Shown here: one piece after another, positions 1-64,000 of the stretch
How the letters are laid out: every line of letters starts with the position of its first letter
Position numbering within the stretch: the stretch's first letter is position 1
From: Crossaster papposus
Taxonomy: Eukaryota > Echinodermata > Asteroidea > Velatida > Solasteridae
NCBI GenBank assembly: GCA_037893245.1
Contig: JBAIAA010000026.1
Coordinates: 1-64,000, forward strand
Direction: 5' to 3'
DNA: 64,000 bases
Notes under the pieces: model-generated
What the model was told of the DNA's origin: nothing
Databases searched by the model: none
Seen by the model: only the letters and a program-made list of their open reading frames with translations
Made by a program: the position numbers and the translations under genes

Positions 1-42
1 TTTTAGACACTCGAAACAGCTCTGTGTTTGTCCAAACACATG

Positions 43-200
43 TCTAATTACCTCTGCCAGGCCTCAAACTTCGCAATTTTTAGGGCAAGGCCACTTTGGC
101 CTTGAATTGGTCAAATTTTTAAAGGGCACCGAGGCCATGAGGTAGGGCACCAAGGCCAACTTGCAAGTTAACGAAAGGGCACCAAGGCCCCCTTCTGATT
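43..200 (+). repeat. GGGCAC-GGCC interspersed repeat, copy 1
   Basis: Short blocks of the form AGGGCACCRAGGCC recur about every 30-50 bases. The stretch opens with CAGGCCTCAAACTTC, nearly the same as the opening of the reverse-strand copy at 5711-5950 (CAGGCCTCAAAGTTC), so the two look like members of one dispersed family. Class unknown; I see no terminal inverted repeats or coding potential. Confidence 0.5.
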
Positions 201-958
201 TCCTTTTTGTTTTTCACCATCTAAAAATGTGGGGGGGGATTAATTAATTTTATAATTTTTTTTAATTATTCTATTAAAAAATGTAAAATTAAAATAATTT
301 CCTAAGAGTATTCAGCTCAACTCACCGCGACTGAAGACATCCACACACAGACTGTCCGTGCGCCGAAAATCTAACCAATCTAACCAATGTTTATCCCCCA
401 AATTGTACGACTTTTCTAACTATGTCAGAAACTGCAAGTAAAACCTTCATTTGAAACCCCTGACTTTCAGCTATCGAATAATGCACATAAAATAGCAGTA
501 GGGTAGATGTACGACAGCTCATACTTTTTGTGAATGAAGCCCTTTTGCTCCGCCAAACTTTTCCCGAGAAAAACCGATCCACCCGTCCACGCGTTCGGCC
601 CCAGATTTTTCCCGAAAACATCGCGGAGTTTTAACTCAACGCGTTTTCCGAACCCCTAGTATAAAGCGAGTGACAGTTGAACGGGTTTCATTTTGATCCC
701 GAAGGGGCACATGTCATGTGCAAATATACATGTGTACATGATGCGTGATTTACGTGCACAAACATCTACGAACACCAGTGAACAAGCACAGTCCCAAGTA
801 CAGTGCAATTTAGCCGGGCGCCAACCTCGACAACCATGCGTAGATACGCGTGTTGCAAGATGAGTACCAGTGCAATTGTTCTCAAACGGTCGTTGGGGAC
901 CAAGCAAGTACTTCCGGCCCGTGTACAAATTTGGAATAAACAATGTGCGTCTCTCTTT
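201..958. other. No gene seen; AT-rich intergenic or intronic DNA
   Basis: Contains a G-run and an A/T-only stretch around 230-310, then mixed sequence. The short ORFs on both strands overlap each other and show no recognisable domain. It lies downstream of the last visible GBE1 exon and could be intron of that gene. Confidence 0.5.
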
Positions 959-1553
959 AATACTAGTCTTTGGGCAAGACGTTGCTTAATTCGCAGCCAC
1001 GAGAGGGCGCTATCGCGACAAACCATCATCACTCGCCATTAATTAGCCTCTGTCATGAAATGACGAAAATCAACCGAAGAGGGCGTTTTGAGGAAATTTG
1101 TCAATATGGCTTCCGAGCTCGCGCGTAAAACTAACGTAAGTAGCTATACCATGGAGGAAAGACAATAGATAGTTAGTGAATTGCGGGGAAATACTTAATA
1201 AAAAATGGCCAATCATAAAACTAGATTTTCTTTCCTGCACTTGAAAAGACCCGCCGTATATTTATGCTCCTTAGAAAACCGGTTAGGCCCAATTAACATT
1301 TAAACAAAACAAAAAATTCAGTGGCACTGAACTGAAGCTTTATTTGAAAGCCATATTTGAATGCCAAACAGTAAACAAATTCTGGGGCCAATTCATACAA
1401 CTTGATACATGTACAAGCAATATTATTTTTGTATTTTTAATTATTTTTTGACATCAAATATAAATTTGGGGCTTTACACACAAGCACTTGGTTCACATAA
1501 TTACTATATGGACGTTAAACCTCAACATTCCTAATCCTGCAATGTTAATTTAA

Positions 1554-1932
1554 AGGTAGTATACACCATTTGCAGATATCGAAAAAATTTACTACCGAAT
1601 TATTAAGAAATATCTTACTTATTTAAAAGTAAATAATGATTGTAGGCATCCAGCAAAATAAGGGCCCTAGATATCCTGTAATTGTTCCAAAAAATTGAAT
1701 GGTATAAACCAAAATTCATTCTCGCCGTCCGGCGAGCGCGAAAAAACAAAGATAACATAAGAATAACTGCTCGACTCCGGTGGAAAACAAACGCTGTTTT
1801 TCATGCTTTTCTCGGCATCCATGAATGTAAAAATTCGGACAGGTCAGTTAAACGATATTTACTATAAAATACAACCCCCCAAATCCACCCATTCCTGATA
1901 ATTCAACAAATTACCAATGGTGTATACTACCT
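1554..1932. mobile_element. TTAA-target MITE (piggyBac-like), copy 1
   Basis: Ends are inverted (AGGTAGTATACACCAT and complement) and flanked on both sides by TTAA (1550-1553 and 1933-1936). The sister units at 3299-3302 and 4571-4574 carry a single TTAA at the same place, giving an exact empty site. TTAA target choice is typical of the piggyBac superfamily; with 379 bp and no ORF this is non-autonomous. Related copies lie near 7265-7587, 23430-24729, 27527-27851 and 58385-58698. Confidence 0.85.
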
Positions 1933-2347
1933 TTAAAAACCAGTTTTAAATACTGTCACATTAAATGTACAGACGCCTGTGAAATCTAGTAATATTTTAC
2001 CCTTTTATTGACTGAAACCTGACATTAAAAGAACTTCGTAAATATTAAACTTGAATTTTTCAAGAATTATTCAATTGCGCCACGACCAATTAGGGAGCAC
2101 TCGGTCGATTGTGTGCACAATTTCTGGACGCCACCGTTTTGGTGTTTTTTTTCGGACTAAGCTTACACCTAAATTGTTAACAGAGGATAAATAGCAAGCA
2201 TTAATAACATTAACATGGTAAAGGTACAATGAATTTGCAGTTTGTCAACAAAGAAGTATGGCAACATTGCATGAGGAAAGTCGGCCCAACATTAACTGTT
2301 TATAAACAATGTAAACGTCGAAGTACAGCTATAGCTCTCCCAAAGGT

Positions 2348-2547
2348 CGAGTTGTCTCAACGGGCGAGTTGTCTCAACGGGCGAGTTGTCTCAACGGTCG
2401 ACTTGTCTCAACGGTCGACTTGTCTCAACGGTCGACTTGTCTCAACGGTCGACTTGTCTCAACGGTCGACTTGTCTCAACGGTCGACTTGTCTCAACGGT
2501 CGACTTGTCTCAACGGTCGACTTGTCTCAACGGTCGACTTGTCTGAC
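2348..2547 (+). repeat. 17-bp minisatellite in unit 1
   Basis: Eleven full tandem copies of CGACTTGTCTCAACGGT (early copies read CGAGTTGTCTCAACGGG) followed by a partial one. The same array is shorter in unit 2 (from 3711) and unit 3 (from about 4981), so it varies in length between recent duplicates. SalI-type GTCGAC sites occur in nearly every unit. Confidence 0.9.
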
Positions 2548-2839
2548 ATCTGCTAGCTACGCACGTACGTATATAGCGCAGCACGCTTTCACAAACTGAC
2601 CATTTTTTCAGTCGCTGTTTCTTTCTCTTTCGTAATTTTACGGTTTTGGATGACATTTAGCCTTATGCCTACGATTTATCCTTTCGAAATAACCACAGCC
2701 TTTAGAGCTCCGTCGTAAGCCATAAAGTTCTGACATCGACGACACACGTGTTGCTGTTGGTAAGCGCCGCCATTTTGACAATTTTCCTCGCGTTGACCTT
2801 TTAGAAAGGTCATGACAGAGGCTAATGGAGCTACCTCTG

Positions 2840-4084
2840 TAGCCTCTGTCATGAAATGACGAAAATCAACCGAAGAGGGCGTTTTGCGGAAATTTGTCAA
2901 TATGGCTTTCGAGCTCGCGCGTAAAACTAACGTAAGTAGCCATACCATGGAGGAAAGACAACAGATAGTTAATGAATTGCGGGGAAATACTTAATAAAAA
3001 ATGGCCAATCATAAAACTAGATTTTCTTTCCTGCACTTGAAAAAACCCGCCGTGTATTTATGCTCCTTAGAAAACCGGTTAGGCCAAATTAACATTTAAA
3101 CAAAACAAAAAATTCAGTGGCACTGAACTGAAGCTTTATTTGAAAGCCATATTTGAATGCCATACAGTAAACAAACAACTTGATACATGTACAAGCAATA
3201 TTATTTTTGTATTTTTAATTATTTACACACAAGCACTTGGTTCACATAATTACTATATGGACGTTAAACCTCAAAATTCCTGATCCTGCAATGTTAATTT
3301 AAAAACCAGTTTTAAATACTGTCACATTAAATGTACAGACGCCTGTGAAATCTAGTAATATTTTATCCTTTTATTGACTGAAACCTGACATTAAAAGAAG
3401 TTCGTAAATATTAAACTTGGATTTTCCAAAAATTATTCAATTGCGCCACGACCAATTAGGGAGCACTCGGTCGATTGTGTGCACAATTTCTGGACGCCAC
3501 CGTTTTGGGTTTTTTCGGACTAAGCTTACACCTAAATTGTTAACAGAGGGTAAATAGCAAGCATTAATAACATTAACATGGTAAAGGTACAATGAATTTG
3601 CAGTTTGTCAACAAAGAAGTATGGCAACATTGCATGAGGAAAGTCGGCCCAACACTAACTGTTTATAAACAATGTAAACGTCGAAGTACAGCTATAGCTC
3701 TCCCAAAGGTCGAGTTGTCTCAACGGGCGAGTTGTCTCAACGGGCGAGTTGTCTCAACGGTCGACTTGTCCCGAGTCGAGTTGTCTCAACGGTCGACTTG
3801 TCTGACATCCGCTAGCTACGCACGTACGTATATAGCGCAGCACGCTTTCACAAACTGACCATTTTTTCAGTCGCTGTTTCTTTTTCTTTCGTAATTTTAC
3901 GGTTTTGGATGACATTTAGCCTTATGCCTACGGTTTATCCTTTCGAAATAACCACAGCCTTTAGAGCTCCGTCGTGAGCCATAAAGTTCTGACATCGACG
4001 ACACACGTGTTGCTGTTGGTAAGCGCCGCCATTTTGACAATTTTCCTCGCGTTGACCTTTTAGAAAGGTCATGACAGAGGCTAA
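2840..4084 (+). repeat. Foldback array unit 2
   Basis: Second direct copy of the unit, about 1245 bp, with the same inverted termini. It has the empty TTAA site at 3299-3302 and a short 17-bp minisatellite from 3711. It also lacks a short piece after the string ATTATTT (near 3222) that units 1 and 3 share, so it is internally deleted there. Confidence 0.8.
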
Positions 4085-5390
4085 TTAGCCTCTGTCATGA
4101 AATGACGAAAATCAACCGAAGAGGGTGTTTTGCGGAAATTTGTCAATATGGCTTTCGAGCTCGCGCGTACGACTAACGTAAGTAGCTATACCATGGAGGA
4201 AAGACAACAGATAGTTAATGAATTGCGGGGAAATACTTAATAAAAAATGGCCAATCATAAAACTAGATTTTCTTTCCTGCACTTGAAAAGACCCGCCGTG
4301 TATTTATGCTCCTTAGAAAACCGGTTAGGCCAAATTAACATTTAAACAAAACAAAAAATTCAGTGGCACTGAACTGAAGCTTTTGAAAGCCATATTTGAA
4401 TGCCATACAGTAAACAAACAACTTGATACATGTACAAGCAATATTATTTTTGTATTTTTAATTATTTTTTGACATCAAATATAAATTTGGGGCTTTACAC
4501 ACAAGCACTTGGTTCACATAATTACTATATGGACGTTAAACCTCAAAATTCCTGATCCTGCAATGTTAATTTAAAAACCAGTTTTAAATACTGTCACATT
4601 AAATGTACAGACGCCTGTGAAATCTAGTAATATTTTATCCTTTTATTGACTGAAACCTGACATTAAAAGAAGTTCGTAAATATTAAACTTGGATTTTTCA
4701 AAAATTATTCAATTGCGCCACAACCAATTAGGGAGCACTCGGTCGATTGTGTGCACAATTTCTGGACGCCACCGTTTTGGGTTTTTTCGGACCAAGCTTA
4801 CACCTAAATTGTTAACAGAGGGTAAATAGCAAGCATTAATAACATTAACATGGTAAAGGTACAATGAATTTGCAGTTTGTCAACAAAGAAGTATGGCAAC
4901 ATTGCATGAGGAAAGTCGGCCCAACACTAACTGTTTATAAACAATGTAAACGTCGAAGTACAGCTATAGCTCTCCCAAAGGTCGAGTTGTCTCAACGGGC
5001 GAGTTGTCTCAACGGGCGAGTTGTCTCAACGGGCGAGTTGTCTCAACGGGCGAGTTGTCTCAACGGTCGACTTGTCCCGAGTCGAGTTGTCTCAACGGTC
5101 GACTTGTCTGACATCCGCTAGCTACGCACGTACGTATGTAGCGCAGCACGCTTTCACAAACTGACCATTTTTTCAGTCGCTGTTTCTTTTTCTTTCGTAA
5201 TTTTACGGTTTTGGATGACATTTAGCCTTATGCCTACGGTTTATCCTTTCGAAATAACCACAGCCTTCAGAGCTCTGTCGTAAGCTATAAAGTTCTGACA
5301 TCGACGACACACGTGTTTCTGTTGGTAAGCGCCGCCATTTTGACAATTTTCCTCGCGTTGACCTTTTAGAAAGGTCATGACAGAGGCTAA
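4085..5390 (+). repeat. Foldback array unit 3
   Basis: Third direct copy, about 1306 bp, joined to unit 2 so that the two termini abut as AGGCTAATTAGCCT. Empty MITE site at 4571-4574. It ends directly at the right outer arm of the composite element. Confidence 0.8.
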
Positions 5391-5470
5391 TGGCGAGTGA
5401 TGATGTTTGTCGCGATAGCGCCCTCTCGTGGCTGCGAATTAAGCAACGTCTTGCCAAAAGACTACTCTCT

Positions 5471-5710
5471 TACGCAAGGCTGTCGTTCTGCATCGTTCAC
5501 ATGCTGCTGCTGCTGGCGGCGTGGCTTTCCCCCCCGGCCCTAGTACAGTGTGTACGTCGTGTGTCCCGGCCGTCTTCCCCGCCCGTCCGTCCGTGAGTTT
5601 TTAAATAGCTATGAAGCAGCAACCGACGCTCTGTGTGTGCGTGTGTGATACAGAGCATACATGTACATGTGTGGGTGTACAAAGTACGTGTTCGGTTTTA
5701 AATAATCCAG
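5471..5710. other. No gene; GT-rich and GC-rich spacer
   Basis: Holds CCGTCCGTCCGT-like and TGTGTGTGCGTGTGTG low-complexity tracts. No gene or RNA seen. Confidence 0.5.
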
Positions 5711-5950
5711 TTATTTTTTGCGGGGAATTTTATTTGCACACAAAATACTCCGTCCCGGCGACCGCCGTGTGCCATTTATCGCCGACATAAAAACATTAAT
5801 TTTGATCTCAAAAAGGGCACGGCGGCCATCGGAGAAAAAGGGCAAGGCATTTTTGGCCGTAAAAATGTCAGATTTTCTCGAGGCACCACGGCCAGTATGA
5901 AGGGCACCGGCGGCCATGGCCGTCGTGGCCGCCGGGAACTTTGAGGCCTG
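5711..5950 (-). repeat. GGGCAC-GGCC repeat, copy 2, abutting GBE1 exon 9
   Basis: Same family as the repeat at 43-200, in reverse orientation, with blocks such as GGGCACCGGCGGCC and GGCCGTCGTGGCC. On the minus strand its start, CAGGCCTCAAAGTTC, follows immediately after the GAG codon of the GBE1 ITIAE motif, with no splice donor between them. It therefore appears to have inserted within the coding exon, or it marks an allele or assembly break. Confidence 0.6.
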
Positions 5951-6078
5951 CTCTGCTATAGTGATGATATCTGGGTAGAAGGAATGCAACATGTGGTTGG
6001 CTAGCATCAAGTAGTTCAGAGCATCGGTGTCTGTTGCCATGCCAAAATACTCATGGTAACCACCACTAAATCCACTCT
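5951..6078 (-). CDS. GBE1: GBE1 exon 9, 3' end interrupted by repeat
   Basis: Acceptor TTTATTAG, then [28 protein letters not shown] and DIITIAE. The final E is the GH13 general acid. No donor GT follows; the next base is the first of the GGGCAC repeat. The frame stays open for about 80 further unrelated codons, which I do not regard as GBE1. Confidence 0.9.
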
Positions 6079-9000
6079 CTAATAAAACAAAAACAAAGAA
6101 AACTTGGATTGTCTCACTTGGTTATTCTTGGTTTATTTTATAGGGGCCATATTCATGAAACCTTCTAAGCCTAGTTGGTTACTAAAAAAAAAAATTACTA
6201 AAAAGGCCTGTAGTTGCTTGCATGATGCTAGCTTTGACCTAGGCTACCAAGCTTGTTCCCTGAATGACAATTTGTCCGATCCATATACCCGTCTCTGTAC
6301 GGCACACACAGCGCCAAGCACGCTAGCCTCATATACTCCACAGCCTGCATGCACATACGCCACACACGTACATAGTGGAAATTACTGGTCTTGAGGTGTA
6401 GGTCAGCTCGACTACATCTCGACGCGAGTAATTCCCACTATTTTTCAGAAATAAACAATGCTGTATTTGTTTTACCACACCTCATAAATATTCACTGCCT
6501 TGTCGATAACAGCCTTCATAGATTTTGCATCTTTGTTCAGCACATGATATTCAAGTTCTTCGTCAGTCAATGACGGAGATCTAGTAACGTTACTGAGACT
6601 GGTTCCGTAAAGTTTACATGCCACAGACTACATGTCTACAAGGCGGGTTCCAGAGGAAATTTTGAGTGCTACCAGAAAAGAATACCGCACGGCAGCCGGA
6701 GCTGGATACTCACCGGGATGACGTCACCTGACAGCGTATCATTTTTACTTCCCGGACGCGCAGCGGAATCGACCAATGACGCGCTCAAATTTGCTCATGA
6801 ATATTTACGGGGTGTGGTAATATTATACCAAATGAAAGCTTACTATGCAGGCTTTCCAACCATAACGTTTCCGACATAATACCTATTTTAGTAGAGTGGG
6901 TCACAAATATCTAATGAGCTTACCAATGCCATGATGGTGATAAATCATGGATGTAACGCCATCAAACCGGAAACCATCAAAGTGATATTCTTCCACCCAC
7001 CATCTCAGATTGGACAAGAGAAAACGAAGTACCTCCCAGCTAGACCAAAGAAACAAAGTTACACAAATGAAGTTACTTGAACCATTCTTTCAGAGTCTTA
7101 AAAACTATTTGTGAGGTGTTCTGACAAAATGAGACAGAACTGGGCAGAGGGTGACTAAAAATGAGAAATCTCAGGTGTTAGAAACGAGGATAACATTCTC
7201 CTTACAATGCTGTTTCTTCCACTTAAATCAAAGCTATGGCTGTCTAAAGTTCGCATTTATCAACAGGTCGCAAAAGATTGCGCTAAATATCCTGTAATAT
7301 GTTCCGAAAAATTTAAATTTATACAAAACAAATCGTGATCGCCGGACGACGATCGTGAAAAAAACCAAGAACTGCCCGATGTCGATTGAAAAAAAATGTT
7401 GAAAAATGCCGGACGGCGATCGCGAATTTTTCTTTATAAAATTCAATTTTTGGGAATAATTACAGGATATCTAGCGCAATCCTTTTGCTGAATGACTAGA
7501 ATCATTATTTACTTTCAATTGAGTAAGATATTTCTTAATAATTCGGTAGTAAATATTTTCGATATCTGCAAATGGTGTATCCTACCTTTAAGGTTCAATG
7601 TAAGATGAGATATTTTTGATACCTTGTGTAGTTAAATAGCCTGCTATCCCACAACATGTGTTGCCCACGATGTCCCTCATGGAAGAAACAGGAATCAGAG
7701 CCATCAAACTGATTGAGTCCATCCAACACATTCTTGGCTGCGTGGCTGTGCACGACATCTAAGAACACCAGCAGCCCTCGCTGATGGGCCTCATCAACTA
7801 ACCGCTTCAGAGCTTCTGGGTTGCCATAGCGACTGTTTCAAGGAAAAATAATGGTAGTACAGTTGAGCAGAAAAAAAAAAACCCTCTTTTTTTCAATTGT
7901 GACCGGCTCTACCAAAAGGTGTATTAAGTCGCGCTGTGCACTATCATGTAATGCCCGCTCAACGTTGAGAGGATAAACATTTCATCAAAAGGTGATTTTC
8001 ATTTGTTGTCATGAATGACATCTTTAATACCTATAGTTACAGGTTTCATTCCAAAAAAATGTTGATTTTGCTAAATAAAGTGGAAAAAAATTGCATTTTG
8101 TGTGCATCGTTCTGTTGTAGTACAACAGAGCCGGCTATTTCAAAGCCTGTTTTCTCAGTTGTATAATTTGAACTCCAAGGAAGTAATCAATATGCAAACA
8201 CGTCATATCTCCTAAACGAGAGGTGCTATGGAGCTATATTTTATAGCAAATGAAAGCTTATGTTGTGGGCGTTTTAACCATGTTTATAACTCAATTTCTT
8301 TTGTTGCGACATAATACACCTTTTTGTAGAGCTGGTCACAAATACTACCCCTTATTTTTTTTTATTCAATTATTTTTCATTTTCTTTGCAATTGATTACT
8401 TACTGTAAAGGGGCACAAGCCAGCTAGACTATACAGGGTGTCTACAAAAAAAAGGATACCCATTTTTAAATTCATATTATTGTAAAACTACTGTCCAATG
8501 GTACAAGGTTCATTATGTCATTGCCATGGATGACTGAACAAACAAGACTTTATGAAAGGCACTAAAATCGGCACTGTGACAAGTTGTTTTTACTTGAGTG
8601 ACAAAGATCAGGCAGTTGTTTTTAAGGACAAATTCTTTTGCCGTTTGAACACATTGAACAAGTTATGACAGGGTCCATGAATCTTTTTTCTGATCCATAT
8701 TTCTTTTTTGTGGTACATGTACACTTACCTGACATTTTAAGGTGATGTACATGTACCCTCCACATGGCCACTATTCCTGTTAATGCATAGCTGGCATCTT
8801 CGTCTCATGTCACTTACTGCCCGCCTTATCATCCCAACTTGTCACAGTGCTGATTTAAGTGCCTTTCATAAATGTGACTCACTCCATCGTAATCAGGAAT
8901 AAGTCGCCGAGGCCGTTTTACGCAATCGGCCGTTGAAGTGAACGCATGGGTGAAAATCGTGACCAAGTCGATTTTCTGAACATTTGTATTTTTAGGAAGT

Positions 9001-12000
9001 GTAGTTATCACAGATTATTGTCATTATTGTCTTGTATGTAAAAAACGATCAATAACGATGAAAATGAAGAGGATTTGTGTGCGCTGTCTGTATGATTGGG
9101 GTGCATTATTGATATGATATTTCTAGGTCGGGGCGGACGTCTGAGAACCTTCATAATAACGCGTCAAATGTCATATCTTAAATATTTTTGAAAATATGAC
9201 ACCTATAGATCGGGGCGGACATGCATCACAGGTCACCGCGCCGATGAAAACGATGATCGCGCGTGCAGTCTTGTATGCTTCAGTGCAGTGTCGGCGCGCA
9301 TTGTTTTCATCGGCGCGCTGACCTGTGACGTATGTCCGCCCCGATCTATAGGTGTCATATTTTCAAAAATATTTAAGATATGAAATACAAACTACGGGAG
9401 ATTGTTGTCAAGGTAGTGATCATAATGTGGAAACTGTTATGACAATCAGACAACAGGAAGTATGCCGTTGCTATGGTTGTTTATTGGAAAGCCTGCATTT
9501 GCGTTTACTTTTACAACTGTTTATTTCAAAGCTGTTTTTCTCGGAATGTGGATTCGGCCAATTAATATCACCTGTCATCTTCATCCGACCATAACTCGTT
9601 AACCTAAACAGATACACACTTGTGATGGGTATCATTAGAAAGCTTATGAAATTCCCTTTCTCACCATGTGCATATCTCAAAAAGTCATTTTGAGACTTAT
9701 TCCTGATTACGATGGAGTGGGTCACAAATGTCTTGTTTGTTCAGTCATCCAACCATGGCAATGACATAATAAACCTTATACCATTGGACAGATGCCATTC
9801 TACCATTTCCACAGGCATTTGTCTTTTTCAGAAATATTCAGTAGTGTTGCAATAATATAAATTTGAAAATGGGTATCTTTTTTGTTGGACTAACATTGAT
9901 AATATGTGACTCGCTCCAGGAAAAGGTGACATAAGTCGCAAAATATTAAAATAGAGTTATGTGCATAATTAAAAAGTACAGGATATAAGCTTTCATTTGG
10001 TACATAGTACAGCTCCATAGCCCCTCTCGTTTCGGTGATATGACATTTTTGCATATTAATAGTTCTATGGAATTCAAAATACACAACTGAGAAAACAGGC
10101 TTCGACTGAAACGCAACAAAACTAAGACAATACATTGGAACCATGCACTCTTAACCAGTTCGCGCCGGATGACGTATATAAACGCAAAGTTTTCCCCAAA
10201 TTCAAAACGGATGACGCATAAACACGCCAAGTTCAAGTTCGGAAATGTCTGTCAGCAGCGAGCAAGTCCGTGGGTGTGCTTCTTGGCACTATCGGCCTGA
10301 ACCCGCCTCGGATCGAGTTTTGTTAAAAATAATCCCGCGCGTCGGCTTAGTGATGTTAAACGAATCCCGGCGCAAACTGGTTATAAGGTTTTGTTTCACT
10401 TTATCGAATTCCATCTTTTTGTTAATTAAATCTGAAACTTTGGATATTAAAGATGTAATTTAAGACAAAAAATGAAAATCTAATTTTGATAAAAATATTT
10501 ATTCTATAAACTTTAACCCAACCATAAATGCATAGCGCGACTTATGTCACCTTTTCCCGGAGCGGGTCACATATGGTTTCAAAGATACTGGTTTTCACTT
10601 TAAAATGAGACATTAAACAGGAAAAGATGTTCCTGTCGCTATAGCATTTGGGGTCTCAAGTAAAGGGGTCTAGAGATAGATTTGGGTTAGGGTAAAATGT
10701 GACCTGTCATCACAAAATGAGCGTAAAGTCGGCAAAATCAAAAATTGAGATATGGGTATTTCTAAATTCTGTGGAAACAGAGCTTTCTAATGGTATATCA
10801 TTTGGAGGTTTGATACTCAATATTGTTTTTATTTTTATTTTTTAGTCTGGGGTCTTAATACAGAGATTATGAGAAAACGGGCATTTCTTGCGAGAAATTG
10901 TGTGAACGCGCACAGAAAGGCATAGTCAAAATTGTCTCATTTTTTTTTTTTTATCTGATCGTCCTGAAAAATTGAGAATTAATTGTTGGGGATTTAGTCT
11001 TAAAAAAAACCATATAATCTCAAAATCGACCACCCCTTCAAATTTTGACTTTGACTGGCTGTACTCTGGGAAATCACTCCGTGCGACTTTACGCTCATTT
11101 TGCGATGACAGGTCACAAATGAAAGAAAATGAAGAAGACAAATTAGGGTGATGTTGAAAATTATAGGTCGAAAGAATTTTCTGAGTTCGAGTCCAAACAA
11201 AAGAACCTGCCCCCACAACTAGGTGTATGCTAGAACACGTTTACCTTGCGGCTGCATAGAAGCTAGTGACTTGATACCCAAAGCTTGCATAGAAGGCATG
11301 CTCCATAATAGCCATCAGTTGAACTGCGTTATAACCTAGGCAGACAATTCAAAAGAAAAGTAAAAATGCAGGCTGAAAATTTTTAAGATGGGTTTATAAT
11401 GTATTCCAACATTAACGTCCGTCGATGTCAGTTTTTTTATAATAATCGATATATCGGAAATTCAATATCGAGTATACTCGATATATCAATTATTTTCCTT
11501 GTGCAAGATGAAGCCTAAAAACAGCGCTCAATATACTGAAGACCGACAGTTTAATAGGTAGGTTGCATATATAACATTAATCTTCCGCGCATGTTGTCGG
11601 TCCGAATAATATCGAATTGCGCCAGCCCGCGTGTTTATGGTTTTACAACGAAGATAAGAAATGATTACGGTTGCCGCTTCCGCTTGCTAGTTGATTCCAA
11701 GACCGAGCTGTTCATTTCTTCCTAATTGGCGCGCCGTCCGCTATCTATAAGCCCAGATAACGGACAGCGCGCACCGGAACAAATAAAAAGCTCGGTCTTG
11801 GAATCCAGACTGGCTTACTAGGCCAATAGCAGGGTGCAGAGTACGCTCCCCGCAATTCCCGACTCGTGATTGGCCACCCCAAAATGTTATCAGATCAAGA
11901 GAAGGGTTACGTCCCAATCAACCGTTAGGCTGACAAAGAACAACTTCACAAAGAACTTAGACAAAGAACAACTTCACAACCGCAGTTGGTCGTCGAACGT

Positions 12001-15000
12001 ATTTTATTTAATAGGCCTACTCAAATGTTTTAAGCTACAAATAAAGACGGCAGCTTTTCTAATACACTAAAGCCCTTAGATTTTCTGGATATTCTGACAC
12101 TCTTTCGGTGTTTTCGTTATAATTTAGGAACATCAAAATTTAGATACATCAACATTTTTGATACATCTAAATGTTGATATTTCGATATGATTAAAAAAGT
12201 GATATCGGCGATATCGATGTCAAAATAGTATTGAGTATTTGAGTAATATCGATATATCGACGGACGTTATCCAACATTTACACCATTTACAATTGATAAT
12301 TTGACTTGTGGCCAAGGATGCACTGATGCGCTTGTTGGTGTAGCAGTGCTATGGCGTTCCAGCACTAGATTTCATGGATCATTCATGTCATCATGGAACT
12401 CATTCACTCATCAGTTTTCTCTTTGTGACATCCACCATACTAAGGCTGTCAGTTCCCGGTTATTAAATTATCCGTGTAACCGTAAGTTTTGCGGTTACGT
12501 TTAACCGTAACCGTAACCAACGGTTAAACAAATTTAAAAAATAAATTAAAATAAAAAAGGCACGGGCCTGTAATGCATGTCTAATTAGCGCTGCTAATTT
12601 GCGCAGTTCTGCGATTGCTAATTGTCTGCATAAATTTGTGTAATGTAGGCCACTAGGCCGACTATATGTTAGATAAGCTATCATCCATACACAATTTGAT
12701 CACTTGTACTATTTGTGACCTGCTCCAACAAAACCATCCCTTTTCCCAACCAAAGCTCCAACGAAACCCAGACAAAGTTGACAATTGGTATGTTTTTTTT
12801 ATTTACAAAATAAAAAAAAAAAAATAAATAATAAAAATAAATAAAAAATAACCGAACCGGAAAAATGTAACCTTGTCACCGTTTAAACGGTCGGTTAACC
12901 GTGTAACCGTTGCAGGCATCTACCATACACATGCACAATGACGTACCTTGCTTTTGTATCCTTGGTAGAACATTGTCTGTGAAGTTGTCGTAGCTTGAGA
13001 TCTCTCCTTTCCATGAAGCAATGCCGACGTGTGCCTCATAGATCATAAGACCTGTAGAAGAATAGAAATGCTGCATTCAATGCCAGTAAATCTCAGGACT
13101 GTATCACCAAATGTTTGGCTCTAACATGCTACTATTCAATCTCCTCTGTCATGTTTATGTAGGTAAATTGTGTTGTCTATCCTATGTTGTTTCCATAATA
13201 ATACACAAACAATAATTATTTTGTACATGACTTTATTGGGACATTCCATAGGGTTTGTGTGCTTAATTCTAACCCCCTAGCCTCTCGCACTAGAAAGCAT
13301 ACATGTACAAACCTAACAAACTTCAACAACTGCACACAGGTTCATAGTTAACCTTAAAGGGTCCTAGAAATGAAAGATTATAACTGATTGAGTGATTTTC
13401 AGCTTATAAAAGTTTTATTTTTGGGTAATTAATTGGGGAAAAATAAAAATAAAGTGCTTTGGGGGACCGGCCCCGCCCCTAGAATGGTAGCTTATTAACA
13501 TGTAAAATTTGCATAATTGTGACGTACATGTATGTTCGGGAAGACTTTGACGTCGCGACCAGCGTGCCCGTGCATGCATGCATCATGTGCCACGCGTATC
13601 GATGCAAAATCATTCAGTCGATGGTCGACTCAAGTTATTGTCAAAGGAATTGTTCCAAGTTTTCTTATTTAAAAGAAAAATGCCAGCCAGATGTGTTACT
13701 GCAGGTTGCAGCAAGACCAACAAAGATGGCGTGAGTATGCACACATTTCCAACTGATCCAAAATATAGACGGATTTGGACTGCCAAAGTCCGGCTGACAC
13801 GGGCGAAGTGGACAGGCCCGACACCAAGCTCCACGCTATGCAGCGAACACTTTGAGCCGGATTTCTTCGAGCAAAATATGTACGAGTCGTTTGGCATAAA
13901 ATTTAAAAGGTTGTTGAAACCAACTGCAGTGCCAACAATATTTCGGCCAAGCCAAAAAGCTAAGAAACCAACCGAAAATCGGAGAGGAACTTTCGAGAAA
14001 CGAGGTTCACTCGCCATGTCTGAACAAAATCTGCTGCGTGCGTACCCGCGTGCATGGCATCTCGCATGTACACATGTACATGTACAGTGTGTACATGTAC
14101 TGTACACGTATGTACACGTACATGTATTTATGTAGGCGGATCGCATGCTGCACGCACGCCGTGAAGCGGCATCATACAGGGCTTAACTAGTGTCCAGACG
14201 TATTGTCAGGTACCAGACTATAATTTTGGTTTTTTTTGGGGGGGTTGCAGAATGATCGTCACAAACAACGCCACCATTTGTCAGTGTTTGAACATGTTAA
14301 TGAGGGGGCCAATTACATTTACGGTGATTAACCCCAATTAATGTCATTTTATAACATTTTATCACCCCTGGTTCTGTTACTTACACACCAAGGCACTTTT
14401 TAAATTATTAAACAGCAATTCTCCTCAAAATGTTTGCGTAGAACCTTTAACCCCCTAGGCTCTTGCACTAGAAAGCATACTAAACCCAACAATTAACTTT
14501 GACAACTGCACACAGGTTAAGTACTTATAACCCTAACTCCCTAGGCTCTCGCACTAGAAAGCATACCAAACCAAAATAAAGTTGTTTAACCCTAACCCTG
14601 CCAGACACAGCGCAGTGCATCAGTTAAAAAAGTCTGGTGCACTTTGACGGATTTAGCTGTCAAAAAGTGTGTAAACAACCAAAGTCTAAGACTATGAGAG
14701 CTACATGTAATCCCATTGAGCAATGACATAGATGAATCGTGCTGCATTCTGTGACCGCAGACTCTGAAGCAGTTTGACATTGAGATTTCTGACCTGATGG
14801 ATCTCGCTGCACTCTGCAGCCACGTCACTTTGACAACCGATGCAATCTGATGCATTCGGCAGGGTTTCTAGCCAAAATACCTTGGAGGGTTAGGGTTAAA
14901 GGGTTGTGGTTAACTCACAAACGGCGATCGATCTACATGTACCGGTATGTCAAGTGAGTACACAGACCTTCAGGCGTCTTAGGAACAGGATGTTTGAATT

Positions 15001-18000
15001 CATATCGCTCAGGAGGATCCCACCACACACTGTCAAACAGCATGGTGTCGGTACATTGCACAGCGTACCTCGTCCAGGGGCAGATTCTCTCCAAAACCTC
15101 TCCTGATTCACTCTCAATCTGCAACTGTGTCACAAAGACAAATCAGATTTGTTTGCCAAATTAAAAATCAAATGTAAGGCTTGGAAACACTTGCAGTTTA
15201 AAGATCAAAATGCTTTTTCAACGTTAATTTGGAATTATGTCACTTTTGTCCCCATTGTACCGTACGATAAGAACAGCAAGTTATCCTAAACTATGCAATT
15301 ACTATTACCGGTACGGTGTAATTAAATGAAAATATCATGTTGAAATATTGTTTTGTCGGTGTGAGTACGATGTTTTCGCCGCCACAAACGTTTGACTCGA
15401 GTCGTTCGCACTGCAACTTCATGGCGCATGCACTAGGTAAGTCACAAACCAATCACTAGTCAACCATTGGTTACGTGGGTAATCTTTTCTCAATTAATAT
15501 AAACTCAATATGTGACCAGTTGTGACCCGTACAAAGTTGCACAATGTGTTTTATGACAATGCACTTGTGAAGTCATTTCGGCTAGGATTTTACCAGAAGG
15601 TTTGGGTTTTTTTCTGAATTACGAACTATTATCTACAATCTCCCCAAGTTTGAACTTAAACTGTCACCCAGAAGTGTGTTTTTGGTCGATTTTGTGAAAC
15701 AATCGTGTGTAGAAATAATACGCTTTTCTGAACTTCAAAGCTGTTTATCTCATAACTATAGGTTGTCAGGGTTTTATCACTAAATCCTTCTCCAAGGGAG
15801 ATAAGGTGGGGGTACATGTGTAAATGATACATCATTTTAAAGCTTAGAACCTAGAGAATATGAAAAAAGCACATTAAAAATATAAAGAATTGTCAAATTT
15901 GTACGGGTTTCGTTAGAGCAGGTCACATATAATTAAAAAACAAGACACAACTACCCACAATGTTGTTTTATTTCAGATATAAATACACACAAAATCTTCA
16001 CTGATGTGTGAAGAAAAATAATTATTGAACTTTGGTCCGTCAATGTACACTTTACTGCAGAAATAGCCAGACTGTATTGAACATTAGTGGGCAGATTGGT
16101 ACACAATATGTGACCCAGCACGAGTAAATGAGACACTTTGCGGCAAAAATAAAAATTGAGATTTTGATTTCATCATTTAAAGCTTGTTTAGCTTTATATG
16201 ATGAATCAAAATCTCAATTTTCATTTTTGCCGCAAAGTGTCTCATTTACTCGTGCTGGGTCACATATAATAATAATTGTTAACTTAATGATAAAGGCATG
16301 ACATTTGGCACACATTCATAGTATGTATGTCATGAGAAAGATATTTTGCTTTATAACACCTCACTCACAGATTCTGTGTCTTGATTGGCCGAGAGCGCGT
16401 CACGTGTCATTTGCTATTTTTACTATTTTTTACTTGCGCTCCAAAAAGACTATACCACGCAGCCTCGTTCTGAAAAAGTACTATGCGCATAGCAACACAC
16501 GGACTCTATGCGCATAGCAACGAAAGCGTGACTGAAACCCAGACGTGTGTTTCTGTGCATTGCGTAAACATTGCTCTATCACCTTCGCACCCGTTCATCA
16601 AGGCAACAAAGTACACGTATGATCGAGAGACGTATAATTCAGAGATTTTCTGTCATTACTATACTTTCAGGAAGCTTAAATTGTGCAGAATCTGTGAGTG
16701 CGGTGTTATAAAACAAATATTGACTGCTTTATTTCGCGGTATAGTAAAACTAGCCCCCCTCGGTGATCCATGGAGCATTCTATTTTCCCTCGGCTTCGCC
16801 TCGGGAAAATAGAATGCTCCATGGATCACCTCGGGAGGCTAGTTTTACTATACCACTCAAAGCAGTCAATATTTGTATAATAGAGCCATTGCAGATTTGA
16901 CCTTTGAAAAATATAGGTAAGATAACATGCAATGGCAGCCATTTGTAAAATTTTGAAAATTGCGTGTTATCCTACTGTACATATATTCTTTTCAAAGGAC
17001 AAATTTGCGATGGCTCTATAGCCAAATATCTTTCTCGTTATCTACTTTGACTGTGTGCCAAATTCCATGCCTTTATCATTTGATTGAACATTTTGTTCAC
17101 CAATATGCCTGATCAATACTTGAAATTTCAAGGTACACTGTACTGAGCCTAACAGTACTAAACCTGCCACACTCTAACTGTTGACATTTGTTTGACTTGG
17201 TATACAGATGTATGTGTGCCCCTCTAAGTACTTGGCTTACCTTTACTTTAGAGTTGTGAGCGATCGGAGAGGATCCATCATCTTTGGGTGGCAAAGACAA
17301 CTCCCACTTGCCATATCCAATATTCCTGAATGCATGCTCACCACTCCGCCAATCATCTGCAACGTACACATTATTTACTACAATGTAGTACATTATTTGT
17401 TGGTTGACCATTACATTTGATCATGTGCTATGACCAGCCTGAGCTCACCCACAAATAAAGTTTGCATTCCCCCAAACTCCAACATTTTGACAAGTCTCAT
17501 GCCTTTCTGCCCTGATTAACCCTAACGCTCCTCCCTCCTCCAAAATCCTCATTGCAGTTTTGGAGGATTTTGGAGGAATGAGGCTGAATGGGGTTTTCAA
17601 AAAATCATAATGAGGATTTGAGGATTGACTTTTTTCAATCCCCAGAATCCTCATTGCAATTTTGGAGGATTAAAAAAAATGAGGATTTTGGAGAATTGAG
17701 GCACATGATGTTGTTTCAAGTGTGGAGGATTTTTGAGGATTGAGGCTAAATGGGGTTTTCAAAAAATGCGTTTTTAAAAAAAATGAGGATTTTGGAGGAT
17801 TGAGGATGGTTGCTAGCAAAAAGGGGGTTAGGGTTAGGGTTAACCTCACAGAATTTAACAGGGTCTCCCTGGGCCTTTTGTAGTCAAACAAAGTCAAACA
17901 ACAAGTTGCTAATGTTTGGTATTAAATCTGCCAAAACCTGCAGTTGGAGTTTGATGGGCTTAGGGTAGTTTAGACCATTTGTCGGTTGTGCATTTGTATC

Positions 18001-21000
18001 ATTTTTCAGCAGAAAAAAGTACTAAAAATATAAAGAAAGGTAATTGACAACTAACCTTGTAAAGTTATGTCAGAACAGAGGGGTGTCGGGAACAGAGGGG
18101 TGTCGGGAACAGAGGGGTGTCGGGAGCAGAGGGGTGTCGGGAGCAGAGGGGTGTCGGGAGCAGAGGGGTGTCGGGAGCAGAGGGGTGTCGGGAGCAGAGG
18201 GGTGTCGGGAGCAGAGGGGTGTCGGGAGCAGAGGGGTGTCGGGAGCAGAGGGGTGTCGGGAGCAGAGGGGTGTCGGGAGCAGAGGGGTGTCGGGAGCAGA
18301 GGGGTGTCGGGAGCAGAGGGGTGTCGGGAGCAGAGGGGTGTCGGGAGCAGAGGGGTGTCGGGAGCAGAGGGGTGTCGGGAGCAGAGGGGTGTCGGGAGCA
18401 GAGGGGTGTCGGGAGCAGAGGGGTGTCGGGAGCAGAGGGGTGTCGGGAGCAGAGGGGTGTCGGGAGCAGAGGGGTGTCGGGAGCAGAGGGGTGTCGGGAG
18501 CAGAGGGGTGTCGGGAGCAGAGGGGTGTCGGGAGCAGAGGGGTGTCGGGAGCAGAGGGGTGTCGGGAGCAGAGGGGTGTCGGGAGCAGAGGGGTGTCGGG
18601 AACAGAGGGGTGTCGGGAACAGAGGGGTGTCGGGAACAGAGGGGTGTCGGGAACAGAGGGGTGTCGGGAGCAGAGGGGTGTCGGGAGCAGAGGGGTGTCG
18701 GGAGCAGAGGGGTGTCGGGAGCAGAGGGGTGTCGGGAGCAGAGGGGTGTCGGGAGCAGAGGGGTGTCGGGAGCAGAGGGGTGTCGGGAGCAGAGGGGTGT
18801 CGGGAGCAGAGGGGTGTCGGGAGCAGAGGGGTGTCGGGAGCAGAGGGGTGTCGGGAGCAGAGGGGTGTCGGGAGCAGAGGGGTGTCGGGAGCAGAGGGGT
18901 GTCGGGAACAGAGGGGTGTCGGGAACAGAGGGGTGTCGGGAACAGAGGGGTGTCGGGAACAGAGGGGTGTCGGGAACAGAGGGGTGTCGGAAACAGAGGG
19001 GTGTCGGGAACAGAGGGGTGTCGGGAACAGAGGGGTGTCGGGAACAGAGGGGTGTCGGGAACAGAGGGGTGTCGGGAACAGAGGGGTGTCGGGAACAGAG
19101 GGGTGTCGGGAACAGAGGGGTGTCAGAACAGAGGGGTGTCAGAACATAGGGGTGTCAGAACATCATGTAGGGGTGTCGGTAGAGCAGTCACCCCATAAGT
19201 AATGGCCTAGGGTACTATAGGGCAGTCACCCCATTGTAATGGCCTAGGGTAAAATAGGGCAGTCACCCCATAAGTAATGGCCTAGGGTACTTACTGAAGT
19301 CTCCTCTCAGATAAAGTGTCTTTGCCGCAGGAGCCCATTGCCGGCACACAATACCACCGTCTGGGGTTTTGTTCAGTCCAAAATACTTATAGCCTGAAGT
19401 GAAGCAATCTAAACCACCCTGGTCGGCCTCAATGCCTCGCAAAAGCTTCTGCAAACAGCCATATCTGTAAAGAAGGATAGTCCTTTAGAGTTCAGATCAG
19501 GGAAAGTGAACTGAATTGCTTGTTTTTCATCCTTATTGCGCATGTGAATGTCAAAGAGGGAACAGTGCGATGACCCAGTCTTCACTACGTGATAATTACA
19601 GTACCAGGTTGGGTAATGACCGCTGTTAAAAGATTATGGTCGATAATTCTCAAACATAATGAATAATTTAGGTGATGCACGCCACTATGCACTAGGGATG
19701 GCGATATTTATTTTTTTCGTAGTTGATTTTTTTTTTCGCGATATCCCCGATATGGCGATAAAATCGGTAACAAATTAAGGCATAAAACAAATGTCGCCAA
19801 AGGTACGCTCAAACAGCTTTCGAACACCCCCAAAGCTTTCTGTGTACCGCCATGATCGTTTATCAAACATACATGTCGCAGCGTACGTACTTCCCCCCCT
19901 TGCGATATGGCAATAAAATGGGTCCTACTATTCACCGACAACACACCGACAACACGCACAGCACCGACAACACACCGACAACACATCCAAAACGTATTCT
20001 ATATTGACAAAAAAGTTATAGCACTGTGATATACACGATACAAAAGAGTGTCAGTGTGCTTGAGGTTACATTTCTTTTGTAAAAATGATGTTTTTATCAC
20101 GCAAAAAAAAATATCTTTAACCAGCACGGTCGTTGGCCGCCATCTTGCGTTTGCGCGGAGTTGGCCTATACCATTTTATGTACGGGTGTGCAGGAAATTA
20201 AATTATCATATCAAAAACAAGAGAGGGCGCCATGTACTGTTTTGTGCTGACTTAAAGTTAGTTGGAATGGAAGGTGCTTTGTTTTATATGGGGAGACAAC
20301 ATTTAACATTCGAGTACTTTAGTAGGATAATGTTCATAGTGATTCGATTTCTCTTTTTGATTAATAATTCCAGTTAATTTACCGGTTGTATTAAAAAAGG
20401 TATGTATTTTGATCGACACCAGCCCCCAAATTTAATGTTTAATATATTGTATACCATGACTGAAACGAAAACATAAAAGTTTGTTGAAATACTTGCCATT
20501 TCCTACATTAGTTTTATAAGAACATTATATTTCTATCTTAATTTATTACTTAGTTGTATTAGAAGAACAAAAATCATTAAGTAAAATAAAACACAGGAAA
20601 TACCAAAGTTCAAAATGTTTGATTTAATTTGATTAATGTTTGCAACCGGACACTACTGTTTTTTTATTATCTTAATTTAAATGAAGGTCAATCAGTGCAA
20701 AAATGTTTGAAAGCCAGTCATTTATTTATAGGCCTATTCTTAAAATTTAAAATTTAAAAAAATTACGAGCACACATTAGTAATAGTAGGCTATACTAGGC
20801 CTAGGGGCCGGGGGCCTACTACTAATACTATTAAAACAATTTAAATAGAGAACGGGAACAATTTATTTAGGTAATTAATAAATTTGATTTTGATTAAAAT
20901 TAAAAAATAAATAAAACAAATTGCTAATTGTCCTACCGTTACTCGAATGCTAAATGTCAAACAAAGCATAGTAGGCCATGTCATATCAAAACCCACCTTC

Positions 21001-22276
21001 CATTTCAACTAACTTTAAGTCAGCATAAAACCGTACAGGGCGCCCTCTGTTGTGTATGACATGATAATTTAATTTCTTTCACACCCGTACATAAAATGGT
21101 ATAGGCCAACTCCGCGCAAACGCAAGATGGCGGCCAACGACCGTGCTGGTTAAAGATATTTTTTCGCATGATAAAAACATCATTTTTACAAAAGAAATGT
21201 AACCTCAAGCACACTAAAACTCTTTTGTATCGTGTATATCACAGTGCTATAACTTTTTTGTCAATATAGAATACGTTTTGGATGTGTTGTCGGTGTGTTG
21301 TCGGTGTGTTGTCGGTGCTGTGCGTGTTGTCGGTGTGTTGTCGGTGAATAGTAGGACCGAATAAAATTGCCAAAAAATTAAGGCATGAACAAAATTAAGG
21401 CATGAAAAAAAAAATCATAAAACTAAAGGTAAGTCAAACAGCTTTCGAACACTGCCAAACTAAGTTAAACCAAACAACCCGTTGTTGTTGCGGCGTGCGT
21501 ACTAGTACTACTAGTAATACTAATAGCGTACCGTACCGGTCGTAATAATCTCACACGTCCGCTTTTCGTTATATCTGGAACGGCAGCTCGCATTCATTGT
21601 ATTAATTATTATCATTTGTTCATTTTACAGTTTACGACAAGTTGCCCGTAAAATACTAGCCGAACCTCGTTATTCCGTTAATTCAATAAGCCAATTCGGT
21701 ATTCCAACTGCGCATGTGCACAACAAGATTCAACAATTTTTCTCGCGGGATAAACACGGCAGACAAATGCACACAATGCTATGCCTATGGGGGACGTGGT
21801 AACCGAATCTGCATTCTCTGTATTTTCTTGTGAAATCGAAAAGACGATGGGCACTTTGTAAGTTTGTTCGAAAAGTTTGGCCACACAAAACACCTGAAGG
21901 CTGAAGTGAAAACACCAAAACGTAACAAAAAAAATGTTACTTAGTAACTTTAGAACACGACGATCTCCTTAAATTTGCTGGTACCCCGCTATGCTTTTGC
22001 ACGCAATCGATGAAATGTTTATCCCGAATAACAAATCGTCAAATCTTCATGTGCGCATGTGCTACTGCTTGTGGGATACCGAACTGGCTTATTGTCTACT
22101 CTAATGTCACAAAATGGCAACAAAAACGAGGGCTATGGCTTTTTAAGTTTATATTGCGCAGTGAATTTTCTGTCGTATACTTACCGTCGTTTAATCTCAT
22201 GTTCATGAGGCTTCAAATACGGATCGAACCTGTACAATGAATCTAAATCTGGGGGAATATCTGTCTTAAAAGACAT
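5951..22276 (-). CDS. GBE1: 1,4-alpha-glucan (glycogen) branching enzyme, N-terminal 395 codons, nine exons, incomplete
   Basis: GBE1 makes the alpha-1,6 branches of glycogen in the cytosol (GH13 family). I assembled nine minus-strand exons by similarity to animal GBE1 and by splice sites: 22276-22185, 19464-19295, 17356-17241, 15124-14968, 13051-12947, 11335-11245, 7832-7623, 7039-6924, 6078-5951. All introns are GT-AG and phases agree at every junction. Landmarks: DPYLKP near the N-terminus, YGKWEL of the CBM48 module, EAHVGI, GH13 region I (DVVHSHA), region II with the nucleophile Asp (FRFDGVTSM) and region III ending at the catalytic acid (ITIAE). Animal GBE1 has about 700 residues, so roughly 300 are missing, including the ESHDQ region. 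After ITIAE the frame enters a repeat (see 5711-5950), so the locus may be broken or the assembly wrong. Identity is secure; completeness is not. Confidence 0.93.
6469..6823. mobile_element. Short TIR element in GBE1 intron 8
   Basis: Ends are inverted: TTACCACACCTCATAAATA at left and its near complement ending GGGGTGTGGTAA at right, about 350 bp apart. No ORF. Followed at 6824-6910 by a single end of a TGTGACC-type element (GAGTGGGTCACAAAT) whose partner is not seen. Confidence 0.6.
6924..7039 (-). CDS. GBE1: GBE1 exon 8 (catalytic nucleophile)
   Basis: 116 bp after acceptor TTGGTCTAG. Encodes [17 protein letters not shown] and [18 protein letters not shown]. The Asp in FRFDG is the GH13 nucleophile. 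Donor ATTG/GTAAGC. Confidence 0.95.
7265..7587. mobile_element. TTAA-target MITE, copy 2, internally palindromic
   Basis: The right end GGTGTATCCTACCT/TTAA matches copy 1 at 1554-1932. The left portion has been replaced by an inverted copy of the middle (GATTGCGCTAAATATCCTG against CAGGATATCTAGCGCAATC), making a hairpin of about 220 bp. Lies in GBE1 intron 7, about 36 bases from exon 7. Confidence 0.7.
7623..7832 (-). CDS. GBE1: GBE1 exon 7 (GH13 region I)
   Basis: 210 bp after acceptor GAAACAG. Begins [16 protein letters not shown] and holds [15 protein letters not shown] (region I), then [12 protein letters not shown] and LWDSRLFNY. Donor ACAAG/GTATCA. Confidence 0.95.
7897..8342. mobile_element. 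TGTGACC-tipped TIR element 1
   Basis: About 446 bp with inverted ends TTGTGACCGGCTCTACC and the complement, extending about 35 bases into AGGTGTATTAAGTCGC. No coding capacity. Several elements with different interiors but the same TGTGAC tip lie nearby (8872, 9902, 10697, 15509, 16106, 39360). Confidence 0.75.
8548..8871. mobile_element. Inner palindromic element
   Basis: TTTATGAAAGGCACTAAAATC at left is matched by an inverted copy ending TTTAAGTGCCTTTCATAAA. Between the arms is about 240 bp of non-coding sequence. It lies at the left breakpoint of the shell at 8440-9890. Confidence 0.55.
8872..9729. mobile_element. TGTGACC-tipped TIR element 2 with internal hairpin
   Basis: Inverted ends ATGTGACTCACTCCATCG and its complement, followed by AATCAGGAATAAGTC on both sides. 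It has split the shell at 8440-9890. It contains the long hairpin at 9166-9384. Confidence 0.75.
9166..9384. repeat. Long inverted repeat (hairpin), about 85-bp arms
   Basis: ATGTCATATCTTAAATATTT through ATCGGGGCGGACATG and TCATCGGCGCG-type sequence is mirrored almost perfectly on the other side of a spacer of about 45 bp. GC-rich inner arms, AT-rich outer arms. Confidence 0.85.
9902..10573. mobile_element. TGTGACC-tipped TIR element 3
   Basis: Ends ATATGTGACTCGCTCC and complement; about 38-bp TIRs that continue AAAAGGTGACATAAGTCGC. Contains a nested CCAGTTCGCGCC element at 10151-10384. A TA on each side of the tip would fit a mariner-type target, but other members of the group do not show it. 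Confidence 0.75.
10151..10384. mobile_element. CCAGTTCGCGCC element, copy 1
   Basis: Inverted tips TTAACCAGTTCGCGCCGG and GCGCAAACTGGTTATAA. Shares its interior (ACGTATATAAACGCAAA, CTGTCAGCAGCGAGCAAG, ATCGGCCTGAACCCGCCTC) with copies at 22521-22767 (reverse) and 26004-26258. About 250 bp, non-coding. Confidence 0.8.
10697..11119. mobile_element. TGTGACC-tipped TIR element 4
   Basis: Inverted ends ATGTGACCTGTCATCAC and complement followed by AAAATGAGCGTAAAGTCG, about 34 bp, flanking an interior of about 350 bp that holds a T/A homopolymer. It ends about 125 bases from GBE1 exon 6. Confidence 0.75.
11245..11335 (-). CDS. GBE1: GBE1 exon 6
   Basis: 91 bp after acceptor TGCCTAG. Encodes [16 protein letters not shown] then [13 protein letters not shown], highly conserved in branching enzymes. 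Donor CAAG/GTAAAC. Confidence 0.93.
11413..12269. mobile_element. hAT-like non-autonomous element, 8-bp target duplication
   Basis: Inverted tips TAACGTCCGTCGAT and complement are flanked by the identical 8-mer TCCAACAT (11405-11412 and 12270-12277). 8-bp duplications are typical of hAT elements. Subterminal ATCGATATATCG motifs resemble hAT binding sites. It contains an inner palindrome at about 11690-11805 (CCAAGACCGAGCT against AGCTCGGTCTTGG). No transposase ORF. Confidence 0.85.
12460..12920. mobile_element. Probable TIR element rich in ACCGT
   Basis: Clustered CCGTGTAACCGT-type motifs at the left (12471-12525) and inverted ones at the right (12880-12915) flank an A-rich middle. The right end lies about 27 bases from GBE1 exon 5. 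The ends are imprecise, so boundaries are approximate. Confidence 0.45.
12947..13051 (-). CDS. GBE1: GBE1 exon 5
   Basis: 105 bp after acceptor TTCTACAG. Encodes [16 protein letters not shown] to NVLPRIQKQ, the first barrel strand of the GH13 domain. Donor CAAG/GTACGT. Confidence 0.92.
13680..14135 (+). CDS. THAP-domain ORF (DNA-binding C2CH zinc finger)
   Basis: Starts [14 protein letters not shown]. The THAP signature is complete: C-x4-C, WTAKVRL, the C-x2-H pair in [12 protein letters not shown], and AVPTIF at the end of the domain, about 90 residues. THAP domains bind DNA in regulators and in P-element-like or other transposases. After the domain comes a basic segment and then a repeat-derived tail of TACATG-rich codons, so the true 3' structure is unclear; a donor-like GAG/GTTCAC lies near 14010. 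It sits on the opposite strand within GBE1 intron 4. It may be one exon of a nested gene or a transposon remnant. The frame is open upstream to 13578, but MPARC is the usual THAP start. Confidence 0.75.
   Translation: MPARCVTAGCSKTNKDGVSMHTFPTDPKYRRIWTAKVRLTRAKWTGPTPSSTLCSEHFEPDFFEQNMYESFGIKFKRLLKPTAVPTIFRPSQKAKKPTENRRGTFEKRGSLAMSEQNLLRAYPRAWHLACTHVHVQCVHVLYTYVHVHVFM
14968..15124 (-). CDS. GBE1: GBE1 exon 4
   Basis: 157 bp after acceptor TGACACAG. Encodes [17 protein letters not shown] through [13 protein letters not shown], the linker into the catalytic barrel. Donor GAAG/GTCTGT is a weaker GT site but the phase fits exon 5. Confidence 0.9.
15509..15930. mobile_element. TGTGACC-tipped TIR element 5
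   Basis: Left end ATATGTGACCAGTTGTGACC with GTACAAAG, right end TTTGTACGGGTTTCG then GGTCACATAT. About 420 bp, no ORF. In GBE1 intron 3. Confidence 0.65.
16106..16266. mobile_element. TGTGACC-tipped palindromic MITE 6
   Basis: About 160 bp forming an almost perfect palindrome: ATGTGACCCAGCACGAG, GAGACACTTTGCGGC and AAATTGAGATTTTGATT on the left all recur inverted on the right, with a loop of about 20 bases around AAAGCTTGTTTAGC. Flanked by TA. Confidence 0.85.
16285..17083. mobile_element. Multiply nested foldback element
   Basis: The outer arms (ATGATAAAGGCATG with TTTGGCACACA, inverted near 17055-17083) enclose further inverted pairs: 16353-16385 against 16689-16720, 16715-16735 against 16855-16876, and 16870-16915 against about 16990-17023. 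At the centre is a hairpin (16739-16853). A related, shorter stretch is at about 41455-41640. Confidence 0.75.
16739..16853. repeat. Near-perfect hairpin, 54-bp arms, tiny loop
   Basis: GTATAGTAAAACTAGCC through GGAGCATTCTATTTTCCC is mirrored almost base for base, with only a few bases (around CTTCG) between the arms. Such a sequence can extrude a cruciform and is hard to clone or sequence. Confidence 0.9.
17241..17356 (-). CDS. GBE1: GBE1 exon 3
   Basis: 116 bp after acceptor CGTTGCAG. Encodes [10 protein letters not shown] then [10 protein letters not shown], the carbohydrate-binding module core. Donor AAG/GTAAGC; junction in phase 0. Confidence 0.92.
17530..17820. repeat. TTTGGAGGATT degenerate repeat
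   Basis: Irregular repeats of TTTGGAGGATT(GAGG), with AATGGGGTTTTCAAAAAAT occurring twice (near 17587 and 17749). Followed by TTAGGG-like repeats at 17826-17843. In GBE1 intron 2. Confidence 0.7.
18071..19177 (+). repeat. 17-bp minisatellite, about 65 units
   Basis: 62 consecutive 17-mers of GGGAGCAGAGGGGTGTC, or the variant with GGGAACAG, then two 16-mers and one irregular unit. The two variants are in blocks: AAC at both ends and in a short internal block near 18598-18660, AGC elsewhere, which points to expansion by segmental slippage or unequal exchange. G-rich strand is plus. Lies in GBE1 intron 2. Because 17 is not a multiple of three and the unit lacks stops, all three plus frames stay open over 1 kb. 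Confidence 0.95.
19185..19290 (+). repeat. 37-38-bp tandem repeat at GBE1 exon 2 donor
   Basis: Three copies of AGTCACCCCATAAGTAATGG followed by CCTAGGGTAC; the last runs into the splice donor of exon 2 at 19294. The unit contains the intronic side of the donor context, so it probably arose by local duplication of the intron start. Confidence 0.85.
19295..19464 (-). CDS. GBE1: GBE1 exon 2
   Basis: 170 bp, acceptor CTTTACAG before it. Encodes the start of the CBM48-like module ([16 protein letters not shown], then [14 protein letters not shown]). The donor is TTCA/GTAAGT at 19294, directly beside a 38-bp tandem repeat in the intron. Confidence 0.93.
19920..21359. mobile_element. Large foldback transposon, 8-bp target duplication
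   Basis: Arms of about 350-440 bp (19920 to about 20275, inverted at about 21003-21359) surround a spacer of about 730 bp. Tips GGTCCTACTATTCACCG lead into CGACAACAC subrepeats. AATAAAAT occurs directly outside both ends (19912-19919 and 21360-21367), a perfect 8-bp duplication. The spacer is AT-rich with no transposase. In GBE1 intron 1. Confidence 0.85.
21680..22105. mobile_element. TIR element in GBE1 intron 1
   Basis: TTCAATAAGCCAATTCGGTA and GCGCATGTGC at left are mirrored by TACCGAACTGGCTTATTG and GCGCATGT at right. About 420 bp; the short ORFs inside have no recognisable domain. The right end is only about 80 bases from exon 1. Confidence 0.65.
22185..22276 (-). CDS. GBE1: GBE1 exon 1 (start codon)
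   Basis: Encodes 30 codons plus 2 bases beginning [11 protein letters not shown] and containing FDPYLKPHE. Donor CG/GTAAGT follows at 22184. The frame is open upstream to 22381, but animal family members begin at about this length, so I chose the ATG at 22276. Phase 2 at the junction. Confidence 0.88.
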
Positions 22277-22500
22277 TCCGATAACTTTAAGTTTAAGTTT
22301 TACTCGGAGAGCGCAAACACGCATGCACAAAACGTTGGGCAGTAGTAGTACAGCGCCCTCAGTTGGTACAATGTCGCCCAACCTAAAAACGCCCCCTTGT
22401 TATCGTTTGTCTTTTCTAAACCTTTGATTTGTTTACGGCTTCGCCTCCGAATTCCGAATTATTGAGAAGCAAGGGTTCGCAATCGCAGCCTCGAAGGCCC
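22277..22500 (-). promoter_or_regulatory. GBE1: Presumed GBE1 5' UTR and promoter region
   Basis: The sequence directly upstream of the GBE1 start codon. I see no TATA box at a convincing position and cannot place the start site. Includes CGCATGCACAAAACG and ends at a C-homopolymer (about 22500-22518). Confidence 0.35.
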
Positions 22501-22520
22501 CCCCCCCCCCCCCCCCCCAG

Positions 22521-22767
22521 TTAAAACCAGTTCGCGCCGGGATTATTTTAACATCACCGAGCCGAGGCGCGGGATTATTATTTTTTAACGAAACTCCGAT
22601 CAGAGGCGGGTTCAAGTCGATGGTACCGGGAAGCACACCCACGCATTTCCGGCCTTGCTTGCTGCTGACAGACGTTTCCAACCTTGCTCGTGCCGTGGTT
22701 ATGCGTCATCAGTTTTGAATCTGGGGAAAACTTTGCGTGTATTATGTGTCCTTTGGCGAACTGGTTA
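22521..22767. mobile_element. CCAGTTCGCGCC element, copy 2
   Basis: Starts TTAAAACCAGTTCGCGCC and ends GGCGAACTGGTTAA; interior is the reverse complement of copies 1 and 3. It directly follows a run of about 19 C residues. Confidence 0.8.
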
Positions 22768-23429
22768 ATAATGCAATCATTTCCAGACGATATACAGATT
22801 AACGCACGGATTTATGAGATAAGACGACCCTCGGACAAATCCTAAGTTAAGACGAGTTCAGCCACGTTGCTATGGAAGTTAGGACGTGTTAAACCCGTCG
22901 TAACTTTGGTGAAATCGATTCTAGGACGAGTCACGAGTTAGGAAGAGTTATGCTCTTCCTAAGACGCGTCTTGGCGTTTCCAAATCGGCCCCTGGAGAAT
23001 TACGGATGGAGGTTAATGTCAACTTCATCCCGGGACGATTTGTTGAATGCGTCAGGCAGCGTTTATTGACGACAGCATTAGGTGCGGTAGTAATAATGGA
23101 GTTGGCTGGATGAAGAGAAACTGACGGTGAAGGTTTAGATAACCAATAAACTGCTGCTGAACAGTGCTACGAATTTGCAGTATAGGATGCACGCAGGGCG
23201 AACAGCGATCCAGCAATTCAAACCAATGTAGTCGCTCGGCTGCTGAGATGAATGTGGGATTTGTTTAGACTGCATTTTGTCCCGTACTATCGATCTCTTA
23301 TAAAAAATACATCATCAGCTTAGAGCATGAAATCCCGTATAATGGGTTACTGTAACAATGGACTTTCGTTATCCCTTGCACCCAGCAGGCTGTTGGTGTG
23401 GCACCCTCTTTTGTCTTTACTTTTTTTCA
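22768..23429. other. No gene; possible old TIR element remnant
   Basis: 22800-22990 has repeated AAGACGAGTT, GGACGTGTT and GACGCGTCTT motifs and ends CCAAATCGGCCCC, which looks like one end of a degenerate DNA transposon. I cannot find the partner end. The rest shows no gene. Confidence 0.35.
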
Positions 23430-24729
23430 TTCGTTGTAATTGCTTGAATTATCAGGAATGCGGTGGAGTTGGGGTTAGTATTTGATAGCAAAAATCGCTT
23501 AACCGACCTGTCCGAAGTTTTACAATCATGGATGCCGAGAAAAAAGTAAGGGAAACAGCGTCCGGGCATGCAGTTCTTTGTTCCCCTTTTCTTTCGTGAT
23601 CGCCGTTCGGCTTCTTTCGTTTGAGGCAGCTTCAGCAACTATATAAGCAACATCGCGCAAGTTTTGTATCCAATAAATTGTGTCGGGGTTCAAGTTGTTA
23701 AGGTTGGGGTTTGGGTTCGGTGGGCCAAGGATGGGGCACTCGTGGGCGGCCGTTTGCTCAGGTGAGCCACAGGTGCAGGCAGGAGAGGGTATAAGCCCCC
23801 AGCGGTGCATGTTGGCATTAAATCTGCCAACTTCAGTACGGAGCCTGTTCAGGGTGACCCGTTCTGCAGGGTGGTGTGGTGGAGGGGGTGTTTGGGGTCT
23901 TGCAGGGCCTTGTTCACTAATTACTATGTGTGGAGTTCCCTGCGGTGGGGCGGGGGTGCAATCCAGGCGAGCACAGGGAGGAATTAGTGTGTTGGTGTAG
24001 GTCTTATCGGCAACCGGTAATTATCCTCATAGTCTCATTGAGTATGGTGTCTAGTTTGCGTGAGTGAGTGCTCCGGCACCAGGCTGGGGCAGCGTACTCG
24101 GCGGTGCTGTACACTAAGGCAAGGGCACCTGTACGGAGTGTGGATGTTTTAGCTCCCCAGGTGGAACCGGCAAGGCAGCGGAGGAGGTTGTTCCTTGAAG
24201 AAACTTTGGCGCAGAGGGAGTCAAGATGTGATCTGTATGTCAACTGTCTGTCCAGTTTTACTCCAAGGTATGTGGGAGAGGGGTTATAGGGCAGGGGGGG
24301 GGGGGGGGGGTCCCATTTACGTTGACTGTGAGCTGACGGTTTGCTTCCTTGGTGTACAGGTAAAAGGCGGTTGCTGTTGCTTTTGCAACGCTCAGTTTGA
24401 GTTTCCAAGTCTTCAGGTATGTAGCAACCAGGGCCATGTCCGTTGTTAGGGCATCCTCCACTTTGAGCCAGTTTTTGTCGGAGTAGAGGAGGGCAAGATC
24501 ATCTGCGTAGCCATACTGTTGTGAAGCAGTCTTGGGGATGTCGCTGATGTACATGTTGAAGAGCATGGGTGCCATGACTGAGCCTTGAGGAAGACCGTTT
24601 CGGAGTCGACGAGGGCGGCTGAATCATGCATAGAATCATGATTTATTTTCATATAAGTAAGACATTTCTTAATAATTTGGTAGTAACAAATTGCGATATT
24701 TGCAATTGGTGTATGTATATATCCTACCT
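23430..24729. mobile_element. TTAA-target MITE, copy 3, split by a LINE fragment
   Basis: 23430-23612 matches one half of the MITE (TTGCTTGAATTATCAGGAAT, GACCTGTCCGAAGTTTTAC) and 24620-24729 the other half (TAAGACATTTCTTAATAAT) with an intact end ATATATCCTACCT/TTAA. The LINE piece lies between them and about 80 bases of the MITE middle are absent. Confidence 0.75.
23630..24615 (-). pseudogene. Truncated non-LTR retrotransposon (reverse transcriptase C-terminal part)
   Basis: Minus-strand frames give SVMAPMLFNMYISDIP, the catalytic YADD (about 24498-24509), YLGVKLDRQLTYRSH, ALALVYSTAEYAAPAW and, in a third frame, MHRWGLIPSPACTCG, the order expected from the palm, thumb and C-terminal segment of jockey/CR1-group LINEs. 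Endonuclease and most of the RT are missing, so it is 5' truncated. At least two frameshifts are present, one at the G-run at about 24294-24310. Not functional. Confidence 0.85.
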
Positions 24730-24968
24730 TTAACATCAAGAAACTTTATAAGAGACTGTTGACAGCTTGTCGTCCAGAAAGCGATTCGCTTCCCTACCAA
24801 AGCTGGCCTTTGTTTCTTATACTGGGTATGTGGACAGCAAGAGAGTTCCATATTCGGGTCGTAGATGGTAGGAAAGATCTTTGATGGCTGATCAAGTTTG
24901 ATCTTGGTACTCAATTGATAGGTTGTGTGGTCGTGCATGAGACTACCGAAGCCGTTGATCTGCCGGGT

Positions 24969-25282
24969 AGCGATAATTTTGTTCTGCAGGTAGGTTGGTA
25001 CATTAGCCAATCAGAACACAGATGGTGTTGACGTCATCGATGATGTTACAGTTCTCTGGGACAACCCTAACCCTAACCCCTAACCCAAACCCATAACCCT
25101 AACCGCTAACCCTGACTCTAACCCTAACCCTGACCCTAACCCTTACCCCTAACACTTAACCCTAACCCTAGTCAGATCCCAGACAACTTTAACAAAATCG
25201 ATGACGTCAACACCATCTGTGTTCTGATTGGCTAATAAATGTACACTATGTACCAACCTACCTGCAGAAAAAAATTATCGCT
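24969..25282. repeat. Inverted repeat enclosing telomere-like repeats
   Basis: Left arm 24969-25051 and right arm 25184-25282 are inverted copies (for example CCAATCAGAACACAGATGG and complement; CTGCAGGTAGGTTGGTAC and complement). The right arm has about 12 extra bases. Between them, 25062-25170, lie about 17 degenerate CCCTAA units. No ORF. Confidence 0.85.
25062..25170 (+). repeat. Degenerate (CCCTAA)n interstitial telomere-like array
   Basis: CCCTAA with variants CCCCTAA, CCCAAA, CCGCTAA and CCCTGA. Fits an animal with TTAGGG telomeres. Smaller TTAGGG-like stretches occur at 14590, 14885 and 17826. Confidence 0.9.
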
Positions 25283-26003
25283 GCCGGGTAGGCACCTGTT
25301 CGACATCATGCAGGGCTGAGCCACGGGCTAGGCCGCTATAAGAGGCCTCTTTGCGATCATCATGTTCTTAGCTTGGATATCAACGATTCTGCTTCCTCAG
25401 ATATCTATGTGCTTTTTGCGATATCGGCCTTTGAAAAAGGCTTTACAGATGATGCGTTTTTAGGAATTACGTACGTTGTCTTATCTACGTTTATCGGTTG
25501 GGGGAAGTTCGCTGTGAGTTCCGGTTGGTTCAGGTTATTCGGAGGCATTGAAATTATCGTTGGTCCAATTATATCAGGTAACTTTTATGGCACTTCCAAA
25601 CTGATATATTATCTAGAATATTAGGTCTACATGTCGAAACCTAGCACAATTCCTGTATACTGTCTCGAACACGGTTCTAGACATGTTAGACGTTCAGTGT
25701 AATCATGCTGCACAAACGTTTATGAAGCACGAACGTTACGTCTACCATTGGTGGCTGCGTTGATGAAGTCCATAGGGTTTTGTACGCCCAAGTCGTGCAA
25801 ATGGCAACCCAGGCGAAGCCAATTAAGGTTTTAAAATATCCGGGAAAATAAAGTGAAGTACTTGTTAATCCGGTTGTTACCATTCTTAATAAACTATCTA
25901 GGTATAGGCCCTACTCAATGTGGCACAGTCTGGTGAGACTGTCTTCGTACAAAAATGCAGATGCTGGAAATGCAATGCGTCTGAAAATCCCACTTAATTC
26001 TGT

Positions 26004-26258
26004 TAATTGAAACCAGTTTGCGTCGGATGACGTATATAAACGCAAATTTTCCCGAGATTTAAAACGGATGACGGATAAACACGTCATGAGCAATAGGGCC
26101 GGAAATATCTGTCAGCAGCAAGCAAAGCCGAAAATATTATGGGTGTGCTTTTCCACTGATATCGGCCTGAACCTGCCTCGCGATCAGGTTCCGTGAAAAA
26201 GAATCCCGCGCCTGGGCTCGGTTTACCATACAATAATCCCGGCGCGAACTGGTTTTAA
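26004..26258. mobile_element. CCAGTTCGCGCC element, copy 3
   Basis: Left tip AACCAGTTTGCGTCGGATG, right tip CCCGGCGCGAACTGGTTTTA. Interior shared with copies 1 and 2, same orientation as copy 1. Confidence 0.8.
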
Positions 26259-26548
26259 CGGACGCTGACAATGATTTATCATTTATAAATACCTGGGACA
26301 GTTTAGGCATTCCTATTGGTAGAGAGCCCGTCACGTGGCCGGTATTAAACGGACGATAAAGGCATAGCTGGAAGTGTTTAAAACCAGCTGGTAACAAAAT
26401 GTTACCTGTCCCCAGGGCTCACTTTATTTCCAACCGTATCTCGTCTCCAATAGTAAGAGCGGGTAGTGTTGGGCGCGTACAGCTCGACACCCTGGGAACG
26501 AGATTGCCAATGGCAGTAATAGTCTGGTTCATAGTAAATAAATGCGCT

Positions 26549-26903
26549 TTATTGCGTGTATTGTGTAGAGCGACAGAGGCGGAAACATGTCATTTGACAC
26601 ACACACAGAATGGCGAAACACCGGCATTTACTTGCGACAATTTTCCGGGATTTTCGGGGCTTTTTTGGATGAATTTAAAAAAAGGGTATTTATGAATGGA
26701 ATAAATGTGTGTTCAGTCGGTATTAATCACTCTGTTTAATACCGCTTGGAGTCTGGGTGCTGATAATTACCCGAGCCGAAGCCAAAAAAGCCCCGAAAAT
26801 CCCGGAAAATTGTCGCAAGTAAATGTCGGTGTTTCGCCGTTCTGTGTGTGTGTCAAATGACATGTTTCCGCCTCTGTCGCTCTACACAATACACGCAATA
26901 AAC
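26549..26903. repeat. Foldback with about 120-bp arms
   Basis: Arms 26549-26670 and 26781-26903 are inverted copies (TATTGCGTGTATTGTGTAGA; TTTTCCGGGATTTTCGGGGC; complements opposite) around a spacer of 110 bp. The same 40-residue translation appears from both arms, a consequence of the symmetry rather than evidence of a gene. Confidence 0.85.
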
Positions 26904-27211
26904 TTTTCAAAAAATAAAAATAAAATATATACCCAAATATGGGAATAAACATATTACACAGCAGGGATTAACGATTTATGCAAATTTAACATTTTTCCAC
27001 CAAATATATTTCGGTATACTTTTAGTATGGTTTTAAGGGGACATTTCTCAAATGCATAGCAGTGAAAAAAATTATGTTGCAATTAGTGGTGGGTTGAGCC
27101 ACTAATTTGGTTAGATTGACTGGACTATTGGTAAAATGTTAAGTCCCAAATAAGTGGAATAGGCACTGTAGATTATGTCGAAACAACTTACTATTGGAAA
27201 CAAAGATAGTT

Positions 27212-28915
27212 AAAACTGTCATTGAGGGTATACCCAGCACGATATGTGGCAGAGGGGTATCCTCCTCTTGTCCGTATACCCTATACGCACTCCACATTAT
27301 TGTTACCTAAAACACCCCCACCCCTTCCTACAACCTAAATTCATGACATTCCTGGAACACAACGGCCAACACCAAAAGGTGTGTGTGGTGGGTGGTTGGT
27401 GATAGGTGGTGGTGTGGGTCCCTCTGTTCATTATGCTTCATTATGTTTGAGGGTGACGTTAAAGATCATCGTTGGTCATATGAAGCAAGATATGCGACGG
27501 AGTGTACAGGTTTCATATCGTTCTAGGCATAGCATTGGTAATTGCTTGAATTATCATGAATGGGTGAATTTGCGGGTTGTATTTTAGAGCAAATATCGTT
27601 TAATTGACCTGTTCGGCGTTCAGGGGTGCTTAAATAAGCAAGACAAAACGGCGTTCGTTGTCAACCGTCGCCGGCCAGGCAGTGGCTCTTATAGGTTTTT
27701 TGGCGATTGCCGTCTGGCGAAACAATTACTGGATACGTAGCGCAATCATTTTGCTGGATGCCTTGAATAATTATTTTCTTTCAAATTAATACAATATTTC
27801 TTAATCATTTCGGTAGTTTTTGGTTTCTGCAAATGGTTAAATATCTTTAACGACGGGAAATAAAGTACATTGTCTCCAGTGCAGTATGTCCCACAAAATG
27901 ACGCCCAATATCTTTTATATTAATGTTGTCTCCTGCTTTGGTTTTAGAAACCTGGAAACATCCTTTAAGTACAAAATCAGACCACATGTGACCTCTTAAG
28001 CGGTTCAGCCCTTTGTAAGGGCTTTGTTGCCAGGCAACTCCACAATAGCAATAAACATCGTCATTCGAATAATCTACAATACATGTAGCAAGTCTCGCCA
28101 CAAGTATTGCAACATTTTGTTAACCATAATTAACCACAATGCTCTTAACAATACACACATAATTGTAATACACTTTAGACTGCAACCAATTTGAATAAGG
28201 AATCTGTCGATAATGTATGTTGTAGACTTGCGCATATTCGGAATGTACTTCCTTGTCATTTAATAATTGTGTTTCACGCGTTTGCTTTTATACGTTGTGT
28301 TTCGATGATTTCAGCGGCAAAGTTCGGATCCAAAGCTGGTGTCAGAAGATTATCAACAAAACGCCGAAGTAATATCACAAGAAAGGCAGATCCAATTTAA
28401 ACCTGCAGTCTACGACATACTATAATAATGCCTCTGTTTTGTGATTAACCTCATGTAAACCAGAACAAAAATATTGATTGTAAAATGCAATGTTTGCATT
28501 CCCAACACGCTGATGCTTGTACATATATGTAGATACGTATATCGACTAAATTCGATCGATATTTTAAACAATACTGCTACAATAACGTACGTCTGCCAAA
28601 TGTAAACAATATGCTTTTGTCGTGAACCGGTTTTGTCTCCAAAACACCTGTTTCGTACCGGGAAATAATCATGACCATGGCGCTTTTGTTCATTATGAAG
28701 CGCGATATGTGGCAGAGAACCCCCCCCCCCCCCCCCCCCCCCGCCCCCTCCTTTGTGTTGGTCATGTGTTCCCGGAATCTGAGGAATTATTTTTAGGTTT
28801 TAAGGGGAATGTCTTCTTTTAAGTAACAATAGTGTGGAGTGTATATAGGGTATAGGGAGAAGAGGAGGTACCCATCTGCCACATCGGTACCGTGATGCTG
28901 GGTACATTTTGTTTG
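27212..28915. mobile_element. Diverged long inverted repeat pair around a MITE
   Basis: 27212-27470 and about 28640-28915 are inverted, diverged copies: GATATGTGGCAGAG, TACCCAGCA, ACTCCACA(T/C)TATTGTTAC occur in mirrored order. The right arm holds a run of about 22 C residues near 28720. They may be the TIRs of one 1.7 kb element or two dispersed copies of a repeat. Confidence 0.55.
27527..27851. mobile_element. TTAA-target MITE, copy 4, worn ends
   Basis: Shows GGTAATTGCTTGAATTATCA, CGTTTAATTGACCTGTTCGG and TACAATATTTCTTAATCATT in MITE order. Both tips have decayed, so this is an older copy than that at 1554. Confidence 0.7.
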
Positions 28916-30022
28916 TGGCCTTTGAATGCGACAAATAGACCCATAACGACTGTTTACGGCCATACGCTTGTGCAGCGAAACAATTCTCTGAATATTTCTG
29001 ATCTATAATATTATATTTATATTGATGAACGCAACCAGCAACTTCAGTAGAAAACGATAAATTTAGCACATACGACAGCTATAAATCTGTTCCGTTTCCA
29101 CAGGTTGAAGTAGTAATCAATTGACTTATATTCATTATTTGCTCCACGCTCATACTAAAACAACTCACTAATACAACTCACCAACTAAAAACTTAAATAA
29201 AAAATAAAATATCCAACGTGTTTATAAGGGAAGGAGTATCCTACTTTTAAGGAAGTGGTGCATCTTAGTTTGGTCTGTAATTGTTTTCTACTTTATTTCT
29301 TATTTTTTAATGCAATTCGCCCATCACATGCCCAAAGGCCACTCGAGGTGTGGGCTACAGAGGAAAGTGTGGAGGAACCATCACCTAACACTGAAACAAT
29401 AAATTCTGATCTCTTCACAGCACAAATAGGGTTGCAGTGGGTAACTAGTCCACAGCAAGGCATTAATAAAGTGTAGCGTTCTCTAAAGTGGACTTATGAA
29501 CACTTCAGCAAATAAACCCGTTTGCACTGATTTTCTTGTATGACACACTTTTGTAAATATTTAGTTATTTTTCACTTTGTTTTCAGTTATTTTACCCATG
29601 CATTAATAACAGTCCATAATCACAATTCCAGATGTTAAACCTCTGAGATTCAGCAAACTATGCATTCATCACTTTTCTTTGCACCAAGGTCCAACCTATT
29701 ACTTTAGTTGATTCAATTATACCAGACCAGCCCTTTTGTCCTTCCAATTTCAGTTAATGTTTTTTTGCTCAACCTTCATGGCGAGGTTACCAGGTCCAGC
29801 GGGCCTTTGCCCTTGGTGACATGTCTAGACAGTTGTTATTCTTTGTTCATATTTAACCACTCTGTTTCCAGCCCTCATGCAAGCAACATCTCACATTTAC
29901 TTTCTCCAGTTATACTTAATTCTTGCCCGATACTGTGAATTCTCGGTTCTTTGCTGAATAAAAATAAAACTACTTTCAACGCATATATCCAAATCTTAGT
30001 GTGTCCAGTTTAATTGTCTATA
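28916..30022. other. No confident gene
   Basis: A plus-strand open stretch at about 29255-29476 (with RPLEVWATEESVEEP) could be an upstream piece of the pseudogene that follows, but I cannot match it. The remainder is AT-rich and non-coding. Confidence 0.35.
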
Positions 30023-30321
30023 CACCAAAGTACTTTCCATACCATAATGAACTACATGAATATGATTGGGCATAAAATGGCCGGGTCTGGTTATTCTGAA
30101 CTCATTATTGAGGCAAACCTCACTACCTCTGGATGTCTGAAAGGAGTTCTTAATGGAAAAGCCTACAGCAAGTCTCTCTGGTACCTTAAGGTAGTAAGTG
30201 AGGCATTAGAACGGCTACTTCTTGCAGCTTACATTGCTCAGATGGACGAATCTACCCATAGCTCAACCAACGCCGATGCTGTAGATGCTCTCATAACTCT
30301 AACTCTGACTCTAACATGCTG

Positions 30322-31392
30322 TAATTCACTCCAAAAAGAGTGGAAAAAACACTCTAAAAAGAGTCAACAGAGTGCCATTAAATTGTACGCAAATGGTGTA
30401 AAATTTGATTATTTTCTGGTGTTTATTTTGGGCAGGGATTTGGGTGTTCAATAACACCAGTTTGGGAATCAAATTATTGTGTACATATTGTGTACATATT
30501 AACTGCATAGACAAATTACGTAATGAAATAATACCAAGAACTAACTTATTACACACCCATACAATAATAACCTATTCCTATTAGATATTACATACTGAAT
30601 ACGTACTACACAGTACAAACATAACCATTGTCGTTAGTTAGTTTTATACTGCGCTTGTTTGTCCGCAATGAAGTCACAGCTATTTTGTTATGAATAATGT
30701 CACAATTTGAAAACGAATAAAATGTAACGCGAATTTTTAACTATGTTTGCACAAAAATCAAAATTCAATCATGGAATCGTTTAAATAATTACATGATTTT
30801 TTGGACTAAATACAACAATTTAACATCGACTATTGTTAACACAGCGATATCCCATAATTTCTTATCGACCAATCAGAGGGCTTTATTTCACACACGCATG
30901 CGCACTGGGTCAAATTTAACACCAAAGGTACCTAACGCCAGTACTTGATTTGAAGCTAATACTTCAAGAATCATTTTACTCCATTTTAACACCAATTTTT
31001 ATTCCAAAAGATTTTTAAAAACAGTTTTTGCAGTGTGGGTCGGAAACAAACGAATCTTTATTTCGAATTTTTGAATGCAAATTTAATAGAAAGTTCAATG
31101 CAAGTTGGAATAACGGCTGTTTGTAAAATTCGAGCATGTAAAATGCTTGCTGCATTCGCCGCACATATACCGCGAATAGGCAAATAATATAGGGCGCTCT
31201 CTCTAAAAAGAGTGGTCATCGGATTAACTACAACAAGTGAGTGGTATAGTGGCTCACTCGATAAAGAGTGATTACCCTTAGACGACTTTGTAGCATTTCT
31301 TTACTCGAATCAGAGTGAATCCCACTCACAAAAGAGTTAAACCGTTAACACTCGGGCGAGAGAGTGGCGTTTTCACTCTTTTGCATTTAGAG
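30322..31392. mobile_element. Possible TIR element with AGAGTG motifs
   Basis: The left edge (ACTCCAAAAAGAGTGGAAAA) and the right edge (CACTCTTTTGCATTTAGAGAGT) are partly inverted copies, and 31195-31390 has many AAGAGTG/CACTCT motifs in both orientations. It interrupts the pseudogene between its first and second blocks. Boundaries uncertain. Confidence 0.4.
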
Positions 31393-32112
31393 AGTACATG
31401 GCAAAGACTAACAAGGCGGCATCAGTTCACCACCTGACAAACGATGTGCCTGATGCTGAACTGCAAGTCCTGGGGAAACCCTTTTTATTGAAGATGGCAA
31501 TGCCCACGTTCATACTTTGAAAGACCTCCCCCCGACGTTCAAGGACATTTGTCTGAAGTTGCTGAATCAGCTATCTCGCAAACCAGACGTAGTCTTCTCC
31601 ACTGATATGTATGTAAAGGACTCCATCAAAAGTCAAGAGAGGCTTTGTCGGGGAAGCAGTGCTAAAATAATTCTCGAAGGGATCAACACAAGAAAACCTG
31701 CAGACTTCAAAGTGTTCCTGCAAAATGATGACAACACAAAGCAATTATGCAAGTTCATGCTCCGCGTCTGGGGTTGTCCAGAGGCAGCTCGTCGACTAGA
31801 GGGGAGAAAGGTCATATTAGTAGTTGAGGGTGTTTCATTCCAACTATCATCTACAGATGGAAAATCAGTGCAACAAGGGGAAATTCCAGGTCTGAGGTCA
31901 AACCAAGAAGAGACAGATAGCCGTGTTGTCCTATACCTGCTTTATGCAAAGGATCACGGTTACAGGCAGGCTGTTGTGCTGTTAAGCACACAGGCTTACA
32001 AATTCATTGGGATTCATACAAAAACCTGCGGAACAATGTAACTAATAAAATCCGCAGTAAAAAAAGTAAATACTACACATCTGCCATAGAAGAAAATAAA
32101 AGCAACTCTTCT

Positions 32113-33691
32113 ATGCTATGGAAAACTCTGAAGGAGGTACTCCCTAAGAAACAAAAAACTGTACCGAATTCGATTACTTCCCCAAATGGGGAAAATATTG
32201 ACAATATCGCCGACATTGCTGATACATTAAATGAACACTTTTCAACAATTGGCAAGCGTACTGCTGGAAATTACCCTTTGCGTGAACTTGAAATAGATGA
32301 CAATACTGACGCCTCTATATTTGATTCTGTTGATGAAGATTGCGTAGTACCTAACATTACAGAAGAGTTTGTTCGAAAGCAAATATCATCCATGTCGGTT
32401 GGGAAAGAAACAGGTCCGGATGGAATTAGTGTTAGAATGATTACAATTGCTTCACCTTATATCATTAAATCTTTAACTCATATTTTTAACCTGTCTATAA
32501 GATGTGAGCGATACCCTAAAGATTGGAAACATGCTTTAGTAACACCAATTCACAAGGGAGGCGATAAATGTAGTACAGGTAACTATCGTCCTATTTCTAT
32601 ACTGCCAATTATCTCTAAGATTTTAGAAAGATGGGTGCACTCATCGGTATATAGATACCTTGATGAAAACAATCTGATTCCTAGTTGCCAGTCAGGATTT
32701 AGACCCCTGCACTCAACTGAAAGCACCCTACATGACTTAACAAACAAGTGTTTTGCGGCCATGGAGAATGGACAAGTTACAGGCAGTGTGTTTATAGACC
32801 TCAGTAAAGCATTTGATTGTGTTGATCATGAAATATTACTAAAGAAACTAGAAAGGATGAACATGTCATCTTCTGTAATTAATTGGTTTAAGTCGTACCT
32901 AAGTGAACGTAGTCAGTCTGTAAATATTAGCGGCACCATATCAAAGGTCCTGTCCGTAAACACTGGTGTTCCGCAGGGGTCGATACTAGGTCCACTTTTA
33001 TTCATTGTTTATACTAGTGATCTTCCATTTTGTATTGCCCCAAACTGCAACTTATTTATGTATGCAGATGACTCCACACTAACGTGTAGCTCCTCCAACA
33101 TTAATATAATAGAAAGTAGCTTAAATACAGCTCTTACTAGTTTTCACAGCTGGTGCGGAAGAAACAAGCTAGCTTTAAATGCCACCAAAACCAAATGCAT
33201 GCGTATTGGTACTAGGCAGAAAATATCTAATGTTAATTTAAATGTAGGCATTGCTGGTAGTCGTATTGAAAATGTGAAGTCTTATAAATGTTTGGGTGTA
33301 ATTATTGATGAAGCATTAAGTTGGGGCCCACATGTCGAATACGTAAGAAAAAAGGTGGTGTCTAAATTAGGTATACTAAGCAGAATCCGTGATTGTGTTC
33401 CTCAACACAGCTTGCACACACTATTTGTAAGTCTAGTTATGCCAACATTAGAGTATTGTTGTACTGTGTGGGGAGGAAGGTACATATCTCACGATAATAT
33501 GTTAAACAAATGTCTCAAAAGAGCCGCGCGGATAATCCTTAAATGTACCTTCCTCACCCCTTCAGAGGATATGTTTGCTCGTCTTAATTGGGCTCCTTTT
33601 TCAAAAAGAGTCAAGTCAAAAAAGGCTATTCTTGTCTTCAAAAGTATCAACAAAATGACTCCTTTGTACATGACAAATATTTTCAAACCAC
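32113..33691 (+). CDS. LINE-A reverse transcriptase
   Basis: Upstream linker ends in KSNSSMLWKTLKEVLPKK. RT motifs in order: KETGPDGIS (about 32407), NYRPISILPIISKILE, FIDLSKAFDCVDHE (about 32790), GVPQGSILGPLLF (about 32965), catalytic FMYADDS (YADD at 33061-33072), YKCLGVIIDE, then the thumb (TLEYCCTVWGG). No in-frame stop before the LINE-B insertion at 33692. The last codons of the frame beyond 33698 are translated LINE-B tail. Endonuclease and ORF1 are absent because of 5' truncation. The C-terminus (WNNLPEQLRTLDSLSTFKSE) is at 37720-37881, after a likely 1-base frame change. Confidence 0.9.
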
Positions 33692-33834
33692 TTACAATAA
33701 TAATAATAATTATTATTATTATTCATGGTTTATTTTTCTATTCTTTCGCCGCCAGAAGCGGAATTGCAGAATAGTCACATACAAATTTAAATATTAAAAT
33801 GACACTAAGATGTATATAACTTAATAACTTGGGA

Positions 33835-33950
33835 AGGTATAGGGAGGGAGGAGGAAGGTGGGGGAGGATGGATGTGGGGGAGGGGGGTAAATGGGGAGGG
33901 GAAAGGGTGGGGTAGGGGGGGGGGGGGGGGGAGAAGGGTGGAGAAAGGGA
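33835..33950 (+). repeat. G-rich tract (possible G-quadruplex)
   Basis: Long runs such as GGGAGGGAGGAGG, GGGGGAGGGGGG and a run of about 18 G, on the strand opposite to LINE-B. Several runs of three or more G at short spacing fit quadruplex formation. Confidence 0.7.
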
Positions 33951-34829
33951 TGGCATAATAATATATAATAATGCCTGTCAAAAACGAAAAAAAATCACAA
34001 TTGTGAGAAAGCAGAAATAATTAGTGACTTTCATTCCAGATTTTTGTCATATATGTTATGTACAAACAAGAATTAGGGAGATTGATCTATAATTTGTTAC
34101 CTATATTTTCTAAGGAAACCTGCCTAGAAGCTAATATAATCTAAATATTCATGACTGGCCGGTTTAATCCTGGCATGGCCGACAGGGGGCGCCCTGACTG
34201 GGGGAGAGAAGAAAAATGGCGGCGTCATCGCACGTTTCTCCAAATGTTGAAGATGCAATAAATGTTTAACTGGGATCAGGTCTCCTGACGTGATCAAGGT
34301 GCAGTCATCAGGCACAAAGGAGGGTCTGCCTCACGTATTGGACGGGACTTGTGACACCGACGTTGGATCATGGGAAGTACTGGGAGTGTTTGACGGAGAA
34401 TAATCACCATGACATGTGCCGGGAATCTACACGCTACCCGAACACCGTGTGCAGTTGGCCGTTGTTTCTTGAGAGAAAGAAACCTACCTCCATGTCGAAA
34501 CTGTGTTTGTCTTGGCAACTTCCAGCTCTATATTTGAGGAGTGCCCATCGCTGGATTTACCCGGGACAGACACTTATTCCTCCATGACTCTCAGTCTCAA
34601 GCTTCAAGTTCAAGTCCTCGTCATAATTCTCGAATGAGCTGTTGTGTATCTTTTGTATAAGATTTCATCTGTAAAGTTTAAGAGCTCACTGTGATAATAT
34701 TATTATTAGCCCAACCTAATCATAATGCATCTGTTTTGATTTTGGGATGAATCCATAAATAATAGTCATTGTTCTTTACATCAGTGTGGTCTTATTTGAC
34801 TCCTTGTTGCGTTTGGGGAGTTTCCATCT

Positions 34830-35765
34830 TTATTTGTGTATTGTTTTAGTCTGGCACTTTCCGGACCGTAACATATAGATGATCGGACTATTTTGGTACC
34901 GCTTAGTCTTACACAGTGGTAAGGAGAATGTATTGGAATTTCTAAGATTCCTATGATGAATATCTCTCCTACTTGGTGGCAGCCAACTGCTGAAGTCTTT
35001 AGATGCTATTAGCGACTGAAAGAATTTCATACACAATTGCTTCCTCCTTTCTACCAGAGTTTTGAGGTACTTACAGGCGATCAGTGCATTTTCATACCCC
35101 ATGTACCGTCTGCCCATCATGATCTTACATGCTCTGCGTTGAATTTTCTCGAGCATCTCATTTTCTCTAGCGGTTAGCCCGGAGTGCCAAGTAGGAGCAG
35201 AATATTCAACTATGGGTCTAACATAAGATGAATAAACTGTGATTAGGTCATGTAATGGCGTATTAAAGTGCTTTAATGTCTTTATCACATGGAGTCTGCC
35301 ATTTGCCTTTTTTAGAATGGTTTTAATGTGGGTGTTCCATTTTAAATCTTTGGTTATTTGCAGTCCCAAGATCTTTACGACATCGACAGCCATGAGTGGA
35401 ATGTTGTTGATTGTTAATGGTGGTCGGTTTAGGGGTTCCCTTGCAAAAGAAACTTTCATGGAGGTACATTTGTCTGCATTGAGTTTCATGTGGTTGTCCT
35501 GAACCCACTCGGCAAGATTGTCAAGATGGCCTTGCATTTCCGATGGGGTCTTGTGGTTACTCTGCTCAACCAATGTCAGATCGTCAACATACTTCAGCAC
35601 TGTGGGAGGGATATCAGCTACTGCATCATTGACAAGTGCGAGGAATGCAAGGGGGCCAATGCGTGTTCCCTGAGGGACTCCACCATTGAGTGGTTTCCAG
35701 TCACTAGTTACACCACGGTAGCGGACACACTGCTCTCTGTCACTCAAGAAGCTAGCTATATCCAT
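34830..35765 (-). CDS. LINE-B C-terminal reverse transcriptase (after frameshift)
   Basis: Continues with IASFLSDREQCVRYRG, GGVPQGTRIGPLAF, the catalytic KYVDDLT (YVDD at about 35580-35591), MKLNADKCTSMKV and the thumb (VYSSYVRPIVEYSAPTW, MLEKIQRRACKIMMG). Ends at a normal stop. A 2-base insertion near 35757 is the only disabling lesion I see between the two parts. Confidence 0.88.
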   Translation of the reverse strand: MDIASFLSDREQCVRYRGVTSDWKPLNGGVPQGTRIGPLAFLALVNDAVADIPPTVLKYVDDLTLVEQSNHKTPSEMQGHLDNLAEWVQDNHMKLNADKCTSMKVSFAREPLNRPPLTINNIPLMAVDVVKILGLQITKDLKWNTHIKTILKKANGRLHVIKTLKHFNTPLHDLITVYSSYVRPIVEYSAPTWHSGLTARENEMLEKIQRRACKIMMGRRYMGYENALIACKYLKTLVERRKQLCMKFFQSLIASKDFSSWLPPSRRDIHHRNLRNSNTFSLPLCKTKRYQNSPIIYMLRSGKCQTKTIHK

Positions 35766-37686
35766 GTTACGACAAACGGGCGAGCTCCAAGGTTGACGAG
35801 TTTGTTGATGAGTATGTTGTGATCTACACAGTCAAAGGCTTTACTGAAGTCTGTTATTACAACTGTGCTGATGTTACCCCGTTTATCCGCATTTCTGTGA
35901 AGGGTGTCCAACAGTTTTACCAAATAGTGAGTTGTTGATACTCCTTTGCGATTCCCGTACTGGTTTGGGTCAATCCTGCTGTGGATATCATCCAGTAACC
36001 ACTCTGTGATGAAACCCTCAGCGACCTTAGCGAGGTGATCAGTCAGTGATATGGGTCTCAATTTATCCCAGGTAGCTGGTGTAGTCTTGGGAGTTGGGAC
36101 TACAACTGCTTTTTTCCACTGTTGTGGGACGACTCCTTCACTATACGAGTTGCTAAGAATGTCTGTTAGCGGGTCAGTGAGCTCACAAGCAAACTCACGA
36201 ATTATCCTTGCAGGTACGCCATCTGGACCAGCAGATTTCCCCACTTTAATCTTCCTAAGCGCCGCATAGACTTGGTAGTTCTGCACTCTTAGATCAGACT
36301 GAGGGACCAGACAGTGTACTGGTACTGATGCAATATCAAGTGGTTTGAGGTGACTTGATATAGAGGTAAAATGGTCGTTGATGCAATTTGCTACATCCTT
36401 CGAGTTGTGCTCATTAATGCCAGGTGGAGGGTTAATGATGGTTTCCTTTGGCGTCCTATTTGTCATAATCCGAATTTGTTGATGCCATTCAGCAGGATTG
36501 GCTTTCTTGTGTTCCTGAACGCGATTGGTGTAGTAATCTCTCTTACTTTTGTCTATCATGCGTCGTACCTTGTTGCGAAGCTGCTTCCATCTCGGGGAAC
36601 GATGCTCACTGTGGAAGATTTGCTGTCTTTCCACGATGAGTTTTTTAATGTACGTCGTCATCCATGGCTTATCCTCTGAATGAACTTTAATGAGTTTGGT
36701 TGGAAAGTAGGTATTTATAGCCCCGTGCAGCGTATCGTAAAAGGCGGAGCACTTATCTGCAGCAGTCGGCTTAGTATAGACCTCTTCCCAATCATGGTTG
36801 ACAATCCATGAACCAAAATCACGGATTGTAGAGTCTTTCATAGGGCGAACAATCCGAGTGGATGTTGTATTAGGAGTTGATCGCGACTTGGGGGCCCAAA
36901 GTACTGAGGAATGATCACTCATTCCGATGGGTGAGCTGATTTCTGGTGAGCAGTAATGCTTGGCTGTATTGGTGATAATCTTATCAAGAATTGCTTCATT
37001 GCGAGTTGACTGCTTAACAACTTGGGAAAATCCAGTTCCTGTGCACAGTTCACTTGTGTCCAGTCGATTGATGTCACCCAATATAGTGACACCAGCATGA
37101 GGATTGTTAGTATTGATGTAGTCAATGCCATCCAGGAGATGATCTATTAGGTCGCGCTCATGTGGATTACCAGGTGGTGAGTAAACTACAGCATAGAAGA
37201 GTACAGATGTATCACGAGGTAAGCGATGGGGTCTCGCCTTCATCCACATCACTTCAAGATGGTCAGGAACCTTGATGTCAGGGGATTGGGGGCACAAAGT
37301 CTCCCGTATGTATAACGCTACTCCTCCACCACGTTGTAAGCTCCTACACTTTGACTGAAGGTGGTATCCATCAATTTCAAATTGTTCAATTGGTGTGTTA
37401 GGGTTAAACCAAGTCTCAGATATACCAGCTACATCTACATTGAGATCTAGTAATATTGTTCTGAATTCATCAAACTTGTTCACCAGGGATCGTGGATTGC
37501 ATAAATAAACAACAGGTAGGGTTGTTGTTCGTTGATCTTTTGTTCCACTTGGTAATGTAGCTAGGTTTGCACGGCAAACACCTCGGGTGTAATTGTTTGA
37601 TAGGTTGACTAGACGCACAGTTATATGAGCTTTAATAGTCCTTTGTTTATTTTTACCTGCTCTACAGCCACGACGTTTAGGAACAT
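35756..37686 (-). CDS. LINE-B endonuclease and N-terminal reverse transcriptase
   Basis: Endonuclease (APE type): YLCNPRSLVNKFDEFR, VAGISETWF, GGGVALYI, TILGDINRLD, IGMSDHSSV. Then a linker and the start of RT: KSAGPDGVPARI, LRPISLTDHLAK, VITDFSKAFDCVDHN. The frame is closed by TAG at about 35756 where an extra TA (ATATA) shifts it; the continuation is in the next frame. Open sequence upstream of 37686 belongs to antisense LINE-A and is not part of this protein. Confidence 0.88.
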
Positions 37687-38720
37687 TTACAATACATGCT
37701 TTTTCGCGAAACAAGGCAATCAACCCACACGGCACTGAAAGTTCCTTTCGCCAAAAAAGAATGCTACGCCACAAGTTTCGCTGTGAGTGGTGCAAATATT
37801 TGGAATAATCTGCCCGAACAATTGCGAACATTGGACTCATTAAGCACATTTAAATCGGAGCTCCGACATGTCATCCGTTAGATATTATGCCAATTGCGCT
37901 GATCTACGCGAGTTAGAACTTGGTTGCCACTATAATGTGGAGCCGGATAGGAATTTCCCCTTCTTATTTTCCCCCAAAAGGGTTTTTTTTTGCGGGTTTT
38001 CGCCTATCTCGTAAATCAGAATTAGTATTAATGTTTTGAATTCCTGTAATATCCTTGTATTTATAATATGTACTGTTATTTTATTTGATGATGTATGCAG
38101 GGCCCCAATGAAAACCAGTTTTAAACTGTTTGGGCACACCCTGGGTAAAGAAATGGAATAAATAAATAAATAAATAGTCCAGACAGTGATATCTTCTTCA
38201 TCCTGTTGCATTATGCACATAAATTGAGGCCTCTGATCATCTTTTTTGATACCGGTAGTGGAGCAAATCGAAGGCTGTTGAACATCAGCGATATCGCTGA
38301 AGACTGAAGACCAAAATACTGCCAATCGCTACTTGGCATATACTGCTTTACCGGCGAGGACTGCAACTGTGCCTTCAAGGGAAAGGGTAAGAAAACCCCT
38401 CTGACGAAGCTTGAGAAGAAGCCACGGTATCAAGACTGTTTTGCCAAATTGGGCGATAGCTGGGAAGTAGATGCGGCGATAGTAGTTGAGCTAGAGGAAT
38501 TCGTATGCTTCCTCTATGGATTCCCAAGGGTCAAAGAAGTTAATACAGTGAGGGCCCTCATGCTTAAAAAGATGGTTGGTGAGGGCGGGGCCATCAAGAG
38601 CTCATCTAAAGTGGATATGTCCAGGCTTCCACCATGCAAGCAGTCACTGGTACCTCACATCAAGCGTGCCAACTATAGGGCAGCGCAGTGGAAGAGGTCA
38701 GATGTACCCATTCAGGAAAT

Positions 38721-39359
38721 TCTTCACGTTGGCGAACGTTATTTGTGTAGCGCGCCCTCTTGTAAACGAAATATGTTGGGTTATTTTGTTCATTATTGTT
38801 TGACCATTATTTTTGATATTAAACGCACTTTACGGTCATAATGCAACCAATTATTGGATGGGGCTTTACTTCAATGCATTTGAATTCAATTTATTTCAAT
38901 TTAATTTACGATGTGTACGATTCTACGATTTTTCTCGATTTTAATCGAAATTAAAAATCTGTATTACTCGTTATATTCAATCAGTGGACGAAATTTTAAT
39001 TTAACACTCGTACGTATTTTTCGAGTTATTCTGTCGCAAACAAGGGAATTTTGTTCAATTGTAGGACAGTATTGACAGATTGTTTTATGGCCAATCTGCC
39101 CAAACTTCGAACTATGATATTTTTCGAAGAAATATGTAAAAGTTTTTGATATGTAGAAGTTTTCTTTAGGTGTTTTCCAGCAATATCGTTTTTAGACAGA
39201 ACGAGAAATAAATCATGCTGTCAACCTGAAATGTTTTTCTTCGTGTTGAAATCTTCTGTTGCTGGTGGCCGTTGTTTGTGTAGCGCGCCCTCTCTTGAAC
39301 GACAAATTTAGTTGATTTTAAGCACAACGCATACAATTTGTGTTCTTTTCTTTCAAAAT
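38721..39359. other. No gene; short repeated motif
   Basis: TTTGTGTAGCGCGCCCTCT occurs twice in the same orientation (about 38742 and 39273). AT-rich otherwise. Confidence 0.45.
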
Positions 39360-39781
39360 TTGTGACCCACCAGGCCAAAACCAGGCGGAAGTCGGCAAAT
39401 GCCATTTCGAGATATGGCATTGTACACAAACAAATGTGTTGCCGGTCGATTTTTTTTTTTTTCATAAATCGTTAGTTAAAACTCTAATTTATAGGCTGTT
39501 CATGTTTAAACCTTTTAAAAAATCCCCGAAAGTGATAATATCGGCCTTCTTCTGATTTTTGTTGTCGTTGCTATTACTCAAATTGAGCAAACTTGTTGCC
39601 GCGAACGGCAACAAAATGTCACTTTTTGAAGCGTCGTTACCGGTACTTTCCATTCCATAGCGGTACTGGTGCATGTGATGTATCATTTTAAAGCTTGAAA
39701 CGCTAGCAATCCAATGGTATAAAAATCTCTCATATGAACAATTTCGACTTTAGCCTGGTTTTGGGGTGGTGGGTCACATTT
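39360..39781. mobile_element. TGTGACC-tipped TIR element 7
   Basis: TTGTGACCCACCAGGCC and the near complement ending GGTGGGTCACATT, with AAACCAGGC inside both ends. About 420 bp, non-coding. Confidence 0.75.
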
Positions 39782-42106
39782 GTTATACGGTTTCTCTCGA
39801 TTATATTTTGGTTTGTTTTACTCATTACATCCAATGTATCAGTCGACAACATTTTAATGTATCACTGAAGGTATTTCTCGAGTTATCCTGTCGCAAACAG
39901 ATCGGATACTGGCATAACTCTAGTAGGCCGTGTTACGTCCCCGTTTTTCGTGTTGCCTGGTGGTACCTGACGGGGAACATAATAACAATCCACTTACACA
40001 TAAATTGAACCACTGCGAATTCAAAACCCACCTTGTCGGAGCAAGGGAATGGAACAAAGGGGTGAAATTAGGCCTCGAAAGACCCGTTTTGGGTCCTTAA
40101 ATCGATGACGTCGCAACGGTCACAGTATGGACAGCCATTTCGACAAAAAGAAATAAAAAGTGACAATGAATTTATTTAGGCTAATAATAGTAGCCCCCAC
40201 CCCCCTTACATTTCAAAAATTGATATACATTTCGAAATCATTTTGGTGAAAACGGTGCATCTTAGAAAGAAATTTAAACTATAAAAAAATATGTCCCCCA
40301 TCCCATTATTTACGATCGATTTATAAAAGATGCGGCTTTCCATACAAAAGTGTGTCGATAGGTGGCGCACTATATGTAAACAAATGGCGGTCCCCCGTTT
40401 CGCATGCAGAGCATCACCATTCACAAGCTTTTGCCGATAGCGCAGCTTCAGAAACCGCATTTTTGTGTGTGAAGAAGTAACTTAGTACCTAGAGAGTTAA
40501 GACAAAAGACTGACAAGTGTAAATAACATGAAATTGGTCTATGAAAATCAATGCCACGACGCGACCAGCGCGGCGAAGGCGAATACAGTGAACCGATTTT
40601 GTACAACTAGTCGAAGTTGTGTCGGTGTGTCGCATTTTTTTCCACACGGGAGTTGCCACGGTCTGCAACGAAAATGAATTATTTTGATAGTGAGGTCTGT
40701 AGTATTATATTAACAAATCCAGATTTGTCGTATTTAGGCAACCTAGCTTTTTGTTTTTCTTTGATTTTGAAATCGGTTCCCGATTTTGCAAGACGCCAGA
40801 GAGCACACGGCATCATCAACAACACAAATGCATCAGCACAGTTATTAGTATAATACTTCCATAACCACAGAAGAATCCACCCAAAACTGTTAACTACCAA
40901 AGATGGAAATGCCATTTTATTTCAAAGTATGGGGGAAGGCCGCTAGACAGAGGTGTTACTCCTTATAGTCTACTAGGGTGCCTTATGTTATAGTAGTAGC
41001 ACTATATTATCGTAATATTGTTTGCCATTTGTTATTTTTTTATTGATATTTTTAGGCAACAACGTAGTGGCTATCGTTACAGGCAAATGAAATTGCACTC
41101 AAAAATTCTCTTCTGATTAAAATATCTTTCTGGAATGGACGAATAATTTGTTTTTTGTTTTGATGTATTTATTACAGCATATCTTCTGGATCATCAGATG
41201 GAAATTTCAATCTGGAATTGGAGTAGCTCTTCAGTGCAGCACTTGACTGTACTGACAGCATCAATTTCATTTACTGGATGACATAGGAATCGACCCCCAT
41301 CTGAACAATTATATGTAGCTGTAAATAAACTGAATGTTCATTCGTGCGGGGCATTCATGTGAGGTTTTGTATAAGCTGTGGTACTGGTCAGTTTACTTCA
41401 ACTGCTACGCAACATTATGATAGAATTGTTCACTTGAGGATAAAATAATTAATGTTGGCACACATTCAGAGTGTAAAGAAAGATATTCGGCTCTCCGCTC
41501 TCGAGCTATAGGAAGAATAAAGGAAGAATAACATGCAATGGTAGCCATTTTGAAAAACTTGAAAATGCCTATTATATTTTTTCAAGGGACAAATCTAAGA
41601 TTGCCGTATACATTTATATTCTAAAGACATGTTTTGATTGTATCATTTTTACCATGTTTGTTTCACCAATCTGCCTGACTAAACAGCAAGACTCCAGTTT
41701 ATGTATGCCAGTAGGCAGTATAGTATAGTCCTGAATTGTTTTGGCATGCTGTATATTGTTGCTACTACCGACCACCTGTAAGAAGTACAATTGCCAATAA
41801 AGTATCCCATGTACAGCATAAATATCAACCGAAAAAGTGATTGATTTTTGTTAAACTGAAATAACCTAGCCTCTTTTACAGGCTTCATAATTATGAAGAT
41901 CATGACCAACTATAGGGTTCAATAAAGTGTTTAATGCAAACATAAGTTACATGAAGTTTTTTGGAAAAGCCAACTGTCATTTTTACATTCAGGATAGATT
42001 ACTTCCATTTAGAACTCGTGTTGGGCGCAATTCAGTCTTTCTGCGCGGCGCGAACTGCTAATCTGCGGGAGCCGCCCATTGCGTGCGCTGCTGTGATCAT
42101 GGAGAG
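39782..42106. other. No gene seen; includes a relative of the 16.3-17.1 kb foldback
   Basis: The small ORFs here have no domain I can name. 41455-41640 (TTGGCACACATTCAGAG, AACATGCAATGGTAGCCATTT, GTATCATTTTTACC) resembles pieces of the element at 16285-17083. The 40.6-40.9 kb stretch is open in both strands by chance. Confidence 0.4.
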
Positions 42107-42262
42107 TTTCTTTCTACATACTTCCGTAAGAAAGCTAATTTCTTTTCAAATTCTACCTTATTAGAAAACATAATATAAGAAATATAATATAAGAAATACT
42201 CGGACAAGAGTGTTTGACTTTGGTGAACAATTTGGCAGTGTGCACGCTGGTACACCTTGCTT
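42107..42262 (-). repeat. YR element terminal repeat B2
   Basis: Direct repeat of B1 at 44037-44185 with small indels; forms the 3' end of the element. Outer edge at TTTCTTTCTACATA. Confidence 0.8.
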
Positions 42263-42427
42263 TTTGTTTGTTTATTGAACAATAACTGTTTAAATTCGTT
42301 TATACATGTGTCATGTTTACACTTCTAGTGCTCGTGCCCCCCAAAAGGTCGCTAAAATGCGACAATTTTATATATTGTGCATGTATTATACAGGCGAGTC
42401 TTATTAATTAAGCTAATCAAAGCGAAC

Positions 42428-43510
42428 TCAAATATCGAGTGATTTGGAAGGTATAAGCTTAAGGAATGGGTCTGATTTGATGTAGGCGTTGCGGGATTTC
42501 TCCGTTTTCCATCTTCCATGTTGTGCAACTAGGAAAGGGGAAACGCATGCGTTACTCGCTGCCGTGGCACCACCCGACCTCAGACTATGTAGGCCGCAGA
42601 TTGAGACGTCGGGACTATCGGTTTGAGGGCTTCTAGGACGATCTCTCGTGTCCTGGTGTAGCTTAGCTTCTTTGATGTAGCAACGAGACCAGTTTTTGTG
42701 GCCGTCAAAGTTCTAAGAACGGGTGACTCCGAGTTGGGAGGATCGCCTAAAGCGTCGAGGTAGCGGCGAGCTACTGTGACTGGGCACGTTGGTTTAAGAA
42801 ATTTGGCTATGGTTACGTCATTTCCTTGACGAAACTGACCCGTTTTGCTTTTAACCAAGTGTATAATAAGCCGGTCTGCGGTGAAGGTGCAGTCTCTGCG
42901 TCTAATGTTATTAATGTCGTCGAATCTTAAAGATCCGGCGTAGCTTATAAAGCATACAAAGAGCAAACGGAGATCTGCCAGGGTCGCATGAGCGTGCCCG
43001 TGTGTTGCCAACAGCTTCTTTAAAATGTCAGGTGTTATTGGCTCTTTCCGAACGGTTGGAGTTGCCGTCAGGCGTCTGTAGTCTTGAAGTGCATTGTTGA
43101 CCATGGAGTTGTCCGTTGGTGAACTCAGGCCGGCCAAGTTATGAACCCACTTCACTGCTGCAGCGGTGGCGTCGCCAACTGTCTTTCCTCCGGAGGTGGT
43201 GGCGAGATGACACAGGTAAAGGGAAAATTGATAAGGTTCAACCGGAAAACCCGTATTCCTCGTTTTGACTTTGCCCAGATAAGCCATCTTTTCCAAATTG
43301 CTCGATATTTACGAGTTGTGGACGTTGCCTTAGCGGATAAAAGCAGGCGAGGTAAAGTGCGACTTGCTAAAACTTTTACGTCAGGATCTGTTATACTGTT
43401 CTCCGCAGATGTCCATATTTCTGTTGAAAGGAAAATAGAACAATTAACAACTGCAAGGGATTTGCCTGGTGACAAATTAAAAGGCGGTCCCCAAAACAAC
43501 CTGGCACTCT
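42428..43510 (-). pseudogene. Tyrosine recombinase of the YR retrotransposon
   Basis: N-terminal core-binding part TSTTRKYRAIWKRWLIWAKS (43152-43544 frame), then after a frameshift near 43260 the catalytic part: SYAGSLRFDDINNI (first catalytic Arg) and LIIHLVKSKTGQFRQGND. A second frameshift near 42600 leads to the rest: GLHSLRSGG (His-x-x-Arg), HGRW and the AYIK Tyr nucleophile, ending with a TGA at about 42428-42430. The R-H-R-H/W-Y set is therefore all there, but spread over three frames. Confidence 0.85.
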
Positions 43511-43898
43511 TTGCCAAGAATTTGCATAACGTGCACAAATGCATAATTAATTTCTTAACGACTCGGTTGTTGCATTAGAACGTTATAAACTAGCATAAAT
43601 GTTGCTCGACTAATAATAGTGCTCTGCGACTGGCAGAGAATGAAGTATAAAAAGTAAGTAACTGGAGAAAATATGTACAACGTTTAATACAATGATATTC
43701 GGTGTCGACCGCCAGCCTGATGATGAATCGCCAGTGCTCAGTGGCCACGAAAAAAAAAACCGGTGGAGGAAACGTGCATGTACGTCCCGGGCGGTCGGCG
43801 GAGGCGTACTCCCCCTTGAACCGAATATTCATTGAATATTTATACATGTATATATTTATTTATTGTTAATTATAAAGGGCGGGAATGATTGGGAAGGG

Positions 43899-44035
43899 AA
43901 AGGCTGTATTGATGCGTGAACGAGAGTGCGCTATCACTGTAAGCGCTCAGCTTATATGCTGGTGGTTACGTAACCACCAGGTATGCAAGTGTGGAGACAC
44001 TTGCACCTGTCGTTCGAAAACGAAAAGAAATTTCA
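43899..44035 (-). repeat. YR element internal repeat A2
   Basis: Direct copy of A1 at 48486-48621 with few differences; contains GTGTGGAGACACTTGCACC and a palindromic CTGGTGGTTACGTAACCACC. Abuts B1, as expected for the circular junction. Confidence 0.85.
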
Positions 44036-44036
44036 C

Positions 44037-44185
44037 TTTCTTTCTACATACTTCCGTAAGAAAGCTAATTTCTTTTCTAATTCTACCTTATTATAAAACA
44101 TAATATAAGAAATATATTATAATACAAGAGTGTTTGACTTTGGTAAACAATTTGGCAGTGTGCACGCTGGTACACCTTGCTTTGA
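44037..44185 (-). repeat. YR element internal repeat B1
   Basis: Direct copy of B2, adjacent to A2. Confidence 0.85.
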
Positions 44186-44329
44186 GAGGCGCAAATGAAA
44201 GGGGAAGAGGTTTGTTTGTTTGTTTTTTGTTTGTTTGTTTTTGTTTTTTTAACTAGTAATGCCATAACTATATTAAACAAGCTTTGCTTAAATCGGCGGA
44301 AGCTTAAATTCTCAATTTCTGAAGTATTA

Positions 44330-44606
44330 GGGGCTTCAAATCGCCCAACACTACAAAAGGGGCTTCAAATCGCCCAACACTACAAAAGGGGCTTCAAATC
44401 GCCCAACACTACAAAAGGGGCTTCAAAACGCCCAACACTACAAAAGGGGGTTCAAAACGCCCAACACTACAAAAGGGGCTTCAAATCGCCCAACACTACA
44501 AAAGGGGCTTCAAATCGCCCAACAATACAAAAGGGGCTTCAAATCGCCCAACACTACAAAAGGGGCTTCAAATCGCCCAACACTACAGAGGGGCTTCAAA
44601 TCGCCC
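44330..44606 (+). repeat. 29-bp minisatellite, about 9.5 units
   Basis: Unit GGGCTTCAAATCGCCCAACA plus CTACAAAAG, repeated almost without change inside the YR retrotransposon between the RNase H end and B1. It opens a spurious plus-strand reading frame (44195-44707). Confidence 0.92.
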
Positions 44607-44837
44607 GCGGATATCGAGGCTTTAATTTGCCTGGAAATCTATGCATCTTACCTACTTTAGGCACTTGTGGCAATAGCCGAGACTGGACGAGCAAAAATCG
44701 TTATTAGATCTCCTTAGGGGTCGTTTATGGTCGATCCGCAGTGATAAAGACAAGAACGTAGGTGATTGATTAAAAATACTGCTAATCTGTATTGGGGGAA
44801 GAGTGAACGAGATTTGTAGCAAGCGCCAATCTACAAT

Positions 44838-45560
44838 TTAAGTGTTGAAATGACAACTGTCTGGACAAATGAAAGGCCAAAAAAATGCGGAGGGCCACTT
44901 GGGGATTACCAAGGTACCAGTGCCCTTCGACTTCTCAAGATACTTGATAGTGGGAACAATTAGGTTTACTGGGGGACACCAGTAGTTATTGTCATTCGAC
45001 CACGGTTGACAGAAAGCGTCCATACCGTCAGTCCCACTACACCAAAATCTAGAATTGAACTTATGCAATTTTCGGGTGGCTGGGGAAGCAAATCTATCGA
45101 TCGTGTGGGGCCCCCATAATTTGTTGACAATGTCAAAACTGGACTGGTCAATTAACCAGTCATCATAGTCAGAAAATGTACCGATACTGTCGGCTATGGA
45201 ATTCATACTCCTTGGTACCCATTCATGACAAATTACGAAATCGTATTTCATCGACAGTTTAAAAATGGACAGCGCTAAATCGTGCAAATCGGATGTCATG
45301 CTTCCATGTGCCATAATGCGTGGGACGTTTGAATTGTCTGTGAACCATCGGATTTTCTGATGGGATAGTTCTTCGCGCAGGTTTAGGGCCATTCTGTATA
45401 CGGCGGCTATCTCGCGCCATGTGGAGCTTCTATAGGCTCACTCTATGACCAAGTATCATATACCTTTAAGTCGGGATGTCCGACTACGTAGCCCCCGTAG
45501 CCAGTGTCGCTCGCGTCCGAGTAAATTGCAAGAGAGGGGGTGTGCTGATGTTTGATAGAA
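44838..45560 (-). pseudogene. RNase H domain of the YR retrotransposon
   Basis: Begins with AIYSDASDTGYGGYV (near 45530) containing the first catalytic Asp, an intervening stop/frame change, then IRWFTDNSNVPRIMAHGS, CHEWVPRSMNSIADSI, LWGPHTIDRFASP and LVIPKWPSAFFWP, an order typical of DIRS/Ngaro pol C-termini. Confidence 0.88.
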
Positions 45561-45659
45561 AACCCGTTTAGTGAATCAACGTTGGAATGCCAAAATTCCA
45601 ATTATTGAATTACGCAAAATGGAATCGGCCCAGAGTCAAACCATGTGGATCTGGCTTCG

Positions 45660-46740
45660 ATCGTTCTATACATGTTGCGAGTCATAAGTCTCGCCACGGG
45701 GCCGATGGCGATTGACATTAGCAATTATCTGACCGGTGATGCTGGCTAGAGACCTTACGTGAATTGGGTTATCCCGAGATTGAGTGGACAGTACGAGGTC
45801 TATAGAATGCTTGAGCTTGTCTGCTTTCTTGAATGGCACGGAAAAATTCATTGAAATCGAGTCGATGAAAATGCCCAGGAATAATATTTTAGTTGCGGGT
45901 TGCCAAGAACATTTGGTTTTAGAGAGAACAAAACCACTCTGGGTTAGTGCGTTTTTAACCACCTGCGCGTTACGTAATGCGGATTCCAAGTTGGGGGAAA
46001 CAATTAAACCGTCGTCAATGTATGGGAACGAAAGAATGTCCTGTAACCGCCAGTGGTAAACGAGTGGCCTAGTCAGTTTTGTAAAGAGGTGGCAAGCTGA
46101 TAATAATCCGAACGGTAGGACGCGAACAATGAAATAACGGGTTGAATTGTCTGCAAAGCGATAAGAGAATCCAAAGTATTTTTGGTGCGGGGGGGAACAT
46201 GTCGACGTGGTGGTAGCCGGACTCTAAATCAAAACTCAAGTAATATTGATTGTACTCTAGCACTTGCGAGATATGTTTCAAATCTTCGTACTTAAATTTG
46301 GTTTTATATACGAATTTGTTTGGGTGACGCAGGTCTAATACCAGCCTTAACTTATTCCTGTTTGCCACTGTTAAGGGGTTGCAACGATATGGGGGCGTGT
46401 CGATTTCAGCTATGCAACGTTTACGTAACAATTATACGATAACCGATTAGACAAATTCCGTGTGTTCTACACTGGATCGATTGTTTGGGGCGTAAAATGG
46501 GGGCGGATCGAACATGAACGGTACCTTGTAACCCAACTCAATTACGTCAACAATAAAACCACTTGCTTTCAAAACAGTTTTCCAGTATATCAATCTAGGT
46601 CTCAATTTACCTTGCACTCCTTCAGGGGGACTGCAATCGCCATTGCTGTGTTCCCAGTCCCTAATCCCTAGGTGGTTTAGTTCCCTGCTGTCCTGATCGC
46701 TGAAGAGCTCGGAGAGAGGGGCAGAGTGATCTGACGTGGC
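45660..46740 (-). pseudogene. Reverse transcriptase of the YR retrotransposon
   Basis: GKLRPRLIYWKTVLKAS and VIELGYKVPF at the N-terminus; PLTVANRNKLRLVLDLRH and YLSFDLESGYHHVD in the fingers/palm; a frameshift at the G-run at 46186-46192; then RVLPFGLLSACHLFTKL and catalytic FPYIDDGLIV (about 46000-46030); then SGFVLSKTKCSW, ILFLGIFID and the thumb. A stop at 46447 separates two frames. Family assignment rests on the RT-RNase H-YR combination. Confidence 0.85.
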
Positions 46741-46818
46741 CTCTAAGCGCGCACTGGAAGCAGATGCGGTTATCTGTGGCGTCTGTATGTAACCGAGTTG
46801 TTTCCGGTTAGGACACAC

Positions 46819-47719
46819 GGGTCAGTGACGATTAAGGAGTTCGGAGAGTGTATATGATCTGTGAGATAATCCGGGTTTTATTGTCTTTGGTTGAAATGTG
46901 AATTGAAAAGTTAATTAAACCCGAAAAAAACGACAGTCATTGATGGTGGTGAATTCTGAAAAATAGAATTAAATACATATAATTAAATATTTGTACAATG
47001 AATTTCAATAACTTTACAATTATTGTACATTATTCAATTTATATTTAGGGATCAACAGTGCATCCCTTTAAACATTAAAACTGATGTGTAGCAAATGTAG
47101 CTTCATTTGCGCCTTGTAATAATAATATTACCAAAACAGTCTACCGCTTAAAATAAAACAGATACGAACTATAGGTGAATGACGTACCCCATGTCACGTT
47201 GCCGGCCATATAACTATAAGGCTCAAAAGAAGAGAGCACGGTCACTCGTATGACAAGTAAAGGTTGCTGCAATATAGAAATACACGTATTTACAATAAAT
47301 ATCGGCGATAGATACGTTTGAGTTTGTTATTAATTAAGAATGTAATTTGGAAAGAAACAATTTACTGTTATAATTATAAATGTTTGTTTGTATAACAGCC
47401 AGATTTTAGCACAGTCATTATTTTGCAACATTAGATTCATTCCATAGAAGTAAACTATACGAATACAAATAAAATCTCATTAATGTTGTTACAGTCAAAG
47501 CACTTACCGGAAAAGCTGTGTGCTCTACACCTTTGCCTCCGTTTGCCTGATGACAGATGATCGGCAAATAAGGATAATATTAGCCGTAATTAAGCTAAGG
47601 TGTTCTCTCGGCAATCGTCGAGAGAGAAGTGTTCGTTTACACCTCCTTGAACGAACGAGAATATTTAAAAAGAATGTCCGGCATGTCAACGCCCCAAACA
47701 AGAATTTTTAAAGCGCCCG
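46819..47719 (-). other. Non-coding spacer between GAG and RT
   Basis: No coding segment recognised. In intact relatives GAG and RT are close or overlapping, so this 0.9 kb may include a later insertion or decayed coding sequence. Confidence 0.4.
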
Positions 47720-47859
47720 CTAAAAGTTACGCAACAAATTAAAACTACGCTGGTGGCGCTGTTTAACAAGCTTATTACAAACCGCTGGCGGCGCTGTTTC
47801 GCAAGCTTTGCCACACGCGCGCCATGTAATGTATACAAACAAATATACATACTGTACTG

Positions 47860-48442
47860 TACAACACAAAAACAATGTCGGGACCTGGCAGCATACGTCT
47901 GGCTGGTCACATGTAGTAGGGACAAAAAACGGCTGCTGCATATTTACGAAGCCAGGCGTTGCCCTGGTAGGATATGGTACGGTGGTGACGGCCTTCGTGC
48001 TGGGGCGCTTCGTGGATGGCTTTTTGGCGGCAGCTGCTTTCTCGGCCTTTCTAATGCGCTTTTCGTCGTCGGAATTTTCGGCGAGGTCGTCAGCTATGTA
48101 TTCTTTTACAAGACCCCAACCGAGATCCGATCGATCTGCCAAGCGAATTAGCTTTTGCCTGTCCTTAGTCTCCTTGATGGCCACTTTAAGGCTGGTCTTG
48201 GCACTGTCGATGTCCAAAAGTTCTAAGGATTGCAACGATGCTTCGATGAGGGCCAGGGCCTTATCGCAATGGTTGTATTGCTGCTGATTGCCTTGTTTCT
48301 TGAATGTGGGGACGTCCGACAGGCGCTGTCTTTTGCAGGCTGACTGCACGCGAGTGTCCAAGGAGTTGGAGAGGTCGCGTATGGCCTGGAGGACTTCCTG
48401 GTTTCCGCCAGTGGGTTGGTTGGTGTCGTCGTCGTCAAACAT
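47860..48442 (-). CDS. GAG-like protein of the YR retrotransposon
   Basis: Starts MFDDDDTNQPTGGNQ at 48442. Has VPTFKKQGNQQQYNHC, KETKDRQKLIRLADRSD and LGWGLVKEYIADDLAENSDD, then KKPSTKRPSTKA, a pattern I associate with first-ORF proteins of DIRS/Ngaro elements. About 190 residues before homology fades; the frame is open to 47720. Upstream open codons to 48487 belong to the A1 repeat. Confidence 0.8.
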
Positions 48443-48485
48443 TGTACTTGTAGCGGTGTATGGGTAGCGTACTGAAGAGCGCTGC

Positions 48486-48621
48486 AAAGGCTGTACCGAT
48501 GCGTGAACGAGAGTGCGCTATCCCTGTAAGCGCTCAGCTTATATGCTGGTGGTTACGTAACCACAGGTATGCAAGTGTGGAGACACTTGCACCTGTCGTT
48601 CGAAAACGAAAACAAATTTCA
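48486..48621 (-). repeat. YR element terminal repeat A1
   Basis: Forms the 5' end of the element; direct repeat of A2 (43899-44035). GAG begins about 45 bases inside it. Confidence 0.85.
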
Positions 48622-50018
48622 GGTATCGTAGGCCCGAATCGGATTGCGCTGCATTGGCTGTCGGTTGATCGTGCCTCAATTGGCCGATTGTGCCACCACC
48701 AGTCGATTGCCTTCTATTTATTTCTTCCATTTAGTTCCAATGCACGAGTAAATTGGGGGTTGTTCTGCAAAAGATAAGTAAAAACTGAGAAATAGGCTGA
48801 CGGTACTTGTGCAAATGCATTTTTAATAGCGCAGATTTAGAGACTGCGCCCAACATTCTGATTTTGGACCCCAAAAAGTAGGTTATGTTCCATTCCCTGC
48901 ATCCGACAACATTGATTTTCGGATTCAGGACATCAAACTGAGTAGAATCACACAATTTTTATTTTTGTTCCCAAACTGGTACCACGAATTTCATTTTCTG
49001 AGCATATTTTTGGGTCACGTAACACGGCCTATCAAGCCTTTAAACAATTCGATGTTTGCAGTTAACCAGCTGAAGACTCAACCAGAAGGTCTACGTGCTC
49101 TTTTTCGTCCTCCAGCACTTTGCCAACGGTGACTTCAGACATGACCAACGCGACAGACCGTGCGAACTGTGCAAATCTCGACGTGAACGCGTACACATTG
49201 TGTTTGTACAAAAATCATGTACAAACAGGAATTGCACGAAAATAATAAAACGGTCATCTATTTTTAGAGCCGGTTCGTGACATCATCAAAATAGGCTTGC
49301 CCCAGATGCTCCCGACGGCTTTCGTTTTAGTTTTGCTCTGGGGAAGGATTTTTTGTCATTATATATTTTTGTTAATACACATGTACTACAACATTAATTA
49401 AAGTTTTCCCCATCGATGTGACTGATATTAAGTTGAATGGGGAATTTGTTATATCGAATAACACAACAGTACATTTGACTAAAGTCATAAAAACGAAATC
49501 GAATGACCATTTTCAGCAGAATTCGATTTCGCGCGAAATAATAATGGCGCGGTATTTAAAGTGGCTGCTTATTTGCCGATATTGACTGGGAAAACCTTTA
49601 AATTGATTTACAGAAAGCACAATAAAATAACATTACATGTCATCCAAGTAGATACTATCGGCGATTTTGTTGGCTACCTTTTTTAAGACTGGATTAAAAT
49701 CATCACAATAATATCTGGGGGCGATCCATTGGGGGGGGGGGGGGGTATGGATTAGTATGTGAAATAGAGGAAAGACAACAATACAAATGCACTGTACAGT
49801 CACAACATTTACCATTAACCAACAAGTTCTTTATTAACATTACACATGAGGAAATCCGAATACTCTTATTAGGTAATTGCATATTGTATGACCTATATTG
49901 ATGCAGTTTATATGTCAGCTAACTACGTTTTATTTATTTCAACTGTGTTTTTCTTCTACCAAAATACCAAAACTACCAAAGTTTATTTCAAATGCGATTT
50001 ATGTAAATGTTTTATTGT
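48622..50018. other. No gene seen
   Basis: AT-rich. A G-run at about 49731-49745. Motif GGCTGCTTATTTGCCGATATT near 49562 recurs in similar form near 51594 (GACTGCTCATTTGCCGATATT), suggesting a dispersed repeat. Confidence 0.4.
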
Positions 50019-50230
50019 ATACACGCTTTAAACTAAAGTGTTGAATCAACTTTATAAGTGTGAGGTGACTGACTACTCTTTAAAAGTTGAGATTACAACC
50101 ATTAAACTGATGAATTCAACACGTTGAATGTTGAATTCATTCGTTCTATGTATAACATTCTACCTTTTAGAGAGTAGTCACTGACCGCACGCTTATAAGG
50201 TTGATTCAATACTTTAGTTGTAAGCGTGTA
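50019..50230. repeat. Inverted repeat, about 76-bp arms
   Basis: TACACGCTTTAAACTAAAGT through TGACTGACTACTCTTTAAAA is mirrored at the right (to TAGTTGTAAGCGTGTA), with an AATTCAACA-rich centre. Probably a MITE; target duplication not identified. Confidence 0.8.
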
Positions 50231-50374
50231 CTTAACTTACAGTGTGGGCCCGTATCATACAATTAAAACTGACATTGCGGCCTGACATTACCCAGACCAT
50301 CCTTACTAACACAGTTATAAAGTCTGTGATATATTTTAAACAAGATGTCGGCGTACTTTAATACTTAACACCAA

Positions 50375-50440
50375 TATACCACAAGGTGTTGCGGAGGTCG
50401 CAGGTTCAATTCCCGCTCCTGTCAGTTTTCTTTGTTCACT
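50375..50440 (+). mobile_element. tRNA-derived SINE fragment
   Basis: GGAGGTCGCAGGTTCAATTC contains a good pol III B box (GGTTCAATTCC). The A box region is not convincing, so only the 3' part of the tRNA-like head may remain. Confidence 0.45.
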
Positions 50441-53400
50441 GTAATATACTTTAATACTTGTACAATTCAAAGTATATTTTTCGTGGAATTTGAACAATAC
50501 AAGGTCTAACTGTAATGACACTGGGGGTTAAAAACTCCCAGTATTCGGGCGTGAATCGCCGAAATATACATGTTGGGGCAGATATTGAACAATTAAATAA
50601 AAACAACTCTGTTCACGGAATTTAAATGTAAGCCTAATGTGACAAACATCTCTAATTACTGCGTCATTACACATGTGAGCATTTTCAATATGTTAACATT
50701 TGTTAAAATCTAATGAACCCAGCAAACAATCAACTTTAACATGGCATATACATTTACCCTTTGTTGTTTATATTAAAGTGTTGTGTCATTGTAATGAACA
50801 AAATTACGTGTAGAAATAATGATGTAAATTATGTGATACATGTATACACATATTTTGTATACGTGATAAGCAACCTGGAATATTGTCGCGCAGCGCAGTG
50901 TCCCTAGATCTATTTTCATCAACTTGGTATCAATCCGTGCGCCAAACATGAAGCTAAATACACAATACATTACATTACAAACTACGTTACAGCGTGAAGC
51001 ATGCATGTTGGTTCCCAATGCCTCACCGTGACGTGTCACAGTGTGAGATACACTGTCTCGGACAGTTTCAATGTTTCAAAGACCTCTTGAAATTAATCCT
51101 TTACTATTTAAAGAGTACTCGAATTTACAACACATCAAATCTTTCGTTAATGTTTTTCAAATTAAAAAACAAATAAAAACCCATCACCGCTGCCAATATA
51201 ATAGCCAATAATTATACACCCTAATAAGTTTTCGCGGTAAATTTCAGCAAATGAGCAGCCAATTAAATGTTTATATTTAATTGGTATTTGTTTTGTTTTG
51301 AACCATTCACGTTTACTATTGTTTGGGTGTTTCTTTGGTTTTTGTATCCTAGTTTCTTATTGTTTATTAATGTTGTCTCGTGTGCCAATATAAAGTGAAC
51401 CGTATTTACGCATTTAGCATTCTACAAGAACAAATTAACAGAGCGGGTTTCTTTTTCTTTCAAAAATTACGGAAATACCTGCCAAAATGACCGAGCATAC
51501 TTGTTGAATTATTAAATAAACTGAATGGTTATTTTGTTAAATCGAATGACACAACAGTACTTTTGTCCAGTTCGTTGGCGCGGTGGTTAATTCGACTGCT
51601 CATTTGCCGATATTGGCCAGGAAAACACATATTGTATTTAAGAATATCCAATGGTACTTATTTCCAAACATACAAACATAATTGCTTCGTAATACTAAAA
51701 ACTAATTCGGTTTACAACCACGATTCAATATTTAAAAAAAACCTTCACCTTTAAAATACACCAGTCAAGTTACACACACTAATACATGTATACTTTTACC
51801 TGTGTATATTCATCATTTTAAAATATTTAATGCAAAATATAAAATGTTACTCTTTTTTTTCCCCAAGGCTCGTTTATACCAATTAGCACCTGCCCTACAC
51901 TGGGTATGTAAATAAAAACTAGTATTTGCTTTTATTACCAATGTTCAACCATTTACCATTCCTTCGTTCTCACATATTGCTTCAAATGCTCACCTAGTTA
52001 CAGTTTCATAAGATGGGACAATACTGAGTTTAAAGTGTATACACGTCGGTGAATAACACAAATCTGATATTGAATTGACATCCCTCGACGCAAATATTCC
52101 ATCTCATGAAACATTTGTCAGCGGTACTCACTGCTAATCAGTTTCCAACCGGCCAGCCGACCCACAGACATATAAACCCATTAACCGCCAGGTCCTATTC
52201 AAAACTACACTATGATTTCGTGATTCGCGCGGCGCCTGACTAAACACCAACTATGGGCAAATTTACCCATCAGTATATTGAATGTGCGCGCACCCCAAGA
52301 GTTCCAGTCAAATAATTATATGAAAGCATTTATCGATTTAAAATGAAAATTACACAATATTTTATCAGAGACCATGTTATAGATTAAGCATATCCAATAT
52401 AGATTAAGCATTGCCCAGTGTGCGCACAGAACGTAAAAACGCGCGGTGCGTTGCATGTCTAATGAAAGATATTGTACACAATTATAATATTGTTATGGAG
52501 GCGCATATAACTCGTCGGTTAACGGTTACGCCCAACCATCCACTGACGCGTCGTTTTGCCCATACTTTGTTTTCCAATCACGGTTTTGTGCACACGACTG
52601 GCGGTCTATGCGTGTATATGTCTGTGAACCGACCCCAGCTAGCTCGGTGATCGAGTGGTAAGATGTCTGCACTAGAAAACAGTGATTTGGGGGAAAGAAT
52701 ACCCCGAGACAACACCGAGAACACAGTGTAAATACACGTCGGTAAAGAGCCAAAACGAATGTACATCCCCCGATTATTATTGTCATGAACCACTCGACTG
52801 TCAGTGCAATCAAACCAAAGTATAAAGCATTTGCTGTCATTTTACTTAGCAAATGCTGAAGAGTAAAACTTAACTTTAATTCTTACAAAATTCAAGCATT
52901 TGTTTTATCTTAATGTTTTTACTTCAAAGTAAATGTGTTGCTGTTTGCGTCCAATACTTCCTAGCATTTGCTATACGGCCTATTGACTCGTGAATCCGCC
53001 AATCACATAGTAATCGGACGGTTTAGAGACAATTGGAGAGGGCAGGATGTGGTGGTACACGGACTAATGGGTTAACCAAAACACGTTTCCTATCAATCCA
53101 AGCATACCATGTGTCCATAAAACCGAAGACCTTTAGAAGTGTGCCACGGAAATATTTTCACTGTCTCGCGATCAAAATGGAACACAGTCGGCAATTAATT
53201 TGTCTGCAAAATCACCAATTGAATTGCGCAACTAGGAAAACCTAAATTGCACCATTCTTTCTTTATCGTGTTTAATATATAATATTCCTGTTGGTCGAAG
53301 TTTGAAACAAACAGTTCTAATAGTCCATGTAACTAATGTCCAGAATAGCCTGTTCATGTATTTATACAATTTACCTTTTGTGTGAAGTTTAATTATCAAG

Positions 53401-53465
53401 TTCTTTTATTAATTGCATTACGCTGAAAACGAGACGAAAGTTGCTATCTGTTCCTAAGTTATAGT
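50441..53465. other. No gene seen
   Basis: AT-rich with scattered repeats. 52630-52690 has a tRNA-like GATCGAGTGGTAAGATGTC (possible pol III A box), and 52829-52980 holds repeated AGCATTTGCT-type motifs in both orientations. No ORF with a recognisable domain. Confidence 0.35.
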
Positions 53466-53840
53466 AGTGATGTGGCCTCGTGGTTTAGAGCATTGAATTT
53501 GTAATCTGTATAAAGCTGCATGTTGTGGGTTCTAAGGTGGCCTGGGACTACGGTGCGTGTGCCCTTGGGCAAGGCACTTTGTCACCCATTGCTTCTCTCC
53601 ACCCAGGAGTAAATAGGCACCTGTGAGGGCAGAGATGGTTATTGTTGTTGATTTAGCTACTTTAATTTGCGCCGAAATGGTAGCATTGAGCTGTGAACTC
53701 CCCACGGAGCTGAGATGGTATTTGGAATGTTTCGTGGGCCTAATGACCGGGGTAATAATGCGACATTTGTCGTAATTCAGCTTCATAGCTGCCAGTAAAG
53801 ATTATTAGCCCCATTATTTGTATTATTATTATTATTTTTG
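53466..53840 (+). mobile_element. tRNA-derived SINE with conserved central domain
   Basis: Head has an A box (TGGCCTCGTGG) and a B-box-like GGGTTCTAAGG. Then comes CCCTTGGGCAAGGCACTTTG and TTCTCTCCACCCAGGAGT, a body I associate with SINEs shared among marine invertebrates. Ends in an ATT microsatellite (about 53818-53840), as do related LINE tails. Confidence 0.7.
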
Positions 53841-55501
53841 TAGTATGATGCGATTCATCCTAATGAGGCAAATCTTATAACATAATGTGCAAATAATCCG
53901 GTTTTCAATTTGCGGAATTCAATCGGTAATTTTGCAGTAAATTTGATGCCACACCAAGTATGCGTCTTTTATGAGACACCCTGGATAATATCAAAACTAA
54001 TAAATCTATCATAATGTAAGCCAATAATAATATACTGATAATTAATAATAACATTGTAATAACTGATTCTAACCGTCTTCAAAAGGCTTGTAAACATTAA
54101 GTCATTGTAACAAAATATATAATTATACTACACCATATACAACCCTGCTTAATATGATTTATTATTAAATAATAGTAATTATTAATTATTATTAATAGTA
54201 ATACGATTATTATAGAGGCAGAATTATTCTGTAATTATAAAAAGTGAGTATGAATACCTGAAGACCAACAAAAAAAAATTAAAATATGGTTTGAAGTCAT
54301 TCAAGCAAGTATGTTTAAACCCGGCTGATGGGCCTGGACACGTTAGTATTGGAGCAGAAGGCGAGGGCATTAACAATGTTCAGGCCCATGAGCCGGTTTT
54401 AAAAATACTTCTTTAAAACTAGCCAACACATTTTTATTCCGATTTATCAATTCCTTTTTGTCAAAAAGTCAAAACAAGGAAAACATGCAAAAATGCCCAA
54501 CGATTTTGTGCAACAATTTTACCTCGTTTTTTGAGAAACAACCCTCCAGTTGTGTATTAATATTGTATGTGCCTCGCGCCCTTCCATTGTGGGGATAGAC
54601 GCGTGTATGGTAGACGCGTGTATGGTAGACGCGTGATATGGCATCGAACATAGAGCTATATTAAATTTAATATAGCTCTATGCATCGGAATTATTACGAA
54701 CTCATTGGTTCTATTGCGCATGCTGTGGAAGGTTTTAACCAAAGAAAAGGACGATGGAGCGGAATTCATAGGAGTCAAAATTTAACGTGACACCTAAAAG
54801 CGTTTAAAACTGGCTTGGCCCGGCATGTTTTATAGGCCGTTTAAACGTACCCGCGTGTCGGGCTTTCGACCAATAGCAATGGAGAAACTGTTTCTGGTAT
54901 TTATGAATGAAAGTCAAATAGGGAAATTACAAAATAGGCATACTAAGAAAACAGGGTCGTTAGAATAACCTACTCCATAACCTAAATTTACAAAACGCTA
55001 CAAAATACAAAGGTATGAATACCGAGCGAATCATACATGTTAAGCCGTGTAACTGTTCAGTAACAAATATCTTTTTTTTTGTTCCCCATTTATTAGCAAA
55101 TTAACAAAATCCAAATGGATTGTATAATGTCTACATTATATGCACGTGTTTCAAGTTAGAAGGAACCCTTCACCATCTAAAGCGAATATAACATACCTTA
55201 TGCTGTTAAGTAATTAAGTATTTAACGTATCTGACCTGAATCTACGTATTGATTCGGACACAAAAGCACGTTGATAATATTGTTAAACTAACTCGGAGTT
55301 GGACGTGATTTGCAATCAGAGTCTTCTGTACACTTGTATGCAAGTCAATGGTAGCTGTGTGTACATACTCATTACTTCTAGTTGAAGTACTCCGCCAAGT
55401 CCAACGTACCTAATTCTTATTCTTACATTGTAAAAACTACAGCAGTAAATCTAATACTATAGGTGTCTACATACGACACCCTGTTTCTAAATTCGGTACC
55501 C
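53841..55501. other. No gene; small repeats
   Basis: 54596-54640: three copies of GTATGGTAGACGCGT (15 bp). 54648-54683: a 34-36-base perfect palindrome centred on ATTAAATTTAAT (CATAGAGCTATATT and complement). The rest is AT-rich. Confidence 0.55.
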
Positions 55502-56059
55502 TACGGAAGCCCGTTAGGGCCAGGTACCTCTTTCTCTTTCACAGAGGTTCGTTTCTCTTTCACAGAGGTTCGTTTCTCTTTCGCGGTGGTGCGTTTCTCT
55601 TTCAGAACGTGTGTCTCTCTCTTTCAAGGGGCAAGTCCATTTTTCACAGGGGTGCATTTATCATGTATTGCGATTAAGTCGCGGCCGCGAGTTAGTATGT
55701 CGCGGCCGCGACTTATTATGTCGCGGCCGCGACTTAATTATGTCGCGGCCGCGACTCCCCAACTCGCGGCCGCGACTTAATTATGTCGCGGCCGCGACTT
55801 AATTATGTCGCGGCCGCGAGTTGGGGAGTCGCGGCCGCGACATACTAACTCGCGGCCGCGACTTAATCGCAATACATGATAAATGCACCCCTGTGAAAAA
55901 TGGACTTGCCCCTTGAAAGAGAGAGACACACGTTCTGAAAGAGAAACGCACCACCGCGAAAGAGAAACGAACCTCTGTGAAAGAGAAACGAACCTCTGTG
56001 AAAGAGAAACGAACCTCTGTGAAAGAGAAAGAGGTACCTGGCCCTAACGGGCTTCCGTA
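55502..56059. mobile_element. 558-bp foldback palindrome with nine NotI sites
   Basis: Almost the whole element is one palindrome. Arms run TACGGAAGCCCGTTAGGGCC, then AGAGGTTCGTTTCTCTTTC repeats (one copy more on the right), then TTCACAGGGGTGCATTTATC. The centre, 55678-55864, has nine TCGCGGCCGCGA units, each itself palindromic, separated by CTTAATTATG or similar. GTACCC flanks both ends (55496-55501 and 56060-56065), a 6-bp duplication. Non-coding. Confidence 0.92.
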
Positions 56060-56499
56060 GTACCCCGTATGGTGGTAAACGTTACTGGTGTAATCCTACA
56101 CCCACATGGTGGTATATTAACACCGTAGTGTTTGAGGTGTATTAAATGTACCGCATAATTAGATTACTTTACTTGTTTACTTAGGGACTTCCTTATTGGC
56201 TATGTCTGGTTTCCTACCAGAAATCTACACAATAAATGCAAATGAGTTGCTTAGTTATTTGTGCCCGATATCCGTGTGCCAGTTTCTTTTAACTTGGCAG
56301 GAATGTGACGTACGATTTTGGTTGCGCAACAGAGAGCAAAAGATGTAGATTTTCATACAACCTAAAACCCCGGTCAAATTCGCCCCGGTATCTGGGTTAT
56401 ATTAAGCCTAATCACACTGTTAAAACAAGTGATCCTCGGATTGCGAGTGTCGCCTTTTTCCGAGGTCGATCATTATTATTATGTTTTGTGTTCCGAGGT

Positions 56500-56640
56500 G
56501 GTAGTTTAAAGATTTCATGGCCAAACCTGTATCTGTACATCAACTTCAGATACTCACTCGAAGTCTGTAACTGTCAAGCGGGCGGAATTCGCTGTCCGTA
56601 TAGACAAACACGTTTGGCCCATAATTCTTTAAACTACCAT
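56500..56640. repeat. Short TIR sequence
   Basis: GGTAGTTTAAAGATTTCATGG at left and its near complement (AATTCTTTAAACTACC) at right, about 140 bp, possible small MITE. Confidence 0.45.
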
Positions 56641-56875
56641 ATCTCAGAGAAAAATTACGCATTTACATTCAGTTTTCTTCACTTATGTTTAAAGATCACC
56701 ATTTTAGTAACATTAAGTTCAATTCCTGAAATATTCGTTAAAAGTAGCTGAAAATTGCTGTCAATTTTTGATTTTGTTTGTTACCACCCTGTTGTGCTTT
56801 AATTCCCTGATTTGAAATGTCATAGACCGAGTGTACTGTAGAGTGATTACGTTGTACACGATAACTTTGAACAAA

Positions 56876-57151
56876 ATAAACATTTTAGATAATTTATGTT
56901 GGTACCCCAATGAGCCAAGTACCAACATTTCACCAGGGCTTTGGAATTTAATCACGAGAAAGTCATTTTGGTCTTGTTCCCTAAATGTATTTTATAAATT
57001 GTTAAACATTTTAGATAACTTATGTTGGTACCCCATTGAGCCAAGTACCAACATTTCATGCTGATCGGCAGCAGCGTTCCAGGGCTTTTGAATTTATTCA
57101 CGAGAAAGTCATTTTGGTCTTGTTCCCTAAATGTATTTTATAAATTGTTAA
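56876..57151 (+). repeat. Tandem duplication, two units of about 130-145 bp
   Basis: AACATTTTAGATAATTTATG through TTTTATAAATTGTTAA occurs twice in a row; the second copy has about 18 extra bases (GCTGATCGGCAGCAGCG). Each copy contains the palindromic core TGTTGGTACCCCA...GTACCAACA. Confidence 0.85.
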
Positions 57152-58384
57152 CTGTTGAATGGGATGGTGCCAGACTATTTTATTTAAATGTGGCTAAAGC
57201 TATTGACTCAATAGTTTTAGCCACATTTGAAAAAAATGAAAGTGAGATGAGAATGCAAAACAAATGCCTGAGAGGTACGTAATTTTAAATGATTCACTAG
57301 AGAAGACTGGTATTAATTTATAATTACCTTTAGGTCATTGCTTTCATTTCTATTCGAAAGTTCAAAAAAATGAAAATGTTTACCTCACTTTCAATCTAAT
57401 ATTGCCGACTCGTGAATAAAGCCGATAGACGATGTGCCCTCTGACGTCACGTGTTTGTATTATGTTCTGCATACAATTGTGATTAGGAGTGACGTCGCAG
57501 GTCAGATCACTTTTGAAATATGCGACCTTTTATGTCACTTCTTAACAAATTATTTTAAGGAAAAACGTGAAGCGAGCGCATACCATACGGCGGTGTACGT
57601 GTAAACAAAGGGCACACAATCTATTACAAGAAGTTCCATATATCAGTCGGGTGCAATTCCAAATATGGTATCCTATTACATATTCATGAATCCTGTCACA
57701 TGGTACCATACCACCAATCAGTGACAGCAAAATGTGACCAGAGGTCGAGTGCGGTTGTTTGTGCACACACTTCATTACTGGAGTAATATGTAGCATGCAC
57801 GTGATGTTATTTCTAAGCGCGCTGATTGGATAAACGACGTCTTCATGAATAATGAACAATGAAATACTATATTTGGAATTACACCGGACTGTATAGGGGG
57901 GACACTGTGCGCCCTCTCCCGTCCTGATAAGGTCAACAATGAAATACAATCCAATTACTACTAATAACAAAGTTCTCGCTGCCGGCCAACATGCGCAGTT
58001 TGTCTGCGTCTGGCAGTTTTAGTAGTAAAATGCGTCGTCATATCGTTCCTGATCCATTCTGCGCATCTGTAAAATGAAATCAAAATACAACAGGCAATAA
58101 TTTACAAAAACCTTTTGAGGTAACTAGTAGTGGCAGCGGCGCGTGTGAATTGAAACCAGGTCTAGCCTTTTTGATTTATGTAGAACAGTCGTCTGAACCT
58201 TTGCAGTGTTATGCAAATAATCAATGTTTATGGGTGCAATAGAAAGAATGATTTTATTTTGTGAAAGGTTGAATGAAACAGTCAATCTTTCACCTCACGA
58301 ATTATAAAAAAAAAGTTTTATACAACACCTAAATGCATATAGATCCGTCATTTCATATTTTATGAAAATAATAATAAGGCTTAA
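57152..58384. other. No gene; two small inverted repeats
   Basis: AAATGTGGCTAAA and its complement at 57187-57230; GGTGCAATTCCAAATATGGT at 57649 mirrored near 57862-57886, likely the ends of a MITE of about 240 bp. No gene. Confidence 0.5.
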
Positions 58385-58698
58385 ATGTATATACACCATT
58401 TGGTAATTGCTTGAATTTTCAGGAATGGGTGGATTTGGGGGTTGTATTTTATAGTGCATATCGTTTAACTGACCTGTCCGAAGTTTTACAATTGTAGATG
58501 CCAAGAAAAACAAAACAAAAAAAGGCGTTCATTTGTAATGTTATTTTTCGCGATTAAGGAAAGCAATGATAGGATAGCTAGCGCAATTATTTTGCTGAAT
58601 GCCTAGAATGATTACTTCTTTCAAATGAGTAAGATATTTCTTATTAATGAAGTCGTAACAAAGGTCGATGTCTGCAAATGGTGTATATGACATTCTAC
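58385..58698. mobile_element. TTAA-target MITE, copy 5
   Basis: Left TTAA at 58381-58384, then ATGTATATACACCATTTGG; contains GGTAATTGCTTGAATTTTCA, TATCGTTTAACTGACCTGTC and GAGTAAGATATTTCTTA in the same order as copy 1 (reverse). The right tip (GGTGTATATGACATTCTA) has lost TTAA. Confidence 0.75.
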
Positions 58699-60280
58699 AT
58701 CAATGTTACTTCACACAGTATCAGTATACAGTTGGTCCTGTACATGTAACGTAACGCTGTAATCTATTAGCAAAGTGCATACCCCACGATTGATATCGGA
58801 GCGTGTGTGCAATAGAGCAAAACAAATGAAACCAAATTGCACGACATTGGACGTAAATTATACAATGCGATATAAATTATTCAACGATCGAATTGCACCA
58901 TTAAAATGAACTGACAAATTTGTTGAACGCGTGCGGTCAACAAATTACATCTTGGAAATAATGTATTGCGTGTTTTTAGGCGACTAAAATGAGGTTGTGA
59001 CTTGACAAGTTATTGCATGGGAACTATTAATAGGTTGATCTCAGATTAAACGGATTAGGCGATGTCGTTCCAACCTACAGACCTGTCATTCGAAGCAGTG
59101 TTAATTCACACTGCTCACTGATCGAGGGTAATCGCAACAGTCTAGGTTATTCAGCCACACTTTAATATAGCACTACAGTAAGTTTTCAGCTCACAAAGAA
59201 GTATCTATTGCACGTAGTAGTTTCTGGCCAATAAGCAAAAACAAACCTTACCAGGGCGATTCCAGGGATGATGTATGGTAAGGAGAAATTGGGGTTGCGA
59301 TCTCGGTAATTTGGCCGATATGGGCGGTCGTCATTCTTAAAAAAAGAAGAAGAGAGAAGACACCAATTCGTCACCGTTTTTGCAAAGAGAGAAAAGTCTG
59401 TCTGCGGAGTAACTTAAACAAAACCATGTTTTGAGAAAATCGAATTTAAAGTTGGTATATTTTAGCATCGTACATTTCGCTGTAATGTTGGCCTAACTAG
59501 TGAAACTATACCAAAGAACACATCGTAAATGCCCTAAAACCCCACAAAATAACATTCACATGAATTCATTAAAACCATTTAATTAGTTGTGAAGCATTTC
59601 ATCACTTTGTGAAAACGCTAAAATGCGTTTGGCAGCAGTCTTGTCCGGGCAAAATGACTTCAGCCTCTTCGTGATAAACGTTACGCGCAAAGTACATGTA
59701 CTGTCCGCTATATGGTGTAATAGGGCAAAATGCATTTTTGCCTGTTCATGAAAACGGTAAATGTAGTTTTGCCCACCGCGCGCGCGCTCAAATGCATTAT
59801 TTTAACCTCTTCGTGAAAACTTTACGCACAATGTACACGCCATGATATATAGAGTGAGTTGAACCTGGTCGAGGTACGCGGTACCTTGTGAGGATTACCC
59901 TGGGCATATTTAATTACCTAATTGTTAAGTGTTTATTTAACTTTGCTTTACTCTGTACTTGTTACACTATTGCATAAGAATTATTAGGACCAACTGAGTA
60001 GTGCTCCGTTTACATTATACTAATCACTCAATCAGAAAACAGTGGTATATTTCCACCAAACAAACTGCCCCTATAGGCTAAGTCCGCCGTTCGTTAATTG
60101 CCCCCTTCCCCCAACCTTGCGTCTTGACAGGCGCTCATCCTTGCGCGAGGCTACTACATATTTATGTGTGGGATAATAGGTGTTGGTAGGAGTCCTGGGA
60201 TAAATAAGACCAATTCCCTTTAAAAAACAATAGCTGCATATAAAGCTAAACCAAGACAACCTGTAGTATTTATTGTATGG
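58699..60280. other. No gene seen
   Basis: AT-rich. Between 59600 and 59830 the motif CCTCTTCGTGA(T/A)AA and GGGCAAAATGCATTTT-type sequences recur, a weak dispersed repeat. No gene. Confidence 0.35.
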
Positions 60281-60681
60281 TTCAGTTCAGTTCAGTTCAG
60301 TTCAGTTTATTTTCCACAGTACCAATAACATAGAAAAACATTTAGATTAAAGGTATAGATAAGGCAAAACATAAGTACATTGTTAAAAAGATGGATGATA
60401 CTGCGGAGGAGCCCATAAAGAAGCAAAGCTTGTAAGGAATGGGCTCCTGAAAGCATGTATGTACATTGAGCCGAGTAGATGTGGGTTTGTTGACTAGGAA
60501 ACAAGTGTACAAGAAATCGCATACTCGTAATTGATCCCCAGAATATGGGTTCAATGTACATGCTGCTAACAATGGACATATTAACACAAAAAGTGACAAA
60601 TAACAACGGACATAAACAGTATACTACGACAGGTCAGCAATGGAGGTACAATGTGCATGATAAATTAAATAAATCATCAAA

Positions 60682-60960
60682 TTAATAGTAGGATTTCAAC
60701 AAAGTAGACTTATGTACATGTTTAAAAACGGGAAGATTTTTCGAAGTTTTAAGTTGTTCATTTAACGAATTCCAAAGCTTGGGTCCCTCATATTTGACTG
60801 TTTTGTGCGTAAGAGAAGTACGAGCATATGACACGTGAAAATTGGCGGCTTGGCGAGTAAAATGAGAATGAATGTCACGGTTGTGGGTAAATATATTTGT
60901 GATTGAAGATGGTAAAGTATTATGGGTAGATTGATACATGAGAGACCCAACCTGATAGTA
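60682..60960 (-). CDS. LINE-C C-terminal segment in shifted frame
   Basis: MYQSTHNTLPSSITNIF then HSHFTRQAANFHVSYARTSL, VKYEGPKLWNSLNEQLKTS and FKHVHKSTLLKSYY, the usual end of CR1/L2 ORF2 proteins (compare WNNLPEQLR in LINE-A). It belongs to the preceding ORF but lies one frame away. Confidence 0.85.
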   Translation of the reverse strand, partial: YYQVGSLMYQSTHNTLPSSITNIFTHNRDIHSHFTRQAANFHVSYARTSLTHKTVKYEGPKLWNSLNEQLKTSKNLPVFKHVHKSTLLKSYY

Positions 60961-63609
60961 TACATATCTTTAACTTTAAGTGTTTTATGTTTACAAAAGA
61001 AGGGATTTGTATGTGAATTAAAGTCAGCAAAATTAATAGTGCGTAATGCCCGCTTTTGTAGAAGTAACAGCCTGTTCAATTTAGTAGTTGAACTGTTTCC
61101 CCAAGCAAGTATTCCATAGTTAAGATATGATAAAATTAATGAATTATAAAGAGAATCTAGAACACTAGTAGGAACAAAGTTTTTTATCTTATTAATCACA
61201 CCAATATTTCTAGATATTATTTTGCATAAATGGTCAATATGATTATTCCATTTTAATCCAGAGTCGATAAGCAAACCCAAAAATTTACAGCAATCCGTTT
61301 TTTGGATAACAAAGTTGTGAATTTTTACTTCACAAGGAATTTCAGTGGCAGAATTGCTGAACAACATGAAGTTGGTTTTTGTAATATTTAGAGATAGCTT
61401 ATTGACATTAAACCAATTAGCAACAGATTTGAGTTCAATATTGACCTTATTGATAAGATAAGTAAGGTTACTATGAGAACAGAATATGTTTGAGTCATCG
61501 GCAAACAATATAAAAGAGAGTTCCTCAGAGGATTTGATAAAATCATTAATGTATATTAAAAAAAGCAAGGGTCCCAATATGGATCCTTGAGGTACACCAT
61601 GTGAAAGGTTTCTAGAGTTTGAATTAATACCATTAATAGATACATACTGGGATCTGTTAGAGAGGTAACTCCTAAACCACTGAAGAGAAATTCCTCGAAT
61701 ACCATAATACGAAAGCTTATACAATAAAATATCGTGGTCAATTGTATCGAACGCCTTTGAGAGGTCAAGAAATATCCCCAGTGTGTGCTCAGAGTCATCA
61801 ATTGCTTCAGAAACCTTATCAATAAAATCTAAAAGGGCATGAGAAGTTGAATGTTTACTACGGAATCCATATTGGGATTTAGACAAAATATTAAATTTAT
61901 CAAAAAATTTAATAATACGTGCATATACACATTTTTCTAAAATCTTAGAAAAACATGAAAGTAATGATATAGGTCTATAATTATTGACACTGTTGGGATC
62001 GCCTTTTTTATAAACTGGAATAACTTTAGCAATTTTCAATTGAGATGGTACAACACCAGTCATAAAGGAAGCATTTATTATATGTGTAAGTGGTTCGCAT
62101 ATGGCTAAAATAGAATTTGTAATAGTAATCATGCTAATTGAATCGTGACCAGAGCTCTTTTTATTTTGTAGGTTATTAACTATGTCAATAACTTCATATT
62201 TATTTACTGGGGTTAGAAATAATGATTTATTATTTGGATTAGACAGGTACTCTGTAAAGCCAGGGGAAGATTGACAAGGTAAGATTTTACTAGCAAGATT
62301 TGGACCGATATTGGTAAAATAATCATTGAAACAATCAGCAATTTCATTAGGATTCAAAATTATATTTAAAATACAGTTAATTACTTTCCAAGTGTTCCGA
62401 ATACTGTTTTTTTCCTTTTCAAATTGTTGGGCATAATACATTTTTTTAGAAGCACGCAAAAGGCTAGTAAGTTTGTTTTTGTATTGAGTATACTTATTTT
62501 TGCGTAGGGTTGTAGGATTAGACAAATATTGACGATAGAGTTTATTTTTCTTATTAATTGATTTAATAAGTGCAGAAGTTATCCATGGAATATTTGATGA
62601 TTTTGTACGACTGCTATTGCATTTTTGAGATTTGAGTGGAATGTCTTTATCATAAAAATAGTTAAATCTATCCATAAAGGTATTAAATGCAACTTCTGGA
62701 TTATCGCAGCAGAAAACATCATCCCAATTAAGACTAAGTAGGTCCTCGTTAAATCTTTGAAGATTGAATTTAGAGAAATTACGATTAGGAAATGGATTGT
62801 GATTAATGTTATTGGAATCATTCGAGTTTGGGGACTGAATGTACATAAAAATTGGCAAGTGATCAGTAATATCAGACAATAAGATGCCAGATTTGGGACA
62901 GGGTAATATATTACAAAATATATTGTCTATAAGGGTGGTGGAGGTATCAGTAATACGGGTAGGTTTATCAATTAATGGGAGAAAAGAAAGGGTCGTTAAT
63001 AAATCAATGAAGGACTGGGAATTAGAATTTGAATGATTGAGCAAGTTGATGTTAAAATCGCCAGTGATAATACAAGTTTTTTTTATGTGGGAACATACAT
63101 GTTGAAAAGTGGCCATAAACTCATCATGAACAATGGAAGGTGCTTTGTATACAACACCTACAATGATATTTTTAGATTTTGGATTAGAAATTTCAACAAA
63201 TAAAGATTCCAATGTGTCATTAGAAATATTTAGTTCCTCTCTAGCAATAACATTCAATTCAGTGGAGATATAAAGGGCAACCCCACCCCCAACTTTAGTG
63301 CCGTGTCTATTGTTCACAATCAGCTCATACCCAGGCAAGGAATAATAACTATGGGGAACAGTTTTTAACCAAGTTTCAGAAAGTGCAATAATAGAGAATT
63401 TATGTTTTATTGAATTCAGAAGAATTTTCAGGTTTTCAAAATTTTTGTTGAGACTCCGAATGTTAATATGTAATACGGAAACATCCAGATCATTCGTCAT
63501 CTTAGGAAACTGTTCAATAGAGTAGTAATTAGAATTATTTGATAAACTAAACAGATTGTTGGTGTTAATGTCATCTTCATCAATTAAACGATTAGGGGCA
63601 GCAATATTT
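60762..63609 (-). CDS. LINE-C endonuclease and reverse transcriptase
   Basis: The frame opens at 63609 after a stop; the first ATG is at 63500 (MTNDLDVSVLHINIRSLNKN). APE-type endonuclease: IIALSETWLK, GGGVALYI, CIITGDFNINLL, DITDHLPIFM. RT: KKSSGHDSISM, NYRPISLLSCFSKILEK, FLDLSKAFDTIDHD, GVPQGSILGPLLF, catalytic FILFADDS (FADD at 61494-61505), FLGLLIDSGLKW, SYLNYGILAWG. Over 900 codons without a stop, which suggests recent activity. Near 60962 a single base change in length moves the C-terminus into another frame (next entry). Confidence 0.93.
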
Positions 63610-64000
63610 TAATGAAGATTGAAGACTATTGCTGACCTGTAAACTAAATACAATACACATCAATAACAAGGACCAGAACAGTTCACAGATAGACATACAC
63701 ATAGTTATAAGTAGTTTCATGGTACGCAAGTTACAGTTACAGTACATAGATTGACACACGTAATCATTGCTACCGTAAATTACCCTAAAAGACAAGCATC
63801 AAACGGATTCAAACCTTATTAATTTTGTTCATTTTAAGCACAGAAATACAGTAGTTGGTGTATTTGCATACACAGGAATTAGTATTTTTTGGTAAAATCA
63901 TTATTTTGGGTGAATATTTATTATATTAATTTTAATTTTTTTATTTTTTCTTCCATTATACAATTTAAATTAATTTTGATTTCTGGGATTCATATTTAGT
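63610..64000. other. AT-rich sequence upstream of LINE-C
   Basis: Might contain the LINE-C 5' UTR (a weak minus ORF at 63592-63795 has a hydrophobic stretch) but no domain is recognisable. The last 120 bases are nearly all A/T. Confidence 0.35.

Follow-up and report, generated by a model that had tools for sequence, protein, structure and literature searches.

A tyrosine recombinase retrotransposon of two head-to-tail units, the halves of which also occur alone

The first-pass annotation of the window, the whole stretch of 64,000 nucleotides analysed here, described on the minus strand a tyrosine recombinase (YR) retrotransposon whose recombinase lies between the A2 and B2 repeats, and suggested that this order might mark a distinct lineage. 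Is the order genuine, is it new, and how would such an element move? The origin of split direct repeats and of YR retrotransposons is at issue.

Repeats, ends and coding regions

The order A1, gag, RT, RNase H (RH), B1A2, YR and B2, read from 48621 to 42107, was borne out by BLAST of the window against itself and by joining the flanks of the element; a methyltransferase (MT)-like tail between RNase H and B1A2, a nested LTR-like insertion and the stand-alone halves described below had been missed. A1 and A2 were 96.4 % identical (E 2e-60), B1 and B2 91.1 % (E 2e-54), and the matches of B1 and A2, the latter beginning at 44035, were separated by the single base 44036. Among the matches listed for the joined flanks, 31 of 41 spanned the insertion point uninterrupted (from query base 3 at most to base 592 at least, 79-91 % identical), thus the stretch from 48621 to 42107 is an insertion with these ends. 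Two units, each complete from an A to a B repeat, follow one another head to tail: A1...gag-RT-RH-MT...B1, MT denoting the putative MT-like tail, and A2...YR...B2 (Table 1).

Table 1 Features of the window element and the evidence for them
Feature	Positions	Strand	Evidence or remark
A1 repeat, 5' end of the element	48486..48621	-	self-BLAST, joined-flank matches; TATAAG at 48543-48538 by eye
gag, 5' part, from ATG to nested insertion	47912..48442	-	reading frame; gag of relative L073
Nested solo-LTR-like insertion, 1,124 bp, TGTGACC...GGTTACA, TACA flanking both sides	46788..47911	-	foreign to the element proper
gag zinc knuckle CX2CX4HX4C, downstream of nested insertion	46721..46762	-	by eye
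RT, several frame pieces	45666..46550	-	weak Pfam match in the window; RVT_1 in L073
RNase H region (approximate)	45190..45540	-	Pfam matches
Methyltransferase-like tail (approximate)	44838..45189	-	Dam profile on the homologous stretch of relatives
29-bp tandem repeat, 9.6 copies	44329..44606	-	
B1 repeat, end of unit 1	44037..44183	-	self-BLAST, close copies
A2 repeat, including the G that starts unit 2	43899..44036	-	self-BLAST, close copies; TATAAG at 43956-43951 by eye
Tyrosine recombinase, frameshift-broken	42428..43544	-	frames; Cre similarity of relative L073
B2 repeat, 3' end of the element	42107..42263	-	self-BLAST, close copies, joined-flank matches

The long gap between gag and RT is the solo-LTR-like insertion, which was missing from all 11 other places read there. 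Protein fragments of the window gave only weak Pfam matches, none above the cut-off (RNase H-like, E 0.0013; RT, E 0.1). The close relative L073 presented RT (RVT_1, E 1.2e-13) and RNase H (E 2.8e-4); its YR was similar to Cre (E 2e-7) and had no integrase match in Pfam. The gag zinc finger was recognized by eye in the window element and in L073, where zf-CCHC_4 matched weakly and below the cut-off (E 0.016). The Dam profile matched the homologous tail in four relatives (L090, L086, L082 and L077; E 6.7e-5 to 0.037, all below the cut-off) and exceeded the cut-off in some of the further elements; neither the window protein nor L073 was matched. Frameshifts interrupt YR and RT of the window copy, and this copy is inactive.

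Separate insertions of the two halves

Each half of the element was also found inserted alone in the same genome, with the same ends. The family of the window element (family 1) contained four A-YR-B insertions (L019, L021, L025, L037) and four A-gag-RT-RH-B insertions (C444, C217, C676, C456); the deleted copy C876 is in neither count, L030, L033 and L036 were left unclassed, and other families contributed more A-YR-B units. Comparison of L019 and L021 with empty paralogues revealed clean insertion without target duplication: the flanks were joined without duplication in 40 of 40 listed rows for L019 and in 22 of 43 for L021. In family 1 the junction, AAAGAAA followed by GTGAAATTTC, corresponds to both unit ends put together. 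Single units occurred among near-identical copies (L019 with 99.8 % and L021 with 99.6 % identity to composites), and one was situated inside a homogeneous histone array, the other listed units of which were empty.

On balance, we regard the window element as an inactive PAT-like YR retrotransposon with the layout of nematode-form Pat1, built of two head-to-tail units, which would be released singly by recombination at the B/A junction. RNA starting in A1 would be reverse transcribed, and B1A2 would serve as the template for linking B2 with A1. The resulting circle would contain two similar B/A junctions, and YR would insert it without target duplication. YR itself would be transcribed from a promoter in A2. 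TATA-like sequences are present in the A repeats of several families, thus the proposal of the first-pass annotation that YR is expressed from A2 is plausible from the sequence. Recombination between B/A junctions, either within the circle or after its integration, would yield circles of one unit each; their insertion, as A-YR-B or as A-gag-RT-RH-B, would explain the stand-alone halves.

A possible, though less probable, account sees an ordinary retrotransposon of Pat1 layout, the single units being remnants of deletions after insertion, comparable to solo LTRs. Homologous recombination between A1 and A2 would leave A-YR-B, and between B1 and B2 A-gag-RT-RH-B. The repeats are short (about 137 and 150-165 bp) and 91-100 % identical, both reciprocal products were found, four of each, the YR-only units are scattered among the composites as expected of independent deletions, and the RT-only C444 pairs with the composite C819 (support 0.94-0.95). 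However, single units among very young copies, including the one in the histone array, require a fast, though conceivable, deletion between short repeats. The equal frequency of the halves (4 and 4) is allowed by junction recombination as well as by deletion.

We consider it unlikely that A-YR-B represents a Crypton-like DNA transposon in its own right, partnered in the composite with a retroelement cassette bearing the same ends. The precise ends, the lack of a target duplication, the occurrence in several families and the TATA-like sequence in A are in line with this, and no composite of the L032/L033 family was seen among the loci read. Crypton DNA transposons, as described in the sections of PMC3212892 used here, resemble the stand-alone unit in carrying only YR and in simple ends, and movement as a circle is proposed here for this unit; compared by description, A-YR-B differs in being bounded by the A and B repeats of a retrotransposon and in having a YR unit with up to 99.8 % identity to the retrotransposon's own. 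Against independence, the YR-only units formed no clade of their own in the tree of family-1 copies, the RH and YR trees were without significant conflict that would indicate an exchange of halves, and the absence of an RNase H match holds only among the matches listed. Equally doubtful is a stable association between two mobile cassettes that share their ends, a Crypton-like A-YR-B with its own promoter and an A-gag-RT-RH-MT-B, joined and separated by YR at the B/A junction and each moving alone. If true, it would represent a surviving intermediate in the descent of YR retrotransposons from a Crypton plus a retroelement, an origin that has been proposed (PMC4157794, in the sections used here). 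Composites, an outgroup of standard order and both lone halves with the same ends in one genome render a separate mobility of the halves directly testable.

A swapping of halves between families was not borne out: the RH data reject the grouping of the window element with C278 (AU, p 0.0002), but the grouping obtained with RH is compatible with the YR data (p 0.32), thus no conflict between the two is demonstrated.

The layout in published elements and in relatives

The PAT-like assignment was made by structure, matched to published descriptions of layouts. According to the sections of Szitenberg 2014 (PMC4157794) used here, both nematode-form Pat1 and Kangaroo have their internal repeats between MT and YR, so that YR after B1A2 is not a new order and is standard for PAT, not for Ngaro; the stand-alone halves are less expected. 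Nematode-form Pat1 shares with the window element the split direct repeats, a zinc finger in gag, RT, RNase H and internal repeats upstream of a YR of the same direction; layouts were compared by description. Its MT, which precedes the internal repeats, has a putative counterpart in the MT-like tail, for which the match is weak in the relatives of the window element. Stand-alone halves are not mentioned for Pat1 in these sections. Kangaroo (Volvox, PAT group) has the same position of the internal repeats, but an inverted YR and a gag without zinc finger. With the window element, a structural type described from nematodes extends to an animal that appears not to be a nematode. Two observations speak against the reading as a PAT-like element that releases its halves: YR-only units of family 1 are not a clade, and the Dam profile matches weakly, with nothing in L073 or the window protein.

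A Ngaro element with internal repeats moved upstream of YR is very improbable. Ngaro elements have the organization A1...B1A2...B2 with gag, RT, RH and YR (PMC4157794, PMC8547959, as far as the sections used here describe them), split direct repeats are common to Ngaro and PAT, and the weak Dam-like tail was unmatched in two proteins as stated. However, PMC4157794 places B1A2 of Ngaro downstream of YR and denies an MT domain, whereas the internal repeats of the window element are upstream of YR and Dam matches to the tail were obtained for four relatives and for further elements, part of the latter above the cut-off.

Visibly damaged as the copy is, its rearrangement or misassembly is ruled out by the clean insertion ends and by the shared order B1-A2-YR-B2, which was present in 14 of the 18 close copies read and in three loci of other families (L027, L028 and L038). 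The split direct repeats A1...B1A2...B2 likewise occur in the close copies. Queries with single proteins, the reach of which is confined to close relatives, retrieved none from viral contigs.

Among the matches listed, the distance from RNase H to YR was longer in relatives with a YR identity of at least 48 % than in those below, a cut chosen after the distances were seen (149 of the 150 listed rows were used per match list, the second match to one C585 copy being omitted from each). The outgroup family L078, with a YR 39 % identical, had the usual order with the repeats after YR; it was the only such outgroup found and the sole one whose repeats could be placed, L077 having no direct-repeat pair within 4.1 kb, only a palindrome. 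The longer distance and the position of YR before B1 in L078 support a distinct layout group in this genome. To this extent the idea of a distinct lineage was upheld, although the layout as such had already been published for Pat1 and Kangaroo.

Structure and ends of the window element

In the window element, gag, reverse transcriptase (RT) and RNase H lie between the repeats A1 and B1, and the tyrosine recombinase (YR) between A2 and B2. The B1 and A2 matches are parted by a single base, G at 44036, in the self-comparison.

Location of the window element and its split direct repeats
Feature	Position	Strand	Evidence
Window element	48621-42107	minus	one element, 6,515 bp
A1/A2 direct repeats	48621-48486 and 44035-43899	minus	self-comparison, 96.4% identity, E <1e-50
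B1/B2 direct repeats	44183-44037 and 42263-42107	minus	self-comparison, 91.1% identity, E <1e-50

For the ends, 300 bp from either side of the element were fused and searched against the same genome (1.02 Gb, 1841 contigs). Thirty-one of 41 rows spanned the query from base 3 or earlier to base 592 or later at 79-91% identity; five others crossed the junction and ended early, four were the two copies themselves and one was a short piece. The joined flanks thus occur uninterrupted elsewhere: the element sits in a dispersed repeat, and the ends proposed in the first-pass annotation were borne out by the 31 rows running through the insertion point. On contig C468 an element of equal length (6,515 bp) lies between the same flanks, and the 3' flank is common with a copy on C19; the three copies were treated as one insertion.

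The window copy is inactive, because YR and RT are each broken into several frames. Its gag is split by a solo-LTR-like insertion of 1,124 bp (46788-47911; TGTGACC...GGTTACA, TG...CA ends, TACA on either side), which was absent at all 11 other places read there. Since the C468 copy has the same total length, it presumably carries this insertion too. Between RNase H and B1, a tandem repeat with 29-bp units (44329-44606) varies in length among copies, and the stretch containing it is longer in the RT-only copies C444, C217 and C456.

Repeat order in related copies

When the genome was searched with the YR protein, 854 candidates were obtained, of which 150 were scored as matches. The repeat order was checked in 18 close copies with sequence, the 17 closest YR matches and the copy L037. 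In 14 of them B1 abuts A2, followed by YR and B2; in four, A has no preceding B1. The 14 are not independent and represent about seven insertions, as L009-L011 have a common 3' flank, with L023 similar, and L014-L018 share another. In other families B1 abuts A2 upstream of YR in L027, L028 and L038; a B2 end was looked for in L028 and not found. The order B1A2-YR-B2, claimed initially for the window element, recurs in about seven close insertions, and B1A2 before YR in these three copies.

Among the matches listed, an RNase H match lies within 3 kb upstream of YR in at least 50 of 111 relatives with a YR identity of 48% or more (distance 1175-2362 bp), and upstream in at least 14 of 38 relatives below 48% (343-1014 bp); relatives without a listed match may still have RNase H. 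One of the latter group, the outgroup copy L078, has a perfect 149-bp direct repeat in two copies, both downstream of YR, the usual published order. In a second one, L077, a palindrome but no direct-repeat pair was found within 4.1 kb.

Stand-alone units and their possible origin

The window element is a composite of two units head to tail, and each unit also occurs alone. Within family 1, the close family of the window element, four A-YR-B copies lie between unrelated DNA (L019, L021, L025, L037). The reciprocal half, A-gag-RT-RH-B (RH, RNase H) with B followed by non-element DNA, was found in four copies (C444, C217, C676 and C456, the last classed from its B side alone); C217 and C676 are broken up by other DNA. 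Other families contain A-YR-B without B1 in L026, L029, L031 and L032, and the sequence common to L026 and L029 starts no more than 12 bases from A and stops at the B end. In family 1 the B|A junction has the sequence AAAGAAA|GTGAAATTTC, and the family's stand-alone units start with GTGAAATTTC (L037: GTGACATTTC) and end with AAAGAAA. Units of other families among those read start with GTG and end with AAGAAA. The window A1 is an exception, with C preceding TGAAATTT.

Of the four A-YR-B copies of family 1, two were confirmed as insertions by searches with joined flanks. Joined flanks of L019 matched all 600 query bases in 40 of 40 listed rows, with 100% over 599 genomic bases. For L021 the whole query was matched in 22 of 43 rows, six of these at 100% over 599 bases. 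The difference of one base, read from these lengths with the alignments themselves not displayed, suggests that the odd base is a 5' G, so that the insert would be G-A...B in a target without duplication. The joined flanks of C444 gave 41 rows, two of which cover query bases 5-600 and another two roughly bases 80-597.

L019 (C1191, ~112-114 kb) lies in a tandem histone array with a basic spacing of ~6.2 kb, the other 40 listed units being empty there. By eye, we take the flanking frames to be histones H2B and H2A, the H2B frame having an ending that resembles those of echinoderms. L032 (C1218, ~66 kb) lies within a ~219-bp satellite whose units hold sequence resembling the A start. The DNA directly after B2 of L012 (C31, ~2.445 Mb) resembles the B end of a different family; one element may have inserted into the end of another. 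In L056 (C259, ~1.272 Mb) two YR-unit fragments stand head to head round one A repeat in an inverted arrangement.

In models of split-direct-repeat elements, the repeats anneal during reverse transcription and join the ends, and YR integrates the joined circle. The joined circle of a window-type element would hold two B|A junctions, and recombination between them would release one circle per unit, matching precisely the two kinds of single-unit insertion observed. We infer this recombination as the source of the single units. Models of such elements have been published, as referred to in PMC6681497. Homologous recombination after insertion, A1 with A2 or B1 with B2, could also have generated the single units, and predicts the same products. 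However, single units occur in several families and among very young copies, L019 and L021 being 99.8% and 99.6% identical to composites; we therefore lean mildly towards insertion as single units. In a tree of 18 YR units the YR-only units are dispersed among composites. In small trees (gag and RT, 9 rows each; B1, 17 rows) the RT-only C444 groups with the composite C819 (support 0.94-0.95, gag and RT), and placement of the other RT-only copies is weak.

Candidate promoter, protein domains and known elements

A scripted search (raw counts) located TATAAA or TATATA in A, 83-93 bases from the unit start, in six of 17 units, namely the six of other families, and in none of the 11 of family 1; by eye, family-1 A has TATAAG at a similar place. 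Downstream follows a TCTCGGTT-like block in other families and a TCTCGTT-like block in family 1. These sequences make a transcription of YR from A2 plausible. The long YR frames of L026, L027, L029 and L031 are without an early ATG, thus a spliced 5' exon is possible.

Domains were read in the close relative L073. Its gag has 243 aa with a knuckle CX2CX4HX4C (zinc-finger profile weak, E 0.016), and profile searches identified RT (E 1.2e-13), lying across two overlapping frames, and RNase H (E 2.8e-4). YR matched Cre over 275 residues (E 2e-7), pairing Arg, Lys, His-x-x-Arg and Trp, which we take to be the Cre catalytic residues. The Pfam integrase profile had no match in the L073 YR and matched the outgroup YRs (L077, 3.3e-8; L078, 6.6e-6). 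The tail after RNase H matched Pfam Dam, a DNA N6-adenine methyltransferase, below the cut-off in L077 (6.7e-5), C278 (7e-4), C13 (0.004) and C401 (0.037), and not in the L073 tail or the window protein. Dam matches from a genome-wide search fell on the same tail in additional elements, among which C31:2008008 and C528:166874 exceeded the cut-off. We take this tail as the putative methyltransferase (MT) domain of DIRS/PAT elements.

According to Szitenberg 2014 (PMC4157794), internal repeats lie between MT and YR in nematode-form Pat1 and Kangaroo, and after YR in Ngaro. In structure the window element has the features of nematode-form Pat1, its putative MT being weakly supported. Ngaro is given as A1-[ORFs]-B1A2B2 in PMC8547959, which mentions isolated AB repeats. 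In the portions of literature searched, neither A-YR-B nor A-gag-RT-RH-B was found described as a stand-alone half; a prior description is possible.

Elsewhere in the window, non-LTR (LINE-like) RT frames were recognized by eye at 32113-33774, 34830-37849 and 60762-63500, as was a frame resembling a THAP zinc-finger domain at 13578-14135. A long tandem repeat at 18044-19202 is open in three overlapping plus-strand frames. Contig C8 differs from the other contigs listed in carrying many near-identical RT frames of ~442 aa; it may be of bacterial origin, with the frames belonging to group II introns.
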